From Actinomycetospora soli (GTDB taxonomy: Bacteria > Actinomycetota > Actinomycetes > Mycobacteriales > Pseudonocardiaceae): a DNA stretch of 64,000 nucleotides. The notes below the pieces were generated by a model. It saw only the letters and a program-made list of their open reading frames with translations. It made no database searches and was not told the origin of the DNA. The DNA is taken from assembly GCF_021026295.1 (NCBI RefSeq), contig NZ_JAJNDA010000005.1:62001-126000 (forward strand), written 5' to 3'. Shown in pieces: positions 1 to 64,000 of this stretch (positions are counted from its first letter, which is position 1; each line of letters opens with the position of its first letter). The translations under genes were made by a program, and so were the position numbers.

Positions 1-71
1 GCCGGCATGCCGCCAACGTAGCCGCGAGTCGGCAGGATCCGAACCGGTCGTCCCGTGGGCCGCCGGCGCAC

Positions 72-256
72 GATCCGGACCTGCGGAGCGATGTGGTCGC
101 TGGGCGAGCACTTCGCGCGGCGCGTTGGGATCTTGGGGGACGGGTCGGGACGTCGACCCGCCGTCGGGATGGGCGAGGTGCTGGTGGCGCAAGATCCGGA
201 CCTGCGGAGCGAAGTGCTCGCTGAGCGAGCACTTCGCTCCGCGCGTCGGGATCTTG
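72..256. repeat. Two copies of a 64-bp hairpin repeat
   Basis: Positions 72-135 and 193-256 are imperfect direct copies starting gatccggacctgcggagcga and ending ggatcttg. The second copy folds into a near-perfect palindrome: 18-bp arms at 204-221 and 225-242 with a 3-nt loop, plus outer arms 190-197 and 249-256. The first copy is decayed in its left arm. No protein-like frame is convincing in positions 1-305. Either a dispersed palindromic repeat or transcription terminators for a gene upstream of the window. Confidence 0.75.
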
Positions 257-305
257 CTCGACGTGGAGGTGGCGCTCACGGGCCGGAGGCGGTAGATCAC
301 CGGGC

Positions 306-1667
306 ATGACCACTGCATCCGGCGTCCCGCGCGGCAGCTCCGCTCCGCTGCGTGCCGCAGCGTCCGGCGTCCCGCGCGGCAGCTCCGCTCCGCTGCGTGC
401 CGCAGCAGCCGGCGTCCCGCGCGGCAGCTCCGCTCCGCTGCGTGTCGCAGCGGGGTGGACCGAGCGGGTCCAGCACTACCGGGAGCGGTTCGGCACGTTC
501 CTGGAGATCGAGGTCGGGCCGCTCGAGGAGGAGCTGGCGCGCCAGGACGTCGGCACCCCGTTCAACCCACACCTCGACGACGCCGGCCGCATGCACCCCG
601 CGGTGTGGGAGGCCCGGCGGGAGGCGCAGCGCCGGTCGGCGGCGGCCGGGCTGTACGCCCCGCACGTGCCCGGGCCGGGGACCACCCGGTTCACCCGCCC
701 CGAGATGCAGCACGTCGAGGAGTTCGTCTACCACCGCAGCGGGCTCGGCCTCGGGCTCGCCGCCCTGGCATGGACCGAGGGGCCGAACGACGCGATCGAG
801 TACTGCACGCCCGCCGCGCGCGAGCACTGGGTCGACCCGCTGAAGCGCGCCGAGATCACCGCCGCGTTCGCGAACACCGAGCCGAGCGTCGGCACCGACG
901 TCCTGGCCATCACCACGCGGGCGCGCCAGGACGGCGACGACTGGATCCTCGACGGCCACAAGGCGTGGATCACCAACGCGCACTTCTGCGACGTCATCCA
1001 GGTCACCGCCGTCACCGAGCCCGGCGCCGGGACGCGCAGCCTGACGATGTTCCTCGTCGACGCGAACGCGCCCGGCGTCACCCGGGGCCGCGACATCCCG
1101 ACGATGCTCGACGACGGCCTCACCGGCGAACTGCACTTCGACGGCGTCCGCATCCCGGCCGAGGACGTGGTGGGGCAGCCCGGCGACGGGTTCGCGCTGG
1201 CGATGACGTGGATCAACTGGCGACGGATGATCCGCGGCGGGATGTGCGCCGGGTGGGGGCAGTGGCTGCTGGAGCGCGCCGTCGGCCGGGCGCGCACCCG
1301 GACGGTCGGCGGTCGGCCGATCGCCGAGCAGCAGGTCGTCGCGCACATGCTCGCCGACATGGACGCCGACGTGTACACCGCGCGGGCGGCGTCGCTGCAG
1401 CTGCAGGTCGACCTGGAGGCGTTGCCCGGCGGCCCGGCCGCGGTGCCGCTCGACCCGGCCGGCCCGCGCCTGATGAGCCTGCTCAAGGTGGTCAACGACG
1501 AGGCGTTCTTCCGGGTCGCGGACCGCGCGATGCAGGTCCACGGCGGCGCGGGACTCCGGAAGGGCTCGCCGGAGGAGAAGCTCTTCCGCATCGCGCGGAA
1601 CCTCAGGATCCCGGCGGGGACCGACGAGATCCAGCGCAACGCGATCGCGCGGGGCCTGCTGCGGTGA
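306..1667 (+). CDS. Acyl-CoA dehydrogenase family protein
   Basis: A 453-residue flavoprotein of the acyl-CoA dehydrogenase family, expected to introduce an alpha-beta double bond into an acyl-CoA thioester using FAD and passing electrons to ETF. The helical N-domain (about 50-165), central beta domain with an NTEPSVGTD-like FAD segment and TGHKAWITNA-type strand, and C-terminal helical domain ending near GTDEIQRNAIARGLL are all visible. The ATG at 306 is the only usual start codon before residue 96, and starting at 96 would delete the N-domain; a ggagg lies about 17 nt upstream. The first 48 residues are three 15-residue repeats encoded by 45-bp tandem DNA repeats and are not part of the fold. 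The stop overlaps the next start (GTGA). Substrate unknown. Confidence 0.9.
   Translation: MTTASGVPRGSSAPLRAAASGVPRGSSAPLRAAAAGVPRGSSAPLRVAAGWTERVQHYRERFGTFLEIEVGPLEEELARQDVGTPFNPHLDDAGRMHPAVWEARREAQRRSAAAGLYAPHVPGPGTTRFTRPEMQHVEEFVYHRSGLGLGLAALAWTEGPNDAIEYCTPAAREHWVDPLKRAEITAAFANTEPSVGTDVLAITTRARQDGDDWILDGHKAWITNAHFCDVIQVTAVTEPGAGTRSLTMFLVDANAPGVTRGRDIPTMLDDGLTGELHFDGVRIPAEDVVGQPGDGFALAMTWINWRRMIRGGMCAGWGQWLLERAVGRARTRTVGGRPIAEQQVVAHMLADMDADVYTARAASLQLQVDLEALPGGPAAVPLDPAGPRLMSLLKVVNDEAFFRVADRAMQVHGGAGLRKGSPEEKLFRIARNLRIPAGTDEIQRNAIARGLLR
321..455 (+). repeat. 45-bp tandem repeat, three copies
   Basis: Three nearly identical units at 321-365, 366-410 and 411-455, each starting ggcgtcccgcgcggcagctc. 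Each unit contains a gcggca/tgccgc inverted pair. The period is a multiple of three, so the repeat is read in frame as a 15-residue peptide at the start of the acyl-CoA dehydrogenase. Confidence 0.95.
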
Positions 1668-2167
1668 CCCTCGCCGCCGTCACGGGCCGCTTCCAGCCGG
1701 TGCACGACCAGCACCTCGAGCTGTTCGCCCACGCGCTCGCCCACCACGACGAGCTCGTGGTGGCCGTGACCAACCCCGACCGCGGGGCCCGTCGTCGGGA
1801 AGCCACCTCGGAACACCGGCACACCGACGCGGCGAACCCGTTCACGTTCCACCAGCGGGTCCGGCTGCTGACGGCCGCTCTCGCGGGGGCCGGCCTGACG
1901 GCGACGGTGGTGCCGTTCGACCTCACCCGTCCCGAGGTCTGGGGTGAGTACGTCCCGCTCGACGCGCAGCACTACGTGCGGGCGTACTCGGCCTGGGAGG
2001 TGGAGAAGGCCGCGCAGCTGCGCGCCGGCGGCTACGCGGTGACCGTGCTCGACGGCGACCCGGGGGCGAAGCTCGACGCGACCGACATCCGGGCCGGGTT
2101 CGACGACGGGTCCTGGGAGCGGCTGGTGCCCGCGTCGACCGTCCCCGTCCTCAGGAGCCTGCTCTGA
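1664..2167 (+). CDS. Cytidylyltransferase-fold nucleotidyltransferase (NMN adenylyltransferase-like)
   Basis: A 167-residue protein with the HIGH-superfamily nucleotidyltransferase signature at its N-terminus: GRFQPVHDQH at residues 8-17 resembles the GRFQPxHxGH motif of archaeal NadM-type nicotinamide-nucleotide adenylyltransferases. The last motif glycine is replaced by Gln, and the usual C-terminal ISST-type motif appears as DATDIRAGF. It starts at GTG 1664, overlapping the upstream stop, so it is translationally coupled to the acyl-CoA dehydrogenase gene. Transfer of a nucleotidyl group is the family role; NAD synthesis is one possibility, but the altered motif leaves the substrate open. 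Confidence 0.75.
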   Translation: MTLAAVTGRFQPVHDQHLELFAHALAHHDELVVAVTNPDRGARRREATSEHRHTDAANPFTFHQRVRLLTAALAGAGLTATVVPFDLTRPEVWGEYVPLDAQHYVRAYSAWEVEKAAQLRAGGYAVTVLDGDPGAKLDATDIRAGFDDGSWERLVPASTVPVLRSLL

Positions 2168-2217
2168 TCGCGTACGGCGAGACCCAGCCCCGGCTCGTCG
2201 ACGACCGGCTGCCGGTC

Positions 2218-3486
2218 GTGCTGGTGGTCCTCGACGGGCTCGGCGACCGTCCGGTCCCGGAGCTCGGCGACCGGACCCCCGCCGAGGCCGCGCACACCCC
2301 GGTCCTCGACGCGCTCGCCGCCCGCGGCTGCTCCGGGTGGCACCTGCCGTTCGGCTGGGGCCGCGCGCCGGCCTCGGAGCTCGCGCACTGGGCGATGTTC
2401 GGGTTCGGCGACGTGCCGTTCCCGGGTCGGGCGGTGCTGGAGGCGCTCGGTGCGGGCCTCGAGGTCCCGACGGGGACGGCGGTCACCCATGCCGCCCTCC
2501 GCGCCTCGCGCGTCGAGGACGGCCGGGTGTGGATCACCGGCCGGTGCGCTCCCGACGACGCCGACGACGCGGCCGCGCTGTTCGAGGCGGTGCGGCCGGT
2601 GGCCGCCGGCCACGGGGTCGAGCTGCGGCCGCTCGGGCGCCGCGGGGAGGCGTTGCTGACGCTGCCCGGGCACGACGACGGGTCCGTGACGGACTCCGAT
2701 CCGTTCTTCGAGGACCGGCACCCCTGGTTGGCCGTGCAGCCCTGCACCCCGTCGGCGGCCGCGACGGCGGAGACGCTCACGACGTTCCTGCGCGAGGCCC
2801 GGCGCACGTTGGTCGGGCACCCGGTCAACCGGCGCCGCTGGGGTCGCCCGCCGCTCGACGTCCTGACGACGAAGTGGTCCGGCCGGCGCGACCCGCTGCC
2901 CTCGTTCACCGAGGTCACCGGGGTCGACGGGGCCGCCGTCACGTCCACCGGCCTCTACCGCGGGATCGCCGCGCTGCTCGGGATGGACGCGCGGCACCTG
3001 GCCCCCGCACCCGACGTCGGGACCGACCTCGCGGCCCGGCTGGAGGCGGCGGACGAGCTGATCGCGGGCGGCGCGCGGTTCGTGCACGTGCACACGAAGG
3101 CGACCGACGAGGCCGGGCACACGAAGCGGCCCCGGGCCAAGCTCGAGGTGCTGGAGGCGGCCGACCCCGGGCTGGCCGGGCTGCTGGAGCTCGCCGAGCG
3201 CGCGGTGGTGGCCGTGACCGGCGACCACGCGACGCCGTCGGTCGACGGCGTGCTGCACACCGGTGACCCGACCCCGCTCGTCGTCGCCGGCCCGACCGTC
3301 CGGCCGGACCCCGTGACCGCCTTCGGCGAGGCACCCGCGGCCTCCGGCTGGTACGGCCGGATCACCGCCGCCGAACTGCTGCCACTGCTGTTCGGCTCGG
3401 CCAACCGGCCCGACTTCCTCGGTCACCGCCCGTCGCCGCGCCGCACCCTCGCCCTGCCCGACCACCCGGAGCCGATGACCCCCTAG
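2218..3486 (+). CDS. apgM: 2,3-bisphosphoglycerate-independent phosphoglycerate mutase, archaeal ApgM type
   Basis: Alkaline-phosphatase-superfamily phosphoglycerate mutase, about 422 residues, interconverting 3- and 2-phosphoglycerate. The metal-binding opening VVLDGLGDRPVPELG, the VHTKATDEAGH segment and the late VTGDHATPS metal motif are all present. GTG 2218 is the first ordinary start, but it falls inside the first beta strand. The frame is open upstream to 2164, and an aggag at 2152-2156 sits 10 nt before an in-frame ATC at 2167, so translation may begin at a non-canonical codon. The stop shares the palindromic ctag at 3483-3486 with the converging transporter gene. Confidence 0.88.
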   Translation: MLVVLDGLGDRPVPELGDRTPAEAAHTPVLDALAARGCSGWHLPFGWGRAPASELAHWAMFGFGDVPFPGRAVLEALGAGLEVPTGTAVTHAALRASRVEDGRVWITGRCAPDDADDAAALFEAVRPVAAGHGVELRPLGRRGEALLTLPGHDDGSVTDSDPFFEDRHPWLAVQPCTPSAAATAETLTTFLREARRTLVGHPVNRRRWGRPPLDVLTTKWSGRRDPLPSFTEVTGVDGAAVTSTGLYRGIAALLGMDARHLAPAPDVGTDLAARLEAADELIAGGARFVHVHTKATDEAGHTKRPRAKLEVLEAADPGLAGLLELAERAVVAVTGDHATPSVDGVLHTGDPTPLVVAGPTVRPDPVTAFGEAPAASGWYGRITAAELLPLLFGSANRPDFLGHRPSPRRTLALPDHPEPMTP

Positions 3487-4859
3487 AGCACCTGCCCGAG
3501 CGCGAGGGTGAAGCCGAGGCCGACGACCGACGCGATCGACACCCCGAGCGAGCAGGTCTTCAACGCCCCGCGCACGCTCTGGCCGAGCAGGGACTGGAGC
3601 AGCCAGAAGGTGTTGCTCGTGACGTGCACCGCGAAGAGCGCGCCGCTGCCCGCGGCGAGGGCGACGAGCACCGGGTCCAGACCGATCGCCGGGGCGACCG
3701 GGGCGAGGATGCCGGCCGCGGTGATCGCGGAGATCGTCACCGAGCCGACCGCGACGTGCAGCACCGCTGCGGTGAGCCACACGGTCGCGAGGGGCAGCGC
3801 GGTGTTCGCCGAGAACAGGCCGCCGAGGACGTCGCCGAGCCCCGACCGGGAGATCGCCTCGGCCAGCGAGCCGCCGACCCCCGTCAGGACGAGGATCAGC
3901 CCGCTCTCCCGGAAACCCTCGGCGAGCGGCTCCTCCGAACCCTCCCGACCCAGCACCCGCCGGGCCACCACCATCGTGCCGAGCACGCCGAGGAGCAGGG
4001 CGATCGGCGGCGCCGACACGACCGCGAGCACGGGGTGTCCGAGCCCGGCGACCTCGGCCACGGCCCCGGCCGCGATGAGCAGCAGCGCCCCCAGCAGCGG
4101 CGCCAGCATCACCGGCAGCGAGGTCTTCCCGACGACGGGTGCGGCCTCCGTGGCCGTCGCGGGTGCCGGTCCCGGCTGCTCGACGGCGGGATGATCGACG
4201 GCGGGCGGCTCGACGGCGGGCGGTTCGTCGCGCGCCGGGTCCCACCAGCGGGACAGCAGGGCGCCGGTGACGGCGGTGGCGACGATGACGGTCGGGACGA
4301 GGACCAGGACACCGAACAGCAGCATGCGCCCGAGGGGGACGCCGAGGACACCGGCGATCGCGACGGTGCCGATGCCGGGCACCATCATCACGATCCCGCA
4401 CTCGCACCCGATGGCGAGGGCGGCCGCCATCCGCGGGACGCCACCCGGGCCGATCCGGGCGGCGATCCGGCGGGCGAGCGGCGCGGCGATCACGAGCAGG
4501 ACGTCGACGAAGATCGGCTGGAGCACGGTCGCGCACGCCACCGCCATCGTCTGCGGCATCCGGCGCGGCCCGAACCACCGGAGCAGCGTCGCGACGAGAC
4601 GCTCGATCGCGCCCATCGCCCGGAGCAGCGACCCGATGAGCACGCCGAAGGCGATGAGCAGGCCCGCCTCGGCGAGGATGTCGCCGAAGCCGTCGGTCAG
4701 GGCCTCGACGGTGCCGACGGGGCCCTGACCGGTCGCGAGGCCGACGGCCGTGGCGGCCAGGGCGAGGACGACGGCCGGGTGCACCCGGAGCCGCACGATG
4801 AGCAGCACCGCGAGCAGGACGACGACCGCCGTGACGGTGACGAGGTACCAACCGGGCAT
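3483..4859 (-). CDS. GntP-family gluconate/organic acid permease
   Basis: A 458-residue integral membrane protein of the GntP (gluconate:H+ symporter) family. Many hydrophobic spans are visible, beginning with the first helix at residues 5-25; FADVLLVIAAP-like and VGSVTISAITAAGI segments match the family. A cytoplasmic loop near residues 215-240 is unusual, with a Pro-rich repeat of EPPAVE/DHPAVE units that may tolerate length variation. The gene converges on apgM with the stop codons overlapping in a single ctag. There is no neighbouring gluconate kinase, so the substrate could be gluconate, glycerate or another hydroxy acid. Confidence 0.88.
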   Translation of the reverse strand: MPGWYLVTVTAVVVLLAVLLIVRLRVHPAVVLALAATAVGLATGQGPVGTVEALTDGFGDILAEAGLLIAFGVLIGSLLRAMGAIERLVATLLRWFGPRRMPQTMAVACATVLQPIFVDVLLVIAAPLARRIAARIGPGGVPRMAAALAIGCECGIVMMVPGIGTVAIAGVLGVPLGRMLLFGVLVLVPTVIVATAVTGALLSRWWDPARDEPPAVEPPAVDHPAVEQPGPAPATATEAAPVVGKTSLPVMLAPLLGALLLIAAGAVAEVAGLGHPVLAVVSAPPIALLLGVLGTMVVARRVLGREGSEEPLAEGFRESGLILVLTGVGGSLAEAISRSGLGDVLGGLFSANTALPLATVWLTAAVLHVAVGSVTISAITAAGILAPVAPAIGLDPVLVALAAGSGALFAVHVTSNTFWLLQSLLGQSVRGALKTCSLGVSIASVVGLGFTLALGQVL

Positions 4860-4965
4860 CAGGTCATCATCGGGAAACGGACATCACGTGTCGAACCGGG
4901 ACCATCCGCCGGCGAGCTGCCGTTCACCCCTCTGACCTGCGCGTTCGCAGTGCCACACTCCGGGC

Positions 4966-6525
4966 ATGACGACGACCGCGGACGCACCCGCCGTCGAGAA
5001 GCCGGCGGCGCCGCCGGCGCCCGCCCCGGTGCGGCAGGACCCGCCGTCGGGACGGAGCACCCCCTGGATCGTGGCGCTGCTGGTGCTCGTCACCGGCATG
5101 TTCATGTCGGTGCTCGACGTCAGCATCGTCAACGTCGCGATCCCGTCGATGCAGAAGGACTTCGGGGTCACCACCGACGAGATCCAGTGGGTGTCGACGG
5201 CGTACTCGCTCGCCCTCGGCGTGATCGTGCCGGTGAGCGCGTGGCTGGGGGAGCGGCTGGGGCTGGGGCGCGCCTACGTGCTCTCGCTGGTCGGGTTCGG
5301 CCTCGGCTCCGCGCTGTGCGGGCTCGCCTGGGACATCAACTCGATGATCGCGTTCCGCATCCTGCAGGCGGTCCCGGGCGGGATCATCCCCGTCGTCGCG
5401 CTGTCGATGGTCTACCGGATCGTGCCGCGCGAGCGGATCGGCGCGGCCATGGGGATGTACGGGCTGGGGATCGTCTTCGCGCCCGCCGTCGGGCCGACCC
5501 TCGGCGGCTATCTCGTCGAGTACGTCGACTGGCGGCTCATCTTCTTCATCAACGTGCCGATCGGCGTCGTCGGCGCGGTCGCGGCCGTGGTGTGGCTGCC
5601 GATGGAGCGCGGGGCGCGCGGCCGCCGCTTCGACGTCCTGGGCTTCCTGACGATCGCCGTGGGCCTGTTCTCGCTGCTCCTGGCCCTGTCGGAGGGGCAG
5701 TCGTGGGGCTGGACCTCGTACCCGGTGCTGATCCTGCTCACCGTGGGGCTGCTCTCGCTCGCGCTGTTCGTGGTGATCGAGCTCGAGGTCGACCAGCCGC
5801 TGCTGGACGTGCGCGTCTTCTCGTCCTGGCCGTTCACCAACTCGTTGCTGCTGATCGCCGTGCTGTCGGTGGGCCTGTTCGGGGTGCTGTTCTTCATCCC
5901 GCTCTTCCTGCAGCAGAGCCAGGGACTCGGGGCGTTCGACACGGGGCTGCTGCTGTTGCCGCAGGCGCTCGTGATGGGTCTGCTCATGCCGGTGGCGGGG
6001 CGGCTGTACGACACGATCGGGCCACGCCGGCCCGCCGTGATCGGGCTGACGATCCTGGCGCTCGGGACGTGGATGCTGCGTGACCTGTCGATCGACACGT
6101 CGTGGGACGAGCTGCGGTGGATCCTCGTGTTCCGGGCGGTCGGGATGGGCCTCGCGATGATGCCGATCATGACCGGCGGCATCTCCGCCGTCCCGCCCGA
6201 CCGCGTCTCGGGCGCGAGCGCGTTCAACAACGTCACGCAGCGGACCACCTCGGCCATGGGGCTCGCGGCGCTCACCGCCCTGCTCTCCGCGCAGCAGGCG
6301 CAGGAGGGCAGCGACACCGGCGCGGCGACGCACATGGCGCCGCACACGCCGATGCTCGAGCAGTACCTGAGCTACTCGCAGGTGCAGGCGCACGCCTTCG
6401 TCACCGCGGTCGACGACCTCATGATGGTGACGGCGGGGCTCACCGCGCTGGGAGTGCTGCTGGCGTTCCGCCTGCGCTCCGGGCCGGCGCCGGCCCCGTC
6501 GTCGGGACCCGCCGTCATGGAGTGA
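4966..6525 (+). CDS. MFS drug efflux transporter, DHA2 (EmrB/QacA) family
   Basis: A 519-residue major facilitator with about 14 membrane spans. Recognisable motifs are LDVSIVNVAIPSMQKDFG in the first span (DHA2 motif D1), an altered motif A loop after span 2, and GPTLGGYLVEYVDWR (antiporter motif C) in span 5. Such proteins export cationic drugs or other toxic compounds with proton antiport. An Ala/Pro-rich N-terminal tail of about 35 residues precedes span 1. It stands alone, but its 3' end overlaps the convergent WYL regulator by 11 bp, so a regulatory link is possible though not shown. Confidence 0.92.
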   Translation: MTTTADAPAVEKPAAPPAPAPVRQDPPSGRSTPWIVALLVLVTGMFMSVLDVSIVNVAIPSMQKDFGVTTDEIQWVSTAYSLALGVIVPVSAWLGERLGLGRAYVLSLVGFGLGSALCGLAWDINSMIAFRILQAVPGGIIPVVALSMVYRIVPRERIGAAMGMYGLGIVFAPAVGPTLGGYLVEYVDWRLIFFINVPIGVVGAVAAVVWLPMERGARGRRFDVLGFLTIAVGLFSLLLALSEGQSWGWTSYPVLILLTVGLLSLALFVVIELEVDQPLLDVRVFSSWPFTNSLLLIAVLSVGLFGVLFFIPLFLQQSQGLGAFDTGLLLLPQALVMGLLMPVAGRLYDTIGPRRPAVIGLTILALGTWMLRDLSIDTSWDELRWILVFRAVGMGLAMMPIMTGGISAVPPDRVSGASAFNNVTQRTTSAMGLAALTALLSAQQAQEGSDTGAATHMAPHTPMLEQYLSYSQVQAHAFVTAVDDLMMVTAGLTALGVLLAFRLRSGPAPAPSSGPAVME

Positions 6526-7444
6526 GGCCGCGGGCCTCGACGAACGCCGCGCGCAGTGCGGCGGGCCCGATGTGCGACATCCGGGCGCCGAAGGTGAGGT
6601 AGAGCCCGGCCAGCCCGATCCAGGACCAGGCACCCATGGTCAGGCGGCAGGTCGTGGCGTCGACGACGTCCACGACGGCGCCGCCGGGGGCGAACTCGGC
6701 GACCATGGCCGCGGGCAGGTCGAGGTGCGCCTCGCCGAGGCAGGGCCAGGGCGCGGGGTGGCCGCCGCGGTCGGGCGTGGTCCGGACGAGGCTCACGGGG
6801 TCGGTGGGCAGGGCGCGCGGCCGGAAGCGCGCGTGCGTCGGGGCGTGCAGGTGGATGCGGTCGAGGCGCAGCACCCGCCACTCGTCGGCCGTGTGAGCCA
6901 CGAGGTACCAGCGGGCGGCCCAGACGACGAGGTGGTGGGGCTCGACGCGCAGCTCCTCCTCGTTGTGGGTCACCCGCAGCACCTGGGTGTCCCGCACGGC
7001 CCGTCCGACCTGCTCGACGACCGCGGCGTCGATGGGCTCGGCGGGGAACTCCCACTGGTTCGGGACGACGGTGACGGTGAAGGCGTCGGCGGTCGGGCGC
7101 AGGCGGCGGGGGAGGGCGTTCGTGACGGTGGTCCGGGCTCTCCGCGCCGACTCCTCGATCCCGCGGAGCACGGCCGTCGAGGTCTGGAGCGCGATGACCG
7201 TGGCCACGGCCTGGTCCTCGTCGAACACGATCGGCGGGACCGCACCGCCCGGTCCGAGCCGGTAGCCGCCGTGCACGCCCTTGACCGGTTCGACCGCGTA
7301 GCCGAGCTCCCGGAGCGTGTCGACGTCGCGGCGCAGTGTGCGGTCGGAGACTTCGAGCCGTTCGCGCAGCTCCCGCCCCGGGATCGTGCGCCCGGTACCG
7401 AGGAGGGACAGGAGAGTCAGCGTCCGGGCGGAGGTCGTGGGCAC
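6515..7444 (-). CDS. WYL-domain transcriptional regulator
   Basis: A 309-residue regulator with an N-terminal winged helix of the HTH_11/DeoR class (residues 5-60; SDRTLRRDVDTLRELGY is the recognition region) and a WYL domain around 130-200 carrying VWAARWYLVAHTADEWR. WYL domains bind small molecules or nucleic acid and often control stress or DNA-damage genes. The start was set at GTG 7444 because the helix-turn-helix begins right after it; upstream sequence is the intergenic region. It is divergent from the SOS-boxed DUF222 gene and converges with the MFS exporter, either of which could be a target. Confidence 0.9.
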   Translation of the reverse strand: MPTTSARTLTLLSLLGTGRTIPGRELRERLEVSDRTLRRDVDTLRELGYAVEPVKGVHGGYRLGPGGAVPPIVFDEDQAVATVIALQTSTAVLRGIEESARRARTTVTNALPRRLRPTADAFTVTVVPNQWEFPAEPIDAAVVEQVGRAVRDTQVLRVTHNEEELRVEPHHLVVWAARWYLVAHTADEWRVLRLDRIHLHAPTHARFRPRALPTDPVSLVRTTPDRGGHPAPWPCLGEAHLDLPAAMVAEFAPGGAVVDVVDATTCRLTMGAWSWIGLAGLYLTFGARMSHIGPAALRAAFVEARGLTP

Positions 7445-7520
7445 GGGGTGAGGATGCCGGGTTGATCGCGGTTGATCCGTTCGCGATCGAGAAGTTGCTC
7501 CGGACGGACTCTGGATCTTC

Positions 7521-7536
7521 TCGAACTGGTGTTCGA
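7521..7536. promoter_or_regulatory. LexA (SOS) box
   Basis: TCGAACTGGTGTTCGA is a perfect palindromic GAAC-N4-GTTC, the LexA operator of Gram-positive bacteria and mycobacteria. It ends 10 bp before the ATG of the DUF222/HNH gene, where bound LexA would block expression until DNA damage. Confidence 0.85.
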
Positions 7537-7546
7537 TCGTAGGGGT

Positions 7547-9481
7547 ATGGCGATCGAGGCAGGGTGGGACCCCGACACGGGGCTGCCGCTGCCTGACGAC
7601 CCGCCGTTCGTGCCGCTCTCGGAGGAGGAGCTCGCGGCGTGGGCGGTCGAGGACGCCCTCACGCCGATCTCGGCGTACTCCTTCCACGATGAGGAGGAGC
7701 CGCCACTCGCGGCGGAGCCCGCCTGGGCCGTTCCGGGTGTCTCCGACGCTGAGGCGTCCTCGGACGGGGAGGGTGTGTCGGCGGAGTCGTTGGCGTTGTT
7801 GGCCGAGGGCGCGGCGGCGGTCCGGGCCCGACGGTTGGCGGGGGCCCGGCTGTACCGGGCGATCAACGCCATCCGTGACAGCGATGTGCTCGACGAGACC
7901 GGGTACCGGCGGATGTCGCGGCTGCTCGAGGACCACCTGCGCCTGGACCCCACCACGGTCCGCCTGCTCGAGCGGCAGGCGGACGCGCTGCGCGAGACGG
8001 TGACCCCGACCGGGGCGAGGACACCGGCGGATCTGCCGGCGACGGCGGCGGTGGTCGAGGACGGGCTGGTCGACGAGCATCACGTCGAGATCATCCGCAA
8101 GACCATGCAACGTCTCGGCACGGTGCCTGGTTTGGAGCCGGCGGTGCTGGCGACGGCGGAGGAGCAGTTGGCCGCGCTGGCCACCACCCACAGCCCGAAG
8201 GCGTTGTTCTCGGCGGCGACGGTGATCGCGGATCGGCTCGATCCCGACGGGGCGGCGCCGAAGGACGACGACGCGTCGGGCAACGAGTTGCGCTATACCA
8301 AGCGCCGCAACGGTGACCTGCACGCCAAACTCGTGCTGCGGGAACGGACCGCGGCGGCGTTGTTCGACGACGCGATCCGCGCCGCCACGCCTGCTCCGGC
8401 GTCGTCGGTGGTGGCCGACCCGGACACCGGGGCCGCCCCGGAATCCGCCGACGGCAACCGTGGGCACGACCCGCGCGACGAGGCCGACCGCTCCCTCCCG
8501 GCCCGGCAGGCCTCCGGGCTGCTGGACCTGATCTCCGCCAGCCACCACGCCGGCCTCAACGAACCCGACCCCGAGCCCGGCACCGGGCAGGCGGCGATGC
8601 CGTTCCCCGACGGCGACAGCGACGGCGACCCCGACACCACCGCGCCCGCCGCGTCCGCAACGTCCGCCACGGACAAGCCTGCGGCCGGCCGCGACACCGG
8701 AGCCGATGTCACCGGCACCGGTTCCGACGCGAACCGCGCACCGGAGCCCGCCACCGACGAGCCCTCGCCCGAGAACGACGCGGGAACCGGTGCCACCGGC
8801 ACCGGATCCGACGCCACCTCCGAGCGCGAGCCCGAGCCCGAGGCGGACGAGCCCTCGATGTTCGGCCCCGGCGCGCCCACGCCGGACCACGAATCCGATG
8901 CAACTACTGAGTCCGAGGCCGATGAACCACCGCCTCCGCGGCGGCCGTGGACCCCACCGGACGTCGACACCATGGCGCTACCCGGGCGGGAACGCGTCAC
9001 CCTGACCGTGACGCTGGACTACGAGACGCTGCGCCAACAACTCGCCGACACCAGCACCGCACTGGCCCTGCTCGGCGACTCCACCTGGATCCACCCCGAC
9101 ACCGCCCGCCGGTTGGCCTGCGACGCCGACATCATCCCCATGCTGCTCGGCTCGAAGGGCGAAGTCCTCGACGTCGGCCGCAAAACCCGCTCGATCCCCA
9201 CCGCCACCGCCCGCGCCGTCACCCGCCGCGACCGGCACTGCGCCTTCCCCGGCTGCCGCCGACGCGCCCGGCACTCCGAGATCCACCACATCATCCACTG
9301 GGCCCACGGCGGACACACCGAACCCGACAACCTCGTCTGCCTCTGCCGGTATCACCACGACCTGGTCCACCACAGCGGCTGGGACGTCCACATGACCGAC
9401 CACATGCCCTGGTTCCGACCCCCCACATGGCTCGACCCCACCCGACAACCCCGACACAACCGGCCCTGGCAGCGGGTCTGA
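7547..9481 (+). CDS. DUF222 and HNH endonuclease domain protein (13E12-repeat type)
   Basis: A 644-residue member of the actinobacterial 13E12/DUF222 family. The N-terminal two thirds is the DUF222 helical region, followed by an acidic, Pro-rich linker with internal repeats (GTGSDA, EPEPE) at about 350-470, then a C-terminal HNH nuclease domain: CAFPGCRRRARHSEIHHIIH, then NLVCLCRYHHDLVH, with the zinc-knuckle and His residues intact. The ATG at 7547 was chosen over earlier GTG codons because it follows gtagggg and lies just past the SOS box. The family is often multicopy and LexA-controlled in mycobacteria; the role in DNA processing is inferred, not shown. Confidence 0.9.
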   Translation: MAIEAGWDPDTGLPLPDDPPFVPLSEEELAAWAVEDALTPISAYSFHDEEEPPLAAEPAWAVPGVSDAEASSDGEGVSAESLALLAEGAAAVRARRLAGARLYRAINAIRDSDVLDETGYRRMSRLLEDHLRLDPTTVRLLERQADALRETVTPTGARTPADLPATAAVVEDGLVDEHHVEIIRKTMQRLGTVPGLEPAVLATAEEQLAALATTHSPKALFSAATVIADRLDPDGAAPKDDDASGNELRYTKRRNGDLHAKLVLRERTAAALFDDAIRAATPAPASSVVADPDTGAAPESADGNRGHDPRDEADRSLPARQASGLLDLISASHHAGLNEPDPEPGTGQAAMPFPDGDSDGDPDTTAPAASATSATDKPAAGRDTGADVTGTGSDANRAPEPATDEPSPENDAGTGATGTGSDATSEREPEPEADEPSMFGPGAPTPDHESDATTESEADEPPPPRRPWTPPDVDTMALPGRERVTLTVTLDYETLRQQLADTSTALALLGDSTWIHPDTARRLACDADIIPMLLGSKGEVLDVGRKTRSIPTATARAVTRRDRHCAFPGCRRRARHSEIHHIIHWAHGGHTEPDNLVCLCRYHHDLVHHSGWDVHMTDHMPWFRPPTWLDPTRQPRHNRPWQRV

Positions 9482-9489
9482 CGTCTCGC

Positions 9490-9870
9490 TCAGGTCGTGG
9501 GGTGGAGATGGTGGATGTCGAACGGCTTGTTCGTGACGAAGAGGAACGTGCAGTCGCCGTCCTCGGTCGCGCCGTGCTCCATCGACCCGCCCTCGGGGAA
9601 CCAGACGAAGCTGCCCGGGCCGTAGGTGCCCTGGTGGGTCTGCAGGGTCCCGGAGAGCACATAGATCCCGTGCCCGCAGGGGTGCGTGTGCTACGGGTTC
9701 ACGAAGCCGGCCCGGTAGACCATCTTCACCATCATCATCCCGGTCTCGGGGTCGTCGACCAGCGGGACGTGCTCGAGCACGGCACCGATCGCCGGGACCG
9801 GGAAGTCCTGCCACTCGGCCGTGGTGGTGTCGGTGACGACGAGCTCGACCGGCTCGGGAGGGGTGCTCAT
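9490..9870 (-). pseudogene. ChrR-like cupin domain protein broken by a nonsense codon
   Basis: From ATG 9870 the frame encodes a small cupin of the ChrR-like type, 126 codons to a TGA at 9490. Codon 60 (9691-9693 on the minus strand) is TAG, lying exactly where related proteins have Trp just before the metal-binding HTHPCGHGIYVLSG strand. Downstream the frame continues intact through FVWFPEGGSMEHG and VTNKPFDIHHLHP. One base change, TGG to TAG, explains it. Read-through would restore the protein; otherwise only the first half is made, without metal ligands. The metal-dependent cupin role is inferred from the fold. Confidence 0.85.
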
Positions 9871-9942
9871 GGGGAGGGGCCTGCGCCGCCGCGATGACGA
9901 GACGATGTCAGCCGGAAGGCGGACAGGTCACGGCGGTCGACC

Positions 9943-10470
9943 TCAGAGCACGACGGCCAGACCGGCGGACGCGATCCGCGCGCGGGTCCGGGCGACGGCG
10001 CCGCGCGTGGCGTCCCGGCGACGGCCGTCGGTGTCCACGCGGCCGTCGGCGACGGCGAGTGGGGCGGCCGAGAGATCGGCGACCAGGGCACACCACCACA
10101 GCGTGTCCACCGTGGCGGACTCCTCGCGGTCGAAGCCGCCGAGATCCACCCCGACCTGTCCCGCCTCGACCTCAGCGGCCAGCTGGTGGGCGACGAGACC
10201 CAGCAGGCGCGCCGGGTAGCTCCGCGCACGCAGGAATCGCGCCGCGTCGAGCGGCGGGAACCCGGTGCGCACCGCGACGGGGGAGCGGCCGACGTCGAGC
10301 AGGACCGCCGCGTGGATCAACCACTCCCGGTCGACCCCGGGCAGGCCGGCGAGTCGTACGGCCTCGCGGGCTCGGCCCTGGGTGTGGCGCCACCGCTCCG
10401 GGAGGTGGTCCGCCAGCAGGGTCTCGGCGAGCGCCCGCGACGCGGCGAACGACGGCAGGTCGGACGACAC
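9943..10470 (-). CDS. HD-domain-like protein with altered metal motif
   Basis: A 175-residue all-helical protein resembling small HD-superfamily phosphohydrolases. The first metal His region is visible (RWRHTQGRAREAV), but the signature HD dyad appears as LLDVG instead of LHDIG: the His codon position reads CTC, one base from CAC. Asp is retained, and a later VTLW/HQLAAEVEA helix follows. Without the His the usual binuclear metal site should be weakened or lost, so it may be a binding protein or a decaying gene. Start GTG 10470 precedes the first conserved helix; an ATG alternative was not seen. Confidence 0.65.
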   Translation of the reverse strand: MSSDLPSFAASRALAETLLADHLPERWRHTQGRAREAVRLAGLPGVDREWLIHAAVLLDVGRSPVAVRTGFPPLDAARFLRARSYPARLLGLVAHQLAAEVEAGQVGVDLGGFDREESATVDTLWWCALVADLSAAPLAVADGRVDTDGRRRDATRGAVARTRARIASAGLAVVL

Positions 10471-10594
10471 GGGCGGCGACGCTAGCCCCGCCCGACGATC
10501 ACCGCGACGCCCGGCGACCACGGTCACCTGCCCGGCGCCGAACGCCTCACGCCCCCGGTGGACGTGGCGTCGGCGCCGAAGGCGGTCGGCGACC

Positions 10595-11374
10595 TCAGCG
10601 ACCGGTCCACTGCGGGGCGCGCTTCTCGGCGAACGCCCGCGGACCCTCCCTGGCGTCCTCGCTCGCGAAGATGCGGGTGCGGACCTCGGAGTTGGCCGCC
10701 CACGCGTCGTCACCGAGCTCGTCGAGGTGGGCCGCCGCGATCATGAGGCCCTTCGACTCGCGGACCGCGACCGGCGCGTTCGCGGCGATCGTCGCCGCCA
10801 TCGCCCGGGCCGCCTCCAGTGCGGTGCCGGCCGGCGCCACCCGGTTGGCGAGGCCCAGCTCATAGGCACGGGCCGCGCTGATCGGGGCGCCGGTCATCGC
10901 GATCTCGAGGGCGACCGCTCGCGGGATGCGCTGCGGCAGCCGGAGCAGGCCGCCGGCTGCCGCGACCAGCCCGCGGGTGACCTCGGGGAGACCGAGCTGC
11001 GCGTTCTCGTCGACGACCGCGAGGTCGCAGGAGAGCATGAGCTCGCAGCCGCCGCCGAAGGCGAGGCCGTTGACGGCGGCGATCGTCGGGGTGGCCACCT
11101 CCTGCCGGGCGAAGCCGCCGAAGCCCCACTCCGGGTGGTCGGCGTCGGAGAGCGTGTCGCCCTGGGCGACCGCCTTCAGGTCGGCGCCCGCGCTGAACGC
11201 CCGGCCGGTGCCGGTCACGACGATCGCGCGGACCGCCTCGTCGTCGTCCGCGGCCCGCAGCGCCCGCCCGAGCGCCGTGGCGACCGAGGAGTTGATCGCG
11301 TTGAGCGCCTTCGGACGGTCGAGCGTGATGACGGTGATCCCGTCGGCCGTCTCGACCCGCACCTCATCGGACAC
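10595..11374 (-). CDS. Enoyl-CoA hydratase/isomerase (crotonase family)
   Basis: A 259-residue crotonase-fold enzyme acting on acyl-CoA thioesters. Oxyanion-hole and CoA-binding segments are AFSAGADLK at about residues 60-70 and [16 protein letters not shown] at about 103-118; the catalytic glutamate of the LGLPEV(T)RGLVAAAGG region is present, as expected for a hydratase. Its start overlaps the end of the upstream LLM oxidoreductase gene by 11 bp, so the two form an operon. The natural substrate could be a fatty or aromatic/terpenoid acyl-CoA. Confidence 0.9.
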
Positions 11375-12476
11375 CAGCAGTCCCCTTCCCGAGAATCTCC
11401 GACCGCGCCGCGGCGTCGTCCGCGCCCTGCACCTCGGCGGCCAGCGAGCGCAGCGTCTCGCGGTCCGCGTCGTCGCGCACCGCGATCGAGAACTCGACGT
11501 CGGTGACCACCGGGGCGTACCGCTCGAGCAGGCGCCGACCGATCTCGTCGTGCAGCCCGATCACGACGAACCGGTCCAGCGTCTCGTCGTCGATCATGCC
11601 CGGCAGGGCCTCCCACCGCTGCGCCTTCGACAGCTCCTTGGCCTCCGCGGCGAGGTCGGAGAGCCCGAGGTGGTCGAACGCGGCGCGATAGCCCGGCGTC
11701 GAGGCGTAGAACGCGATCCGCGCCCGGGCGTCCTCCACCTTGCGCGCCAGCTCCTCGTCGGTCCGCGCGGAGGCGACGAGGGGCTTCATGCACACCCGGA
11801 AGTCCTCGAGGGACCGGCCGGCGCGCGCGGCGCCGCGACGGACCGCCGGCAGCATCACCTCCGCGATGTAGCTCGGCGTGCACACCGGGTGCGGCCGGAT
11901 GCCGTCGGCGACCTCCCCGGCCACGGCGCACATGTACGGGTTCACCGCGGCGAGGTGGACCGGGATGTCGGGGTGCTCGATCGGCCCGGCGTCGAACAGC
12001 GGCACCATGAGGTCGAGGCGGTAGTGCTCGCCGGAGAAGTCGAGCGGGGTCCCGTGCTGCCAGGTGTCCCACACGGCCCGCATCGCCTGCACGTACTCCC
12101 GCATCCACGGGGCCGGCGGGTGCCACTCCATGCCGTAGCGGCGCCGGACGTGCCCGCGGACCTGCGTCCCGAGCCCGAGGGTGAACCGCCCACCGGAGAG
12201 CTTCTGCTGCGTCCACGCCTGCAGCGCCATGACCGTCGGGCTGCGGGGGAAGGCGATCGTGACGGCGGTGGTGGTGCGCAGCCGCGTCGTCGCGGCGGCG
12301 GCCAGCGCCAGGACGACGAACGGGTCGTCCTTCGTCTCCTCCACGGCCAGCCCGCCGTATCCGATCTCCTCCAGGAGCCGCGCCGTCCCGGCGACCGCGT
12401 GCAGATCCAGCGGCGCCTCCGGGGCCCGCAGCCCGGGGTCGACCTTGCCGAGGGGCAGCAGTGTCTCCAGGCGCAC
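11364..12476 (-). CDS. LLM-class F420-dependent oxidoreductase
   Basis: A 370-residue TIM-barrel luciferase-like monooxygenase/oxidoreductase of the kind that uses cofactor F420 in actinobacteria. Family segments include [29 protein letters not shown] and [16 protein letters not shown] (cofactor-phosphate-binding region, residues 90-110). Start GTG 12476. It is upstream of and overlapping the crotonase gene, suggesting a joint role in degradation of an unusual acyl or isoprenoid chain. Divergent from the zinc-ribbon/kynA operon with only 46 bp between starts, so the promoters are back to back. Confidence 0.88.
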
Positions 12477-12522
12477 GCGTCCGAGCCTTCACGACGACGG
12501 GTGCTGGTGCACCCTGGGTGCC

Positions 12523-12654
12523 ATGTCGGAGGACCAGGGTGGCGACCCCGTGTGCTGGGCCCACCTGCTCTGCCCCGCGTGCGGGGCCATGCCCGATCCG
12601 GAGGACCCGGCGTCGGGACGATGTCCGCGCTGCGGGGAGGAGATCGAGCGATGA
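12523..12654 (+). CDS. Zinc-ribbon microprotein coupled to tryptophan dioxygenase
   Basis: A 43-residue acidic protein with two Cys pairs, CPACG and CPRCG, 18 residues apart, plus CWAHLL before the first. This is a minimal zinc ribbon. Its TGA overlaps the kynA ATG in ATGA, so the two are translationally coupled. No catalytic motif is present. It might aid folding or metal handling of the dioxygenase, or be a regulatory small protein; function is unknown. The start ATG 12523 is the first residue that leaves a sensible short protein. Confidence 0.75.
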
Positions 12655-13490
12655 CGGCGGAGAACACCCGCGACCTCGAGCAGGAGATCGTCCGGGACTT
12701 CACCGAGAACCTCTCGTACGGGCGCTACCTGCACCTCGACGAGCTGCTCGACGCGCAGCACCCGCGCAGCGACCACCACGACGAGATGCTGTTCGTCATC
12801 CAGCACCAGACCTCGGAGCTGTGGCTGAAGCTGGCGCTGCACGAGCTGCTGACCGCGTGCGACGACCTGGCCCGCGACGAGCTCTCGCTCGCGCTGAAGC
12901 GGCTCGCACGGGTCAAGCACGTGCAGCGCCAGCTCATCGAGCAGTGGTCGGTGCTCGCCACGCTCACGCCGAGCGAGTACCACGAGTTCCGGGGGTTCCT
13001 CGGCACGTCGTCGGGGTTCCAGAGCTACCAGTACCGCGCCGTCGAGTTCCTGCTCGGCAACAAGAACGCCGCGATGCTGGAGCTGTTCGCCGACGACCCG
13101 ACGGCGCAGCGGGTGCTCACCGAGGCCCTCGAGCGGCCCAGCCTCTACGACGAGTTCCTGCGCCTGCTCGCCCGCCGCGGCCACCGGGTCCCACCCGAGC
13201 TGCTGGAGCGGGACGTGACGCGGGCGCACGTCGAGAACGCGGGCCTCGTCGAGGTGTTCCGCGGCATCTACGCCGACCCGGACAACGCCTGGGACCTCTA
13301 CGAGACGTGCGAGGAGCTCGTCGACATCGAGGAGAACATGCAGTTCTGGCGGTTCCGCCACCTCAAGACCGTCGAGCGCACGATCGGGTTCCGCCGGGGG
13401 ACCGGTGGGTCGAGCGGCGCGGGCTTCCTGCGCCGGGCCCTCGAACTGACGTTCTTCCCGGAGCTCTACGCGGTGCGCACGGCGCTCTAG
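12651..13490 (+). CDS. kynA: Tryptophan 2,3-dioxygenase
   Basis: A 279-residue heme enzyme opening the indole ring of L-tryptophan to N-formylkynurenine, the first step of the kynurenine pathway. The signature [18 protein letters not shown] (residues about 37-54) and [21 protein letters not shown] substrate-loop segment are intact, as is the distal [13 protein letters not shown] heme region containing the proximal His. Length is normal for the bacterial family. The start is ATG 12651, overlapping the stop of the zinc-ribbon gene. No kynB or kynU lies nearby, so the rest of the pathway must be elsewhere. Confidence 0.95.
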
Positions 13491-13599
13491 GTATCGCGAC
13501 TCGCCGCGTCCCGCAGGAGTTCCACCCCGACGGCGGGTGCCGCTAGCCTCCGGCGCTGACCAGCAGGTTCACGCACCAGCCTGATACGGGGAGGCCGTC

Positions 13600-13776
13600 A
13601 TGGCGGGCAAGTTCGAGGTCTACGAGGACAAGTCGGGCAAGTTCCGGTTCCGGCTCAAGGCGAGCAACGGCCAGATCGTCGCGAGCGGCGAGGCCTACGA
13701 GACCAGGGCCGCGGCCAGGAAGGGCTGCGAGTCGGTGCAGAAGGCCGCGGACGGCGCGAGCGTCACCGAGGTCTGA
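13600..13776 (+). CDS. DUF1508 (YegP-like) small protein
   Basis: A 58-residue single-unit YegP/DUF1508 protein: KFEVYEDKSGKFRFRLKA followed by NGQIVASGEAYETRAAARKG, the classic beta-beta-beta-alpha unit. A strong SD (ggggagg, 13588-13594) precedes ATG 13600. It stands alone between kynA and a terminator. Members are abundant small proteins linked to stress in some species, but no biochemical role is established. Confidence 0.9.
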   Translation: MAGKFEVYEDKSGKFRFRLKASNGQIVASGEAYETRAAARKGCESVQKAADGASVTEV

Positions 13777-13794
13777 GGACCGTCACGACCTCCA

Positions 13795-13838
13795 CGGGCC
13801 GGCGGCCCGCCCGATCGGACGGGCGGGACGCCGGCCCG
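13795..13838 (+). terminator. Two-part GC-rich hairpin after the DUF1508 gene
   Basis: Outer arms cgggccggcg (13795-13804) and cgccggcccg (13829-13838) enclose inner arms cccgcccg (13806-13813) and cgggcggg (13820-13827). No T-tract follows, as is common for actinobacterial intrinsic terminators. Confidence 0.7.
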
Positions 13839-13916
13839 TCCCGCGTTCCGGGGCGACGCCGTCGGTGGGGCCTGGCAGAGTCCGGACCCGACGTCGTCGC
13901 CGACCCGGAGGTCCCC

Positions 13917-15389
13917 GTGAGCGAGCTCGAGACCCTGCGCATGCTGATCGGCGGCAAGGCCGTCGACGCGATCTCCGGGAAGACGTTCGAGTCGCAGAAC
14001 CCGTACACGGGGCAGAGCTGGGCGGTCGTGCCGGACGGCGACACCGACGACATCGACACCGCGGTGGCCGCCGCGCGGTCGGCGTTCGACGGCGAGTGGG
14101 GTGCGATGACGCCCTTTGCCCGCGCCGCCTGCCTGCGCCGGCTCGGCGACCTGATCACCGAGAACGCGGAGCGGCTGGCGCGCCTCGAGGTGAACGACTC
14201 GGGGAAGCTCTACCGCGAGATGCTCGGCCAGCTGAACGCGCTGGGCGGCTGGTACCACTACTACGCGGGCCTCGCGACGGCGATCGAGGGCGCGCAGCCG
14301 CCGTCGCCGAACCCGAACTACCTGGTCTACACCCGCCGCGAGCCGGTGGGCGTCGTCGCGGCGATCACCCCCTGGAACTCCCCGCTGCTGCTGATGAGCT
14401 GGAAGGTCGCGCCGGCCCTGGCGGCCGGCTGCACCGTGGTGATCAAGCCGAGCGAGCACGCGCCGGGCTCCACGCTCGGGTTCGCGGAGCTCGTCGAGCA
14501 GGCGGGCATCCCGGCGGGCGTGGTCAACGTGGTCACCACGCTGCGGGGCGAGGTCGGCGGGCACCTGGCGGCGCACCCGGGCGTCGACAAGGTCGCGTTC
14601 ACCGGCTCCACCGCCACCGGCATCAAGGTCGGCCACGCCGCGATGGACAACCTCAACCCGGTCACCCTGGAACTGGGCGGGAAGTCCCCGCAGGTCGTGT
14701 TCCCCGACGCCGACCTGCAGGCCGCCGCCAACGGCCTCGTCGCGGGCGTGTTCGCCGCGACCGGGCAGACCTGCATGGCGGGCTCGCGGCTGGTGGTCCA
14801 CGCCGACGTGCACGACGAGCTCGTCCGGCTCGTCGCCGAGCGGGCCGGGCAGATCAAGCTCGGTGACCCGTTCGGCGAGGACACCGAGATGGGTCCGGTG
14901 GCGAACGGACCGCAGTACGAGAAGGTCCTGGGCTACCTCGAGACCGCGCGGAACGAGGGCGCGACGATCCAGTACGGCGGATCGGCCGAGGAGGCGCTCG
15001 GCGGCTACTTCGTGAAGCCGACGGTGCTCACCGTCAAGCCGAGCGACACCGTCTTCCGCGAGGAGGTGTTCGGTCCGGTCCTCTCGGCGGTGACGTTCAC
15101 CGACGAGGAGGAGGCCATCACGCTGGCGAACGACACGCCCTACGGCTTGGCAGGCGCGGTGTGGACCAAGGACGTGCACCGGGCGCACCGCGTCGCCGGG
15201 AGGATCCGGGCCGGCACGGTGTGGATCAACGCGTACCGCGCGGTCGCGCCGAGCGTGCCGTTCGGCGGCTACAAGATGTCGGGCCTCGGCCGGGAGAACG
15301 GGCACGCCGGGCTCGAGCCCTACCTCGAGACGAAGTCGGTGTGGGTGGAGCTCACGGGCGGCACTCGCGACCCGTTCACGCTGGGCTGA
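13917..15389 (+). CDS. NAD(P)-dependent aldehyde dehydrogenase
   Basis: A 490-residue member of the aldehyde dehydrogenase superfamily, oxidising an aldehyde to the acid. The landmarks are present in order: TPWNSPLLLMSWKVAPALAA (cofactor/oxyanion Asn), KPSEHAP, FTGSTATG for nucleotide binding, ELGGKSP with the general-base Glu, GQTCMAGSRL with the catalytic Cys, and EEVFGPVL. The start is GTG 13917. It is monocistronic and converges with a small hypothetical gene, overlapping by 14 bp. Substrate not determinable. Confidence 0.93.
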   Translation: MSELETLRMLIGGKAVDAISGKTFESQNPYTGQSWAVVPDGDTDDIDTAVAAARSAFDGEWGAMTPFARAACLRRLGDLITENAERLARLEVNDSGKLYREMLGQLNALGGWYHYYAGLATAIEGAQPPSPNPNYLVYTRREPVGVVAAITPWNSPLLLMSWKVAPALAAGCTVVIKPSEHAPGSTLGFAELVEQAGIPAGVVNVVTTLRGEVGGHLAAHPGVDKVAFTGSTATGIKVGHAAMDNLNPVTLELGGKSPQVVFPDADLQAAANGLVAGVFAATGQTCMAGSRLVVHADVHDELVRLVAERAGQIKLGDPFGEDTEMGPVANGPQYEKVLGYLETARNEGATIQYGGSAEEALGGYFVKPTVLTVKPSDTVFREEVFGPVLSAVTFTDEEEAITLANDTPYGLAGAVWTKDVHRAHRVAGRIRAGTVWINAYRAVAPSVPFGGYKMSGLGRENGHAGLEPYLETKSVWVELTGGTRDPFTLG

Positions 15390-15717
15390 TCTGCACCTGC
15401 GGCTCCCGCCCCGGGACGAGGACGGTCAGCACGACGCCGAGCGCGGTGCCGTCGTCGTCCCGGGCGGCGGTCGAGAGCACCAGCCGCCGCCCGTGGCGCA
15501 CGGGCTGCACCGCCCCGGCGCCGGGGTAGGGCGGGTCGAACGCGACCCGGTGCAGCCCGGCCACCCGGTCCACGTCGGTCGCGAGCGATCCTGCTGCGCG
15601 CAGCAGGGCGTCGTCGTCGGCGTCCGCGGGAACACCCGTGCCGAGCCGGCGGGCGAGGTGCAGTCGCAACGCCCCGGCGACCACGAGGCGACGGGCCGCG
15701 GGATCGCTCACGGCCAC
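15376..15717 (-). CDS. Hypothetical protein, 113 residues
   Basis: Not recognised. From GTG 15717 (or GTG 15711) the frame gives a soluble protein with an Ala/Leu-rich N-terminal helix followed by strand-like segments (GRRLVLSTAA, ALGVVLTVLVPG). No signal peptide, membrane span or catalytic motif is evident. It is supported by the codon pattern, by sitting divergently 23 bp from the aconitase start, and by a 3' overlap with the aldehyde dehydrogenase gene. It may be spurious, but the reverse-strand alternatives are worse. Confidence 0.5.
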   Translation of the reverse strand: MAVSDPAARRLVVAGALRLHLARRLGTGVPADADDDALLRAAGSLATDVDRVAGLHRVAFDPPYPGAGAVQPVRHGRRLVLSTAARDDDGTALGVVLTVLVPGREPQVQISPA

Positions 15718-15740
15718 ATTCTCACCGAGGGGGATCCCCC

Positions 15741-17690
15741 GTGCCCGACAACCTGATCCGGCGGATCCTCGCGGCCCACCTGCGCGAGGGGGAGCTGACG
15801 CCGGGGACCGAGATCGTCCTCGACGTCGACCAGGTCCTGATCGAGGACGCCACCGGCTCGATGTGCGCGCTGCAGTTCGAGGAGCTCGGCGTGGACCGGG
15901 TCGCCGTCTCGCCGTCGGTGATGTACGTCGACCACAACGTCCTGCAGATCGACGGCCGCAACATGGACGAGCACCGCTACCTGCAGACCTTCGCGGCGCG
16001 CTACGGCCTGCACTTCTCCCGGCCCGGCAACGGCATCTCGCACTACGTTCACCTCGAGCGCTTCGCGCGGCCCGGGGCGCTGCTGCTCGGTGCGGACTCG
16101 CACTCGACGATGTCGGGCGCGGTCGGGATGGTCGCCTTCGGCGCCGGCGGGCTCGACGTCGCGGTCGCGATGGCGGGGCACGGCGTCGCGACCACCGCAC
16201 CCGCCGTCGTGAACGTGGAGCTGCGGGGCGAGCTGCCGCCGTGGGTGGCGGCGAAGGACGTGATCCTCGAACTGCTGCGCCGGCACGGCGTGCGGGGCGG
16301 GCAGGGCCGCGCGTACGAGTTCACCGGACCGGGCGCGGCGGCCCTGTCGGTGCTCGAACGCGGGTCGATCTGCAACATGATCACCGAGCTGGGAGCGCTC
16401 GCGGCGGTGTTCCCGGCCGACGAGCAGGTTCGGTCGTGGCTGCGCGCGCAGGACCGGGAGGGCGACGTCACCGGCGTCGCCGCCGACCCGGACGCGGACT
16501 ACGACGAGCACGAGGTGATCGAGCTCGGCGACCTCGAGCCGCTCATCGCGTGCCCGTCGTCGCCGGGGTCGGTGGTCCCGGTCCGCGAGGTCGCCGGCAC
16601 CGAGGTGGTGCAGGTGTGCGTGGGGTCGTCGGTGAACTCCTCCTACGAGGACCTGGCGATCGTCGGCGCGGTGCTGCGCGACGAGATCGTCCACCCCGCG
16701 ATCGAGATGACCGTGACGCCGGGGTCGCGGCAGATCCTCGACCGGGTCGCGCGCGGCGGGGTGTACGGCGAGCTCGTCGCCGCCGGGGCCCGCATGCTCG
16801 AGCCGGTGTGCGGCCCGTGCATCGGGGTCGGCCAGGCGCCGAGCCCCGGCAAGCCCTCGGTGCGCACGTTCAACCGCAACTTCCCCGGCCGCAGCGGCAC
16901 GGCGGGCGACGAGGTCTACCTGTGCTCGCCGCCCACCGCGGCGGCGACCGCCCTGCACGGCGTGATCACCGATCCGCGCGACCTCGGGGAGGTGCCCGCC
17001 TTCGACCCGCCGTCGACGAACCCGCGCCGGGTCGACGACCAGATCCTCGTGCCCCTGCCCGACGACGAGGCGGTGCAGGTCGAGGTGGTCCGCGGCCCGA
17101 ACATCGTGTCGCCGCCGGCGGGGGCCCGGGTGCCCGACCGGCTCGCCGACCCGGTGCTGATCGTGGTCGGCGACGACGTCTCGACCGGCGACATGGCGCC
17201 CGACGGAATGGGCATGAGCGACTGGTCGAACATCCCGGAGTGCGCGCGCTCGATGTTCGCCCGCCAGGATCCGGGGTTCCACGACCGGGCGCTGGCCCGC
17301 GAGCACGGCGTCATCGTCGGCGGGCACAACTACGGGCAGGGGTCGTCGCGGGAGCAGGCGGCCCAGGCGGCGCTGTACCTCGGGGCCCGCGCGGTGATCG
17401 CGGCGAGCTTCGCGCGCATCCACCGGGCGAACCTGATCGCCCAGGGGATCGTGCCGCTCGAGTTCGTCGACGCCGCGGACCTCGAGCGCGCGGCGACCGA
17501 CCAGACCTGGACCGTGGAGGGGCTGCGCGATGCGGTGGAGTCGGGCGCCGAGGAGCTCACCGCGAGCACCGACGTGGGGGAGCTCCGCCTGCGCCTGCGC
17601 CTGGCACCGCGCGAACGCGCGACGCTGCTGGCGGGCGGGACGATCGCACGGTTGCGGGGCGAGCGGCAGGAATCGTCGTCGTCGGGCTGA
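15741..17690 (+). CDS. Aconitate hydratase, single-chain Aquifex-like type
   Basis: A 649-residue aconitase-superfamily protein, shorter than the usual actinobacterial AcnA of about 900 residues. Catalytic-domain segments include GADSHSTMSGAVGM and FGAGGLDVAVAMAG; the C-terminal swivel carries GGHNYGQGSSREQAA and FARIHRANLIAQG. Two cluster Cys are clear (C357 and C360 in CGPCIG), but the first expected cluster position, normally GSCTN, reads GSSVN with Ser at residue 297. Family members isomerise citrate to isocitrate; a related hydroxy acid is possible. Only 13 bp separate it from the DUF1684 gene, suggesting cotranscription. Confidence 0.85.
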   Translation: MPDNLIRRILAAHLREGELTPGTEIVLDVDQVLIEDATGSMCALQFEELGVDRVAVSPSVMYVDHNVLQIDGRNMDEHRYLQTFAARYGLHFSRPGNGISHYVHLERFARPGALLLGADSHSTMSGAVGMVAFGAGGLDVAVAMAGHGVATTAPAVVNVELRGELPPWVAAKDVILELLRRHGVRGGQGRAYEFTGPGAAALSVLERGSICNMITELGALAAVFPADEQVRSWLRAQDREGDVTGVAADPDADYDEHEVIELGDLEPLIACPSSPGSVVPVREVAGTEVVQVCVGSSVNSSYEDLAIVGAVLRDEIVHPAIEMTVTPGSRQILDRVARGGVYGELVAAGARMLEPVCGPCIGVGQAPSPGKPSVRTFNRNFPGRSGTAGDEVYLCSPPTAAATALHGVITDPRDLGEVPAFDPPSTNPRRVDDQILVPLPDDEAVQVEVVRGPNIVSPPAGARVPDRLADPVLIVVGDDVSTGDMAPDGMGMSDWSNIPECARSMFARQDPGFHDRALAREHGVIVGGHNYGQGSSREQAAQAALYLGARAVIAASFARIHRANLIAQGIVPLEFVDAADLERAATDQTWTVEGLRDAVESGAEELTASTDVGELRLRLRLAPRERATLLAGGTIARLRGERQESSSSG

Positions 17691-17703
17691 GGTTGCACCC
17701 GGT

Positions 17704-18498
17704 ATGACGAGCGTCGCAGAGGACCTGACCACCGACTGGCAGCGCTGGCACGACGAGCGCGAGGCCACGTTGCGCGAGCCGCACGGGTGGCTGTCGCTGA
17801 CCGCCCTGGAGTGGCTGGACGACACGGCCCGGCCGATCGCCGACCTGCCCGGGACGTGGCGCGCGGCCGGCGACGGCACCGTGGAGATCACGGCGGTCGC
17901 GGCCGACGGGGTCGTGGTGGACGGGACGACGGTCGACGGCACGGCCACGGTCCGGCCGGTCGACGGGGCGCCCGGGGTGCTCGTGGGCGTCGGTGACCGG
18001 GTCGTGGAGCTGGCCCGCCGCACCGACTCCTACGCCCTGCGCGTGCGCGACCCGCAGGCACCGACCCGTCGGGCCTTCAGCGGCGTCCCGGCCTTCCCGG
18101 TGGACGGGCGCTGGGTGGTCACCGGACGCTTCGAGGCCTACCCCGAGCCGCAGCGGATCACGGTCGGCGCGGTGGTCGACGGCCTGCAGCACTTCCCGAC
18201 CGCGGTGGGCACGGTGACGTTCACCCTCGCCGGCACCGAGCAGCAGCTCATCGCACTGGCCGGCAAGGGCGAGGGCCTCTCCCTCCACTTCCGCGACGCC
18301 ACCAGCGGCGTGTCGACCTACGGCGGCGGCCGCATCCTGCGCACCGGCGACCCCGCCGACGACGGCTCCCTGACGCTGGACTTCAACCGCACCGTCAACC
18401 TGCCGTGCGCGTTGACGGCGTTCGCCACCTGCCCGCTGCCGCCCGCCGAGAACGTGCTCGACGTCGCGGTCGAGGCGGGGGAGCGCGACGACCGCTGA
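17704..18498 (+). CDS. DUF1684 family protein
   Basis: A 264-residue soluble protein of the DUF1684 family. Diagnostic segments are DWQRWHDEREATLREPHGWL near the start, an EPQRITVG-type strand in the middle, and the C-terminal signature NLPCALTAFATCPLPPAEN with paired Cys. ATG 17704 follows the aconitase stop by 13 bp. The reaction is unknown; the fold is mostly beta and no signal peptide is seen. Confidence 0.85.
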   Translation: MTSVAEDLTTDWQRWHDEREATLREPHGWLSLTALEWLDDTARPIADLPGTWRAAGDGTVEITAVAADGVVVDGTTVDGTATVRPVDGAPGVLVGVGDRVVELARRTDSYALRVRDPQAPTRRAFSGVPAFPVDGRWVVTGRFEAYPEPQRITVGAVVDGLQHFPTAVGTVTFTLAGTEQQLIALAGKGEGLSLHFRDATSGVSTYGGGRILRTGDPADDGSLTLDFNRTVNLPCALTAFATCPLPPAENVLDVAVEAGERDDR

Positions 18499-18606
18499 GC
18501 GCGTCCCACGATCGGCTGTGCACTATTCGTGTCGAGGTCAGGGTGACGACGTGTGAAGCGGGTATGAACCTCTCGATCGTGATCTGACCGAGATCGAGGA
18601 GGAGAC

Positions 18607-19230
18607 ATGACGCGGACGATGCGACGTCGCGTCGGCTACACGGTGGCCGCCGCGGCGCTCTCGATCGGCACGCTCGGGGCGTGCTCCGGCGGCGGGGAGG
18701 CCCCGCAGGCGCCGAACCTGCCGTCGGGGGTGCCGACCGCGGTGCCGTCGAACCTGCCGAACATCCCGGGCGTGCCCGGGCAGGGCGGCCAGCCGGGCCA
18801 GCCGGGTCAGCCGGCCCCGGGTCAGCCGGGCGCTCCCGGCCAGCCGGGTGCCGAGGGCGGCGCTGCCGGCGGGGCCGCGGGGGGCGCCGCGGGCGGCGCG
18901 GCCGGACAGCCCGGCGCCGAGGGCGGCGCGGCCGGGCAGCCCGGCGCCGAGGGCGGTGCGGCCGGTCAGGGCGGCACCGGCCAGGGTGGCGCCGGTACCG
19001 GCGAGGCGGGCTCGGGCGCGAACGGCTCGGGCTCCAACGGCTCCAACGGCTCGAACGGCTCGAACGGCACCGGCGGCGCGCCGAGCCAGACCCCGTCGGG
19101 CGGGGTGCAGACCGGCGGCGGCAGCACGACCGGCGTCGAGCACTCCGAGCTGTTCGGCCTGGGTGGCCTCGCGCTGCTCGCGGCCGGCGGTGTCGCGGTC
19201 GCCGCGACCCGTCGTCGTACCGAGGACTGA
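18607..19230 (+). CDS. Gly/Pro-rich repeat lipoprotein with C-terminal anchor, probable sortase substrate
   Basis: A 207-residue exported protein. The N-terminus has a twin-Arg-containing charged segment, a hydrophobic stretch and a lipobox LGAC with Cys at about residue 22. The middle is low complexity: GQPG, GAEGGAAGQP and GSNGSN repeats likely forming an extended stalk. The C-terminus ends with TTGVEHSELFGLGG, a hydrophobic span and the RRRTED tail, laid out like a sortase sorting signal, although the pentapeptide reads GSTTG rather than LPXTG or LAXTG. A sortase gene follows 51 bp downstream. Role: surface display or spacer, inferred. Confidence 0.8.
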   Translation: MTRTMRRRVGYTVAAAALSIGTLGACSGGGEAPQAPNLPSGVPTAVPSNLPNIPGVPGQGGQPGQPGQPAPGQPGAPGQPGAEGGAAGGAAGGAAGGAAGQPGAEGGAAGQPGAEGGAAGQGGTGQGGAGTGEAGSGANGSGSNGSNGSNGSNGTGGAPSQTPSGGVQTGGGSTTGVEHSELFGLGGLALLAAGGVAVAATRRRTED

Positions 19231-19281
19231 GCACTGACGAGCGGACCGGACGGTGCCGACGCCCCGGCATCGGCACCGTCG

Positions 19282-19920
19282 GTGTCCCGACGGCGGGTGG
19301 TGCTGCTCGTCCTGGCGGCGCTGCTGGCCGTCGTGGGCGTGGCGGCGGTGGTGCTCGGCGTCGTCTCGCAGCAGCGGGCGCCCGCCGAGCAGGACGCGGG
19401 CGCCCCGCCGACGAGCAGCGCCGCACCCACCACGCCCACCGCACCCGCCGGGCCCCCGCCCTCGCCGCCCGCGCGGATCGTCGTCGGGAAGATCGGCGTC
19501 GACTCGGCGGTGGGCTCGGTCGGGCTCAATCCCGACCGCACGATGGAGGTCCCGGCCAAGGGACCGCAGTACGACCTCGCGGCCTGGTACCGGTACTCGG
19601 TGACCCCGGGACAGCAGGGGCCGTCGGTGATCATCGGGCACATCGACTCGGTGGAGAACGGGCCGTCGGTGTTCTTCCGGCTCGGCGCGCTGGCCCCGGG
19701 CGACACCGTGGAGGTGACGCGGGCGGACGGCCGCGTGGTCACGTTCGCCGTCTACGCGACGCGCTCGTTCGCCAAGGACGCGTTCCCCACCGACGACGTC
19801 TACTCCGGCACCGTCGGCCCGGAGCTGCGCCTGATCACCTGCAGCGGGTCCTTCGACGAGGCCGCCCGCAGCTACCGCGACAACACCGTCGTCTTCGCCC
19901 GGGAGATCTCGCTACGGTGA
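19282..19920 (+). CDS. Class F-like sortase
   Basis: A 212-residue membrane-anchored transpeptidase. An N-terminal span (about 5-28) and a Pro-rich linker precede the sortase barrel. The catalytic triad is visible: His120 in IIGHIDS, Cys187 in LITCSGSF and Arg199 in SYRDN. Sortases cleave a C-terminal sorting signal and join the protein to the cell wall. The upstream lipoprotein is the obvious substrate candidate. GTG 19282 was chosen; the frame is open about 45 nt upstream but lacks another usual start. Confidence 0.88.
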   Translation: MSRRRVVLLVLAALLAVVGVAAVVLGVVSQQRAPAEQDAGAPPTSSAAPTTPTAPAGPPPSPPARIVVGKIGVDSAVGSVGLNPDRTMEVPAKGPQYDLAAWYRYSVTPGQQGPSVIIGHIDSVENGPSVFFRLGALAPGDTVEVTRADGRVVTFAVYATRSFAKDAFPTDDVYSGTVGPELRLITCSGSFDEAARSYRDNTVVFAREISLR

Positions 19921-19924
19921 ATCG

Positions 19925-20461
19925 GTGGGGGAGTCGGAGTTCGGGGTCGGGCAGCTGATCGGCGCGTTCTTCGGGGCCCTGTTCGTCGTCCTGAACGGCG
20001 GGCTGCTCGGCAGCGTCGGGCACCTCGTGGCGGCCGTGCTCGCCGTCGCGGCGGTCGTCCTCGTGGTCCTGGCGTACCTGCGCGGCCGCCGCGCGACCGG
20101 CTCCGCGGGGACGTTCGAGATGACCCGGTCCTACCGGATCGTCGTCGGCGTCGAGATCGTCGCGCTCTTCGGCGGGCTCGCGGTCCTCGGGCGGGTCGCC
20201 CCGCAGCTGAACGTCCCCTGGATCGTGCTCGTCGTCGGGCTGCACTTCCTCGCGTTCGCGCGGTGGTGGCCGGACGGGGCGGGGATCTTCCGCGTCCTCG
20301 GCGCGGTGATGGTGGTCCTCGCCGTGGCCGGCGGCGTCGTCGGGGTGCTGGGCGGCCCGGAGTCCGCCCCGGTCGCGCACTTCGTGTCCGGCTTCCTCAC
20401 CGGAGTGGTCATGCTGCTGTGGCTCGCCGTCCCCGCCGTGCGGCGGCTGCGGACGGCGTAG
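19925..20461 (+). CDS. Multi-pass membrane protein, unknown
   Basis: A 178-residue protein with about five or six hydrophobic helices (residues 10-30, 33-50, 72-92, 97-110, 120-140, 150-170) and few polar loops. It begins at GTG 19925, 4 bp after the sortase stop, so it is likely cotranscribed. No transporter or enzyme motif is recognised; it might be a membrane partner of the surface-display pair. It converges with the kinase gene. Confidence 0.75.
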   Translation: MGESEFGVGQLIGAFFGALFVVLNGGLLGSVGHLVAAVLAVAAVVLVVLAYLRGRRATGSAGTFEMTRSYRIVVGVEIVALFGGLAVLGRVAPQLNVPWIVLVVGLHFLAFARWWPDGAGIFRVLGAVMVVLAVAGGVVGVLGGPESAPVAHFVSGFLTGVVMLLWLAVPAVRRLRTA

Positions 20462-20465
20462 CCGC

Positions 20466-21565
<1,100 letters not shown>

Positions 21566-21569
<4 letters not shown>

Positions 21570-22135
21570 AGTCTGCGCGTCCGCTGCGCGTCACCGCCGC
21601 CGAGCAGCGCGTCGAAGAGGTACCGGTGGTCGACCATGGCCTGGCGCCGGTCCTCGAGGGACTGGTCGGCCTGCTCGTCGGCCACCGCGACGGCGTGCGC
21701 GGACCGGAAGTGCTCCACCAGGTCGGGGTAGTCGACCGACACGAGCTTCTCGCGCTCCTCGAAGCGCTCCGAGGGGTAGCCGCGGTCGCGCATGACCTGC
21801 TGGACGAGCAGGTCGGCGTCGCGCAGTCCCGTCGGCGGGTTCTCGACGAAGGTGGCCTGGGCCGACTCCCACGCGCGGGCGTAGCGGTCGCGCTCGTCGG
21901 CGCCGAGGTCGCGCAGCTCGAGGTCCTGGCGGCGCTTGAGGCGGGAGCGCAGCTCCCGCTCGCCGTCGCGCTTGCCGTACTCGGCGACCACGCGGTCGTA
22001 CTCCTCGCCGAACCGGCTGCGCAACGAGGCGGTGGTGGCCCTCGCGCGGTACCGGGCGACCAGGATCAGCACGATCCCGAGCACGATCACCACGGCCGCG
22101 ACGATCACGATCGTGAGTACGGTCCCGTCCACCAC
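21566..22135 (-). CDS. Single-span membrane protein with charged helical domain, kinase partner
   Basis: A 189-residue protein with one N-terminal span (residues 5-25) followed by a highly charged, helical cytoplasmic domain containing RFGEEYDRVVAEYG, VMRDRGYPSERFEER and SVDYPDLVEHFRSAHA. It resembles a widespread actinobacterial family with RGYP and YR.AH signatures that has no known function. Two GTG codons (22135, 22132) follow a good SD, ggaggg. It is 4-bp-overlapped with the kinase and may be a substrate or scaffold. Confidence 0.8.
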
Positions 22136-22316
22136 AGACTCCCTCCGCCGGGCGCCGGCCGCCCCTGGGCTGGAGCAACGCCTCGAGTTCTCCGGCCGGG
22201 ATCTCAGTGCCCGCGATCTCCTCGCGTGAACCCATGTGGGTGGTCCGACGCCGCAGGTTGCCGACGACCGGACGCCCCGACGCGGGCGATCGCCGCCGAC
22301 GGTTCCGGCGGTCGGC

Positions 22317-22808
22317 CTAGTCCCGCGCCGCCTGCTCCGCCAGCCCGACGAGCGCCTCGCCGTCCACGCGATGCGTGGTCCACCCGTCCAGCGGCTCCGA
22401 GGCGAGCGTGGCGTAGAAGTCCAGCGCGGGGGTGTTCCAGTCGAGGACGGCCCACTCCAGCCGCGCCCACCCGCGGTCCAGGCAGGTGCGGGCGAGGTCG
22501 GCCAGCAGCGCGCGGGCCACCCCGTGGCGGCGGTGGGCCGGGTCCACGTAGAGGTCCTCCAGGTGGATGCCGTGCACCCCGGTCCAGGTGCTGTAGGTCC
22601 GGAACCAGATCGCGGCACCCGCCGGCGCGCCGTCGAGCTCCGCGACCGTGGCGAACACGGCCGGGGCGGGCGCGAACAGGGCGTCGTGCAGCAGGACGTC
22701 GGTGAGCAGGCACGACTCCGGTTCGCGCTCGTAGGCCGCGAGCTCGTGGACGAAGCGCACGAGGGTCGGGACGTCGGCGGGCTCGGCTGGTCGGATCGTC
22801 ACGGGCAC
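22317..22808 (-). CDS. GNAT-family N-acetyltransferase
   Basis: A 163-residue GNAT fold protein transferring acetyl from acetyl-CoA to an amine. The start is IRPAEPADVPTLVRFVHELA; motif A for pyrophosphate binding reads RRHGVARALLADLA after LEDLYVDPAHR; a C-terminal WNTPALDFYATLASEPLDGW strand closes the fold, as in spermidine/diamine acetyltransferases. GTG 22808 was chosen, since an ATG at 22826 would overlap the divergent SDR start. Substrate unknown. Confidence 0.88.
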   Translation of the reverse strand: MPVTIRPAEPADVPTLVRFVHELAAYEREPESCLLTDVLLHDALFAPAPAVFATVAELDGAPAGAAIWFRTYSTWTGVHGIHLEDLYVDPAHRRHGVARALLADLARTCLDRGWARLEWAVLDWNTPALDFYATLASEPLDGWTTHRVDGEALVGLAEQAARD

Positions 22809-22824
22809 GCCACCATCCAAGCCC

Positions 22825-23547
22825 ATGACGGCACTGGTCACCGGCGGCGGAACGGGCATCGGACGTGCGATCTCGGAGGCGCTCGCGCGGCTCGGGCACC
22901 CGGTCGCGGTGGTGTACAGCCGCTCGGCCGACGACGCGCAGGCCACCGTCGACGCCATCACGACGGCGGGTGGCGCGGCCCGGGCGTTCCGGGCCGACGT
23001 CACCGACGAGGCCGCCGTGACCGCCCTGGCCGCCGAGGTGCGCGCGGCGCTCGGACCGGTGACGGTCCTGGTCAACAACGCGGGCGGCACCGAGCACATC
23101 CCCATGGCGGACCTCGACGCCGTCACCGACGAGGTCTTCGAGCGCCTCTTCCGGCTCAACACGCTCTCGGCCTGGCACTGCGCGAAGGCGTGCGGCGCAG
23201 ACCTGCGGGCCGCCGACGACGGGTGCGTGGTCAACGTCGGGAGCATCGCCGCGGCGGCCGGGCGCGGCTCGTCGGTGCCCTACGTCGTGTCGAAGGCGGC
23301 GCTCTCCGGCCTGACCCGCGCCCTGGCCAACGCGATGGCGCCGGTCCGCGTCAACGAGGTGGCACCGGGGCTGGTGCTCACGCGCTGGTGGGCGGGCCAG
23401 GAGGAGCGGGGTCGCGCGCTGGCGAGCGCGGCGATCACCGGGCGGGAGACGACGGTGGAGGACGTGGCCGCCGCGGTCGTCGGGCTGGTCACCTCGCGGG
23501 CGATCACCGGGCAGACGCTGACGGTCGACGGGGGCCAGACGTTGTGA
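22825..23547 (+). CDS. Short-chain dehydrogenase/reductase
   Basis: A 240-residue Rossmann-fold oxidoreductase. The dinucleotide motif TGGGTGIGRAIS is at the N-terminus, NNAG around residue 90, catalytic Ser in VGSIAAAAG, and YVVSKAA for the Tyr-Lys pair. The C-terminus VDGGQTL is typical of 3-oxoacyl-ACP reductase-like SDRs. The start is ATG 22825, nearly touching the divergent acetyltransferase. Its stop lies next to a strong bidirectional hairpin. Confidence 0.9.
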   Translation: MTALVTGGGTGIGRAISEALARLGHPVAVVYSRSADDAQATVDAITTAGGAARAFRADVTDEAAVTALAAEVRAALGPVTVLVNNAGGTEHIPMADLDAVTDEVFERLFRLNTLSAWHCAKACGADLRAADDGCVVNVGSIAAAAGRGSSVPYVVSKAALSGLTRALANAMAPVRVNEVAPGLVLTRWWAGQEERGRALASAAITGRETTVEDVAAAVVGLVTSRAITGQTLTVDGGQTL

Positions 23548-23553
23548 GCACAG

Positions 23554-23593
23554 GTGAGCAGAAAGGGTCGCTATGGCGACCCTTTCTGCTCAC
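23554..23593. terminator. Perfect 18-bp bidirectional hairpin
   Basis: Arms gtgagcagaaagggtcgc (23554-23571) and gcgaccctttctgctcac (23576-23593) with a 4-nt loop. It lies between the convergent SDR and methyltransferase genes, and the methyltransferase stop codon is inside the right arm. Confidence 0.9.
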
Positions 23594-24300
23594 ATGCCGG
23601 GACGGCACACCAGGCAGCCCCGGTAGCCCGCGTCGCGCGCCGCCGCCGCCGAGCGGAACGGGACGCGGTGGGCGTCGGTGATCCGTCGCGCGTGGTGGCA
23701 CGACGGGAGGCACGCGATGCCGGTGGTGTCGCTGCCGATCAGCACCACACCCGCCGTCGTGAAGGCGGCGAGACGGTCCAGGTCCGCGCCCTCCGCGGCG
23801 AGCAGCCGCGCCTTGGCCGGCTCGCCGAGCATGTAGCGGCCGAGCGAGCCGTCGGACCGGGTCACCCGGTGGCACGGGACGATCAGCGGGACGGGGTTGC
23901 GGGCGAGCACGGTGCCGACCGCGCGCACCGCCGCCGGCCGTCCCACCTCGCGGGCGACCCAGCCGTAGGGCCGCGTCTGGCCGGCGGGGATCGTGGCGGT
24001 CGCGTCGAGCACGTCGCGCTCGAACGGCGAGCAGGCCCGCAGGTCGACCCGGGTGCTGGCGTCGATCGCCGGCACCGACCGGTCGTCGGGGACCAGCGGG
24101 CGGCCGAGCCGGCGCCGGTACTCGGCACGGAAGCCGTCGACGTCGTCGACCGGGCGGACGTAGGTCACGCCCGCGGACGACCGCGCGACGAGGACCTCCC
24201 CGAGGGGGCCGGTCGTCGTCGCGAAGGTGTCGACGAGCTGCGGGGCGAGGTCGGTCCCGACGTCGGGTGGGGTCAGGCGGGCGAGCAGGGGGTCGCTCAC
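23590..24300 (-). CDS. O6-alkylguanine-DNA methyltransferase with C-terminal Ada-type zinc domain
   Basis: A 236-residue suicide DNA repair protein. Residues about 20-175 form the alkyltransferase with catalytic Cys143 in VPCHRV, followed by GSLGRYMLGEPAKARLL. After this comes a domain like the N-terminus of Ada: Cys197 and Cys201 in ACLPSCH, an ITDAHRVPFRSAAAARDAGY segment, then Cys229 and Cys232 in GCLVCRP. In Ada that zinc domain accepts methyl groups from phosphotriesters. Here the order is reversed and no AraC helix-turn-helix is present. The start overlaps the ECF sigma stop by 4 bp, giving an operon. Confidence 0.9.
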   Translation of the reverse strand: MSDPLLARLTPPDVGTDLAPQLVDTFATTTGPLGEVLVARSSAGVTYVRPVDDVDGFRAEYRRRLGRPLVPDDRSVPAIDASTRVDLRACSPFERDVLDATATIPAGQTRPYGWVAREVGRPAAVRAVGTVLARNPVPLIVPCHRVTRSDGSLGRYMLGEPAKARLLAAEGADLDRLAAFTTAGVVLIGSDTTGIACLPSCHHARRITDAHRVPFRSAAAARDAGYRGCLVCRPGM

Positions 24301-24845
24301 GGGGTGCTCCGATCGGGCGAGGTGAGGAGGGTCCGCAGGCGGGCGAGGCCGCGGGAGACGTGCGAGCGGGCCGTGCCCTCGCCGACGCCGAGCGCGGCCG
24401 CGACCGCCGGCACGTCGAGGTCGGCGACGTGGCGCAGGACGACGGCCTCGCGCTGCACGGCCGGCAGGCGCGCGAGGGCCGCGGCGAGGTCGGGGTCGGC
24501 GCGGGTGGCGAGGTCGGCGGGCCCGGGGTCGGGCGTCGCCCGGTCCGGGACGGGGGCGCCGGAGAGCGCGGGGCGCCGCGTCGCGGTCCGCACCGTGTTG
24601 CGGTGCTCGTTGAGCAGGACCGTGACCAGCCAGCCTCGGAGCTCGAGCGCGCCGATGCGCTCGGCGTCGTAGTCGCGCAGCGCCCGGAACGCCCGGAGGA
24701 ACGCCTCGGCGGCGAGGTCCTCCGCGGCCGGTCGGTCGCCGGTGAGCCGCATCGCCGTGCCCAGCAGGAGGCCCTGGTAGGTGCGCACGACCTCCGCGAA
24801 CCCCGCGTCGAGGTCGACGACGAGGGCGGTCCGGAGTTCGTTCAC
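24297..24845 (-). CDS. ECF-type RNA polymerase sigma factor
   Basis: A 182-residue sigma-70 family member with regions 2 and 4 only. Region 2 includes QGLLLGTAMRLTGDRPAAED and AEAFLRAFRALRDY; region 4 includes LPAVQREAVVLRHVADLDV and GVGEGTARSHVSRGLARL. It starts at GTG 24845 and is translationally coupled to the methyltransferase gene. There is no adjacent anti-sigma gene, so control may be transcriptional. The coupling suggests a role in the alkylation response. Confidence 0.88.
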   Translation of the reverse strand: MNELRTALVVDLDAGFAEVVRTYQGLLLGTAMRLTGDRPAAEDLAAEAFLRAFRALRDYDAERIGALELRGWLVTVLLNEHRNTVRTATRRPALSGAPVPDRATPDPGPADLATRADPDLAAALARLPAVQREAVVLRHVADLDVPAVAAALGVGEGTARSHVSRGLARLRTLLTSPDRSTP

Positions 24846-24863
24846 GTGGGGGAGAACACCGGC

Positions 24864-25505
24864 TCAGGTCACGCCGTTGCGCCAGGCCCAGGCGACCAGA
24901 GCCGGGCGGCCGTCGACCGCGAGCTTGGAGATCAGGTGGTTGACGTGCGTCTTCACCGTCGCCTCGCTGACGAAGAGCTGCGAGGCGACCTGCTGGTTCG
25001 ACAGGCCCTGCGCGACGAGGCGCAGCGTGTCCACCTCACGGGCGGTCAGCCCGTCGGGGATCGGGGGTGGCTCCGCGGGGGTCCCCGCCAGCGCGACCAG
25101 CCGCGCCTGGACCGTCGCGTCGAGCACCGACCCGCCGGCGGCCACGGTGCGGATCGCCGCGCAGAGCGCCTCGCCGGTCGTGTCCTTCGTCAGGTAGCCC
25201 GCGGCGCCGGCGCGCAGGGCGGGGAGGACGGCGTCGTCGTCGGCGAAGGTGGTCAGGATGAGGACGCGCACCTCGGGCGCCTGCCGGCCCACCTCGGCGG
25301 TCACCTCCGCGCCGTCGAGCCCGGGCATCCGCAGGTCGACCAGCGCCACGTCGGGACGCCGGTCGACGACCGCGGCGACGGCGTCCGTCCCGTCCTTCGC
25401 GGTGGCGACGACCTCGAGGTCGTCCGCCGCTCCGAGGAGCATCCCCAGCCCGTCCCGGACCACGGCCTGGTCGTCGGCGAGCACGATCCGGATCACGGGC
25501 GTCAC
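24864..25505 (-). CDS. NarL/LuxR-family response regulator
   Basis: A 213-residue two-component regulator: receiver domain with acidic pocket LADDQ, phosphoacceptor Asp in VALVDLRMPG and Lys in YLTKD; LuxR helix-turn-helix LTAREVDTLRLVAQGLSNQQ near 150-205. GTG 25505 overlaps the kinase stop (GTGA), so kinase and regulator are made together. Likely target sites include the motif at 26764 upstream of the operon. Confidence 0.92.
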   Translation of the reverse strand: MTPVIRIVLADDQAVVRDGLGMLLGAADDLEVVATAKDGTDAVAAVVDRRPDVALVDLRMPGLDGAEVTAEVGRQAPEVRVLILTTFADDDAVLPALRAGAAGYLTKDTTGEALCAAIRTVAAGGSVLDATVQARLVALAGTPAEPPPIPDGLTAREVDTLRLVAQGLSNQQVASQLFVSEATVKTHVNHLISKLAVDGRPALVAWAWRNGVT

Positions 25506-26713
25506 CCTGCCACCCCGGTCGGCGCCCGCAGCGTGACCCGCCACCCGCCGTCGTCGTCGGGACCGGCCTCGAGCGACCCCCCGACGAGCGCCGCGCGTTC
25601 CCGCAGCCCGACCAGCCCGTTTCCGCCGCCGTCGGAGCTCGATCCCGACGCCGGGTGCGGGCGCGGGTTGGTCACGGCGAGGACGAGGTCGTCGCCGACC
25701 TCCAGGGTGACGGTCGCCGGGGTGCCGGGGGCGTGGCGAGCGGTGTTGGTGAGGGCCTCGCGGGTGGTGGCGTAGACCGCCTCGCGCAGCCGCGCCGGCA
25801 CGGCGTCGAGGTCGCCGGTGAGCCCGAGGGCGGCGTCGTGGCCGTCGACGAGGGCCTGCAGGTCGGCGGTCGTCGGGGCAGGGGTCTCCCGCAGGGCGGC
25901 CACCGCCTGCTTGGCCTCGGCGAGCCCGGAGCGTGCGAGGTCGGCCGCGGTGTCGACCGAGGTGAGCACGGCGTCGCCGGGCCCGAGCCGCTTCGCGAGG
26001 ACCGCGCGGATCGCCTGGAGGTGCAGGGAGAGGCCGGAGAGGCTGTGGGCGAGGACGTCGTGCAGGTCGCGCGCGATGCGGGCGCGCTCCTGCGCGGCGG
26101 CGCCGGCGAGTTCGGCCTCGCGCAGCGCGTCCCGCTCGGCGAGCAGTGCGACGACCCGGGCGTGCTCGCGCTGCAGCCGCGCCCGGTTCAGCGACTGGGA
26201 GGCGAGCACCGGGACGACGAGGCCGAGGAGCGCGCCGAGCATCGAGCCCACGGCGAGCGTGAAGACGACGGACAGCGCGACGCCGAACACCGCCGCGTAG
26301 CCCCACACCAGGCGATGGTCGAGCACGATCCGGCCGACGAGTCCGGCGGCGACGAACAGCCCCGCGTACGCCGCCCCGACCGGGACGAGCGCCGTGGCGA
26401 CGAGCGCGGCGATCCCGCACAGCGAGAGCATCAGGGTCCGCCAGTGGTCGCCCTCGGCGGCCTCGGTGGCGATGCGCGGGTCCCGGGCGGCGGCGACGGC
26501 GCAGGTGGCCCCGGTCAGCACCAGCACGGCCCCCACGAGCGAGCCGGCGGTCAGCGGCCACACCGTGCCGGCGGCCAGGCCGAGCCACAGCAGGGGGCGC
26601 AGCCCCTCCGCGAACCGGGCGCGGGAGGTCCGGCCGGTCGGGCGCGGCACACCCGCCGTCGAGAAGGGCGTCCGGGGAGCGGGCTCCCGGCGCCCGCTGA
26701 TCGTGGCCGTCAC
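25502..26713 (-). CDS. DesK/NarX-type sensor histidine kinase
   Basis: A 403-residue membrane kinase: about five or six hydrophobic helices in the first 175 residues, then a coiled linker, the HisKA_3 box ERARIARDLHDVLAHSLSGL with the phosphoacceptor His, and an HATPase domain with an EALTNTARHA N-box and GGNGLVGLRERA G-box. The stimulus is unknown, probably membrane-related. GTG start at 26713. It pairs with the downstream regulator. Confidence 0.92.
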   Translation of the reverse strand: MTATISGRREPAPRTPFSTAGVPRPTGRTSRARFAEGLRPLLWLGLAAGTVWPLTAGSLVGAVLVLTGATCAVAAARDPRIATEAAEGDHWRTLMLSLCGIAALVATALVPVGAAYAGLFVAAGLVGRIVLDHRLVWGYAAVFGVALSVVFTLAVGSMLGALLGLVVPVLASQSLNRARLQREHARVVALLAERDALREAELAGAAAQERARIARDLHDVLAHSLSGLSLHLQAIRAVLAKRLGPGDAVLTSVDTAADLARSGLAEAKQAVAALRETPAPTTADLQALVDGHDAALGLTGDLDAVPARLREAVYATTREALTNTARHAPGTPATVTLEVGDDLVLAVTNPRPHPASGSSSDGGGNGLVGLRERAALVGGSLEAGPDDDGGWRVTLRAPTGVAG

Positions 26714-26763
26714 GTCCCCGAGTCTGGACCCGCTCCGCCCCGGTGACGACGGTTCTCCACCCC

Positions 26764-26775
26764 GTCTCCACCCGT
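26764..26775. promoter_or_regulatory. Shared motif GTCTCCACCCGT upstream of a two-component operon
   Basis: The sequence gtctccacccgtggg lies about 50 bp before the sensor kinase start at 26713. Very similar sequences occur at 35111-35121 and, as a near-perfect palindrome, at 40797-40818. A regulator binding site is inferred from recurrence only. Confidence 0.4.
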
Positions 26776-26829
26776 GGGTCGAGGTGGCGACGGCGGGGGA
26801 GCCCGGACCGGGGGCGCCTCGCCCGCGGG

Positions 26830-28200
26830 CTACGGGCGCCGCGGCGTCGTCGCGCCCCGGTCCGCGTCCGCCCAGACCGTGCGGCGCAGCTCCCGCACCA
26901 GGTCGTCGAGCTCGTCGATCTGGTCGAGCACCCGGGCCCGCACCGGACCGTCCGCGGCGGCCGCGGCGCCCGCGAGACCGGAGCCCACCCGGAGGAGCCG
27001 TTGGAGCACCTGGGCGTTCAGGTCGGCCACGAGGGCCTCGCGGTCCTCCACCCGACGCAGCGCCTCGCGGTCGGCGCGGCTGCGTGCCAGGGCGAGGGTG
27101 GCGGAGGCCTGGGCGGCGAGGCCCTCGACCATCTCGGCGTCGGTCCCGTCGAAGGGGAGGCGGCCGTGGTCGCGCGTGAGGACGAGCACCGCGCGCGTGC
27201 CGTCGCCGGTGACGCCGTCGGCCAGCCGCGTCGCGAGGGCGCTGCCGACCTGCGGTGCCACCGCGCGGAGCAGGGTGCTCCGGGGGTCGGTGTCGGTGAC
27301 CGTCAGGACGATCGGGCCGTCGGCGTCGAGGGCCGCCCGGGTGACGGTTCCGCCGTCGTCGAGGCTCCGCCGCTCCAGCGCGGCGAGGTCGCCCGCCGCG
27401 CAGGGAACGTCGACGCGGTCCGGCCCGGCCGTGGTCACGCTGGTGACGGCGGCGCCCTGCGCGTCGGCGAGGCCGAGGGCCTCCTCGAGCAGGTGCCGCA
27501 GGCCGTCGGCGGGGTCGAGCGACCCGCTCAGCAGCTCGCGGCCGAGCTCGGCCGACGCGGTCTGCCAGCGCGCGCGGCGGCGGGCCCCGTCCAGCAGCAG
27601 CGCGTTCTCGACGGCGACGCCCGCCGCCCCCGCGAGGGCGGTCACGAGCTCCTCGTCGTCCCGCCCGAACTCGTCGGTGCCCTCCTTGTCGGTCAGGTAG
27701 AGGAGGCCGTAGACGGTGCCGCCGACGCGCAGCGGTGCGCCGAGGAACGAGCGCAGCAGGCCGTGGTCCGGCGTCAGACCGATCGACGTGGGGTCCTCGG
27801 TGAGGTCCCGCAGGCGGAGGGGACGCGGGTCGGCGAGCAGGGTGGCCAGGATGCCGTCGCCCTGCAGGAGGTCCCCGACCGCGGCCCCCTCGGACGTGGG
27901 CTCGCCGCTGTGCACGAACGTCACCACCCGGCCGTCGCGGACGACGCCGAGCGCGGCGGAGCGCGCGCCCACCAGCGCGCGGGCACTGTCCACGAGCCGC
28001 TGCACCAGTGCGTCGAGCTCGAGTCGCTCGGCCACGTACTGCGTCGCGGCGAGCAGACTGCGGAGCCGTCCCTGGACCGACTTGAGTTCCCCGGCCCGGG
28101 CGATCACCTGGTCGAGGAGCTCGTCGAGCTCCAGGCGGACCGCGCCCGGGAACGCCAGGCCGGAGGACAGCCGGGGACCGTCGACGTACTCGCTGGACAT
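26830..28200 (-). CDS. GAF-GAF sensor protein, kinase-dead DevS-like paralogue
   Basis: A 456-residue cytoplasmic protein with two GAF domains (about 50-215 and 235-385), closely parallel to the intact DevS-like kinase encoded divergently. In the first GAF, DPTSIGLTPDHGLLRSFLGA keeps a His where DevS has its proximal heme ligand. The following helical segment matches a HisKA_3 box, but the His is Asn395 (ADLNAQVLQRLL), and the protein ends about 60 residues later with no ATPase domain. ATG 28200 follows gggggagg. It may sense a signal and act by dimerising with the kinase. Confidence 0.85.
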   Translation of the reverse strand: MSSEYVDGPRLSSGLAFPGAVRLELDELLDQVIARAGELKSVQGRLRSLLAATQYVAERLELDALVQRLVDSARALVGARSAALGVVRDGRVVTFVHSGEPTSEGAAVGDLLQGDGILATLLADPRPLRLRDLTEDPTSIGLTPDHGLLRSFLGAPLRVGGTVYGLLYLTDKEGTDEFGRDDEELVTALAGAAGVAVENALLLDGARRRARWQTASAELGRELLSGSLDPADGLRHLLEEALGLADAQGAAVTSVTTAGPDRVDVPCAAGDLAALERRSLDDGGTVTRAALDADGPIVLTVTDTDPRSTLLRAVAPQVGSALATRLADGVTGDGTRAVLVLTRDHGRLPFDGTDAEMVEGLAAQASATLALARSRADREALRRVEDREALVADLNAQVLQRLLRVGSGLAGAAAAADGPVRARVLDQIDELDDLVRELRRTVWADADRGATTPRRP

Positions 28201-28295
28201 GGACCCGAACCTCCCCCGGACCGCCCCCGCGGCAATCCTGGTGTCCACGCCGGGCGTGTCAACCGCTCCGTCCCCCGGGACGGATCCGGTCCCGG

Positions 28296-28312
28296 GGGAC
28301 CAACGACCCTGG
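28296..28312 (+). promoter_or_regulatory. DosR-like box 1
   Basis: GGGACCAACGACCCTGG fits GGGAC-N4-GNCCC, the spacing of the mycobacterial DosR/DevR consensus. It lies in the divergent region between the kinase-dead GAF gene and the DevS-like kinase gene. Confidence 0.6.
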
Positions 28313-28406
28313 TCGGCGGGCGCCCGGGATCCGAGGATGGGCGTCCCGGGTGCGGCCGCTCCCGGGACCGCACCGCCCGGGGAGGACCGTCATCGCCGAG
28401 CGGACC

Positions 28407-30089
28407 GTGGACCGCCCGCCGTATCCGCACGGCGTCGCGCGGGGGGCCGACGACCTGTTCTCCTCGGTGGTCGCCGTGGCCGACGGGCTCGATCTCGAGG
28501 AGACCCTCGTCCGCGTCGTGCGGGAGGCGGTGGAGCTGGTCGACGCCCGCTACGGGGCACTGGGCCTGCTCGACGAGGCCGGGACCGGGCTGGCGCGCTT
28601 CGTGACCGTCGGGATCGACGAGGCGACCCGCGCCCGGCTCGGGCCACCGCCGCGAGGGGACGGCATCCTCGGCGAACTGATCCGGCACCCCCGCCCGCTG
28701 CGGCTCGACGACCTGCGTGACCACCCCGCGTCGGTCGGTGTCCCCGCCGGACACCCGTCGATGGGCTCGTTCCTCGGGGTGCCCGTGCGGGTGCGGGAGC
28801 GGGTGGTCGGCAACCTCTACCTGACCGACAAGCGGGGCGGTCCCTTCACCGTCGACGACGAGGAGGTCACCGGCGCGCTGGCCGCGGTGGCCGGGGTCGC
28901 GGTGGAGAACGCCCGGCTGCACGACCGGACCCGGCGGCTCGCCGCGGAGGCGTTGCGTCGCCAGCAGTGGGTCGAGGCCGCGGGCGAGATCACCACGCGG
29001 CTGCTCGCGGGGGCGGAGCCGGGCGAGGCGTTGGCGCTCGTGGCGCAGCGGGCCGCCGAGCTCACCGGTGCCGCCGGCGCGCTGATCACGACGCCGCCGC
29101 AGACGACCGGCACCGGCGACACCCCACCGCCGGTCCGGGTGACGGTCTGTGTGGGGCTCGAGGAACGGCACCCGCCCGGGAGCCGGGTCGCGGTGGAGTG
29201 CACCGTGCTCGACGCGGTCGCGCGGTCCCGGGGGCCGCACGTCGTCGCGGACCTCCGGCTCGCCCCCGACGGGGACGGGCTCGGTCCCGGCCTCGCGGTC
29301 CCGTTGCGCAGCGGGGAGGAGCTGACCGGGGTCCTCGTGGTCGCCGGGGTGGACGCCTGGTCCGGGACCGCCGACGACGACGGACCCGCCGTGGTCGCGT
29401 CCTTCGCCGACCAGGCCGCCCTCGTGCTGCGCCTCGCCGAGTCGCAGCGGGCCCGGCGTCAGCTCGACGTCGTCACCGACCGCGAGCGGATCGCCGCCGA
29501 CCTGCACGACCACGTGCTGCAGCGGCTGTTCGCGCTCGGTCTGGGGCTGCAGGCCGCGCACGCCCGGCTGCCCGAGTCCGACGGGGCACGGCGGGTGGAC
29601 GAGGCGGTGGACCAGATCGACGGCATCATCCGCGACATCCGGACGTCGATCTTCGACCTGCACACGGCCGGGGAGGGCGACCTCGGGGCGCGGGTCCGGG
29701 CCGTGGTCGCCGAGATGACCGCGCAGGCGGCGGTCGATCCGGTGGTGCGGGTGTCCGGCCGGGTCGGCGGGGTGCCCGAGGAGCTCGCAGTGGCCGTCGA
29801 GGCCGTGGTCCGCGAGGCGGTGAGCAACACGGTCCGCCACGCCGCCGCGTCCACGGTGACGGTGACCGTCGCCGCGGACGACCAGCTCACCGTGGACGTG
29901 AGCGACGACGGGGTCGGCATCCCGGACGCCGTGGCGCGCAGCGGCCTCGCCAACCTCGCCGCCCGGGCGCAGGCGGCGGGGGGCGACGCCCAGGTGGGCC
30001 GCCGCGCGGTCGGCCCCGGCACCCGCCTGACCTGGTGGGTGCCGCTCGACGTCGTTCCCGACGCCTGGGACGAGAGGACGATCCGATGA
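28407..30089 (+). CDS. DevS/DosS-like sensor histidine kinase
   Basis: About 560 residues: GAF-A with [20 protein letters not shown], matching the heme-pocket region of mycobacterial DevS including the His; GAF-B; HisKA_3 box [20 protein letters not shown] with intact His; and HATPase with [11 protein letters not shown] and DDGVGIP. Heme-based oxygen/NO/CO or redox sensing is inferred by homology. The best SD (ggggagg, 28379-28385) precedes an in-frame ATC at 28392, while the first usual start near it is GTG 28407; a GTG at 28350 has no SD. The stop overlaps the devR-like start (ATGA). Confidence 0.9.
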
Positions 30090-30733
30090 CGACCGTGTTC
30101 CTGGTCGACGACCACGAGGTGGTGCGGCGCGGGGTGGCCGACCTGCTCGGTGCCCACGAGGACCTCACGGTGATCGGCGGCGCGGGCACCGTCGCCGAGG
30201 CGCTCGCCCGGATTCCGGCGCTCGCCCCCGAGGTCGCGGTGCTCGACGTCCGCCTGCCCGACGGCAGCGGGGTGGAGCTCTGCCGGGAGCTGCGCTCGCG
30301 CATGCCCGGGCTGCGGTGCCTGATGCTCACGTCGTACACCGACGAGCAGGCCATGTTCGACGCCGTGCTCGCCGGCGCGAGCGGCTTCGTCATCAAGGAC
30401 GTCCGCGGCAACGACATCGTCAACGCCGTCCGCGAGGTCGGCGCGGGGCGGTCCCTGCTCGACGGCCGCGCGGCGACGGCGCTGATGGGCCGGCTGCGCG
30501 ACCGGTCGGAGGCCGTCGATCCGCTGGCCGAGCTCACCGCCCGGGAACGGGACGTGCTCGGGTACATCGGGGAGGGCCTCACCAACCGCGAGATCGGGCA
30601 GCGCATGTTCCTCGCCGAGAAGACGGTGAAGAACTACGTCTCGGCGCTGCTGGCCAAGCTCGGCATGCAGCGACGGGTCCAGGCGGCCCTCCTCGCGAAC
30701 CGCGTCCGGGGCTCGTCCCCGCCGCAGGGCTGA
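30086..30733 (+). CDS. DevR/DosR-like response regulator
   Basis: A 215-residue NarL-family regulator very close to mycobacterial Dos[37 protein letters not shown] with the phosphoacceptor Asp, [19 protein letters not shown], and the LuxR domain [20 protein letters not shown]. In mycobacteria this regulator drives the hypoxia/NO dormancy regulon. It overlaps its kinase gene by 4 bp. Four matching boxes in the surrounding 5 kb support local autoregulation. Confidence 0.93.
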
Positions 30734-30749
30734 CCGGCACGGGTCCGAC

Positions 30750-30766
30750 GGGACCTCCGGCCCTGG
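30750..30766 (+). promoter_or_regulatory. DosR-like box 2
   Basis: GGGACCTCCGGCCCTGG, GGGAC-N4-GGCCC, located between the devR-like stop and the SnoaL-like gene. It is identical over 17 bp to box 3. Confidence 0.65.
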
Positions 30767-30876
30767 CTGCACGCTCTGCACGGCGGGACGGTCGGAGCCC
30801 GAGCCGACGACCGGAGGACGCCACGACACTCGACGCTGCAGGAGCCACCCCGACGACGACGGGTGCCGCGGCCACC

Positions 30877-31290
30877 GTGGCCGCGGTCTACGAGGCGTTC
30901 GGACGCGGCGACGTCCCGGCGATCCTGGCGATGCTCGCGGACGAGGTGGCCTGGGACCGCTGGCCGGATCACCACGGGCAGCGCGCCGGCGTCGCCCACC
31001 TCGCCGAACGCCGCACCCCGGCGGAGGTCGCGGAGTTCTTCGAGGTCATCGCGTCCTGGACCCCACGGCACTTCGAGATCACGGCGCTCGTGGGCGACGG
31101 TCCGCACGTGGCCGCCCTGACCAGCATCGACTTCGACCTGCCCGGCGGCGGGCGGCTCGTCGACGAGGAGATCCACCTCTGGACCGTGGACGAGCGGGGG
31201 CGGATCACGGGCTTCCGGCACTACGGGGACTCCGCCAAGCACATCGCGGCCGCCCGCGGCGAGGACACCTCCCCGCCCGCGGCCGGGTAG
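30877..31290 (+). CDS. SnoaL/NTF2-like protein
   Basis: An alpha+beta-barrel NTF2-like protein of about 137-155 residues: VAAVYEAFGRGDVPAILAML helix pair, ADEVAWDRWPD, FFEVIASWTPRHFEIT and DEEIHLWTVDERGRITGFRH strands. Such proteins bind small ligands or act as isomerases/hydrolases; the role here is unknown. GTG 30877 is the first standard start, but a perfect SD (ggagg, 30813-30817) sits 5 nt before an in-frame ACG at 30823, which would give MTTLDAAGA. It lies right behind DosR-like box 2 and is probably hypoxia-induced. Confidence 0.8.
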   Translation: MAAVYEAFGRGDVPAILAMLADEVAWDRWPDHHGQRAGVAHLAERRTPAEVAEFFEVIASWTPRHFEITALVGDGPHVAALTSIDFDLPGGGRLVDEEIHLWTVDERGRITGFRHYGDSAKHIAAARGEDTSPPAAG

Positions 31291-31311
31291 ACCACGGGGG
31301 CGGTGCAGGTC

Positions 31312-31328
31312 GGGACCTCCGGCCCTGG
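31312..31328 (+). promoter_or_regulatory. DosR-like box 3
   Basis: GGGACCTCCGGCCCTGG, identical to box 2, ending 34 bp before the start of the stress-protein gene at 31363. Confidence 0.65.
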
Positions 31329-31362
31329 TGGGCCGGTCGCTTCCCGAGGAGCGTCGTCCCCC

Positions 31363-32163
31363 GTGCTGCAGGTCGTCGCCCTCCGGGGCCCCTCGGACCC
31401 CCACGCTCCCGACCGGGTCGGCCACGTCCGGTCGACGGGGATCCGGGCGTACGCGCCGGCCCACCTCCCCCGGGAGGCGGTGCTGCGCTGGGCCGCCCGG
31501 CACGCCCACCAGACCGGGGCCGATCTGCAGGTCCTCGTCGACGAGGCCGACCGGCCCGACCGGCCCGTGTCCGGCCCCGTGGGACGGCTCGTCGAGGTCG
31601 GCTCGACCCTCGGGACGCGCCTGCTGGAGCTCGTCGGCCGCCCGTCGCCGCGGAGCCTGGCGCCGCGCCTGGCCGGGGCCGCCGCCGGGACGCGCCTGCT
31701 GGTCCTGCCCGCGGCGCTGCCCGACCTGGAGCAGGTGGTCGCCGCCGCCCCGGAGCCGGTCGTCGTCGTCCCCGACCGTCCGCTCTCCCGCGGACCCGCA
31801 CCCGTCGTCCTGGGCCTCGGCCCGGACACCGGGCACGCCGCGACGACGCTGGCGTTCGACGCGGCGGCCGGCGCCGACGTCCCGCTGCGCGTGGTGCGGG
31901 CCGGCGACGACGGCGCGCGGCAGGACTGCCGGGACGGGCTCGCGGCCTGGCGGCTGGTGCGGCCCGAGGTGGCGGTCGACGTCGACGTCGTGGACGCCGA
32001 TGCGGCGACCGCCCTGCGGGACCGGGCGCGGACGGCGGCGTTGCTCGTCGTCGGGCAGACGTCGAGGAGTCCGTGGCGGGAGTGGATGCTGCCCTCACCC
32101 GCCCTCGCCCTGCTGCGGGACCCGCCGTGCCCCGTCGCGGTGGTCCCCGACCGCGCCCGGTGA
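31363..32163 (+). CDS. Universal stress protein-like, two-domain
   Basis: A 266-residue protein with two repeats of an alpha/beta HUP-like fold; the strands LQVVALRGP, LLVLPAALP, PVVLGLGPD and AALLVVGQTSRSPWREW resemble UspA half-motifs, but the G-2x-G-9x-GS ATP loop is not preserved. GTG 31363 follows a gaggag SD. Expression is likely under DosR-like box 3. The stop overlaps the next gene (GTGA). Stress-related sensing is inferred from context. Confidence 0.75.
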   Translation: MLQVVALRGPSDPHAPDRVGHVRSTGIRAYAPAHLPREAVLRWAARHAHQTGADLQVLVDEADRPDRPVSGPVGRLVEVGSTLGTRLLELVGRPSPRSLAPRLAGAAAGTRLLVLPAALPDLEQVVAAAPEPVVVVPDRPLSRGPAPVVLGLGPDTGHAATTLAFDAAAGADVPLRVVRAGDDGARQDCRDGLAAWRLVRPEVAVDVDVVDADAATALRDRARTAALLVVGQTSRSPWREWMLPSPALALLRDPPCPVAVVPDRAR

Positions 32164-33365
32164 GCCTGCGGAGCACCGTGCGGGTGCTGGTCCTCGTCCC
32201 CGTCGTGCTGCTCGTGGTGGTCGCGGTGGCCGGGGGGGCTGGCCCGCCTCGGCCTGCGCGACGCGATCGAGGAGATCACGTCCCGCGTCGAGCCCGCCCG
32301 GGCGGCGGCGGAGGAGCTCGGCACCGCGCTCGTCGACCAGGAGACGGGCGCGCGCGGCTTCGTCCTCACCGGCGACCCGCGCTTCCTCGCGCCCTACGAC
32401 GAGGGCACGTGCGCGCCGGTGCGGCCGCGACCGTGCTGGGCGGGCTGCTCGTCGCCGACCCCGCGATCCACGACGACCTCGACCGGGTCGCCGTGGCGGC
32501 CGCGCGCTGGCGGACCGAGGTGGCGGCACCGCAGATCGCGGCGCGGCGGGCGGGGCCGCTCGACCCCGGCGTCGCGGCGGCGGGAGCCGTGACGGGCAAG
32601 GAGCTCTTCGACGACCTCCGCGCCCGGATGGCGGAGCTCCACGACCGTCTCGCCGCCCGTGAGACCGCGGCACTCGCGGCCCTGTCGTCGGCCCAGGGGC
32701 GCGCCGACGTCCTCGCCGTGGCGATCGTCCTCGCTGCGCTGGGCGTGGCCGTGATCGCTCCGGCGGTGGTGCGGGCGCGGTTGACCCGCCCGCTGGACCG
32801 GTTGGCCGGCCGGACGCGCGCCGTGGCCGACGGCGCGGAGCACCTGCCCATCACCGTCGCCGGGCCGCGGGAGATCGCGGCCGTCGCCGACGACGTCGAC
32901 ACCCTGCGGACCGCGATGCTCGGGCGCCGCGAGCGGGTGGTGTCGGCCGAGCTGGAGCTCGCGATGCGCGACGCCCGCGACCGGCTGGCCGCCGAGGTCC
33001 ACGACCACACCGTGCAGCGGCTCTTCGCGCTCGGTCTCGCCCTCGACGCCGTCGCGGCGACCGATGCCCGGGTCCGGGAGCGCCTCGACCCGCTGGTGGA
33101 CGAGCTCGACGAGACCGTGCGGGAGCTGCGGGCCCTGGTCGTCGGGCTGGTCCCGACCTCGGTGCCCGAGGACGGAGCGGCCGTCGCCGGCGTCGAGGAC
33201 GGGCCCTCGGGGGTGGGTCGGGGGCCCGTCGCCCGTCAGGACACCGCTCCGCCCGCGATCCCGCCAGGGCCGCGGGTCCCGAGGTTCCCGGGCCCGGCGG
33301 CCCTCGGCCACGGGCGTCCCGGACCTGCCGGCGTGGCCGGGTCGCGGGGGAGGGTCGACCCATGA
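32160..33365 (+). pseudogene. CHASE3-type sensor kinase, frameshifted and lacking the ATPase domain
   Basis: From GTG 32160 a signal-anchor span is read in frame. After a run of seven G (32232-32238) the recognisable CHASE3 sequence (ALVDQETGARGFVLTGDP) is found only in the +1 frame, from about 32239 to 32405; after that the original frame resumes with a HAMP-like region and a HisKA_3 box ([20 protein letters not shown]). The uninterrupted 401-codon frame therefore carries about 55 scrambled residues. The protein ends after the dimerisation helices in a Pro/Gly-rich tail with no HATPase domain. Two compensating indels, or one homopolymer sequencing error plus another, would explain it. Confidence 0.75.
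33264..33280 (-). promoter_or_regulatory. DosR-like box 4
   Basis: On the minus strand GGGACCCGCGGCCCTGG, again GGGAC-N4-GGCCC followed by TGG. It lies 82 bp before the universal stress protein start, inside the degenerate tail of the preceding reading frame. Confidence 0.55.
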
Positions 33366-33898
33366 CGAGCACCGCTCCCGAGGCCGGCACCACGCTGGTC
33401 CACGTCGTCCGCGTCCCCTCGCCCCACGCCGTCGTCGTGGGCCTCGACGGCTCGGCGGGGAGCCGGGCCGCGCTGGAGTACGCGCTCGACGAGGCGGCGC
33501 TGCGCGGCCTCCCGGTCGCGGGCGCGGTCGCCTGGACGCCGCCCGAGGCCTGGATGACGCCCTACCCGATGATCACCTCGGCCCGGGACCTGCAGGCGGC
33601 CGCGATCGACCTCGCGAGGAACCAGATCGGCGAGGTGCTCGCGGGCCGCTCCCGGCGCGGTGCCTCGGCGCCGCCGGTGGAGCTGGTGGCGGCCTCGGGC
33701 CCGGCCGCCGTCGTCCTCGAACGACTCTCCGCCGGGGCCGCACTGCTCGTCGTCGGCCACCGCGGACGCGGCGCGATCGCGAGCCGGCTCATCGGGTCGA
33801 TCGGACTGAGCGCGGTGGTCCACGCCCGGTGCACGGTGGTCGTCGTGCGTCCCCCTGACGCGCCGGAGGCGTCCGACGAGGAGGGCGGCGCGTCCTGA
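33362..33898 (+). CDS. Universal stress protein A family protein
   Basis: A 178-residue single UspA domain after a short N-terminal extension: HAVVVGLDGSAGSRAALEYA as the first strand and helix, and the ATP-binding signature GHRGRGAIASRLIGSIGLS near the C-terminus. ATP-binding Usps accumulate in dormancy and hypoxia in actinobacteria. The ATG at 33362 overlaps the end of the upstream frame. It is preceded by DosR-like box 4. Confidence 0.92.
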   Translation: MTSTAPEAGTTLVHVVRVPSPHAVVVGLDGSAGSRAALEYALDEAALRGLPVAGAVAWTPPEAWMTPYPMITSARDLQAAAIDLARNQIGEVLAGRSRRGASAPPVELVAASGPAAVVLERLSAGAALLVVGHRGRGAIASRLIGSIGLSAVVHARCTVVVVRPPDAPEASDEEGGAS

Positions 33899-33934
33899 CC
33901 GACCCGGTGCGTGCGGACCCCGGCGGTGGTGTGC

Positions 33935-34369
33935 TCAGGCCCAGGGGTCGGTGATCTCGCGCAGGTCGCCGAGGATCTGCCGCAGCTGTGCCATCCGCCG
34001 GGCGCCGAGGTGCGCCGTCCACTCGGCCTCGATCCGGGCGACGACGACGGCGGCGGCCTCGACGGCGAGGGCGCCCCGCTCGCCGACGCGGACGAGCCGG
34101 GCACGCCCGTCGTCGGGATCGGGCACGCGGTGCACGTAGCCGAGCGCCTCCAGCTGGTCGACGAGGAACCCGGCGCTCTGCTTGGTGATCCCGGCCTGTC
34201 TCGCCAGGTCACCGAGCCGGTTGCCCCCGGGGGCGATGCGCTGGAACACGCGCGCCTGGGACGGGGTGATGTCGTCGAACCCGGCGGCGGCGAGCTCCTC
34301 GAACACGCGGGACTCCATCGACCGGTACGGGATGAGGAGCAGGAGGCCGGTGTTGATCTCGGAGGGCAC
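33935..34369 (-). CDS. MarR-family transcriptional regulator
   Basis: A 144-residue winged-helix repressor: RVFEELAAAGFDDITPSQAR, RLGDLARQAGITKQSAGFLV (recognition helix) and the wing DPDDGRARLVRVGERG. It starts at GTG 34369 next to two palindromes in the divergent region, so it likely represses itself and the neighbouring gene. The ligand is unknown. Confidence 0.92.
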   Translation of the reverse strand: MPSEINTGLLLLIPYRSMESRVFEELAAAGFDDITPSQARVFQRIAPGGNRLGDLARQAGITKQSAGFLVDQLEALGYVHRVPDPDDGRARLVRVGERGALAVEAAAVVVARIEAEWTAHLGARRMAQLRQILGDLREITDPWA

Positions 34370-34384
34370 GTTGACGACGCTAGC

Positions 34385-34430
34385 CTTTCGTCAGAGAATC
34401 TGACGAAATTTTGGTCAGTCTCTCTGACGG
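34385..34430. promoter_or_regulatory. Two MarR operator palindromes
   Basis: tttcgtcaga-gaa-tctgacgaaa (34385-34407) has perfect 10-bp arms. A second, weaker copy with gtcag-tctct-ctgac is at 34413-34427. Both lie between the divergent MarR gene and the DinB-like gene starting at 34442. Confidence 0.8.
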
Positions 34431-34441
34431 AATTGGTCGGC

Positions 34442-35074
34442 ATGGACGACGAGGGGACGTGGCAGGTCGTCGCGGACCAGCGACGGGTGATGGCTGGGGT
34501 GATCGCAGGACGGTCCGCCGACGACCTCGATCACCCCTCGCTGTGCTCCCGGTGGCGGGTGCGGGACGTCGCGGCGCACGTCGCGCTCACACCACGCTCG
34601 CCGGGGGTCCTGCGGCTGGTCGGCGCGGCCGTCCGGGCCCGCGGCAGCTTCGACGAGGTGAACCGGGCCCTCGCGGTGGCCCACGCCGAGCGGCTCGGCG
34701 CGGGTGTGGCCGACGAGCTTCTCACGCTCGCCGACGATCGGCGGCGGCCGGTGATCACCACCCTGGACAACCTGCTGTTCGACACGCTCGTCCACGTGCA
34801 GGACGTCGCCGTCCCGCTCGGGGTGGAGGTCGTCATGCCGCTCGAGGGCGCCCGGGCCGGCGCCGACCGGGTGTGGCGGATGGGATGGCCGTTCCGGGCG
34901 CGGCGCCGCTTCCGCGGACTGCGGCTCTCCGCCACCGACGTCGCGTGGTCCCGCGGCGAGGGCGAGGAGGTGCGGGGCGGCATCGCCGACCTCCTCCTGC
35001 TGCTCACCGGGCGGACCGCGACCGTCGCGCCGCGGCTCCACGGACCCGGCGTCGGGACCGTCCTCGCGGGCTGA
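34442..35074 (+). CDS. Maleylpyruvate isomerase-like (DinB/MDMPI) protein
   Basis: A 210-residue four-helix-bundle protein of the actinobacterial mycothiol-dependent maleylpyruvate isomerase-like family: MAGVIAGRSADDLDHPSLCS, then WRVRDVAAHVAL with the usual metal His, NLLFDTLVHVQDVAVPLG with a second His, and a small C-terminal domain ending in the LLLLLTGR segment. Such proteins act in thiol-dependent detoxification, though most are uncharacterised. ATG 34442 lies 12 bp past the second MarR operator, so it is the likely target of that regulator. Confidence 0.85.
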   Translation: MDDEGTWQVVADQRRVMAGVIAGRSADDLDHPSLCSRWRVRDVAAHVALTPRSPGVLRLVGAAVRARGSFDEVNRALAVAHAERLGAGVADELLTLADDRRRPVITTLDNLLFDTLVHVQDVAVPLGVEVVMPLEGARAGADRVWRMGWPFRARRRFRGLRLSATDVAWSRGEGEEVRGGIADLLLLLTGRTATVAPRLHGPGVGTVLAG

Positions 35075-35110
35075 CCGCCCGCCGCGATCTCGACCGGGCC
35101 CTCCACCCCC

Positions 35111-35121
35111 TCTCCACCCGT
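35111..35121. promoter_or_regulatory. Motif TCTCCACCCGT upstream of a membrane protein
   Basis: Shares TCTCCACCCGTG with the sites at 26764 and 40797. It is 67 bp before the ATG at 35188. A preceding ctccaccccc at 35101-35110 is a partial second copy. Confidence 0.35.
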
Positions 35122-35187
35122 GCGCCGACGTCCGGCCGCCCCGCGCCGTCGACGCTGGGATCACCAGCGGCGAGAGGGGCAGAGATC

Positions 35188-35685
35188 ATGAGCGGGACGT
35201 TCTCGGTGGTCATCGGGATCGCGGTGCTGGCCTGGGTGATCTGGAACCAGGTGCGGGTCCGGGAGTTCACGCCGCGGCGGGTGCGGATCGCCGGGATCCT
35301 CGGGCTCGTCGGCCTGGTCCAGCTCGTGCAGGCCGCCGCCGGGCAGTCGGTGTCGACGATCGGGTGGGCGCTGCTGATCACCGGTCTCGTGGTCGGCGCG
35401 GCGCTCGGCCTGCTCCGGGCCGCGACCGTGGACCTGTGGGTGGCCGACGGCACCGTGTACACGCAGGGCCACTGGGCGACCGCCGCGCTCTGGCTCGTCG
35501 GGATGGGGGCGCACGTGGGCCTGGACCTCCTGGCCCGGGTGGTCGCACCGTCGGCCGCCACGGTGAACGCGTCGAGCATCGTGCTGTTCATCGCCGTCGG
35601 CCTCGGCACGCAGGCCCTGGTGACGATGCAGCGGGCGCGCAGCCTGCCGGGCGTTCCGGCGACGACGCCGGAGCGGGTCCGCTGA
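35188..35685 (+). CDS. Four-span membrane protein, unknown
   Basis: A 165-residue integral membrane protein with hydrophobic segments around 5-20, 33-50, 57-78 and 100-150, and conserved-looking RVREFTPRRVRIAGILGLVG at the first loop. Resembles actinobacterial DUF1453-like or CcdC-type small membrane proteins, but this is not certain. The SD gagaggggcagag precedes ATG 35188. It shares an upstream motif with two two-component operons, so may respond to envelope stress. Confidence 0.75.
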   Translation: MSGTFSVVIGIAVLAWVIWNQVRVREFTPRRVRIAGILGLVGLVQLVQAAAGQSVSTIGWALLITGLVVGAALGLLRAATVDLWVADGTVYTQGHWATAALWLVGMGAHVGLDLLARVVAPSAATVNASSIVLFIAVGLGTQALVTMQRARSLPGVPATTPERVR

Positions 35686-35719
35686 CGTCTCCCGCCGTCA
35701 CCAAGCTATAGCGGCTGAC

Positions 35720-35738
35720 GGGGCTTGCGGCAAGCCCC
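35720..35738. promoter_or_regulatory. Rifamycin-associated element (RAE)
   Basis: GGGGCTTGCGGCAAGCCCC is a perfect inverted repeat, differing at one base from the RAE consensus found before rifamycin-inactivating genes in actinomycetes. It is 56 bp upstream of the rifampin phosphotransferase start. Confidence 0.88.
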
Positions 35739-35794
35739 GGGCGGTACTCCACGATCTCCGCTCGACGTCGGGGGACGTCGCGGAGGGGGAGCGG

Positions 35795-38293
35795 ATGAGC
35801 TACGTCCTGGACCTGCACGAGATCGACCGGAGCCGTGCCGGCGAGGTCGGCGGCAAGGCCGTGAACCTGGGGGAGCTGACGCGGATCCCCGGGGTCCGCG
35901 TGCCGCCGGGGTCCTGCGTGACGACGGCGGCCTTCCGGCGGGTGCTGGCGGGATCCCCGCACCTCGCGGAGCGCATCGCGCGCCTGGGGGACCTGGCGCC
36001 CGACGACCGCGGGGCCGTCGCGGCGGCGAGCGCCGCGATCCGGGAGGAGATCGTCCGCCTGCCCGTGCCCGACGACGTCGCCACGGCGATCGCCGCCCTC
36101 GCCACGAGGGACGGGCGGGTCGCCGTCCGCTCCAGCGCGACCGCCGAGGACCTCCCGACCGCCTCGTTCGCGGGCCAGCAGGACACCTACCTCGACGTCG
36201 CCGCCGCGGACGTCCCGGACCGGGTCCGCCGGTGCTGGGCGTCGCTGTTCACCGACCGCGCCACCACCTACCGGCTCCGGCAGGGCATCGACCACCGCGC
36301 GGTGGCGATGGCCGTGGTCGTGCAGGAGATGGTGCCGGCGGAGGCCTCGGGGGTGCTCTTCACGGCCGACCCGGTCACCTCCCACCGGCGGGTGGCCGCC
36401 GTCGAGGCCGTGGCCGGGCTCGGGGAGGCCTTGGTCTCGGGGACGGCCGAGCCGGACCGGTGGACCGTCCGCGACGGGGCCGTCCTCGAGACGGCCGGGA
36501 CCGGCGGCGTCCTGAGCGAGGCACAGGTCGTGGCGCTGGTCGAGCTGGGCCGGCGGATCGAGGCGGCCCTCGGGTGCCCGCAGGACATCGAGTGGTGCCT
36601 GGCCGACGGCGGGTTCGCGGTGGTGCAGAGCCGCCCGATCACCACGCTCTTCCCGGTGCCGCCGGTCGACGACGACCGCCTGCACGTCTTCGTGTCGGTC
36701 GGACACCAGCAGATGATGACCGACGCCATGACGCCGCTCGGGCTCTCGGTGTGGCAGCTGACGACGCCCCGACCGATGGCGGAGGCCGGCAGCCGCCTGT
36801 TCGTCGACGTGACCGACGCGTTGGCGTCACCGCCGGCCCGCGCGGCGCTCCTGGCGGTCATGGGCCGCGGGGACCCGTTGGTCCGCGACGCGCTGGAGAC
36901 CGTCCTCGCGCGCGGGGAGGTCGCCACCGCCCCCGACGACGGACGGGGTGCGCCGCCCGCGGCGCCGGAGATGCTCGACGCGGACCCCGCCCTGGTCGCC
37001 GACCTCGTCGCCGAGGCCCGGGCCTCCGTCGCGACCGCGGCCCGCGAGATCGCGACGCACCACGGCGCGGACCTGTTCGCGTTCGTCCTCGCCGACCTGC
37101 ACGAGCTGCGCCGCCTGCTGTTCGACCCGCGCAGCCACCGCGTGTTCACGACGGCGATGGAGGCGGCGTACTGGCTCGACGAGCACGTGGGCGCGTGGCT
37201 GGGGGAGACCGCCGTCTCCGACACGCTCACGCTCGCCGTGCCCGACGACGTGACCGCGCAGATGGGGACGGCCCTGCTCGACGTCGCCGACGTCGTCCGG
37301 GCCCGGCCGGCGGTGGTGGCCTTCCTCCGGGGGCTCGCGGACGACGACGGGCTCGACGGGATGCTCCACGTCGACGGCGGCCCCGCGGCGCACGCCGCGC
37401 TGCAGGACTTCCTCGACGCCTACGGGGCCCGCTGCGTCGGCGAGATCGACGTCAGCCGTCCGCGGTGGGCCGACCGTCCCACGGCACTCGTCCCGATGCT
37501 CCTCGGCCACGTCGAGCACGCGGAGCCCGGCGCCGGCCCAGGTCGGGTGGAGGAGGGGCGCCGAGCGGCGCAGCGGACGCGCGACGCGGTGCTCGCGCGG
37601 CTGCGGGACCTGCCCGACGGCGAGCGGAAGGCCGCCGACACCGCGGCGATGATCGACCGGCTCCGCGCCTTCATGGGTTATCGCGAGTACCCCAAGTTCG
37701 CGATGATCCGGCGCTACGCCCTGTACCGCCGCGCGCTGTGGGACGAGGCGGCGCGGCTGGTCGGGGCGGGCGTGCTGGACCGGGCCGACGACGTCGCGCT
37801 CCTGCGCTTCGACGAGCTCCACGACGTGGTCCGCACGGGCCGGGTGGACCGGGCCCTGCTCGAGCGGCGGCGCCACGACCTCGCCGTCGCGCGGACCCTG
37901 TCCCCGCCGCGGGTGCTCACCTCGGACGGCGAGGCGCTGTCTGGAGCCTTCCGGCGCGACGACCTCCCGGCCGGCGCCCTCGCCGGGCTCCCGGTCTCAC
38001 GGGGCGTCGTCGAGGGCCGTGCCCGGGTGGTGCTCGACCTCGCGGACGCCGTGTTCGCGCCGGGCGACATCCTGGTCACGGCATTCACCGACCCCAGCTG
38101 GTCCCCGGCGTTCGTCGCGGTCGCGGGCCTGGTCACCGAGGTCGGCGGCGCCATGACCCACGGCGCCGTCGTCGCCCGGGAGTACGGCCTGCCCGCGGTC
38201 GTCGGGGTCGGGATCGCCACGCGGCGGATCACCGACGGGCAGCGGATCCGGGTCGACGGGACGACCGGGACGGTGGAGCTGCTGGACGGTTGA
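35795..38293 (+). CDS. rph: Rifampin phosphotransferase
   Basis: An 832-residue three-domain enzyme colinear with the Rph family, which uses ATP to phosphorylate rifamycins at C21 and inactivate them. N-terminal ATP-grasp-like domain: VGGKAVNLGELTRIPG, AVRSSATAEDLPTASFAGQQ and QDIEWCLADGGF. Central rifamycin-binding domain: FVSVGHQQMMTDAMTPLGLS and YREYPKFAMIRRYALY. C-terminal swivel: EVGGAMTHGAVVAREYGLPA with catalytic His789. All key segments are intact. PEP synthase is a distant alternative, made unlikely by these segments and by the RAE upstream. Confidence 0.95.
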   Translation: MSYVLDLHEIDRSRAGEVGGKAVNLGELTRIPGVRVPPGSCVTTAAFRRVLAGSPHLAERIARLGDLAPDDRGAVAAASAAIREEIVRLPVPDDVATAIAALATRDGRVAVRSSATAEDLPTASFAGQQDTYLDVAAADVPDRVRRCWASLFTDRATTYRLRQGIDHRAVAMAVVVQEMVPAEASGVLFTADPVTSHRRVAAVEAVAGLGEALVSGTAEPDRWTVRDGAVLETAGTGGVLSEAQVVALVELGRRIEAALGCPQDIEWCLADGGFAVVQSRPITTLFPVPPVDDDRLHVFVSVGHQQMMTDAMTPLGLSVWQLTTPRPMAEAGSRLFVDVTDALASPPARAALLAVMGRGDPLVRDALETVLARGEVATAPDDGRGAPPAAPEMLDADPALVADLVAEARASVATAAREIATHHGADLFAFVLADLHELRRLLFDPRSHRVFTTAMEAAYWLDEHVGAWLGETAVSDTLTLAVPDDVTAQMGTALLDVADVVRARPAVVAFLRGLADDDGLDGMLHVDGGPAAHAALQDFLDAYGARCVGEIDVSRPRWADRPTALVPMLLGHVEHAEPGAGPGRVEEGRRAAQRTRDAVLARLRDLPDGERKAADTAAMIDRLRAFMGYREYPKFAMIRRYALYRRALWDEAARLVGAGVLDRADDVALLRFDELHDVVRTGRVDRALLERRRHDLAVARTLSPPRVLTSDGEALSGAFRRDDLPAGALAGLPVSRGVVEGRARVVLDLADAVFAPGDILVTAFTDPSWSPAFVAVAGLVTEVGGAMTHGAVVAREYGLPAVVGVGIATRRITDGQRIRVDGTTGTVELLDG

Positions 38294-38304
38294 GCCGGTG
38301 CGGG

Positions 38305-38973
38305 TCACCGCACCAGGCCCGCGCGGAACGCCAGCGCCACCGCCTGCACCCGGTCGCGGGAGCCGGTCTTCGCGAGGACGTGGCCGACGTGCGTCTTCAC
38401 GGTCGCCTCGCTGACGACGTGGCGTGCGGCGATCTCGGCGTTCGTGAGGCCCTCGCCCATGAGCACGAGGACCTCCCGCTCGCGGGGCGTCAGGTGCTCG
38501 AGCCCGGGTGCCCCGCCGGCCTCCGGTGCCGCGCCCGGCGACGACCCCGCGAGCAGGGGAGCGGCGTGCGCGAGGAGCCGGCGGGTGGAGACCGGGTCGA
38601 TCACGGAGTCGCCCCGGGCGACGGTGCGGACCGCCTCGATCAGGTCCGCCGGCGCGGCGTCCTTGAGCAGGAAGCCGCTCGCCCCGGCGGCGATCGCGGC
38701 GGTCACCGACTCGTCGAGGTCGAAGGTCGTCAGCACCACGACCCGGACGCCGGGGTGGGCTGCGACGACCTGTCGGGTCGCCTCGATCCCGTCGAGGACC
38801 GGCATGCGCACGTCCATGAGCACGACGTCCACCTCGGTGGTCGCCAGCAGGTCGAGCGCCTCCCGGCCGTCGCCGGCCTGCGCGACGACGGTGAGGTCGT
38901 CGACCGACTCCAGGACCATCGCGAACCCGGCCCGGACCAGGTGCTGGTCGTCGACGAGCAGGACGCGCAGCAC
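38305..38973 (-). CDS. NarL/LuxR-family response regulator
   Basis: A 222-residue regulator: LLVDDQHLVRAG, phosphoacceptor in VVLMDVRMPVLDG, LTTFDLDES, FLLKD, then after an Ala/Pro-rich linker the LuxR domain LTPREREVLVLMGEGLTNAE with EATVKTHVGHVLAKTG. It is 3 bp downstream of its kinase gene and converges with rph. Output is probably the RDD-kinase-regulator operon itself and unknown targets. Confidence 0.93.
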   Translation of the reverse strand: MLRVLLVDDQHLVRAGFAMVLESVDDLTVVAQAGDGREALDLLATTEVDVVLMDVRMPVLDGIEATRQVVAAHPGVRVVVLTTFDLDESVTAAIAAGASGFLLKDAAPADLIEAVRTVARGDSVIDPVSTRRLLAHAAPLLAGSSPGAAPEAGGAPGLEHLTPREREVLVLMGEGLTNAEIAARHVVSEATVKTHVGHVLAKTGSRDRVQAVALAFRAGLVR

Positions 38974-38976
38974 CGG

Positions 38977-40227
38977 TCAGGCCGTCCCGACCGGCAGCGG
39001 CAGGCGCATCCGGACCGCGAACCCGCCCTCGGGACGGGGCCCGGCGTCGAGCGAGCCGCCCTGCAGGGCCGCGCGCTCGCGCATGCCGACGAGGCCGTGG
39101 CCGCCGTGGCCGCCGTGGCCGCCGTGGCCGCCGCGGGTGACGGCGGGGCGGGCGCCCCGCGGGCCGTCGTCGCGCACGGCGACCTCGAGCTCGGGTCCCC
39201 ACGCGAGGGTGACGCGGGTCGGCGTCGCGACGCCGGCGTGCTCGACCACGTTGGTGAGTCCCTCCTGGACGACGCGGTACACGGTCAGTCCGGTCGCTGC
39301 CGGCAGCGCGCGGGGTGTGCCGGTGACCTCCAGCGTGACGGGCAGGCCGCCCGCGCGGACCTGCGCGACGAGCGCCGGGACGTCGTCGACGGTCGGCGGG
39401 GCGGCCTCCTCGAGGTCGTCGACGCGGTCGTCGCGCAGGGTGCCGAGCAGCCCGCGGATGTCGCCGAGGGCGCCGCGGCCCGCGTCGGCGATGCCCCCGA
39501 GGACCTCGACGGCCCTCTGCGGGTCCCGCTCGGCGGCGAACCGCCCGCCGTCGGCCTGGGCGATGATCCCGGAGAGCGCGTGCCCGACGATGTCGTGCAC
39601 CTCGCGGGAGATGCGGGAGCGCTCGGCGAGCAGCTCCAGGCGGACCTCCCGACGACGGCCCTCCTCGAGCAGGCGGGCCCGCTCGCGCAGCTGCGCGACC
39701 GACCGGAGCTGGGCGCGCCGCAGCGCCCCGAGCAGCCAGACGATGATCCCGAACAGCGCGCCGACCAGCGCGAGGACGCCGGCGGCGGACCCGACGCCCG
39801 GTGCCCCGAGCCGCAGGACCAGCGGCAGCACCGCGCCCAGCACGAGCACCGCCGCCGTGACCGGTCCGGCCCAGCGGGGACCGTGGACGACCACCGAGTA
39901 GCCGATCACGAGCACGGGCAGCACGATCGTCGCGCTGACCCCGGGCGCGACGATGGTCGCGAGGGCGGCGGCGACCGCGACGCCCACGGCGACCGGGAGC
40001 GGGTACCGGCGCCGCACGATCACGGGCAGCGCGAACAGCACGGCGCAGACGATGCCGGCGACGCGGTCGGCCCGCGCCACGTGCCCGTCGGTCGCCCAGC
40101 CCAGCGAGACGGCGGCGACGAGCGCGGCCAGCGCACCGTCGGCCACGACCGGGTGGCGTCGGACGAGGCCGAGGGCCCGGTCGAGCGCCGTGGGTCGTTC
40201 GGGAACGGAGATCATGACCCGGGTCAT
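38977..40227 (-). CDS. Membrane sensor histidine kinase with repeat-expanded ATP lid
   Basis: A 416-residue NarL-partner kinase: about six hydrophobic helices in the first 165 residues, a coiled coil, HisKA_3 box SRISREVHDIVGHALSGIIA, HATPase N-box QEGLTNVVEHAG and G-box GLVGMRERAALQGG. Before the G-box the protein carries GGH four times, encoded by a 9-bp DNA repeat at 39094-39129, lengthening the Gly-rich ATP-lid segment. The ATG at 40227 was used; ATG 40215 is an alternative. Cotranscribed with the RDD protein upstream. Confidence 0.9.
   Translation of the reverse strand: MTRVMISVPERPTALDRALGLVRRHPVVADGALAALVAAVSLGWATDGHVARADRVAGIVCAVLFALPVIVRRRYPLPVAVGVAVAAALATIVAPGVSATIVLPVLVIGYSVVVHGPRWAGPVTAAVLVLGAVLPLVLRLGAPGVGSAAGVLALVGALFGIIVWLLGALRRAQLRSVAQLRERARLLEEGRRREVRLELLAERSRISREVHDIVGHALSGIIAQADGGRFAAERDPQRAVEVLGGIADAGRGALGDIRGLLGTLRDDRVDDLEEAAPPTVDDVPALVAQVRAGGLPVTLEVTGTPRALPAATGLTVYRVVQEGLTNVVEHAGVATPTRVTLAWGPELEVAVRDDGPRGARPAVTRGGHGGHGGHGGHGLVGMRERAALQGGSLDAGPRPEGGFAVRMRLPLPVGTA
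39094..39129. repeat. 9-bp tandem repeat gccgtggcc, four copies
   Basis: Exact copies at 39094, 39103, 39112 and 39121 followed by a variant. In frame on the minus strand it encodes GGH units in the kinase ATP lid. Confidence 0.9.
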
Positions 40228-40233
40228 CGTGCC

Positions 40234-40701
40234 TCACCCGGCCCGCACGGTGCGCACGACGACGGTCTGCGCGACGACGTCGCCCGTCCGCTGGCGCTGC
40301 GGGGTCCGCCACATGACGACGAGTCCGACGAGACCGAGCGCGATCAGGTCGACGGGCAGGAGCACGGCGCGCACGAGTTGCCGGAGGAAGCCGACGCGCC
40401 CGCGGTCGGCCGCGTCCCGGACCCGCATGCCGAGCACCGCCATGCCCGGCGTCCGTCCGGCGACCATCGGCACGACGGCGAGGACGAGGACGTGGAGCAG
40501 CGGGATCGCGACGTTCTGCACCCGCGGGTACGGCACCGGGAACAGCCCGGCGAGGTGCCCGCCGTGCTCGAGCCACCACACGCCGAGGCCGAGGACCGCG
40601 ACCAGGGCGACGTCGAGCAGGAACCCCAGGAGCCGACGGGGGATCGACGCGAGCGGCGCGGGCGGGGCGGGTGCGAGCGGGGGGACGGACGTGATCGACA
40701 C
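40234..40701 (-). CDS. RDD-family membrane protein
   Basis: A 155-residue RDD domain protein: after a Pro-rich start, IPRRLLGFLLDVALVAVLG places the Arg-Asp signature at the first helix, with two more spans and GRTPGMAVLGMRVRDAADR between them. Such proteins may be ion or solute transport modules or accessory sensors. GTG 40701 follows a gaggag SD at 6 nt. It lies 6 bp ahead of the kinase gene, in one operon. Confidence 0.9.
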   Translation of the reverse strand: MSITSVPPLAPAPPAPLASIPRRLLGFLLDVALVAVLGLGVWWLEHGGHLAGLFPVPYPRVQNVAIPLLHVLVLAVVPMVAGRTPGMAVLGMRVRDAADRGRVGFLRQLVRAVLLPVDLIALGLVGLVVMWRTPQRQRTGDVVAQTVVVRTVRAG

Positions 40702-40796
40702 GAGGAACTCCTCGGACCGGGCACCGGGTGGTGCCGTGTGCCGTCCACGGTGATCGTCACGCGCTCCCGGCACCTCGGTCCACGGGACGATCTCGC

Positions 40797-40818
40797 GTCT
40801 CCACCCGTGGGGGGAGAC
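40797..40818. promoter_or_regulatory. Palindrome GTCTCCACCC-gt-GGGGGGAGAC
   Basis: Ten-bp arms with one mismatch around a 2-nt centre, about 95 bp before the RDD gene and 4 bp past the chorismate mutase stop. It contains the same half-site as 26764 and 35111, favouring an operator, but could instead terminate the upstream gene. Confidence 0.45.
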
Positions 40819-40821
40819 GGC

Positions 40822-41376
40822 TCAGCCGCAGAGCGAGCGCAACGCGCGGTCGAGGCCGCGGCGGTGCAGGGAGTCCAGCATCCGCGTCGCGGCGACGCGG
40901 ACGGCCGCGGAGGTCAGGGCCCCGCGGCAGACCGGGTCGGCGCGGGCGGGCTGCGCGGCCGCCAGCGTGTCGACCAGCCGCGGGGTGACGGCGTCGAGCG
41001 TGGTCCGCACGCCCGTCAGGTCCGGCGGGCCCGACGGCGCGGTCGCGGGCCGGTCGGTCCAGTCCTCGAGCAGGCCGTACTGGACCACCTTGCTCGCCGC
41101 GATCTGGTCCCCCATCACGGCGGCGACCTGCGCGGGGTCCAGCCGGCGGGACGCGGCGGCCGCCGCGGCGGCGTCGAGCACCACGCGCTCCCGGGCCGGG
41201 TCCTCCACGGCGCTCTTCGAGGCGTACTTGGACGCGGCGACGGCGTCCGCGGTGGCGAGCCGGTCGGCGACCACCTCGACGACGGGGTCCCACGCGCCGG
41301 GCTGCTCGGGGGACGGCGACGAACCGCACGCCACGCAGCAGACCGCGACGGTGACGAGCACCAGGAGCCGGATCAC
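40822..41376 (-). CDS. Exported chorismate mutase, gamma (AroQ) class lipoprotein
   Basis: A 184-residue exported protein: hydrophobic signal with lipobox VACGSS, then an all-helical chorismate mutase domain: VVADRLATADAVAASKYASK, DPARERVVLDAAAAAA and VMGDQIAASKVVQYGLLEDW, which carry the Arg/Lys/Glu/Gln active-site pattern of the secreted gamma class (as in mycobacteria). Converts chorismate to prephenate outside the cytoplasm, whose purpose is unclear. The start was set at GTG 41376. Confidence 0.8.
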   Translation of the reverse strand: MIRLLVLVTVAVCCVACGSSPSPEQPGAWDPVVEVVADRLATADAVAASKYASKSAVEDPARERVVLDAAAAAAASRRLDPAQVAAVMGDQIAASKVVQYGLLEDWTDRPATAPSGPPDLTGVRTTLDAVTPRLVDTLAAAQPARADPVCRGALTSAAVRVAATRMLDSLHRRGLDRALRSLCG

Positions 41377-41449
41377 GAGGGAGCACCGTAGGCAGGTGGG
41401 CGGATCCGTCCAAGCCGGACCGACCCGGCGTCGGGAAGGCTCTCGGGGC

Positions 41450-41821
41450 ATGACGAGCCCCGTGCGCAGGATCATCGCCGACGTCGCGATGGCCGACCCC
41501 GCCGCCGACCGCGCCTTCTGGACCGAGCTGCTCGGTCTCGACACCCCCATGGACCAGGGCTGGGTGGTGAACCACAGCGCCGTCGGGATCAGCCAGCTCC
41601 CGCAGGTCCAGCTGCTCACCCACGACCGCACGGCGCCGGAGGACCCGGTGCTCTCGGTCGCGGTCGAGCCGTCCGAGCACGAGCCGCTCTACCGCCGGAT
41701 GATCGACGCCGGGCTGGAGATCGTGCACCCGATGACCACCGAGCCGTGGGGGGTGCAGCGGTTCTTCGTGCGGACGCCGGGGGGTGTCGTGGTGAACATC
41801 CTGGAGCACCACGACGCGTGA
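41450..41821 (+). CDS. VOC/glyoxalase-family protein
   Basis: A 123-residue vicinal-oxygen-chelate fold protein: IIADVAMADPAADRAFWTEL at the first beta-alpha-beta unit, then DPVLSVAVEPSEHEPLYRRM and WGVQRFFVRTPGGVVVNILE. Possible metal ligands are a His in the middle and the terminal Glu. Members include dioxygenases, glyoxalases and antibiotic-binding proteins; the function here is unknown. It is 4 bp before the following SDR gene. Confidence 0.85.
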   Translation: MTSPVRRIIADVAMADPAADRAFWTELLGLDTPMDQGWVVNHSAVGISQLPQVQLLTHDRTAPEDPVLSVAVEPSEHEPLYRRMIDAGLEIVHPMTTEPWGVQRFFVRTPGGVVVNILEHHDA

Positions 41822-41825
41822 TTGC

Positions 41826-42572
41826 ATGGACGGCGTGCGGACACTGATCACGGGCGCGTCGAGCGGACTGGGCGAGGGCATGGCGCGGGAGTTCGCCGCC
41901 CGGGGCCACGAGCTCGCGCTCGTCGCGCGGCGCGCGGAGCGGCTCGAGGCGCTGGCGGCGGAGCTCGCCACCCGGCCGGGTGCGGCGCAGGTCGTCACCG
42001 CGGAACTCGACGTCACCGACGACGCGGCCGTGGCCCGGGTGATCCCCGAGGTGGCGGGAAAGCTCGGCGGGCTCGACCGCGTGATCGTCAACGCGGGGAT
42101 CGGGGAGGGACGGAAGGTCGGCTCCGGGAAGCCGGAGGCCAACCTGCGGACCGCCCGCACGAACTTCGTCGCCGCGATCGCCCAGGCCGAGGCGGCGATG
42201 GAGCTGTTCCGCGCGCAGGGCTCCGGGCACCTCGTGCTCGTCACCTCGGTGGCGGCCGACCGCGGGCTGCGCGGCGCGCAGACGGTGTACGCCGCGGCGA
42301 AGGCGGGCCTGTCGACGTTCGCCGAGGGCCTGCGCTCCGACGTGCACGGCACCGGCATCGTCGTCACCGAGCTCGCGCCCGGCTACATCCGCACCGACCT
42401 GAACGAGGGCATGTCGATGCCGTTCGGGGTGGACGCCCCGACCGGTGTGCGGGCGATGGTCGAGGCCATCGAGCGCCGACCCGGTCACGCCTACGCGCCG
42501 CGCTGGCCGTGGGCGCTCCTCGGCCCGGCGCTGCGGCTGATGCCGATGCCGCTGGTGCGGGCCCTCACCTAG
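41826..42572 (+). CDS. Short-chain dehydrogenase/reductase
   Basis: A 248-residue SDR: TGASSGLGEGMAREFAARGH cofactor motif, NAGIG, catalytic Ser in VTSVAADRG and YAAAKAG Tyr-Lys pair; the C-terminus has AYAPRWPWALLGPALRLMPM, a hydrophobic tail seen in membrane-associated SDRs of the DHRS7 type. Cotranscribed with the VOC protein. Substrate unknown. The stop abuts the convergent XRE regulator. Confidence 0.92.
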   Translation: MDGVRTLITGASSGLGEGMAREFAARGHELALVARRAERLEALAAELATRPGAAQVVTAELDVTDDAAVARVIPEVAGKLGGLDRVIVNAGIGEGRKVGSGKPEANLRTARTNFVAAIAQAEAAMELFRAQGSGHLVLVTSVAADRGLRGAQTVYAAAKAGLSTFAEGLRSDVHGTGIVVTELAPGYIRTDLNEGMSMPFGVDAPTGVRAMVEAIERRPGHAYAPRWPWALLGPALRLMPMPLVRALT

Positions 42573-43415
42573 TTACTCGACCAGCGCCTGCGTCCCCAGC
42601 ACGACGGCGAGCTCGAGGCGCTCGGCGTCGGCCGTCCCCGGGTCGGCGGTGTAGACCATGATCCGCACGTCGTCGGTGGCGACGACGAGCGTGTCGCAGT
42701 CCAGCGTGACCGGTCCGACCGCCGGGTGCTCGATCGTCTTGCGCTTCGAGCTCTCCGCCATCGGGTCGGGGAGGTCGGCGTCCCACAGCTGCGCGAACCG
42801 CGGGCTGCGGGCCGTGAGCTGGTCGACGAGCTGGCGCAGCGAGCGGTCCGCGGGGTAGCGGCTCGCGGTCAGGCGCAGCGTCGCGACGACCGTCTCCTCG
42901 AACGCCTCCTCACCCTCGGAGGTGTAGGCGACCCGCCCGCCCGGGCCCACGAAGTGCCGCCACAGGACGTTGCGCTCCGGGCCCTGCCACGTGGTCGTGT
43001 CGCCCATCAGCGCGTCGTAGGGCGCGTTGGCCACCAACAGGGTCAACGCCGCGTCGAACACGGCGACCGGGGTGTGCTCGAGCCGGTCGAGCAGCCGCTG
43101 CACGCTGCGCGTGATGCGCGCGGGCACCACGTCCCGCCCGGGGGTGGCGTGACCCGCCAGCCCGAACAGCAGGTCGCGCTCGGCGTCCGAGACCCGCAGC
43201 GCCCGGGCGAGCGCCTCGACCACCTGCGCCGACGGCGAGGTCGCGCGGCCCTGTTCGAGGCGGGTCAGGTAGTCGGCCGAGATGCCGGCGATCGCGGCGA
43301 GCTCCTCGCGGCGCAGGCCCGCGGCCCGGCGGCGCTGCCCGGAGGGCAGACCCACCGTCGCCGGCTCCACCCGGTCGCGCCAGCGGCGCAGCGTCCGCCC
43401 GAACTCGGAGGTCAT
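42573..43415 (-). CDS. XRE-family regulator with MmyB-like ligand domain
   Basis: A 280-residue regulator: HTH_3/HTH_31 domain at residues 1-80 (GLRREELAAIAGISADYLTR) and an MmyB-like PAS-type domain containing TPVAVFDAALTLLVANAPYD, NVLWRHFVGPGGR and PAVGPVTLDCDTL. This domain is thought to bind a lipid or aromatic ligand. The start is ATG 43415, divergent from the GatB/YqeY gene. Such regulators usually control an adjacent oxidoreductase, here possibly the convergent SDR. Confidence 0.9.
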   Translation of the reverse strand: MTSEFGRTLRRWRDRVEPATVGLPSGQRRRAAGLRREELAAIAGISADYLTRLEQGRATSPSAQVVEALARALRVSDAERDLLFGLAGHATPGRDVVPARITRSVQRLLDRLEHTPVAVFDAALTLLVANAPYDALMGDTTTWQGPERNVLWRHFVGPGGRVAYTSEGEEAFEETVVATLRLTASRYPADRSLRQLVDQLTARSPRFAQLWDADLPDPMAESSKRKTIEHPAVGPVTLDCDTLVVATDDVRIMVYTADPGTADAERLELAVVLGTQALVE

Positions 43416-43506
43416 GCGCCCAGCATGCGCCCGCGGCGGGTGGGTGTCCTGGTCCTGCCGGTCCCACCACCGATTCCGGGTGGACGTCGGCGCCTAAGCT
43501 GGGGAC

Positions 43507-43959
43507 GTGCTCAAGGAGAGGCTCCGCAGCGACCTGACCACCGCCATGAAGGCCCGCGACGAGGTCCGGGTCTCGACCCTGCGCATGGCGCTGACCGCCG
43601 TCACCAACGCCGAGACCGCGGGCACCGAGCACCACGACCTCTCCGACGACGAGGTCCTCGGCGTGCTCACCAAGGAGACCAAGAAGCGCCGCGAGTCCGC
43701 GGAGGCCTTCGACGGCGCCGGCCGGACCGAGCTCGCCGAGCGGGAGCGCGCCGAGGAGAAGGTGCTCGCCGAGTACCTGCCCCGGCCGCTGACCGACGAG
43801 GAGCTCGGCTCGATCGTGGCCGCCGCCATCGCCGAGACCGGCGCCGAGGGACCGAAGCAGATGGGGCAGGTCATGAAGGTCGTGCAGCCCCGGGTCGGCT
43901 CGCGCGCCGACGGCAAGCGCGTGTCGACCGAGGTGAAGCGTCAGCTCTCCGGTTCCTGA
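43507..43959 (+). CDS. GatB/YqeY domain protein
   Basis: A 150-residue protein of the YqeY family: LKERLRSDLTTAMKARDEVR, LTKETKKRRESAEAFDGAGR and the C-terminal GKRVSTEVKRQL. It is homologous to the C-terminal domain of GatB and implicated in tRNA-linked or translational functions, but not a known enzyme. GTG start 43507. It overlaps the convergent membrane protein gene by 19 bp. Confidence 0.92.
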   Translation: MLKERLRSDLTTAMKARDEVRVSTLRMALTAVTNAETAGTEHHDLSDDEVLGVLTKETKKRRESAEAFDGAGRTELAERERAEEKVLAEYLPRPLTDEELGSIVAAAIAETGAEGPKQMGQVMKVVQPRVGSRADGKRVSTEVKRQLSGS

Positions 43960-44519
43960 CGACGGGCCGGGGTCGACCCCCCGAGGTGCCAGACCGGCCC
44001 GGTGAGGAACCAGACGGCCGTGACGACCCCGAGGCGGGGGAACCAGTCGGTCAGGGCCGTCACCCGGGCGCCCGGTCCGGCCAGCACGACGACGAGCCCG
44101 ATCGCGCCGGCGGCCAGCGCCGCCGCCAGGAGCCACCGCGCGAAGAGCCGCCACTCGTGCGCGGCGCGCTCCCGGCCGTGGCGCGGGACCCGACGCGGCC
44201 GGTCAGCCCCGGCCCAGCGGTGGGCGGCGTGGCCGTCGGCCCAGGCGATGATCGAGCGGCCGAACGCCACCGACGTCCCGACGTAGAGCGCCGCCAGCCC
44301 GTGCACGAACGTCGCGGCGCCGCCCGCGCGGACGTCGACCACGGCCGTCGTCAGGACGGCGACGTCCACCAGCAGCGTCCCGGCGAGCAGGACGAGCCCG
44401 AGCCGGGGCGCACGCAGCACGTAGCGGGCGGCGAGCCCGGCCACCAGGAACAGCCAGAACGCGATCTCGCCGACCACGATCGCGAGCGTGGCGGGGGACC
44501 GCAGCAGGTCGGTCGTCAT
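43941..44519 (-). CDS. Five- to six-span membrane protein, unknown
   Basis: A 192-residue membrane protein with hydrophobic stretches at about 10-30, 38-60, 68-88, 120-145 and 155-175, and charged loops such as WADGHAAHRWAGADRPRR. Resembles DUF-class 2TM-like proteins common in actinobacteria next to two-component genes, not further classified. ATG 44519 is divergent from the kinase at 44629 with 109 bp between. Confidence 0.75.
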   Translation of the reverse strand: MTTDLLRSPATLAIVVGEIAFWLFLVAGLAARYVLRAPRLGLVLLAGTLLVDVAVLTTAVVDVRAGGAATFVHGLAALYVGTSVAFGRSIIAWADGHAAHRWAGADRPRRVPRHGRERAAHEWRLFARWLLAAALAAGAIGLVVVLAGPGARVTALTDWFPRLGVVTAVWFLTGPVWHLGGSTPARRQEPES

Positions 44520-44628
44520 GACCACAGCGTTCGCCGCGAGGGCCCCGCCGTGCGTCGCCCCGAGGTCGCGCCGGAGGTGGTCCCTTCGACCGATGCGACG
44601 GCGGCGCGGCCCGTGGTCGGATGGCGGC

Positions 44629-45819
44629 ATGATCCGGACCGTCCGGGACGTCCTGCCCCGGCCGTGGTGGTGGGACGCCGGTGTCGCGCTGGCGACGGTC
44701 GCGCTCGGCGTGCTGTCGGTGACGGTGCTCCCGCTGCGCCTCGCGGTCGACGTCCCGCCCGCCGCGCCCGGCGTGCGGCTCACGCTGGTGGTGGCGGTGG
44801 CGCTCCCGCAGCTGCTGCGCACCCGCCGTCCGGGGCTCGCCCTGGTGCTCGGGCTCCCGCTCGTCGCCGCCGACGTGGCCGCCGGGTTCTCCCCGGCCGC
44901 CGCGGTGGTGCTCTGCGACCTGTTCTACTGCGCGGTCCTGCACGGGTCGGGGGCGGTCAGCCGCCGCGCACGGCTCGCGGGCCCCGTGCTGTGGGTGCTC
45001 GGCCTCGCGGTGCTCGCGTTCGCCGGCGTCCCGACGGCGGCCCTGGTCGCCCTCGCCCTCAGCGGCGCCGCCCTGCTGCTCCTGCCGGTGTGGTGGGCCG
45101 CCGAGGTCCGGCGCCCGACGCAGGAGGCGCTGGCCCGGCGGCAGGCGGCCGAGCAGGCCGCCCGGATCGCCGCGCTGGACCGCCGGGCGGCCGTCGCCGA
45201 CGAGCGGGCCCGGATCGCCCGGGAACTGCACGACTCCGTCGCCGGGCACCTCGCCGCGATCGCCCTGCAGTCCCAGGCCGCGCTGCGGACGGAGGAACCG
45301 GCGGCGCGCGAGCGGGTGCTCGGGTCGGTGCGGGAGAACAGCGTGCGCGCCCTCGAGGAGATGCGGGCGCTGATCGGGGTGCTGCGCTCCGGCGAGAGCG
45401 GCGACGACGGCCCGGCGCCCACCGCACCGCGCCTCGCCGACCTGCCCGCGCTGGTGGAGTCGGCCCGGGCCGGCGGGCTCGCCGTCGAGGTCACGGGCCT
45501 CCCGGCCGGCCCCGGCGTCCCCGGTCCGGTCGACCTCACGGCCTACCGGATCGTGCAGGAGGCGCTGACGAACGTGTCGGTCCACGCGCCGGGGTCGTCG
45601 GTCCGGGTGGCCGTCGGTCGGGAGGGCGGGGACGTGCTGCTGCTCGAGGTGATCAACTCCTTGGCGTCGGGCGCCGGCGGATCGCACGTCGGCACCGGGA
45701 GCGGGGTGGAGGGCATGCGCGTGCGGGCGGCCGCCGTCGGCGGTGAGCTCGAGGCCGGTCCCGACGACGACCGGTGGCGGGTGGTCGCGCGCCTCCCGCT
45801 CGGCGGGATCGCGCCGTGA
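44629..45819 (+). CDS. Membrane sensor histidine kinase
   Basis: A 396-residue NarL-partner kinase: WWWDAGVALATVALGVL-type first helix and about five more spans by residue 165, coiled linker RRQAAEQAARIAALDRRAAV, HisKA_3 box RARIARELHDSVAGHLAAI, and HATPase with EALTNVSVHAPG and GSGVEGMRVRAAAVGG. The G-box is intact. Membrane or cell envelope stimuli are likely. The stop overlaps the regulator's GTG (GTGA). Confidence 0.92.
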   Translation: MIRTVRDVLPRPWWWDAGVALATVALGVLSVTVLPLRLAVDVPPAAPGVRLTLVVAVALPQLLRTRRPGLALVLGLPLVAADVAAGFSPAAAVVLCDLFYCAVLHGSGAVSRRARLAGPVLWVLGLAVLAFAGVPTAALVALALSGAALLLLPVWWAAEVRRPTQEALARRQAAEQAARIAALDRRAAVADERARIARELHDSVAGHLAAIALQSQAALRTEEPAARERVLGSVRENSVRALEEMRALIGVLRSGESGDDGPAPTAPRLADLPALVESARAGGLAVEVTGLPAGPGVPGPVDLTAYRIVQEALTNVSVHAPGSSVRVAVGREGGDVLLLEVINSLASGAGGSHVGTGSGVEGMRVRAAAVGGELEAGPDDDRWRVVARLPLGGIAP

Positions 45820-46445
45820 CCCGGGTGCTCGTCGCCGACGACCACGACGCCGTGCGCACGGGGCTCGTCATGATCCTCGGCGCCGCCGACGGCATCGAGG
45901 TGGTCGGGGAGGCGGGGGACGGTGCGACGGCGGTGCGCCGGGCCCGGGACCTGCGCCCCGACGTCGTGCTCATGGACGTCCGGATGCCGGGGACCGACGG
46001 GATCACCGCGACCGCCGAGCTCGTGCGTGACCGGGTCTGCCGCGTCCTGGTGCTCACCACCTTCGACCTCGACGAGTACGTGTTCGCGGCGCTGCGGGCG
46101 GGCGCGGCGGGCTTCCTGCTCAAGTCGGTCGACGCCGACGCCCTCGTCGACGCGGTACGCGGCGTCGCGGCGGGGGAGGGCGCGCTCGCGCCCGGGGTGA
46201 CCCGGCGCGTGATCGAGGCCGTGGCCGCGGGCGCGCCCGCCCCCGAGCTGCCGGGGCTCGACGACCTGACCGAGCGCGAGCGCGAGGTGTTCGGCCTCCT
46301 CGGCGAGGGCCTGTCCAACGCCGAGATCGGGACGCGGCTGTTCCTGGCGGAGGCGACCGTCAAGACCCACGTCTCCCGGGTCCTGACGAAGCTCGACCTG
46401 CGGTCCCGCACGCAGGCGGCGGTCCGGGCCGCGCGGCTGCGGTGA
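45816..46445 (+). CDS. NarL/LuxR-family response regulator
   Basis: A 209-residue response regulator: VLVADDHDAVRTGL, phosphoacceptor Asp in VVLMDVRMPGTDG, TTFDLDEY, FLLKSV (the usual Lys retained) and LuxR domain LTEREREVFGLLGEGLSNAE. Coupled to the kinase by a 4-bp overlap. Convergent with the epimerase gene. Confidence 0.93.
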   Translation: MTRVLVADDHDAVRTGLVMILGAADGIEVVGEAGDGATAVRRARDLRPDVVLMDVRMPGTDGITATAELVRDRVCRVLVLTTFDLDEYVFAALRAGAAGFLLKSVDADALVDAVRGVAAGEGALAPGVTRRVIEAVAAGAPAPELPGLDDLTEREREVFGLLGEGLSNAEIGTRLFLAEATVKTHVSRVLTKLDLRSRTQAAVRAARLR

Positions 46446-47399
46446 TCAGACCGGCACCAGCCGACGACGGGTCCGCTCCGGCTCGGCGCGGTACCAGGCC
46501 AGCGTGGCGGCGACGCCCTCGTCCCACGGGGTGGCGGTCGTCGGGAAGACCGCCCGGAAGGCGGCGTCGTCGACCAGGAACGGCTGCTCGAACTGGTAGA
46601 GCAGCTGCGCGCCCTCGCGGGCGACGGGGGAGACGAGCCGCAGCGCGGCGACCATCGCGGGCGTGATGCGACCGAGCCGGACCGGGCGGCCCGTCGCGGC
46701 GGCCAGGCGGGCGACGAACTCCCGTCCCGTGCTCGGCGGCGGGACGGGGGTGTGCCAGACCCGGCCGGAGGCCGCGGCCGGAGCGAGCGCCAGGTCGACC
46801 AGGGCGGCCCCGACGTCGGGGGCGTACCCCGCGGTCATCGGCAGGTCCGGGTCGCCCGGCCAGCGCGCCGTGCCGCCGCGGAGGGCGGCGGGGAAGAGCC
46901 CGGTGCCCAGCAGCGACTCGACCCCCGGCCCCCACAGCTCCGGCGCGCGCCCGATCACGGCGTCCACCTCGCCGCGGGCGTGGGCCGCGAGCACCAGCTC
47001 GGCGAGCCACGCCCGGAGCACGCCCTTCTCCGAGACCGGGCGCACCGAGGTGTCCTCCCGCATCGGCGCGTCGACCCGGCCGTACATCCACGTGTCGTCG
47101 GCGAACACGAGCCGCGCACCGGCGGCGCCCGCCGCGGCGAGCAGCGCCCGGGTGGCGTCCGGGAACGCCGTGCGCCAGGACGCGAACGGCGGGTTGACGC
47201 AGTGGTAGACGGCGGTCGCGCCGGCACACGCACGCACCATGGCGACGGCGTCGGTCGCGTCGGCCGCGACGTTCTCGGCCCCGGGCACCCGGGGATCCCG
47301 ACGGGACACGGCGCGGACGGGCAGCCCGCGGCGGGCGAGCTCGGCGCAGACGGCGCGCCCGATCCCGCCGGACGCACCGACGACGACGTGCGGGCTCAT
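46446..47399 (-). CDS. NAD(P)-dependent epimerase/dehydratase-like protein
   Basis: A 317-residue extended SDR: VVVGASGGIGRAVCAELARR cofactor motif and the VYHCVNPPFASWRTAFP segment; the usual YxxxK reads SEKGVLRAW, so the Tyr appears to be missing, consistent with an atypical or NmrA-like role. Overlaps the monooxygenase gene by 4 bp; both appear repressed by the TetR protein divergently encoded. Possibly processes the hydroxylated product. Confidence 0.85.
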   Translation of the reverse strand: MSPHVVVGASGGIGRAVCAELARRGLPVRAVSRRDPRVPGAENVAADATDAVAMVRACAGATAVYHCVNPPFASWRTAFPDATRALLAAAGAAGARLVFADDTWMYGRVDAPMREDTSVRPVSEKGVLRAWLAELVLAAHARGEVDAVIGRAPELWGPGVESLLGTGLFPAALRGGTARWPGDPDLPMTAGYAPDVGAALVDLALAPAAASGRVWHTPVPPPSTGREFVARLAAATGRPVRLGRITPAMVAALRLVSPVAREGAQLLYQFEQPFLVDDAAFRAVFPTTATPWDEGVAATLAWYRAEPERTRRRLVPV

Positions 47400-48559
47400 C
47401 GCCGGGCCCCCGTGACCTGCTCGGTCGGCCCGTCGGTCCGCGCGACGCGCTCCGTGGCCAGCAGCCGGTCGAGGGCGGTCGGGGCCAGCGTGTCCGGCAG
47501 GGCGGCCAGCAGCGCGTCCCGCGCGGCGACGGCGAGCGGGGACCGCAGGGTCGCCACCGCGCCGGCCCGCCGTGACCGGCCGACGAGCGCCCGCGCCGAC
47601 GGTGACCGCCGCCGTTCGTACCGGTCGAGGCCGGAGCCGTCGGCTCGCGCCTCGTCCGCGAGGACGACGGCGTCGAGGAACGCCTGGCTCGCCCCCTGTC
47701 CGAGGTACGGGGTCATCGCGTGGGCGGCGTCGCCGAGCAGCGCCACCCGGCCCCGGCTCCACGCGCGCGGGGGGCGGAGGTCCGCGAGCTCGTGCACGGT
47801 GACCGGGCCCGCGGCGTCGAGGACCGCGGGGATCGGGTCGTGCCAGCCGGCGAACCGCCGCCGCAGCCAGGGGAGGGGGTCGGCGAGCGCGCCCGCCGGG
47901 ACGTCCGCGGTCCGGACGACCGCGTAGAGATAGGTCCGCCCGCCGGGCAGGGGCGCGAGGCCGACGAGGTCGCCGCGACCCCAGCTCTCCCCGCCGGCGT
48001 CCACCGCACGCCCGGCGAGCAGTCGGAACGCGGTGCGGTCCGTCGGTCGGGGTGCGGCGGCCGGGTCGACGGCGGCGCGGACCGTGCTGCCCAGCCCGTC
48101 CGCGCCGATGACGAGGTCGGCGACGTGGGCGCGCCCGCGGACGTCGTGCACGACGGCCGGTGTCGTCGCGTCGCCGGGGTCGACGGCTCGGACCGCGGCG
48201 TCGGCGTCGACCGGCGGGGCGGCGGCCCGGAGCAGCTCGTGGAGGCGGGGCCGCTCGAGGACGACGATCCCGTCGCCCTGCCGCCGGCGCAGCGTCGCCG
48301 CGTCGGTGCGGGTGAGCCACCGCCCACGGCGGTCCCGGATCCCGCCGTCGCCCTCCACGGCGCCGGCCGCGCGGACGGCGGCACCGAGCCCCACCGCGTC
48401 GAGCGCCCGCAGCCCGTTCGGCCAGAGCGCGATCCCGGCCCCCACCTCGCCGGGCCGGTCCCGGCGTTCCAGCACCGTCACCTCCCACCCGCGCCGGGCG
48501 AGCGCGATCGCGCCCGCCAGCCCGCCGAGACCCGCTCCCACCACGACCGCCCGTGCCAT
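47396..48559 (-). CDS. FAD-dependent monooxygenase
   Basis: A 387-residue flavoprotein of the PHBH/UbiH type: GAGLGGLAGAIALARRGWEV Rossmann motif, VERRDRPGEVGAGIALWPNG, the DGLGS strand ADLVIGADGLGSTVR, and GDAAHAMTPYLGQGASQA for FAD ribityl binding. Hydroxylates an aromatic or small ring compound with NAD(P)H and O2. ATG 48559 sits beside the TetR operators. In operon with the epimerase-like gene. Confidence 0.92.
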   Translation of the reverse strand: MARAVVVGAGLGGLAGAIALARRGWEVTVLERRDRPGEVGAGIALWPNGLRALDAVGLGAAVRAAGAVEGDGGIRDRRGRWLTRTDAATLRRRQGDGIVVLERPRLHELLRAAAPPVDADAAVRAVDPGDATTPAVVHDVRGRAHVADLVIGADGLGSTVRAAVDPAAAPRPTDRTAFRLLAGRAVDAGGESWGRGDLVGLAPLPGGRTYLYAVVRTADVPAGALADPLPWLRRRFAGWHDPIPAVLDAAGPVTVHELADLRPPRAWSRGRVALLGDAAHAMTPYLGQGASQAFLDAVVLADEARADGSGLDRYERRRSPSARALVGRSRRAGAVATLRSPLAVAARDALLAALPDTLAPTALDRLLATERVARTDGPTEQVTGARR

Positions 48560-48570
48560 GACCCGCTCCT

Positions 48571-48608
48571 CTACGTCTGTAGTAGCGCGGTACTCTACGG
48601 CTGTAGAG
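48571..48608. promoter_or_regulatory. TetR operator pair
   Basis: ctac-gtct-gtag (48571-48582) and the perfect palindrome ctctac-ggct-gtagag (48593-48608) lie 22 bp apart, start to start, between the divergent monooxygenase and TetR genes. Confidence 0.8.
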
Positions 48609-48630
48609 GCGATCGGGGGAAGAGGCGACG

Positions 48631-49194
48631 ATGGACCGACGTGACCTGCTCGCGGACGCGGCGATCGAGGTGCTCGCGACAGCAGGGACGCGCGGGTTGA
48701 CCCACCGCGCCGTCGACGCCGCGGCCGGACTGGCCGAGGGCACGAGCTCGTACTACTTCCGCACCCGGGCCGCCCTGCTCGAGGCGTGCGTGAACCGGTT
48801 GGCCACCGACGTCGTCGACCGCGTGGCGACCGCGGGTTCGGCGAGCGGCGGTTCGGTCGAGGCGTTGACGGAGCGGGCGTGCGCCCACCTCGAGCGCGTC
48901 ATCGGCCCCGACCGGCACCGGTTCCTGGCGCGCCTGGAGCTCTCGCTCGAGTCGACCCGCCGTCCGGAACTCGAGGCCGCGCTGGTGGTCGCCGGGGGGC
49001 AGGTGCGGGCCGCGGTCGCGGGGCTGCTGCGCGGGTTCGGCGTGGACGATCCCGAGGGGCGGGCGTTCGACCTCGTCGCCTGCCTCGACGGGCTGGCGTT
49101 CGACCAGGTGGCGGGGGCCGGGCGGACCGTCCGCGACGCCGCCGGCCGTCGTCGGGCGGTCACGGCCGTCGTCGCGGCCTTCGCCCGGGGCTAG
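48631..49194 (+). CDS. TetR-family transcriptional repressor
   Basis: A 187-residue regulator: N-terminal helix-turn-helix ADAAIEVLATAGTRGLTHRA with VDAAAGLAEGTSSYYFRTRA recognition, and a helical ligand domain. The ATG at 48631 follows gggggaagagg. Two CTAC-N4-GTAG palindromes in front suggest it represses itself and the divergent monooxygenase/epimerase pair. The inducer is likely the monooxygenase substrate. Confidence 0.93.
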   Translation: MDRRDLLADAAIEVLATAGTRGLTHRAVDAAAGLAEGTSSYYFRTRAALLEACVNRLATDVVDRVATAGSASGGSVEALTERACAHLERVIGPDRHRFLARLELSLESTRRPELEAALVVAGGQVRAAVAGLLRGFGVDDPEGRAFDLVACLDGLAFDQVAGAGRTVRDAAGRRRAVTAVVAAFARG

Positions 49195-49940
49195 CCGACA
49201 GCCTGCACGAACAGCACGACCGCGAGTACCAGCCCGGCCACCGCGATCCCGATCCGCAGCACCGTCGGTGGCAGGCGGCGCGCGATCGCGGGGCCGGCGT
49301 AGTTCCCGGCGAACAGGCCGATCATCAGGGGCAGCGCCGCGGACCAGACGACGGTGCCGAAGACGATGAAGCCGATGGCCGCCACCGCGTTCGAGGCGCC
49401 GAGCAGGACGTTCTTGACGGCGTTGACCCGCACCAGCGTGTCGGCGAGCAGGTGGGAGAGCAGGGCGAGCATGAGCACCCCGGCGGCCGCGCCGAAGTAG
49501 CCGGAGTAGACGCCGATGAGGATCGCGCCGACCACGGTGGGGGCGTTCGGTCGACCGTCCCGCCGGCCCTCGCCGGGGGCCGCCGGCCGCGGCGGGCGCA
49601 GCAGGACCAGCGAGGCGAAGGCCACCAGGAACGGCACGATCAGCGCGAAGGTCTCGGACGGCGTGACCAGCACCAGCGCGCCGCCCACCACCCCGCCCAG
49701 CACCGTCAGCGGGACGAGGCGCAGCACCCGGTCGCGCTGTCCCCGCAGCTCCCGGCGCGACGAGGCGATCGAGGCCGTGCTCGAGATCGCCAGCGCGATC
49801 GTGTTCGTCTGGTTCGCGACGACGGGCGGCAGACCGGCGGCGAGCAGGGCGGGGTAGGAGAACAATGAGGCGAGCCCGGCCATCGACCCCGACAGCCCCG
49901 CCGCCACCCCCGCGAGCAGGAGCAGCAGCGTCGTCGTCAC
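49191..49940 (-). CDS. TauE/SafE-family anion exporter
   Basis: A 249-residue membrane protein of the TauE/SafE (UPF0721) family with about eight spans: GVAAGLSGSMAGLASLFSYP at the start, LTVLGGVVGGALVLVTPSE and GVYSGYFGAAAGVLMLALLS as the second repeat. Members export sulfite, sulfoacetate or related anions. It overlaps the TetR gene end by 4 bp and is divergent from the S4 protein gene with 20 bp between. Confidence 0.92.
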   Translation of the reverse strand: MTTTLLLLLAGVAAGLSGSMAGLASLFSYPALLAAGLPPVVANQTNTIALAISSTASIASSRRELRGQRDRVLRLVPLTVLGGVVGGALVLVTPSETFALIVPFLVAFASLVLLRPPRPAAPGEGRRDGRPNAPTVVGAILIGVYSGYFGAAAGVLMLALLSHLLADTLVRVNAVKNVLLGASNAVAAIGFIVFGTVVWSAALPLMIGLFAGNYAGPAIARRLPPTVLRIGIAVAGLVLAVVLFVQAVG

Positions 49941-49960
49941 GGCTGTGATCAGATCACGGG

Positions 49961-50191
49961 GTGTCAGGCACAGGGGGCATCCGTCCGGTCGAGGTGACCG
50001 GCACCATCCGGCTCGGGCAGTTCCTCAAGCTCGCGGGGCTCGTGGAGCACGGGGCCGACGCGAAGGACGTCGTGGCGTCGGGCGAGGTGACCGTCAACGG
50101 CCGGGCCGAGACGCGGCGGGGACGGCAGCTCACGGGCGGTGACGTCGTGGCGTTCGGCGGAGACCGGGCCCGGGTGATCGCGCCGGAGTGA
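49961..50191 (+). CDS. Small S4 RNA-binding domain protein
   Basis: A 76-residue single S4 domain, YbcJ-like: GTIRLGQFLKLAGLVEHGAD, ASGEVTVNGRAETRRGRQLT and GDVVAFGG. Such proteins bind structured RNA, possibly rRNA; role unknown. GTG start at 49961, divergent from the exporter. It is followed by a 419-bp non-coding stretch. Confidence 0.92.
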   Translation: MSGTGGIRPVEVTGTIRLGQFLKLAGLVEHGADAKDVVASGEVTVNGRAETRRGRQLTGGDVVAFGGDRARVIAPE

Positions 50192-50610
50192 CACGGTCTT
50201 TTGCGTATGCAACGAAACCCGGAGGTGCCGTCCCGGCGAACCGGGTGGAACGACGACGACCCCCGGGTTCCGCCGAGATGAGCCCTGCCGAGAGGTCGAA
50301 GGCAGGGCCGTCATCAGCTTAGAGCCCCGCCGACCGGACGGGTGATCAGGTCCTCGCGGGTCACCGGAACGGCCGAACCCCGACCGTGTCGAGCTGGCCC
50401 GACGCCCCGCCGCGGGTGGTCTGCGGGCGGCTCGCGAGTCAGGATTCCGAGCACGGTGCGGGACCAACGCGTTGCTCCGTCCGCGCCAGGTCGTGTCACA
50501 TGATCGTCACACGACCGACCGAGCGTCACGTTCCCGTGCCCGCCGACGTGCCGTAGCGTGAACGCCCTGTCCGATACGGGGCTTTCGGTCCCGCGGCGCG
50601 GGAGAGGCGG
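50192..50610 (+). other. 419-bp intergenic region with palindromes, no gene seen
   Basis: No convincing coding frame. Contains the palindrome ttgc-gtat-gcaa (50201-50212) and a hairpin gatgagccctgcc/ggcagggccgtcatc (about 50276-50315). Near 50550 tagcgt could be a -10 element for the downstream gene. Could hold a structured RNA or a long regulated leader, but nothing is recognised. Confidence 0.5.
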
Positions 50611-51360
50611 GTGCGGAGCGTGACCGAGGAGCGTGCCGGAGACGGCCGGCCTGGTCGGCTCCGCCGTCGTCAGCAGCTCGGCCGCACCGGCGCCCGCTTC
50701 CCGCGCCTCGTCGAGGCCGCTCCGGACGAGCCGCTCGACGCGGCCCCCGGCGAGGCCGCGGAGGAACCGTCGGCCGGGGGCGCGACCGGCGCCGACCCGG
50801 CGTCGGGCGATCCGATGGTCGGCCGGACGGGCGCCCGCTTCGGGTCCCGCGGTCGCCGCGACCGCCGGGCACGCGAGCAGCAGGCCGCGGAGGACGCCGT
50901 GGTGCCGGTGCAGGCGCCGCCGGTGCGCGAGCCGCGCCGGGACCCGGCGGGGCCCCACCTCGACGAGGCCCCGACCGCCCCGCTGCACCTCGCCGAGCTG
51001 CGCGACCGCGCCGAGGGGTTCGAGTCGCGGGTGTCGGTGCGCCCATACGTCCGGACCCGCGGCCGCACCCGGGCACGGGCGGACCTGCTCGTCGAGACCC
51101 TGATCTCGCTGCCCAGCCCGCGGCCGCCGCTGGAGGACCCGGAGCACGTCGTGATCGGCGGCCTGTGCGAGCACGCGCCGCGCTCGGTCGCGGAGGTGGC
51201 CGCCCTGATGCAGGTGCCGCTCGGGGTGGCCCGGGTGCTCATCGGCGACATGGCCGACGGCGGGACGGTGCGGATCCATCCGACGGCCGCCGCGGGCGCC
51301 CAGCGCGGCCCCGACCCGGAGGTCATGGCGCGCGTGCTGCGGGGCCTGCACGGACTGTAG
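50611..51360 (+). CDS. Orphan DUF742 domain protein with long N-terminal extension
   Basis: A 249-residue protein. The C-terminal third is DUF742: RVSVRPYVRTRGRTRARADL, then LLVETLISL, SVAEVAALMQVPLGVARVLI and GTVRIHP. DUF742 proteins usually sit in conservon operons with a histidine kinase, roadblock protein and small GTPase; none is here. The first 130 residues are Arg/Pro-rich and disordered-looking, with GRTGARF occurring twice (about 24-30 and 71-77). GTG 50611 or 50620 is the start. Perhaps a linker or scaffold. Confidence 0.8.
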   Translation: MRSVTEERAGDGRPGRLRRRQQLGRTGARFPRLVEAAPDEPLDAAPGEAAEEPSAGGATGADPASGDPMVGRTGARFGSRGRRDRRAREQQAAEDAVVPVQAPPVREPRRDPAGPHLDEAPTAPLHLAELRDRAEGFESRVSVRPYVRTRGRTRARADLLVETLISLPSPRPPLEDPEHVVIGGLCEHAPRSVAEVAALMQVPLGVARVLIGDMADGGTVRIHPTAAAGAQRGPDPEVMARVLRGLHGL

Positions 51361-51362
51361 GG

Positions 51363-51986
51363 GTGCGCACCCTCGCCGCCCGGGCGGACGCCACGACCGA
51401 GATCCGGCGCAGCCGGTTCCACTGCCGGGTGGAACGGGTCGCCTCGCTCGACGACGCCGAGGCCGTGATCGCCGCCGCCCGCCGCGAGCACCCGCAGGCC
51501 CGCCACCACGGCACGGCGCTGCGCCTCGGCGAGCACGCCGAGCGGCAGCGCTCCTCCGACGACGGCGAGCCGGCCGGCACCACGGGCGTCCCGATGCTCG
51601 AGGTGCTCACCGCGTGGGGGCTCACCGACGTGGTGGCCGTGGTCAGCCGCTCCTTCGGCGGTGTGCTGCTCGGCGCGGGCGGACTGGTGCGCGCCTACGG
51701 CGGCGCGGTGGCCGCGGCGCTGGAGACCGCGACGCTCGTGGAGCGGGTCGGGTTCGCGACGCTGCTCGTGGCCGCCGACCACGCCTCCGCCCCCCGCGTC
51801 GAGCACGCGCTGCGCGAGGGCGACCACCGCGTGGCGGACGTGGGGTACGGCGGCGCGGGGGTCACGCTGACGGTCCACGTCCGGCCCGCGGACGTCGACG
51901 ACGTCACCGCGCTGGTGGCCGCCCTGACGAGCGGTCGGGGCGAGGTGGTGGCCGGAGATCCGGTGGTGCTGGACGTCCCGGTCTGA
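51363..51986 (+). CDS. YigZ/IMPACT-family protein
   Basis: A 207-residue IMPACT-domain protein: IRRSRFHCRVERVASLDDAE, EHPQARHHGTALRLG, the signature SSDDGEPAGTTGVPMLEVL, VVAVVSRSFGGVLLGAGGLV and a C-terminal DUF1949-like domain. Bacterial members (YigZ) are thought to act in translation or nucleotide handling; not established. GTG 51363 follows the previous stop by 2 bp, so it is cotranscribed with the DUF742 gene. Confidence 0.92.
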   Translation: MRTLAARADATTEIRRSRFHCRVERVASLDDAEAVIAAARREHPQARHHGTALRLGEHAERQRSSDDGEPAGTTGVPMLEVLTAWGLTDVVAVVSRSFGGVLLGAGGLVRAYGGAVAAALETATLVERVGFATLLVAADHASAPRVEHALREGDHRVADVGYGGAGVTLTVHVRPADVDDVTALVAALTSGRGEVVAGDPVVLDVPV

Positions 51987-52000
51987 CGCAGGATGGGGAC

Positions 52001-53005
52001 ATGACGGCGGTGGCGGACAAGCGGTTGACCGGATACGCCCACGGCGGCGGCTGCGCCTGCAAGATCCCGCCGGGCGAGCTGGAGTCGTTCGTGCGCACGC
52101 TCGCCCCGGCACCGACGGCCGAGCGGGTCGGCGAGCTCGTCGTCGGGCTGGAGGACGGCGACGACGCGGCCGCGGTGACGATCCGCGACGGCCTCGCGCT
52201 GATCGCCACCACCGACTTCTTCACCCCCGTCGTCGACGACCCGTACGACTGGGGCCGCATCGCCGCCGCCAACGCGCTCTCCGACGTCTACGCCATGGGC
52301 GGGCGGCCGGTCGTCGCGCTCAACCTGCTCTGCTGGCCGCGCGACGTGCTGCCCTACGAGATGGCCGCCGAGGTGCTCCGCGGCGGGCTCGCGGTGGCCG
52401 ACGAGGCGGGCTGCCACGTCGCGGGCGGGCACTCCGTGGACGACCCGGAGCCCAAGTACGGCATGGCGGTCACGGGCACCGCCGACCCCGCGAAGCTGAT
52501 CCGCAACGACGCCGGGCGGGCCGGGCTGCCGCTCACGCTCACCAAGCCGCTCGGGCTCGGCGTCCTGAACAACCGCCACAAGGTCACCGGCGAGGTGAGC
52601 GCGGCGGCGGTCGGCACCATGACGACGCTCAACGCCGCGGCCTCCCGCGCCGCGGTCGAGGCGGGCATCGTCGCCGGAACCGACGTGACCGGGTTCGGTC
52701 TGCTCGGCCACGCCTTCAAGCTCGCCCGCGCCTCCGGGGTGACCGCGGTGATCGACACCGCCGCCGTGCCCTACCTGGAGGGCGCCCGGGAGGCGCTGCG
52801 CGAGGGCTACGTGCCGGGCGGGTCGCGGCGCAACCTGGACTGGGTCGCGCCGGAGTCCGATCTGGACGGCGCGTCCGAGGAGGACCGCATCCTGCTCGCC
52901 GACGCCCAGACCTCCGGCGGCCTCCTGCTCGTCGGGGAGATCCCCGGCCACCCGGTGATCGGGGAACTCGTCCCCGACGACGGGGTGCGGCTCCGCCTCA
53001 GGTGA
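52001..53005 (+). CDS. selD: Selenide, water dikinase
   Basis: A 334-residue selenophosphate synthetase making selenophosphate from selenide and ATP. Active-site Cys18, Cys20 and Lys21 in HGGGCACKIPP correspond to the E. coli GCGCK motif, in Cys rather than Sec form. Further family segments: TTDFFTPVVDDPYDWGRIAA, NALSDVYAMGG, AGGHSVDDPEPKYGMAVTG and DVTGFGLLGHAFKLARAS. No selA, selB or tRNA-Sec is in the window, so the selenophosphate use (selenocysteine or modified tRNA) is unknown. It ends in a bidirectional terminator. Confidence 0.95.
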   Translation: MTAVADKRLTGYAHGGGCACKIPPGELESFVRTLAPAPTAERVGELVVGLEDGDDAAAVTIRDGLALIATTDFFTPVVDDPYDWGRIAAANALSDVYAMGGRPVVALNLLCWPRDVLPYEMAAEVLRGGLAVADEAGCHVAGGHSVDDPEPKYGMAVTGTADPAKLIRNDAGRAGLPLTLTKPLGLGVLNNRHKVTGEVSAAAVGTMTTLNAAASRAAVEAGIVAGTDVTGFGLLGHAFKLARASGVTAVIDTAAVPYLEGAREALREGYVPGGSRRNLDWVAPESDLDGASEEDRILLADAQTSGGLLLVGEIPGHPVIGELVPDDGVRLRLR

Positions 53006-53037
53006 GCACCGTCGGTCGCGAGAGCGGTGCTCACCTG
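52999..53037. terminator. 13-bp bidirectional hairpin
   Basis: Arms caggtgagcaccg (52999-53011) and cggtgctcacctg (53025-53037) with a 13-nt loop; both the selD stop and the glycosyltransferase stop are inside the arms. Confidence 0.85.
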
Positions 53038-54161
53038 GGCTGTGCCCACAGGTCCTGCGCGGCCTCGACGACGTCCTCCACCGGCACGTCGTGCGTCGCG
53101 GACGCCTGGTGGCCGCACCACCCGTCGAGCACCCGGCGCCCGCACACCGCGCAGCCGCCGTGCCACGACACGAGCACGCGGTGCCAGACCCGGGTGAGCG
53201 GTGCGACGTCGGCGAGGTTGGCGTAGGTGAACACCGCGACCGTCGGCGTGCCGACGGCCCCGGCGACGTGGCGCGGCCCGGAGTCGTTGCCGATCATCAG
53301 GCGGGCGCGGGCGAGCAGGCCCACCAGTCCGGGCAGGGTGAGCCCGCCGACGACGGTCTCGGGCTCCCGCCCGGTCACGGCCGCGAACCCGCGCGCCACC
53401 GCGGCCACCCGTTCGTCCTCGGCGTCCCCGCCGACGACGACCACGCGTGCCCCCTCGAGCGACGCCGCGACCGCGCCGAGCCGTTCCTCCGGGTAGCAGC
53501 GGCGCGCGTCGGTGGCCCCGGGGTGCACGACGACGAGCGGTTCGTCGGACTCGGCGACCACCTCCCGCGAGGCCGCGAGGTCGGCGTCGGTCACCGCCAG
53601 GCGCGGCTCGATCCGCGGCGTGGCCGCCCCGACGGCCGCCGCGAGCTCGTTCCAGCGCAGCGTGTCGTGCTGGTACGGCGTGTACGGGACCCAGCGGTCG
53701 AGCCGCGGCGCCCCCGGCGCGGCCGTCCCCGCCGTCACGCGCGCCCCGAGCCGGGCCACCAGCGGGTTGGAGTTCCCGCCCCCGCCGTGCATCTGGATCG
53801 CGAGGTCGTAGCCGTACGCCCGCTGCTCCGCGGCCCACGCCTCGACGACGTCGGCCGGTGCGTCCGGCCCCGGCCCGACCCGCACCCCGGGCACGGGCGG
53901 CACGGCCACCACGCGGTCGACGGGGGAGGGGCGCCCGGCGAGCAGCGCCTCGTGGTGCGGCTGGCCGAGCAGGGTGATCTCGGCGTCCGGGTACGCCGCG
54001 CGGACCGCGGACAGCGCGGGCTCCGAGACGACCAGGTCCCCGAGGCCGTTCGCCCGCAGGATGGCCAGCCGCCGCACGTCCGGCACGAGCGGGGCGGGGT
54101 CGGCGGGCACGCCGAGGGCCGGAGCCTTCCCGACGGCAGGTGTGGTCACCAGGGCAGTCAC
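53031..54161 (-). CDS. Glycosyltransferase family 9 (heptosyltransferase-like)
   Basis: A 376-residue GT9 protein: RRLAILRANGLGDLVVSEPA at the start with the donor-side GD motif, YPDAEITLLGQPHHEALLAG, and the C-terminal domain VVHPGATDARRCYPEERLGA followed by MIGNDSGPRHVAGAVGTPTV with the conserved acidic residue. Gram-positive actinomycetes lack heptose LPS, so a cell wall or glycolipid sugar transfer is likelier. A C-terminal Cys cluster (CAVCGRRVLDGWCGHQ) may bind metal. Monocistronic. Confidence 0.9.
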   Translation of the reverse strand: MTALVTTPAVGKAPALGVPADPAPLVPDVRRLAILRANGLGDLVVSEPALSAVRAAYPDAEITLLGQPHHEALLAGRPSPVDRVVAVPPVPGVRVGPGPDAPADVVEAWAAEQRAYGYDLAIQMHGGGGNSNPLVARLGARVTAGTAAPGAPRLDRWVPYTPYQHDTLRWNELAAAVGAATPRIEPRLAVTDADLAASREVVAESDEPLVVVHPGATDARRCYPEERLGAVAASLEGARVVVVGGDAEDERVAAVARGFAAVTGREPETVVGGLTLPGLVGLLARARLMIGNDSGPRHVAGAVGTPTVAVFTYANLADVAPLTRVWHRVLVSWHGGCAVCGRRVLDGWCGHQASATHDVPVEDVVEAAQDLWAQPR

Positions 54162-54328
54162 GGGCCCGTGGTGCCCACCCGGCCCCCGGCGTCATGGGTC
54201 GGGACGGCCGATGGCGCCCCGGGAGCGCCGAACGGCCCCCGGTGCTGTGTGCCGACCACATCGCCGGCCGCGGGCAGGGTGTGGGACTCACCTACCGCCG
54301 GTGGCGCGCGCCACCTACCGTCGCGTCC

Positions 54329-55087
54329 GTGAGCACCCCCTCCGAAGACCGCGCCGCCATCGTCACCGGGTCGACCAGCGGCATCGGCCGCGCCGTCGTC
54401 GAGCGTCTCGTCTCCGACGGCTGGCAGGTCCTCGGTGTCGACCTCGAGGCGGCCGACGACCTGAAGGGCGCGGAGACCCTCGGCGCCGACCTCACCACCC
54501 GCGCGGGCAACCGGGCCGCCGTCGACACCGCCCTCGAGGCCTTCGGGCGGATCGACCTCGTCGTGCCCAACGCCGGGTTCCAGCACGTCTCGCCGGTCGC
54601 CGACTTCCCCGAGGACCGCTGGGACGCGCTTCTGCAGATCCTGCTGACCAGCCCGTTCCTCCTGGCCAAGTACGCGTGGCCGTCCCTGGTCGAGGCCCCG
54701 CGCGGCGGCCGCTTCGTCCCGATCGCCTCCGCGCACGCGCTCGCCGCCAGCCCGTTCAAGGCGGGCTACGTCTCGGCCAAGCACGGCGTGCTCGGCCTGG
54801 TGAAGACGCTCGCCCTCGAGGGCGCGGCGCAGGGGCTCACCGCGGCCGCGGTCTGCCCGGGCTACGTGCGCACCCCGCTCGTGGAGAAGCAGATCGCCGA
54901 CCAGGCCACGGCCCACGGCATCAGCGAGGACCGGGTGATCGAGGAGGTCATCCTCACCCCGCACGCCCTGAAGCGGCTGATCGAGCCGAGCGAGGTCGCC
55001 GACGTCGTCGCGTTCCTGACGACGCCCGCCGGGTCCACGTTCACCGGGGTGCCGGTCACCATGGACATGGGGTGGACCGCGCGCTGA
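54329..55087 (+). CDS. 3-hydroxybutyrate dehydrogenase-like SDR
   Basis: A 252-residue SDR close to D-3-hydroxybutyrate dehydrogenases: VTGSTSGIGRAVVERL cofactor motif, VPNAGFQHVSPVADFPEDRW, catalytic Ser in IASAHALAASPFK, YVSAKHGVLGLVK and the family signature CPGYVRTPLVEKQI, with VTMDMGWTAR at the end. Oxidises 3-hydroxybutyrate to acetoacetate with NAD. GTG 54329 follows the divergent glycosyltransferase region. Single gene, followed by the phospholipid synthase. Confidence 0.92.
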   Translation: MSTPSEDRAAIVTGSTSGIGRAVVERLVSDGWQVLGVDLEAADDLKGAETLGADLTTRAGNRAAVDTALEAFGRIDLVVPNAGFQHVSPVADFPEDRWDALLQILLTSPFLLAKYAWPSLVEAPRGGRFVPIASAHALAASPFKAGYVSAKHGVLGLVKTLALEGAAQGLTAAAVCPGYVRTPLVEKQIADQATAHGISEDRVIEEVILTPHALKRLIEPSEVADVVAFLTTPAGSTFTGVPVTMDMGWTAR

Positions 55088-55115
55088 TCCGCGTCCGGCC
55101 TGCCAGACTCCGCCC

Positions 55116-55688
55116 GTGACGATCCGGGGCATCGCGTCCGAGCGGTGGCTGACGGTCCCGAACCTGCTGTCGGTGATCCGGCTCGCCGGCGTGCCGGTGT
55201 TCCTCTGGCTGCTGCTCGGGCCGCGGGCCGACGGCTGGGCGCTGATCGTGCTCGTGATCTCCGGGGTCACCGACTGGCTCGACGGCAAGCTCGCCCGCTG
55301 GCTGGACCAGTACTCCAAGCTGGGGGAGGCCCTCGACCCGCTGGCCGACCGGCTCTACACGCTCGCGGCGCTGGTCGCGTTCGTCGTGCGCGACATCGTG
55401 CCGTGGTGGGTCGTGGTGCTGATCGTCGGCCGCGACGTCGTGGTGTCCGCCGCCCTGCCGCTGCTGCGCCGCAAGGGCTACCTGGCCTTCCCGGTGCTCT
55501 ACCTCGGCAAGGCCGCGACGCTCTGCCTGCTCTACGCGTTCCCGTTGCTGCTGCTCGCGCAGATGGACTGGCCGGGTGCCGACCTCGCCCGCCCGGTGGC
55601 CTACGCGTTCACGGCGTGGGGCATCGCGCTGCACCTCTGGTCGGGCGCGCTCTACGTCGTCCAGCTGATCCGGACACCCGCACGCTAG
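55116..55688 (+). CDS. CDP-alcohol phosphatidyltransferase
   Basis: A 190-residue membrane enzyme with about six spans and the family signature DGKLARWLDQYSKLGEALD followed by PLADR, matching the D-G-x2-A-R-x8-G-x3-D-x3-D metal/active-site pattern. It transfers a phosphatidyl group from CDP-diacylglycerol; PgsA-like phosphatidylglycerophosphate or cardiolipin synthesis is likely. GTG start 55116. It is 28 bp after the SDR and upstream of gcvH. Confidence 0.93.
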   Translation: MTIRGIASERWLTVPNLLSVIRLAGVPVFLWLLLGPRADGWALIVLVISGVTDWLDGKLARWLDQYSKLGEALDPLADRLYTLAALVAFVVRDIVPWWVVVLIVGRDVVVSAALPLLRRKGYLAFPVLYLGKAATLCLLYAFPLLLLAQMDWPGADLARPVAYAFTAWGIALHLWSGALYVVQLIRTPAR

Positions 55689-55731
55689 GGTCCCCCGGAC
55701 CGTTCACCCGATCATCGTAGGAGGAGTCGTC

Positions 55732-56118
55732 GTGGTCCCCGAGGGTCTGCAGTACACCGCGGAGCACGAGTGGATCGCGTCGGCGGGCGACGACGGCGTG
55801 GTGCGGGTCGGGATCACCGACTTCGCCCAGGAGCAGCTCGGGGACGTGGTGTTCGTCCAGCTGCCGACCGTCGGCGACACCGTCTCGGCGGGCGACTCGA
55901 TCGCCGAGGTCGAGTCCACGAAGTCGGTGTCGGAGATCTACGCGCCGCTCGCGGGCGAGATCACCGCCGTCAACGGGGATCTCGGCGACACCCCGGAGCA
56001 GGTCAACTCCGACCCCTACGGCTCCGGATGGATGTTCGAGCTGCGCCTCTCGGACGCCGGCGAGCGCTCCGAGCTCCTGGACGCGGAGGCCTACCAGGCC
56101 GTCGTCGACGGGGCGTGA
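55732..56118 (+). CDS. gcvH: Glycine cleavage system H protein
   Basis: A 128-residue lipoyl carrier that shuttles the aminomethyl group between P and T proteins. The lipoylated Lys64 is in VESTKSVSEIYAPL; YTAEHEWIA and GITDFAQEQLGDVVFVQLP are canonical. GTG 55732 follows an aggaggag SD. It is separated from gcvP by four other genes in this conserved actinobacterial block, and gcvT is not in the window. Confidence 0.96.
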   Translation: MVPEGLQYTAEHEWIASAGDDGVVRVGITDFAQEQLGDVVFVQLPTVGDTVSAGDSIAEVESTKSVSEIYAPLAGEITAVNGDLGDTPEQVNSDPYGSGWMFELRLSDAGERSELLDAEAYQAVVDGA

Positions 56119-56382
56119 TTCACCCCCGACGATGCGTGACCGATCCGGTCACGCCGCGTTGACATCAGTGGGTGCGGACGAAGCGGGACCGACCCACGGC
56201 GTGACGGTGACGCACGGTACCGTGACCACGGCCTCGTCCCCACGCTCCCGACCGGGCGCCGTGGGGGTGGCCCGGCCGGGTGACGCACCCGGGTGAGGGT
56301 CCCTGCGGGGAGCCGCACGAGCCCAGCACCACCAGCGGCACGCGAGCATCCACGGCACCACGGAATTCGACGGAGGAGCACG

Positions 56383-56844
56383 GTGAGCACAGGCGGTCCG
56401 GTCCCCCCCGAGCGTCAGGGCGAGACGACGTCGGTCTTCCGGGCCGATTTCCTCGCCGAGACCGGCGAGGAGCCCCGGGGCGGCGTCTCCGGGGTCGACT
56501 CCCTGCCCGCCGGCTCGGCCCTGCTGGTCGTCAAGCGCGGTCCCAACGCCGGGTCGCGCTTCCTGCTCGACCGCGACACGACGAGCGCCGGTCGGCACCC
56601 CGACAGCGACATCTTCCTCGACGACGTCACCGTCTCCCGGCGGCACGCGGAGTTCCGCCGCGACGGCGCGGAGTTCGTGGTCGTCGACGTGGGCAGCCTC
56701 AACGGCACCTACGTCAACCGGGAGCCGGTGGACACCGCCGTGCTCGCCAACGGCGACGAGGTGCAGATCGGCAAGTTCCGGCTGGTCTTCCTCACCGGGC
56801 CGCGCGACGCCGGCTCGGGCGGACCGGGCGCCGAGTACTCGTGA
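56383..56844 (+). CDS. garA: FHA-domain regulator GarA
   Basis: A 153-residue forkhead-associated protein. The N-terminal ETTSVFRADFL (Thr15-Thr16) is the kinase phosphorylation motif of mycobacterial GarA/OdhI, and the FHA domain contains GSRFLLDRDTTSAGRHPDSD, VSRRHAEF and SLNGTYVN. Unphosphorylated GarA inhibits 2-oxoglutarate dehydrogenase and modulates glutamate metabolism; phosphorylation switches it off. GTG 56383 follows ggaggagc. Regulated by PknB/PknG-type kinases, with one STPK gene 35 kb upstream. Confidence 0.95.
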   Translation: MSTGGPVPPERQGETTSVFRADFLAETGEEPRGGVSGVDSLPAGSALLVVKRGPNAGSRFLLDRDTTSAGRHPDSDIFLDDVTVSRRHAEFRRDGAEFVVVDVGSLNGTYVNREPVDTAVLANGDEVQIGKFRLVFLTGPRDAGSGGPGAEYS

Positions 56845-56872
56845 GCCCCGCGGGCGGGGCGAAGGGGCCGGC

Positions 56873-57748
56873 GTGACGGCGGCGGGTCTGCCCCAGGGCG
56901 ACTCGCGGGGGGCCCTGTCGATCGGGGCGGTCCTCGACGCCCTGCGCAGCGACTTCCCGGAGATCACGATCTCCAAGATCCGGTTCCTCGAGTCCGAGGG
57001 CCTGATCTCGCCGGCCCGCACGCCGAGCGGCTACCGCCAGTTCTCCCACGCGGACATCCGGCGGCTCCGCTTCGTGCTCTCGGCGCAGCGGGACCACTAC
57101 CTCCCGCTCAAGGTCATCCGGGCGAAGCTCGAGGAGTTCGACGCCTCGCCGACGCCCGACGGCCCGCTGCTCACGGCCCCGCCCGACGTCGTGTCGACCG
57201 CGGACACCGCGGCGCCGCGGACCGGGGGCCCCGGCGGCGGAGGTCCCGGTGGCGGGTTCGACGGCGGCGGGCTCGGCACCGTGCCCCGGCCGCGGTCGCT
57301 GAGCGCCGTGGGCCCGACGACCACGGTGCTGCCCTCGGACGACGACCCGGACCGGGCCCTCGGCGCCGACGCGCCGGCCGACGGCGTGGACCGCGACACC
57401 GTGCTCGCCGAGGACGGGGTCGACGAGGCGCTGCTGACCTCGCTGGAGCACCACGGGATCCTGCGCCCGGACGTGTCCGGCCGCTACGAGCCCGAGGCCC
57501 CGGTCATCGCCCGCACCGCCGCGTCGCTCGCCGCGCTCGGCGTCGAGCCGCGCCTGCTGCGCGGGCTGCGGGCCGGCGCCGACCGCGAGGTCGGGCTGCT
57601 CACCCAGCTCGTCACCCCCGTGGCGCGCAGCCGGGCCCCCGAGGCCACCCGCCGCGCCCACGACCTCTCCGGCGAGCTCGCCGCGCTGTCCGGCCGGCTG
57701 CACGCCCTGCTGGTGGGCTCCGGCCTGCGCCACGGCCTGCGTCGCTGA
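56873..57748 (+). CDS. MerR-family regulator (Rv1828/FtsR-like)
   Basis: A 291-residue MerR-type protein: SIGAVLDALRSDFPEITISK and RFLESEGLISPARTPSGYRQ winged helix, DIRRLRFVLSAQRDHYLPLK, then a Gly/Pro-rich linker (GGPGGGGPGGGFDGGG) and a C-terminal helical domain. In mycobacteria and corynebacteria the homologue activates ftsZ. Its place between garA and the DUF151 gene is conserved. No metal-binding Cys. Followed by repetitive non-coding DNA. Confidence 0.9.
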   Translation: MTAAGLPQGDSRGALSIGAVLDALRSDFPEITISKIRFLESEGLISPARTPSGYRQFSHADIRRLRFVLSAQRDHYLPLKVIRAKLEEFDASPTPDGPLLTAPPDVVSTADTAAPRTGGPGGGGPGGGFDGGGLGTVPRPRSLSAVGPTTTVLPSDDDPDRALGADAPADGVDRDTVLAEDGVDEALLTSLEHHGILRPDVSGRYEPEAPVIARTAASLAALGVEPRLLRGLRAGADREVGLLTQLVTPVARSRAPEATRRAHDLSGELAALSGRLHALLVGSGLRHGLRR

Positions 57749-57839
57749 CCTCTCCTCGACGGGCCGTCGGTCACCCTGGTGACCGGCGGCCCGTTCGTGT
57801 GTGCGCGCCCTGCCGCGCTCTCCCTCCGGCCATCGGCCA

Positions 57840-58185
57840 CCCTGTCGTGCTCTCCCGCCGGCCACCGGCCACCTTGTCGTCGGGACTCACGACGACAAGG
57901 TGCCGGCGCCCGGGCTGCAGCCCGCGACAAGGTGCCGGGGCGGCCGGTGGACGGGCGGCCGGTGGACGGGCCGGCCGGTGGACGGGCGGCCGGCGGACGG
58001 TCGGCCGGTGGACGGGCGGCCGGTGGACAGTCGGTGGGCCGCCGGGACGCGGCCGCCTCATTCCGGTCCTCCCCGCGTCTTGTCGCGGGCTCCTGCGAGC
58101 CGATCGGCACCTTGTCGTTCTGATTCACAACGACAAGGTGGCCGTGGCGGGGATGCAGGCCGCGACAAGCTGCCGGCGGCCGGAC
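57840..58185. repeat. Paired ~100-bp palindromic elements with tandem spacer repeats
   Basis: Two hairpins share the pattern caccttgtcgty-NNgaNtcac-racgacaaggtg: 12-bp arms at 57870-57881/57891-57902 and 58108-58119/58129-58140, each with a 9-nt loop. Each is followed by a similar 35-bp tail containing gcgacaag, and the second has an inverted tail on its left (58079-58107), making a roughly 90-bp imperfect palindrome. Between them lie copies of ggccggtggacgg (about 57942-58030). No real gene is seen from 57749 to 58440. Confidence 0.8.
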
Positions 58186-58440
58186 CGACAGCTCGCGACG
58201 AGGTAGCTCGAGGGCCGGGTCGAGGACGACCGCCCGACCGGTGCCCGCCGACCCCGCGACCCGCCGTCGGGAAGCCTCACGGTGAGTCGCCGGGCGGGTT
58301 CTCGCCACCGCCCCGAGACGCCCCGGAGCGTGTAGCGTTCCCTCGTCGACTCCGGTCGCACGGGCTGATCGCGTGGCCAGGGTCGAGACTCCAGATCACG
58401 GCGTGTCCCGCACGCCAGGGCCGAACAGGAGGCGAGACGC

Positions 58441-58908
58441 ATGAGTGAGATGCGTGTCGTGGGCGTACGGGTCGAACTGCCTGCGAACCAGCCGATCCTC
58501 CTCCTGCGGGAGTCCGACGGTGACCGCTACCTGCCGATCTGGATCGGCTCGGTCGAGGCCACCGCGATCGCCCTCGAGCAGCAGGGCGTGAAGCCCGCGC
58601 GGCCGCTGACGCACGACCTCCTCAAGGACGTCCTGGGCGCTCTGGACCGGCGCCTGGAGCAGGTGCGGATCACCGACCTGCAGGAGGGCACGTTCTACGC
58701 CGAACTCGTCTTCGACGGCGACGTCCGGGTGTCCGCCCGGCCCAGCGACTCGGTCGCGCTCGCCCTGCGGGTGGGGGTGCCGATCCACGCCGAGGAGGGG
58801 GTGCTCTCCGAGGCCGGGCTCGTCATCCCCGACGAGCAGGAGGACGAGGTCGAGAAGTTCCGGGAGTTCCTGGACACCGTCTCGCCCGAGGACTTCGCCG
58901 GCACGTGA
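58441..58908 (+). CDS. Bifunctional nuclease family protein (DUF151)
   Basis: A 155-residue protein of the DUF151 family: VVGVRVELPANQPILLLRES, RYLPIWIGSVEATAIALEQQ, RPLTHDLLKDVLGALDRRLE and SDSVALALRVGVPIHAEEGV. Called bifunctional nuclease from plant homologues; in actinobacteria (Rv1829) the activity is unproven. ATG 58441 follows aggaggcg. Part of the conserved GarA-GcvP block. Confidence 0.93.
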   Translation: MSEMRVVGVRVELPANQPILLLRESDGDRYLPIWIGSVEATAIALEQQGVKPARPLTHDLLKDVLGALDRRLEQVRITDLQEGTFYAELVFDGDVRVSARPSDSVALALRVGVPIHAEEGVLSEAGLVIPDEQEDEVEKFREFLDTVSPEDFAGT

Positions 58909-58921
58909 TCGGAGACGGGGT

Positions 58922-58945
58922 CGGCGCGTCGTCCACGACGCGCCG
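58922..58945 (+). terminator. 10-bp hairpin after the DUF151 gene
   Basis: Arms cggcgcgtcg (58922-58931) and cgacgcgccg (58936-58945) around tcca, 13 bp past the stop codon. Confidence 0.75.
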
Positions 58946-58991
58946 CTCGTCTCACCGTGAAGTTCAGGTGGAGACTTGGCCGCGCGTCGCG

Positions 58992-59020
58992 TTGACCCCC
59001 GTGGACACCCCTCGTACGGT
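58992..59020 (+). promoter_or_regulatory. Sigma-70-like promoter of the second MerR gene
   Basis: TTGACC (58992-58997), 17-bp spacer, TACGGT (59015-59020). It lies 36 bp before the GTG at 59057 and just past the terminator, giving the MerR gene its own transcript. Confidence 0.7.
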
Positions 59021-59056
59021 CGTCTGACCAGGTCGGGGCAGTAGGAGGAGGCAAGC

Positions 59057-59674
59057 GTGGCGGGAGCCGGAGAGCGGCCCGAGCAGGGTGCCTCGTTGCA
59101 GCCGCTGGGCCCCGCGGGGGAGCAGGGTTCGCTGTTCCCCGACGAACTCTTCGGTGAGGGACCGAACGACGACGTCCTCGGGTACCGGGGACCGGCCGCC
59201 TGCCAGATCGTCGGGATCACCTACCGGCAGCTGGACTACTGGGCGCGCACCAAGCTCGTCGTGCCGAGCATCCGCACCGCCACCGGGTCCGGCTCGCAGC
59301 GCCTGTACTCCTTCAAGGACCTCGCGGTGCTCAAGGTGGTCAAGAACCTCCTCGACACCGGGGTCTCGCTGAACAACATCCGCACCGCGGTGGAGCAGCT
59401 GCGCCGCCACGGGGTGCGCGACCTCGCCCGCATCACGCTGTTCTCCGACGGCGTCACCGTCTACGAGTGCACCTCCCCGGAGGAGGTCGTCGACCTCCTG
59501 CAGGGCGGCCAGGGCGTCTTCGGGATCGCCGTGGGCGGGGCGATGCGCGAGCTCTCCGGCTCGATCGCGCACTTCCCGGCCGAGCGCGCCGGCGCCGGTG
59601 CGGCCGTCGTCGAGCACGCCCCGGAGGACGAGCTGGCCTCCCGCCGCAACCGCGGCGCCCGCTCGGCGGGGTAG
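59057..59674 (+). CDS. MerR-family regulator (Rv1830-like)
   Basis: A 205-residue regulator of the type next to gcvP in mycobacteria: QIVGITYRQLDYWARTKLVV winged helix, GSGSQRLYSFKDLAVLKVVK and LLDTGVSLNNIRTAVEQLRR, followed by a C-terminal domain with TLFSDGVTVYECTSPEEVVD. It lacks metal-binding Cys. GTG 59057 follows aggaggag. May control growth or glycine metabolism. Confidence 0.93.
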   Translation: MAGAGERPEQGASLQPLGPAGEQGSLFPDELFGEGPNDDVLGYRGPAACQIVGITYRQLDYWARTKLVVPSIRTATGSGSQRLYSFKDLAVLKVVKNLLDTGVSLNNIRTAVEQLRRHGVRDLARITLFSDGVTVYECTSPEEVVDLLQGGQGVFGIAVGGAMRELSGSIAHFPAERAGAGAAVVEHAPEDELASRRNRGARSAG

Positions 59675-59693
59675 ACCTCACGCCGTCGACGGG

Positions 59694-59722
59694 CTGACAC
59701 GGCGTGGCCGTGACGGTAACGT
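59694..59722 (+). promoter_or_regulatory. Sigma-70-like promoter of the glycine riboswitch/gcvP transcript
   Basis: CTGACA (59694-59699), 17-bp spacer, TAACGT (59717-59722). Predicted transcription start near 59729, just before the first aptamer. The -10 lies inside the palindrome tgacg-gtaa-cgtca. Confidence 0.65.
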
Positions 59723-59739
59723 CACCGCCGTTGGTCGCT

Positions 59740-59997
59740 CACCCCACGCGGGAGAGTCCTGCAGTCAGAAGCCTCTGGACGCAGGCGCCGAAGGAGCAAC
59801 TCCTCCCCGGAATCTCTCAGGCATCCCGTACCGCGTGGGTCAGACCACCTCTGGAAAGCGGTGGCCTCCGTCAGCGATGACGGGGATCCGCCCGCCGATG
59901 GTGCAAGCCGGCCCGACGCCCGACGTCGGGGCTGAGGTCCGGTGAAGCTCTCAGGCGCCCGCGCTGGACCCGAAGCGGGCAGTGGCAGAGGGGGAGG
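59740..59997 (+). promoter_or_regulatory. Tandem glycine riboswitch
   Basis: Aptamer 1: gcgggagagtcct, cgccgaaggagcaac, aatctctcaggca and acctctgga (about 59747-59855). Aptamer 2: cgccgatggtgcaagcc, gtgaagctctcaggcgc and gtggcagaggggga (about 59870-59997). These are the conserved joining and loop segments of both glycine aptamers. It precedes gcvP and should raise expression when glycine is abundant. Confidence 0.93.
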
Positions 59998-60064
59998 GAT
60001 CCCGGTGTGCCCGTCGTGGCGCGCGCCGGGGTGACCCTGACCGCCGGATGCCGGGAGGCCCCCC

Positions 60065-62977
<2,913 letters not shown>

Positions 62978-62992
62978 CAGCCCCCCGTTGAA

Positions 62993-63037
62993 CGAAGGGC
63001 CCCTCCGGTCGAGTAGACCGACCGGAGGGGCCCTTCG
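62993..63037. terminator. 19-bp perfect hairpin after gcvP
   Basis: Arms cgaagggcccctccggtcg (62993-63011) and cgaccggaggggcccttcg (63019-63037) with a 7-nt loop. A degraded copy of the right arm follows at about 63078-63107, before the convergent transporter stop. Confidence 0.9.
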
Positions 63038-63103
63038 CTCGTGCGGCGCCGGACTGGCGGTGGGCGCCCACGGCCCGTCTATCCGACCGAAGGTGCCCTT
63101 CGT

Positions 63104-64000
63104 TCAGTCGGGGGCGGGGGCCGCGACGCCGGCGGAGTCCGCGGGCGCCGACTCGCGCTCCCGCGCGATCCGGGTGCCCACCGCGATCGCCACGGCGGAC
63201 GCGGCGACCATGCACACGCCCACCACCCACAGGCCGGCGCGCTGGGAACCGCTCAGGTCGGCGAGGGCGCCGGTGATGTAGGGCGCGGTGAACCCTGACA
63301 GGTTGCCCAGCGAGTTGATCAGCGCGATGCCGCCCGCCGCGGCGGCGCCGGTCAGGAACTGCGACGGCAGCGCCCAGAACGGGGCGAGCGCGCCGCACAC
63401 GCCGAGTGCGCACAGCGTCACCGCGCCCATCGCCAACCACGGGTTCGCGAGGTAGAGGGCGACCGGGATCGCGAGCCCGCCCAGCAGGGCCGGGGCCGCC
63501 ACGAACCAGGCCCGGCCGCGCATCGAGCGCGCCGCGTCGGCCCGCCGTCCCCAGAACACCATGGCGACGGCGGCGACCACGTACGGGATCGCGGTGACGA
63601 AGCCGCGCTCGAGCACGTCGAGCTTCGTGCCGAACTGCTGCTCGAAGCCGGCGACGATCGTCGGGAGGAAGAAGCTCAGCGCGTACAGCCCGTAGGTGAT
63701 GCCGAAGTAGACGAAGGCGAGCGCGAGGATCCGGGGGTGGGTCAGGGCGCGGCGCAGCGGCCAGTGGGCGGTGCGCTCGGTGGCCCGGGCCTCGGCCTCC
63801 AGCTTCTCGGTGAGCCAGGCCCGCTCGTCGTCGCGCAGCCAGCGCGCGTCACCCGGGCGGTCGGTGAGCGCGAAGAACGTGAGCACCCCGAGCAGGATCG
63901 CGGGGATGCCCTCGGCGGCGAACATGACCCGCCAGCCGGACGCCCCGAAGAGCCCGTCTCCCGCGCGGATCAGCAGGCTGGAGACCACCGAGCCGACGGC
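63104..64000 (-). CDS. MFS transporter, anion:cation symporter (ACS) type, 5' end outside the window
   Basis: The last 299 or so residues of a major facilitator; the frame runs off the window edge. Visible are the middle and C-terminal spans: GWRVMFAAEGIPAILLGVLT, then the long loop TDRPGDARWLRDDERAWLTE typical of the ACS (phthalate/tartrate/hexuronate) family, and FALPSQFLTGAAAAGGIALI-like spans near the end. Imports an organic anion, probably a carboxylate. Convergent with gcvP. Confidence 0.9.
   Translation of the reverse strand, partial: AVGSVVSSLLIRAGDGLFGASGWRVMFAAEGIPAILLGVLTFFALTDRPGDARWLRDDERAWLTEKLEAEARATERTAHWPLRRALTHPRILALAFVYFGITYGLYALSFFLPTIVAGFEQQFGTKLDVLERGFVTAIPYVVAAVAMVFWGRRADAARSMRGRAWFVAAPALLGGLAIPVALYLANPWLAMGAVTLCALGVCGALAPFWALPSQFLTGAAAAGGIALINSLGNLSGFTAPYITGALADLSGSQRAGLWVVGVCMVAASAVAIAVGTRIARERESAPADSAGVAAPAPD

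Follow-up and report, generated by a model that had tools for sequence, protein, structure and literature searches.

The window analysed here, a stretch of 64,000 nucleotides from Actinomycetospora soli, contains what we consider, with a probability of roughly 0.6, to be a rifamycin-responsive resistance unit, in which divergent and overlapping sense and antisense promoters are arranged around the palindrome of a rifamycin-associated element (RAE). In the mechanism that we propose, the rifamycin phosphotransferase gene rph would be transcribed from a weak sense promoter whose -35 lies within the palindrome and whose -10 (CACGAT) follows it, while a stronger antisense promoter (-10 TAGCTT), facing away from the gene, would use the other half of the palindrome. 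RNA polymerase would be able to occupy only one of these promoters at a time. When no drug is present the antisense promoter, possibly together with a palindrome-bound protein, would hold the sense promoter quiet, and low rifamycin would move the balance toward the sense promoter. The enzyme would then pass phosphate from ATP via His789 to the C21 hydroxyl of rifamycins, which inactivates them. The element, the frame in which it lies and the residues of the enzyme were read from the sequence, the induction and the chemistry are taken from the literature on relatives, and the antisense promoter we infer. RAE genes are rifampicin-induced in other species, and for the source strain we predict rifamycin-inducible inactivation at a high level. 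The features of the unit are collected in Table 1.

Table 1. Features of the predicted rifamycin-responsive unit, in window positions.
Feature	Position	Strand	Basis
Predicted start of antisense RNA (G at 35696) and its first 8 nt	35689..35696	-	predicted
Antisense -10, TAGCTT	35703..35708	-	TAnnnT at the same spacing in 98% of 148 sites
RAE palindrome, GGGGCTTGCGGCAAGCCCC	35720..35738	+	matches exactly; conserved among loci of rph, helR, rox, rgt and arr
Candidate sense -35, TTGCGG, inside the RAE	35725..35730	+	19 bp from sense -10
Candidate antisense -35, TTGCCG, inside the RAE	35728..35733	-	19 bp from antisense -10; predicted
Sense -10, CACGAT, weak (C for T at first position)	35750..35755	+	nAnnnT spacing, 148 sites
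Ribosome-binding site before rph start, GGAGGGGG	35782..35789	+	read from sequence
rph, rifamycin-inactivating phosphotransferase, 832 aa	35795..38293	+	NF041857, 5FBS match, residues, predicted fold
Site lacking about 28 ATP-grasp residues of RPH-Lm (about 238-265)	36485..36508	+	sequence comparison

The RAE and its conserved flanks

The RAE and rph of the window are a known element and a known gene. The 19-bp sequence GGGGCTTGCGGCAAGCCCC is a perfect 9-bp palindrome with a central G. It is separated by 34 bp from a small membrane-protein-like ORF upstream (35188-35685) and by 56 bp from the ATG of rph downstream. A search for it in shuffled windows gave 0.03 matches at up to three mismatches. 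The sole difference from GGGGCTTGCGGCAAGACCC, the commonest form among 99 non-redundant sites, is at position 16, the most variable RAE position in the same set. The RAE pattern occurred in exact form in 161 of the 299 genomes of the order, and the reversed control once each in 2 genomes. When named genomes were scanned, RAEs stood in front of genes of the helR, rox, rph, rgt and arr types; most true rph genes had one, whereas rph paralogues (35-46% identity) lacked it.

To describe the surroundings of the palindrome, the 99 non-redundant sites, which represent five gene families, were oriented by gene and aligned on it. Conservation began 31 bp upstream of the palindrome and ended about 26 bp downstream of it. 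On the upstream side A-17 was invariant and T-13, A-12 and C-8 were nearly so, as were A+13 and T+17 on the downstream side. In a larger set of 148 non-redundant sites the RAE formed the core of a frame of about 75 bp with fixed spacing. A flank-only score, which uses no base of the RAE and was trained on helR and rox sites, ranged from 13 to 68 for held-out rph, rgt and arr sites and from -40 to -74 for pattern matches in unrelated phyla. Position 35720 scored 23.7 and ranked first of 127,848 positions in the window (next best -6.4; mean -61, sd 12). Since this score draws on bases that the preliminary description of this DNA had left unused, it confirms the window RAE; a chance origin of the palindrome is excluded because the flanks independently match those of helR and rox RAEs. 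The RAE claimed in that description to stand before rph is thus a true one, by exact match and by its flanks.

The source genome was searched with a sequence-only model of a 76-bp frame, which returned two sites, namely that of the window and a second one on the minus strand (G000:C33:193348-193416, L251; 36.3 bits, E 2e-8). The palindrome of this second RAE, GGGACTTGCCACAAGACGG, is degenerate and was missed by the 19-bp search at 3 mismatches. It precedes a rifampin-monooxygenase homologue, whose score against NF033145 was 646 bits (below the cut-off of 800). The pairing of a degenerate RAE with such a homologue recurs in congeners. Frame sites were present in 18 of 18 genomes of the genus. 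With the 19-bp pattern, the window site was the only match in the source genome at 0-1 mismatch; a palindrome with 2 mismatches on contig C18, near which no rifamycin gene was seen, was taken as a chance match. An earlier suggestion to look for further RAEs before helR or monooxygenase genes was therefore fruitful for the monooxygenase homologue, but not for helR: the genome has one helD-like gene, which scored 377 bits, under the HelR cut-off of 750, and which has no RAE. No arr gene was found in the source genome.

Some RAE sites were observed in unusual settings. Two of them are linked to arr-like genes on contigs labelled as Xanthomonadaceae (a metagenome-assembled genome; L135:7627-7645) and Aerophototrophica (L141:4874-4892), of which the former has the full frame and an antisense terminator. 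This suggests either transfer beyond Actinomycetota or misassigned contigs. At two other loci (L155 and L157) RAE frames with high flank scores lie next to ORFs (413-442 aa) without a Pfam or NCBIfam match, which are possibly mere reading-frame artefacts; L157 has two RAEs in opposite orientation.

Two predicted -10 elements and an exchangeable palindrome

The upstream conserved block reads as minus-strand TAnnnT in 98% of the 148 sites, including 29 of 29 mycobacterium-like sites. We read it as a -10 because positions 1, 2 and 6 (T1, A2, T6) are fixed while positions 3-5 vary between lineages: most genera have TACGTT, TATGTT, TAAGTT or TAGCTT, and many mycobacterium-like sites TATAGT or TACAGT. 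On the downstream side, 99% of the 148 sites have a plus-strand nAnnnT, in most of them with C and not T as its first base, so that CAnnnT is the commonest sense -10 form; a sense TAnnnT was found in at most 7% of these sites at every offset. Both -10 elements are spaced 19 bp from a TTGC hexamer within the palindrome and are equidistant from its centre.

Further conserved features coincide with the predicted start of the antisense RNA. A G stands at this start in 140 of the 148 sites; the predicted RNA is conserved over its initial eight bases, and conservation ends at the outer edge of the block. In 34 of the 148 sites an antisense-strand hairpin followed by a T-rich tail, as in an intrinsic terminator, starts at or beside the predicted-start G; shuffling the distal halves gave an expectation of 1.8 such sites, and exchanging them one of 9.7. 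The simplest reading of these patterns is that an antisense promoter with a near-consensus -10 would lie opposite a sense promoter whose weakness is built in. An RNA hairpin formed by the RAE was also considered as the chief signal. Its predicted fold is good, but the same holds for any DNA palindrome, so this candidate was rejected as non-discriminating.

The palindrome itself proved less constant than the two -10 elements. Among 27 rph genes of the class, sampled by gene rather than by element, 16 had the RAE frame, 1 a degraded form and 5 none, while the remaining 5, all from one family (L274-L276, L278 and L280), retained the frame with a different palindrome, built around CTCATGAG. Of 121 genomes of that family, 11 had this form, in each case in front of rph (L286-L296, locus centres), and all 11 sites had an antisense TAnnnT and a sense CATACT. 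Seven of these 11 genomes have ordinary RAE frames elsewhere, and in the CTCATGAG genomes and their close relatives the ordinary frames precede helR, rox and rgt. In some rph genes, with both -10 elements retained, the palindrome has no TTGC. The comparison suggests that the two -10 elements are the constant part of the frame and that the palindrome is exchangeable. Such exchange fits better with a protein that binds the palindrome than with a palindrome that serves solely to supply two -35 elements; likewise, the palindromes without TTGC make the -35 role uncertain and a palindrome-binding protein plausible.

The same observations bear on an alternative that we regard as doubtful, in which a rifamycin-responsive transcription factor would act on the sense promoter with the palindrome as its operator, the upstream block would belong to the footprint of that factor or be a second protein site, and there would be no functional antisense promoter. 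The substitution of another palindrome within the frame, with both kinds coexisting in one genome, fits an operator, as does the extent of a 19-bp palindrome with conserved GGG/CCC arms, which exceeds the needs of a -35, and the literature leans toward such a factor. From a protein footprint, however, one would not expect an upstream block that is degenerate in the manner of a -10, has a G at the expected start and has terminators at that place.

The rph product and its gene neighbourhood

The divergent-promoter reading places rph under the control of the sense promoter, and the identity of its product is clear. It scored 1218.6 bits against NF041857, the curated NCBIfam model of rifamycin phosphotransferases (cut-off 999), and matched the Listeria enzyme RPH-Lm (5FBS) with an E-value of 1.5e-247. 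The six RPH-Lm entries (5HV1-5HV3 and 5FBS-5FBU) were the best PDB matches of its predicted structure (pLDDT 81), and the two proteins are the same three-domain enzyme, with about 46% identity in the structural match (5FBS, 5HV1). For RPH-Lm, the residues whose mutation abolishes resistance and the catalytic histidine have been mapped (PMC4844700). All mapped catalytic residues are present in the rph product as K21, R112, T131, R630, E631 and H789, which correspond to K22, R117, T136, R666, E667 and H825 of RPH-Lm; E266, Q278, R280, Q306 and K634 are kept as well. The model cut-off and these residues bear out the earlier claim of an intact rph with all catalytic segments.

That claim had overlooked one departure from the Listeria enzyme, namely the ATP-grasp segment of about 28 residues that the window enzyme lacks. 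This loss relative to RPH-Lm raises the prospect, which we consider improbable, that the enzyme is impaired and that the unit confers little resistance. At least five other RPHs from several genera, however, likewise lack the segment or have it much shortened, all with an RAE in front: those of two congeners (L018 and L019), of two further genera in the family (L021 and L022) and of Streptomyces camponoticapitis (L093). Its absence or shortening in these RAE-linked relatives indicates that the segment is probably dispensable. Moreover, the catalytic residues are retained, and a short hairpin closes the predicted domain.

Downstream of rph, and convergent with it, genes for a NarL-type response regulator and a histidine kinase lie on the minus strand (38305-40227). 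Among 11 rph loci tested, two-component genes adjoin rph only in the closest relative (L018). A role for them was rejected on this basis, in agreement with their earlier placement outside the RAE set.

Relation to known rifamycin-responsive systems

The window has the 19-bp palindrome of the actinobacterial RAE in the same place, before a known RAE gene type (rph), and with a sense promoter that overlaps the palindrome. The published descriptions consulted differ in presenting the element as the palindrome plus tandem sense promoters, and to this the frame adds the antisense -10, the weak sense -10 and, in some sites, an antisense terminator. At helD of M. smegmatis the RAE overlaps the -35 of the downstream sense promoter. 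A model in which P1, an upstream sense promoter, reads across the RAE and interferes with P2 until rifampicin brings relief can draw on the P1 and P2 starts reported at this gene and on a similar tandem effect known for rpoBC, but it is very improbable, given that a conserved sense -10 upstream of the RAE is absent from the 148 sites and from the 29 mycobacterium-like sites, and that TATAGC at 35707-35712, rejected as a sense -10 in favour of the antisense one, has C as its sixth base in 96% of sites.

A closer parallel to the divergent promoters is the dual-promoter rifampicin alarm of B. subtilis helD and pps (PMC12802891), in which a stronger antisense promoter, silenced by rifampicin, opposes a weaker sense promoter before rifampicin-resistance genes. 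The product of pps is the same enzyme type as that of rph, and synthesis of the antisense RNA stops at a terminator close by. The geometry is different: the B. subtilis promoters converge, whereas the predicted RAE promoters diverge and overlap through the palindrome. By analogy, the RAE frame may work like this alarm, though it is not a member of that system. Induction in B. subtilis was lost when the two promoters were made to overlap sterically (PMC12802891), which implies that simple exclusion may not suffice at the RAE and that a palindrome-bound protein may be needed.

We tentatively extend the divergent-promoter reading to the RAEs across Actinomycetota. These would be mutually exclusive promoter pairs around an exchangeable palindrome, in which a tiny and often terminated antisense RNA from a strong promoter would gauge RNA polymerase activity, and rifamycin would free the weak sense promoter without a drug-binding regulator, as a counterpart in another geometry of the convergent-promoter alarm of B. 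subtilis. Several observations speak against a divergent pair: M. smegmatis helD was reported with the upstream sense promoter P1 instead, some rph palindromes have no TTGC, and the window itself gave no support for an antisense terminator (z -0.08).

Our searches of the literature, which did not extend to subscription papers and preprints, turned up neither an antisense promoter at the RAE nor an account of the divergent-promoter architecture, the antisense terminators, the change of palindrome or the compact enzyme; we present these as additions and do not claim priority. How RAEs sense rifamycin was called unresolved as of January 2026 (PMC12802891). The frame makes this a concrete and testable question, with a predicted antisense start 24 bp upstream of the palindrome. 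The frame model also picks up degenerate RAEs that escape the 19-bp pattern and discards chance matches, which makes it better suited than that pattern to finding inducible rifamycin resistance in actinobacteria. The divergent-promoter architecture could help to explain how bacteria sense rifamycins.
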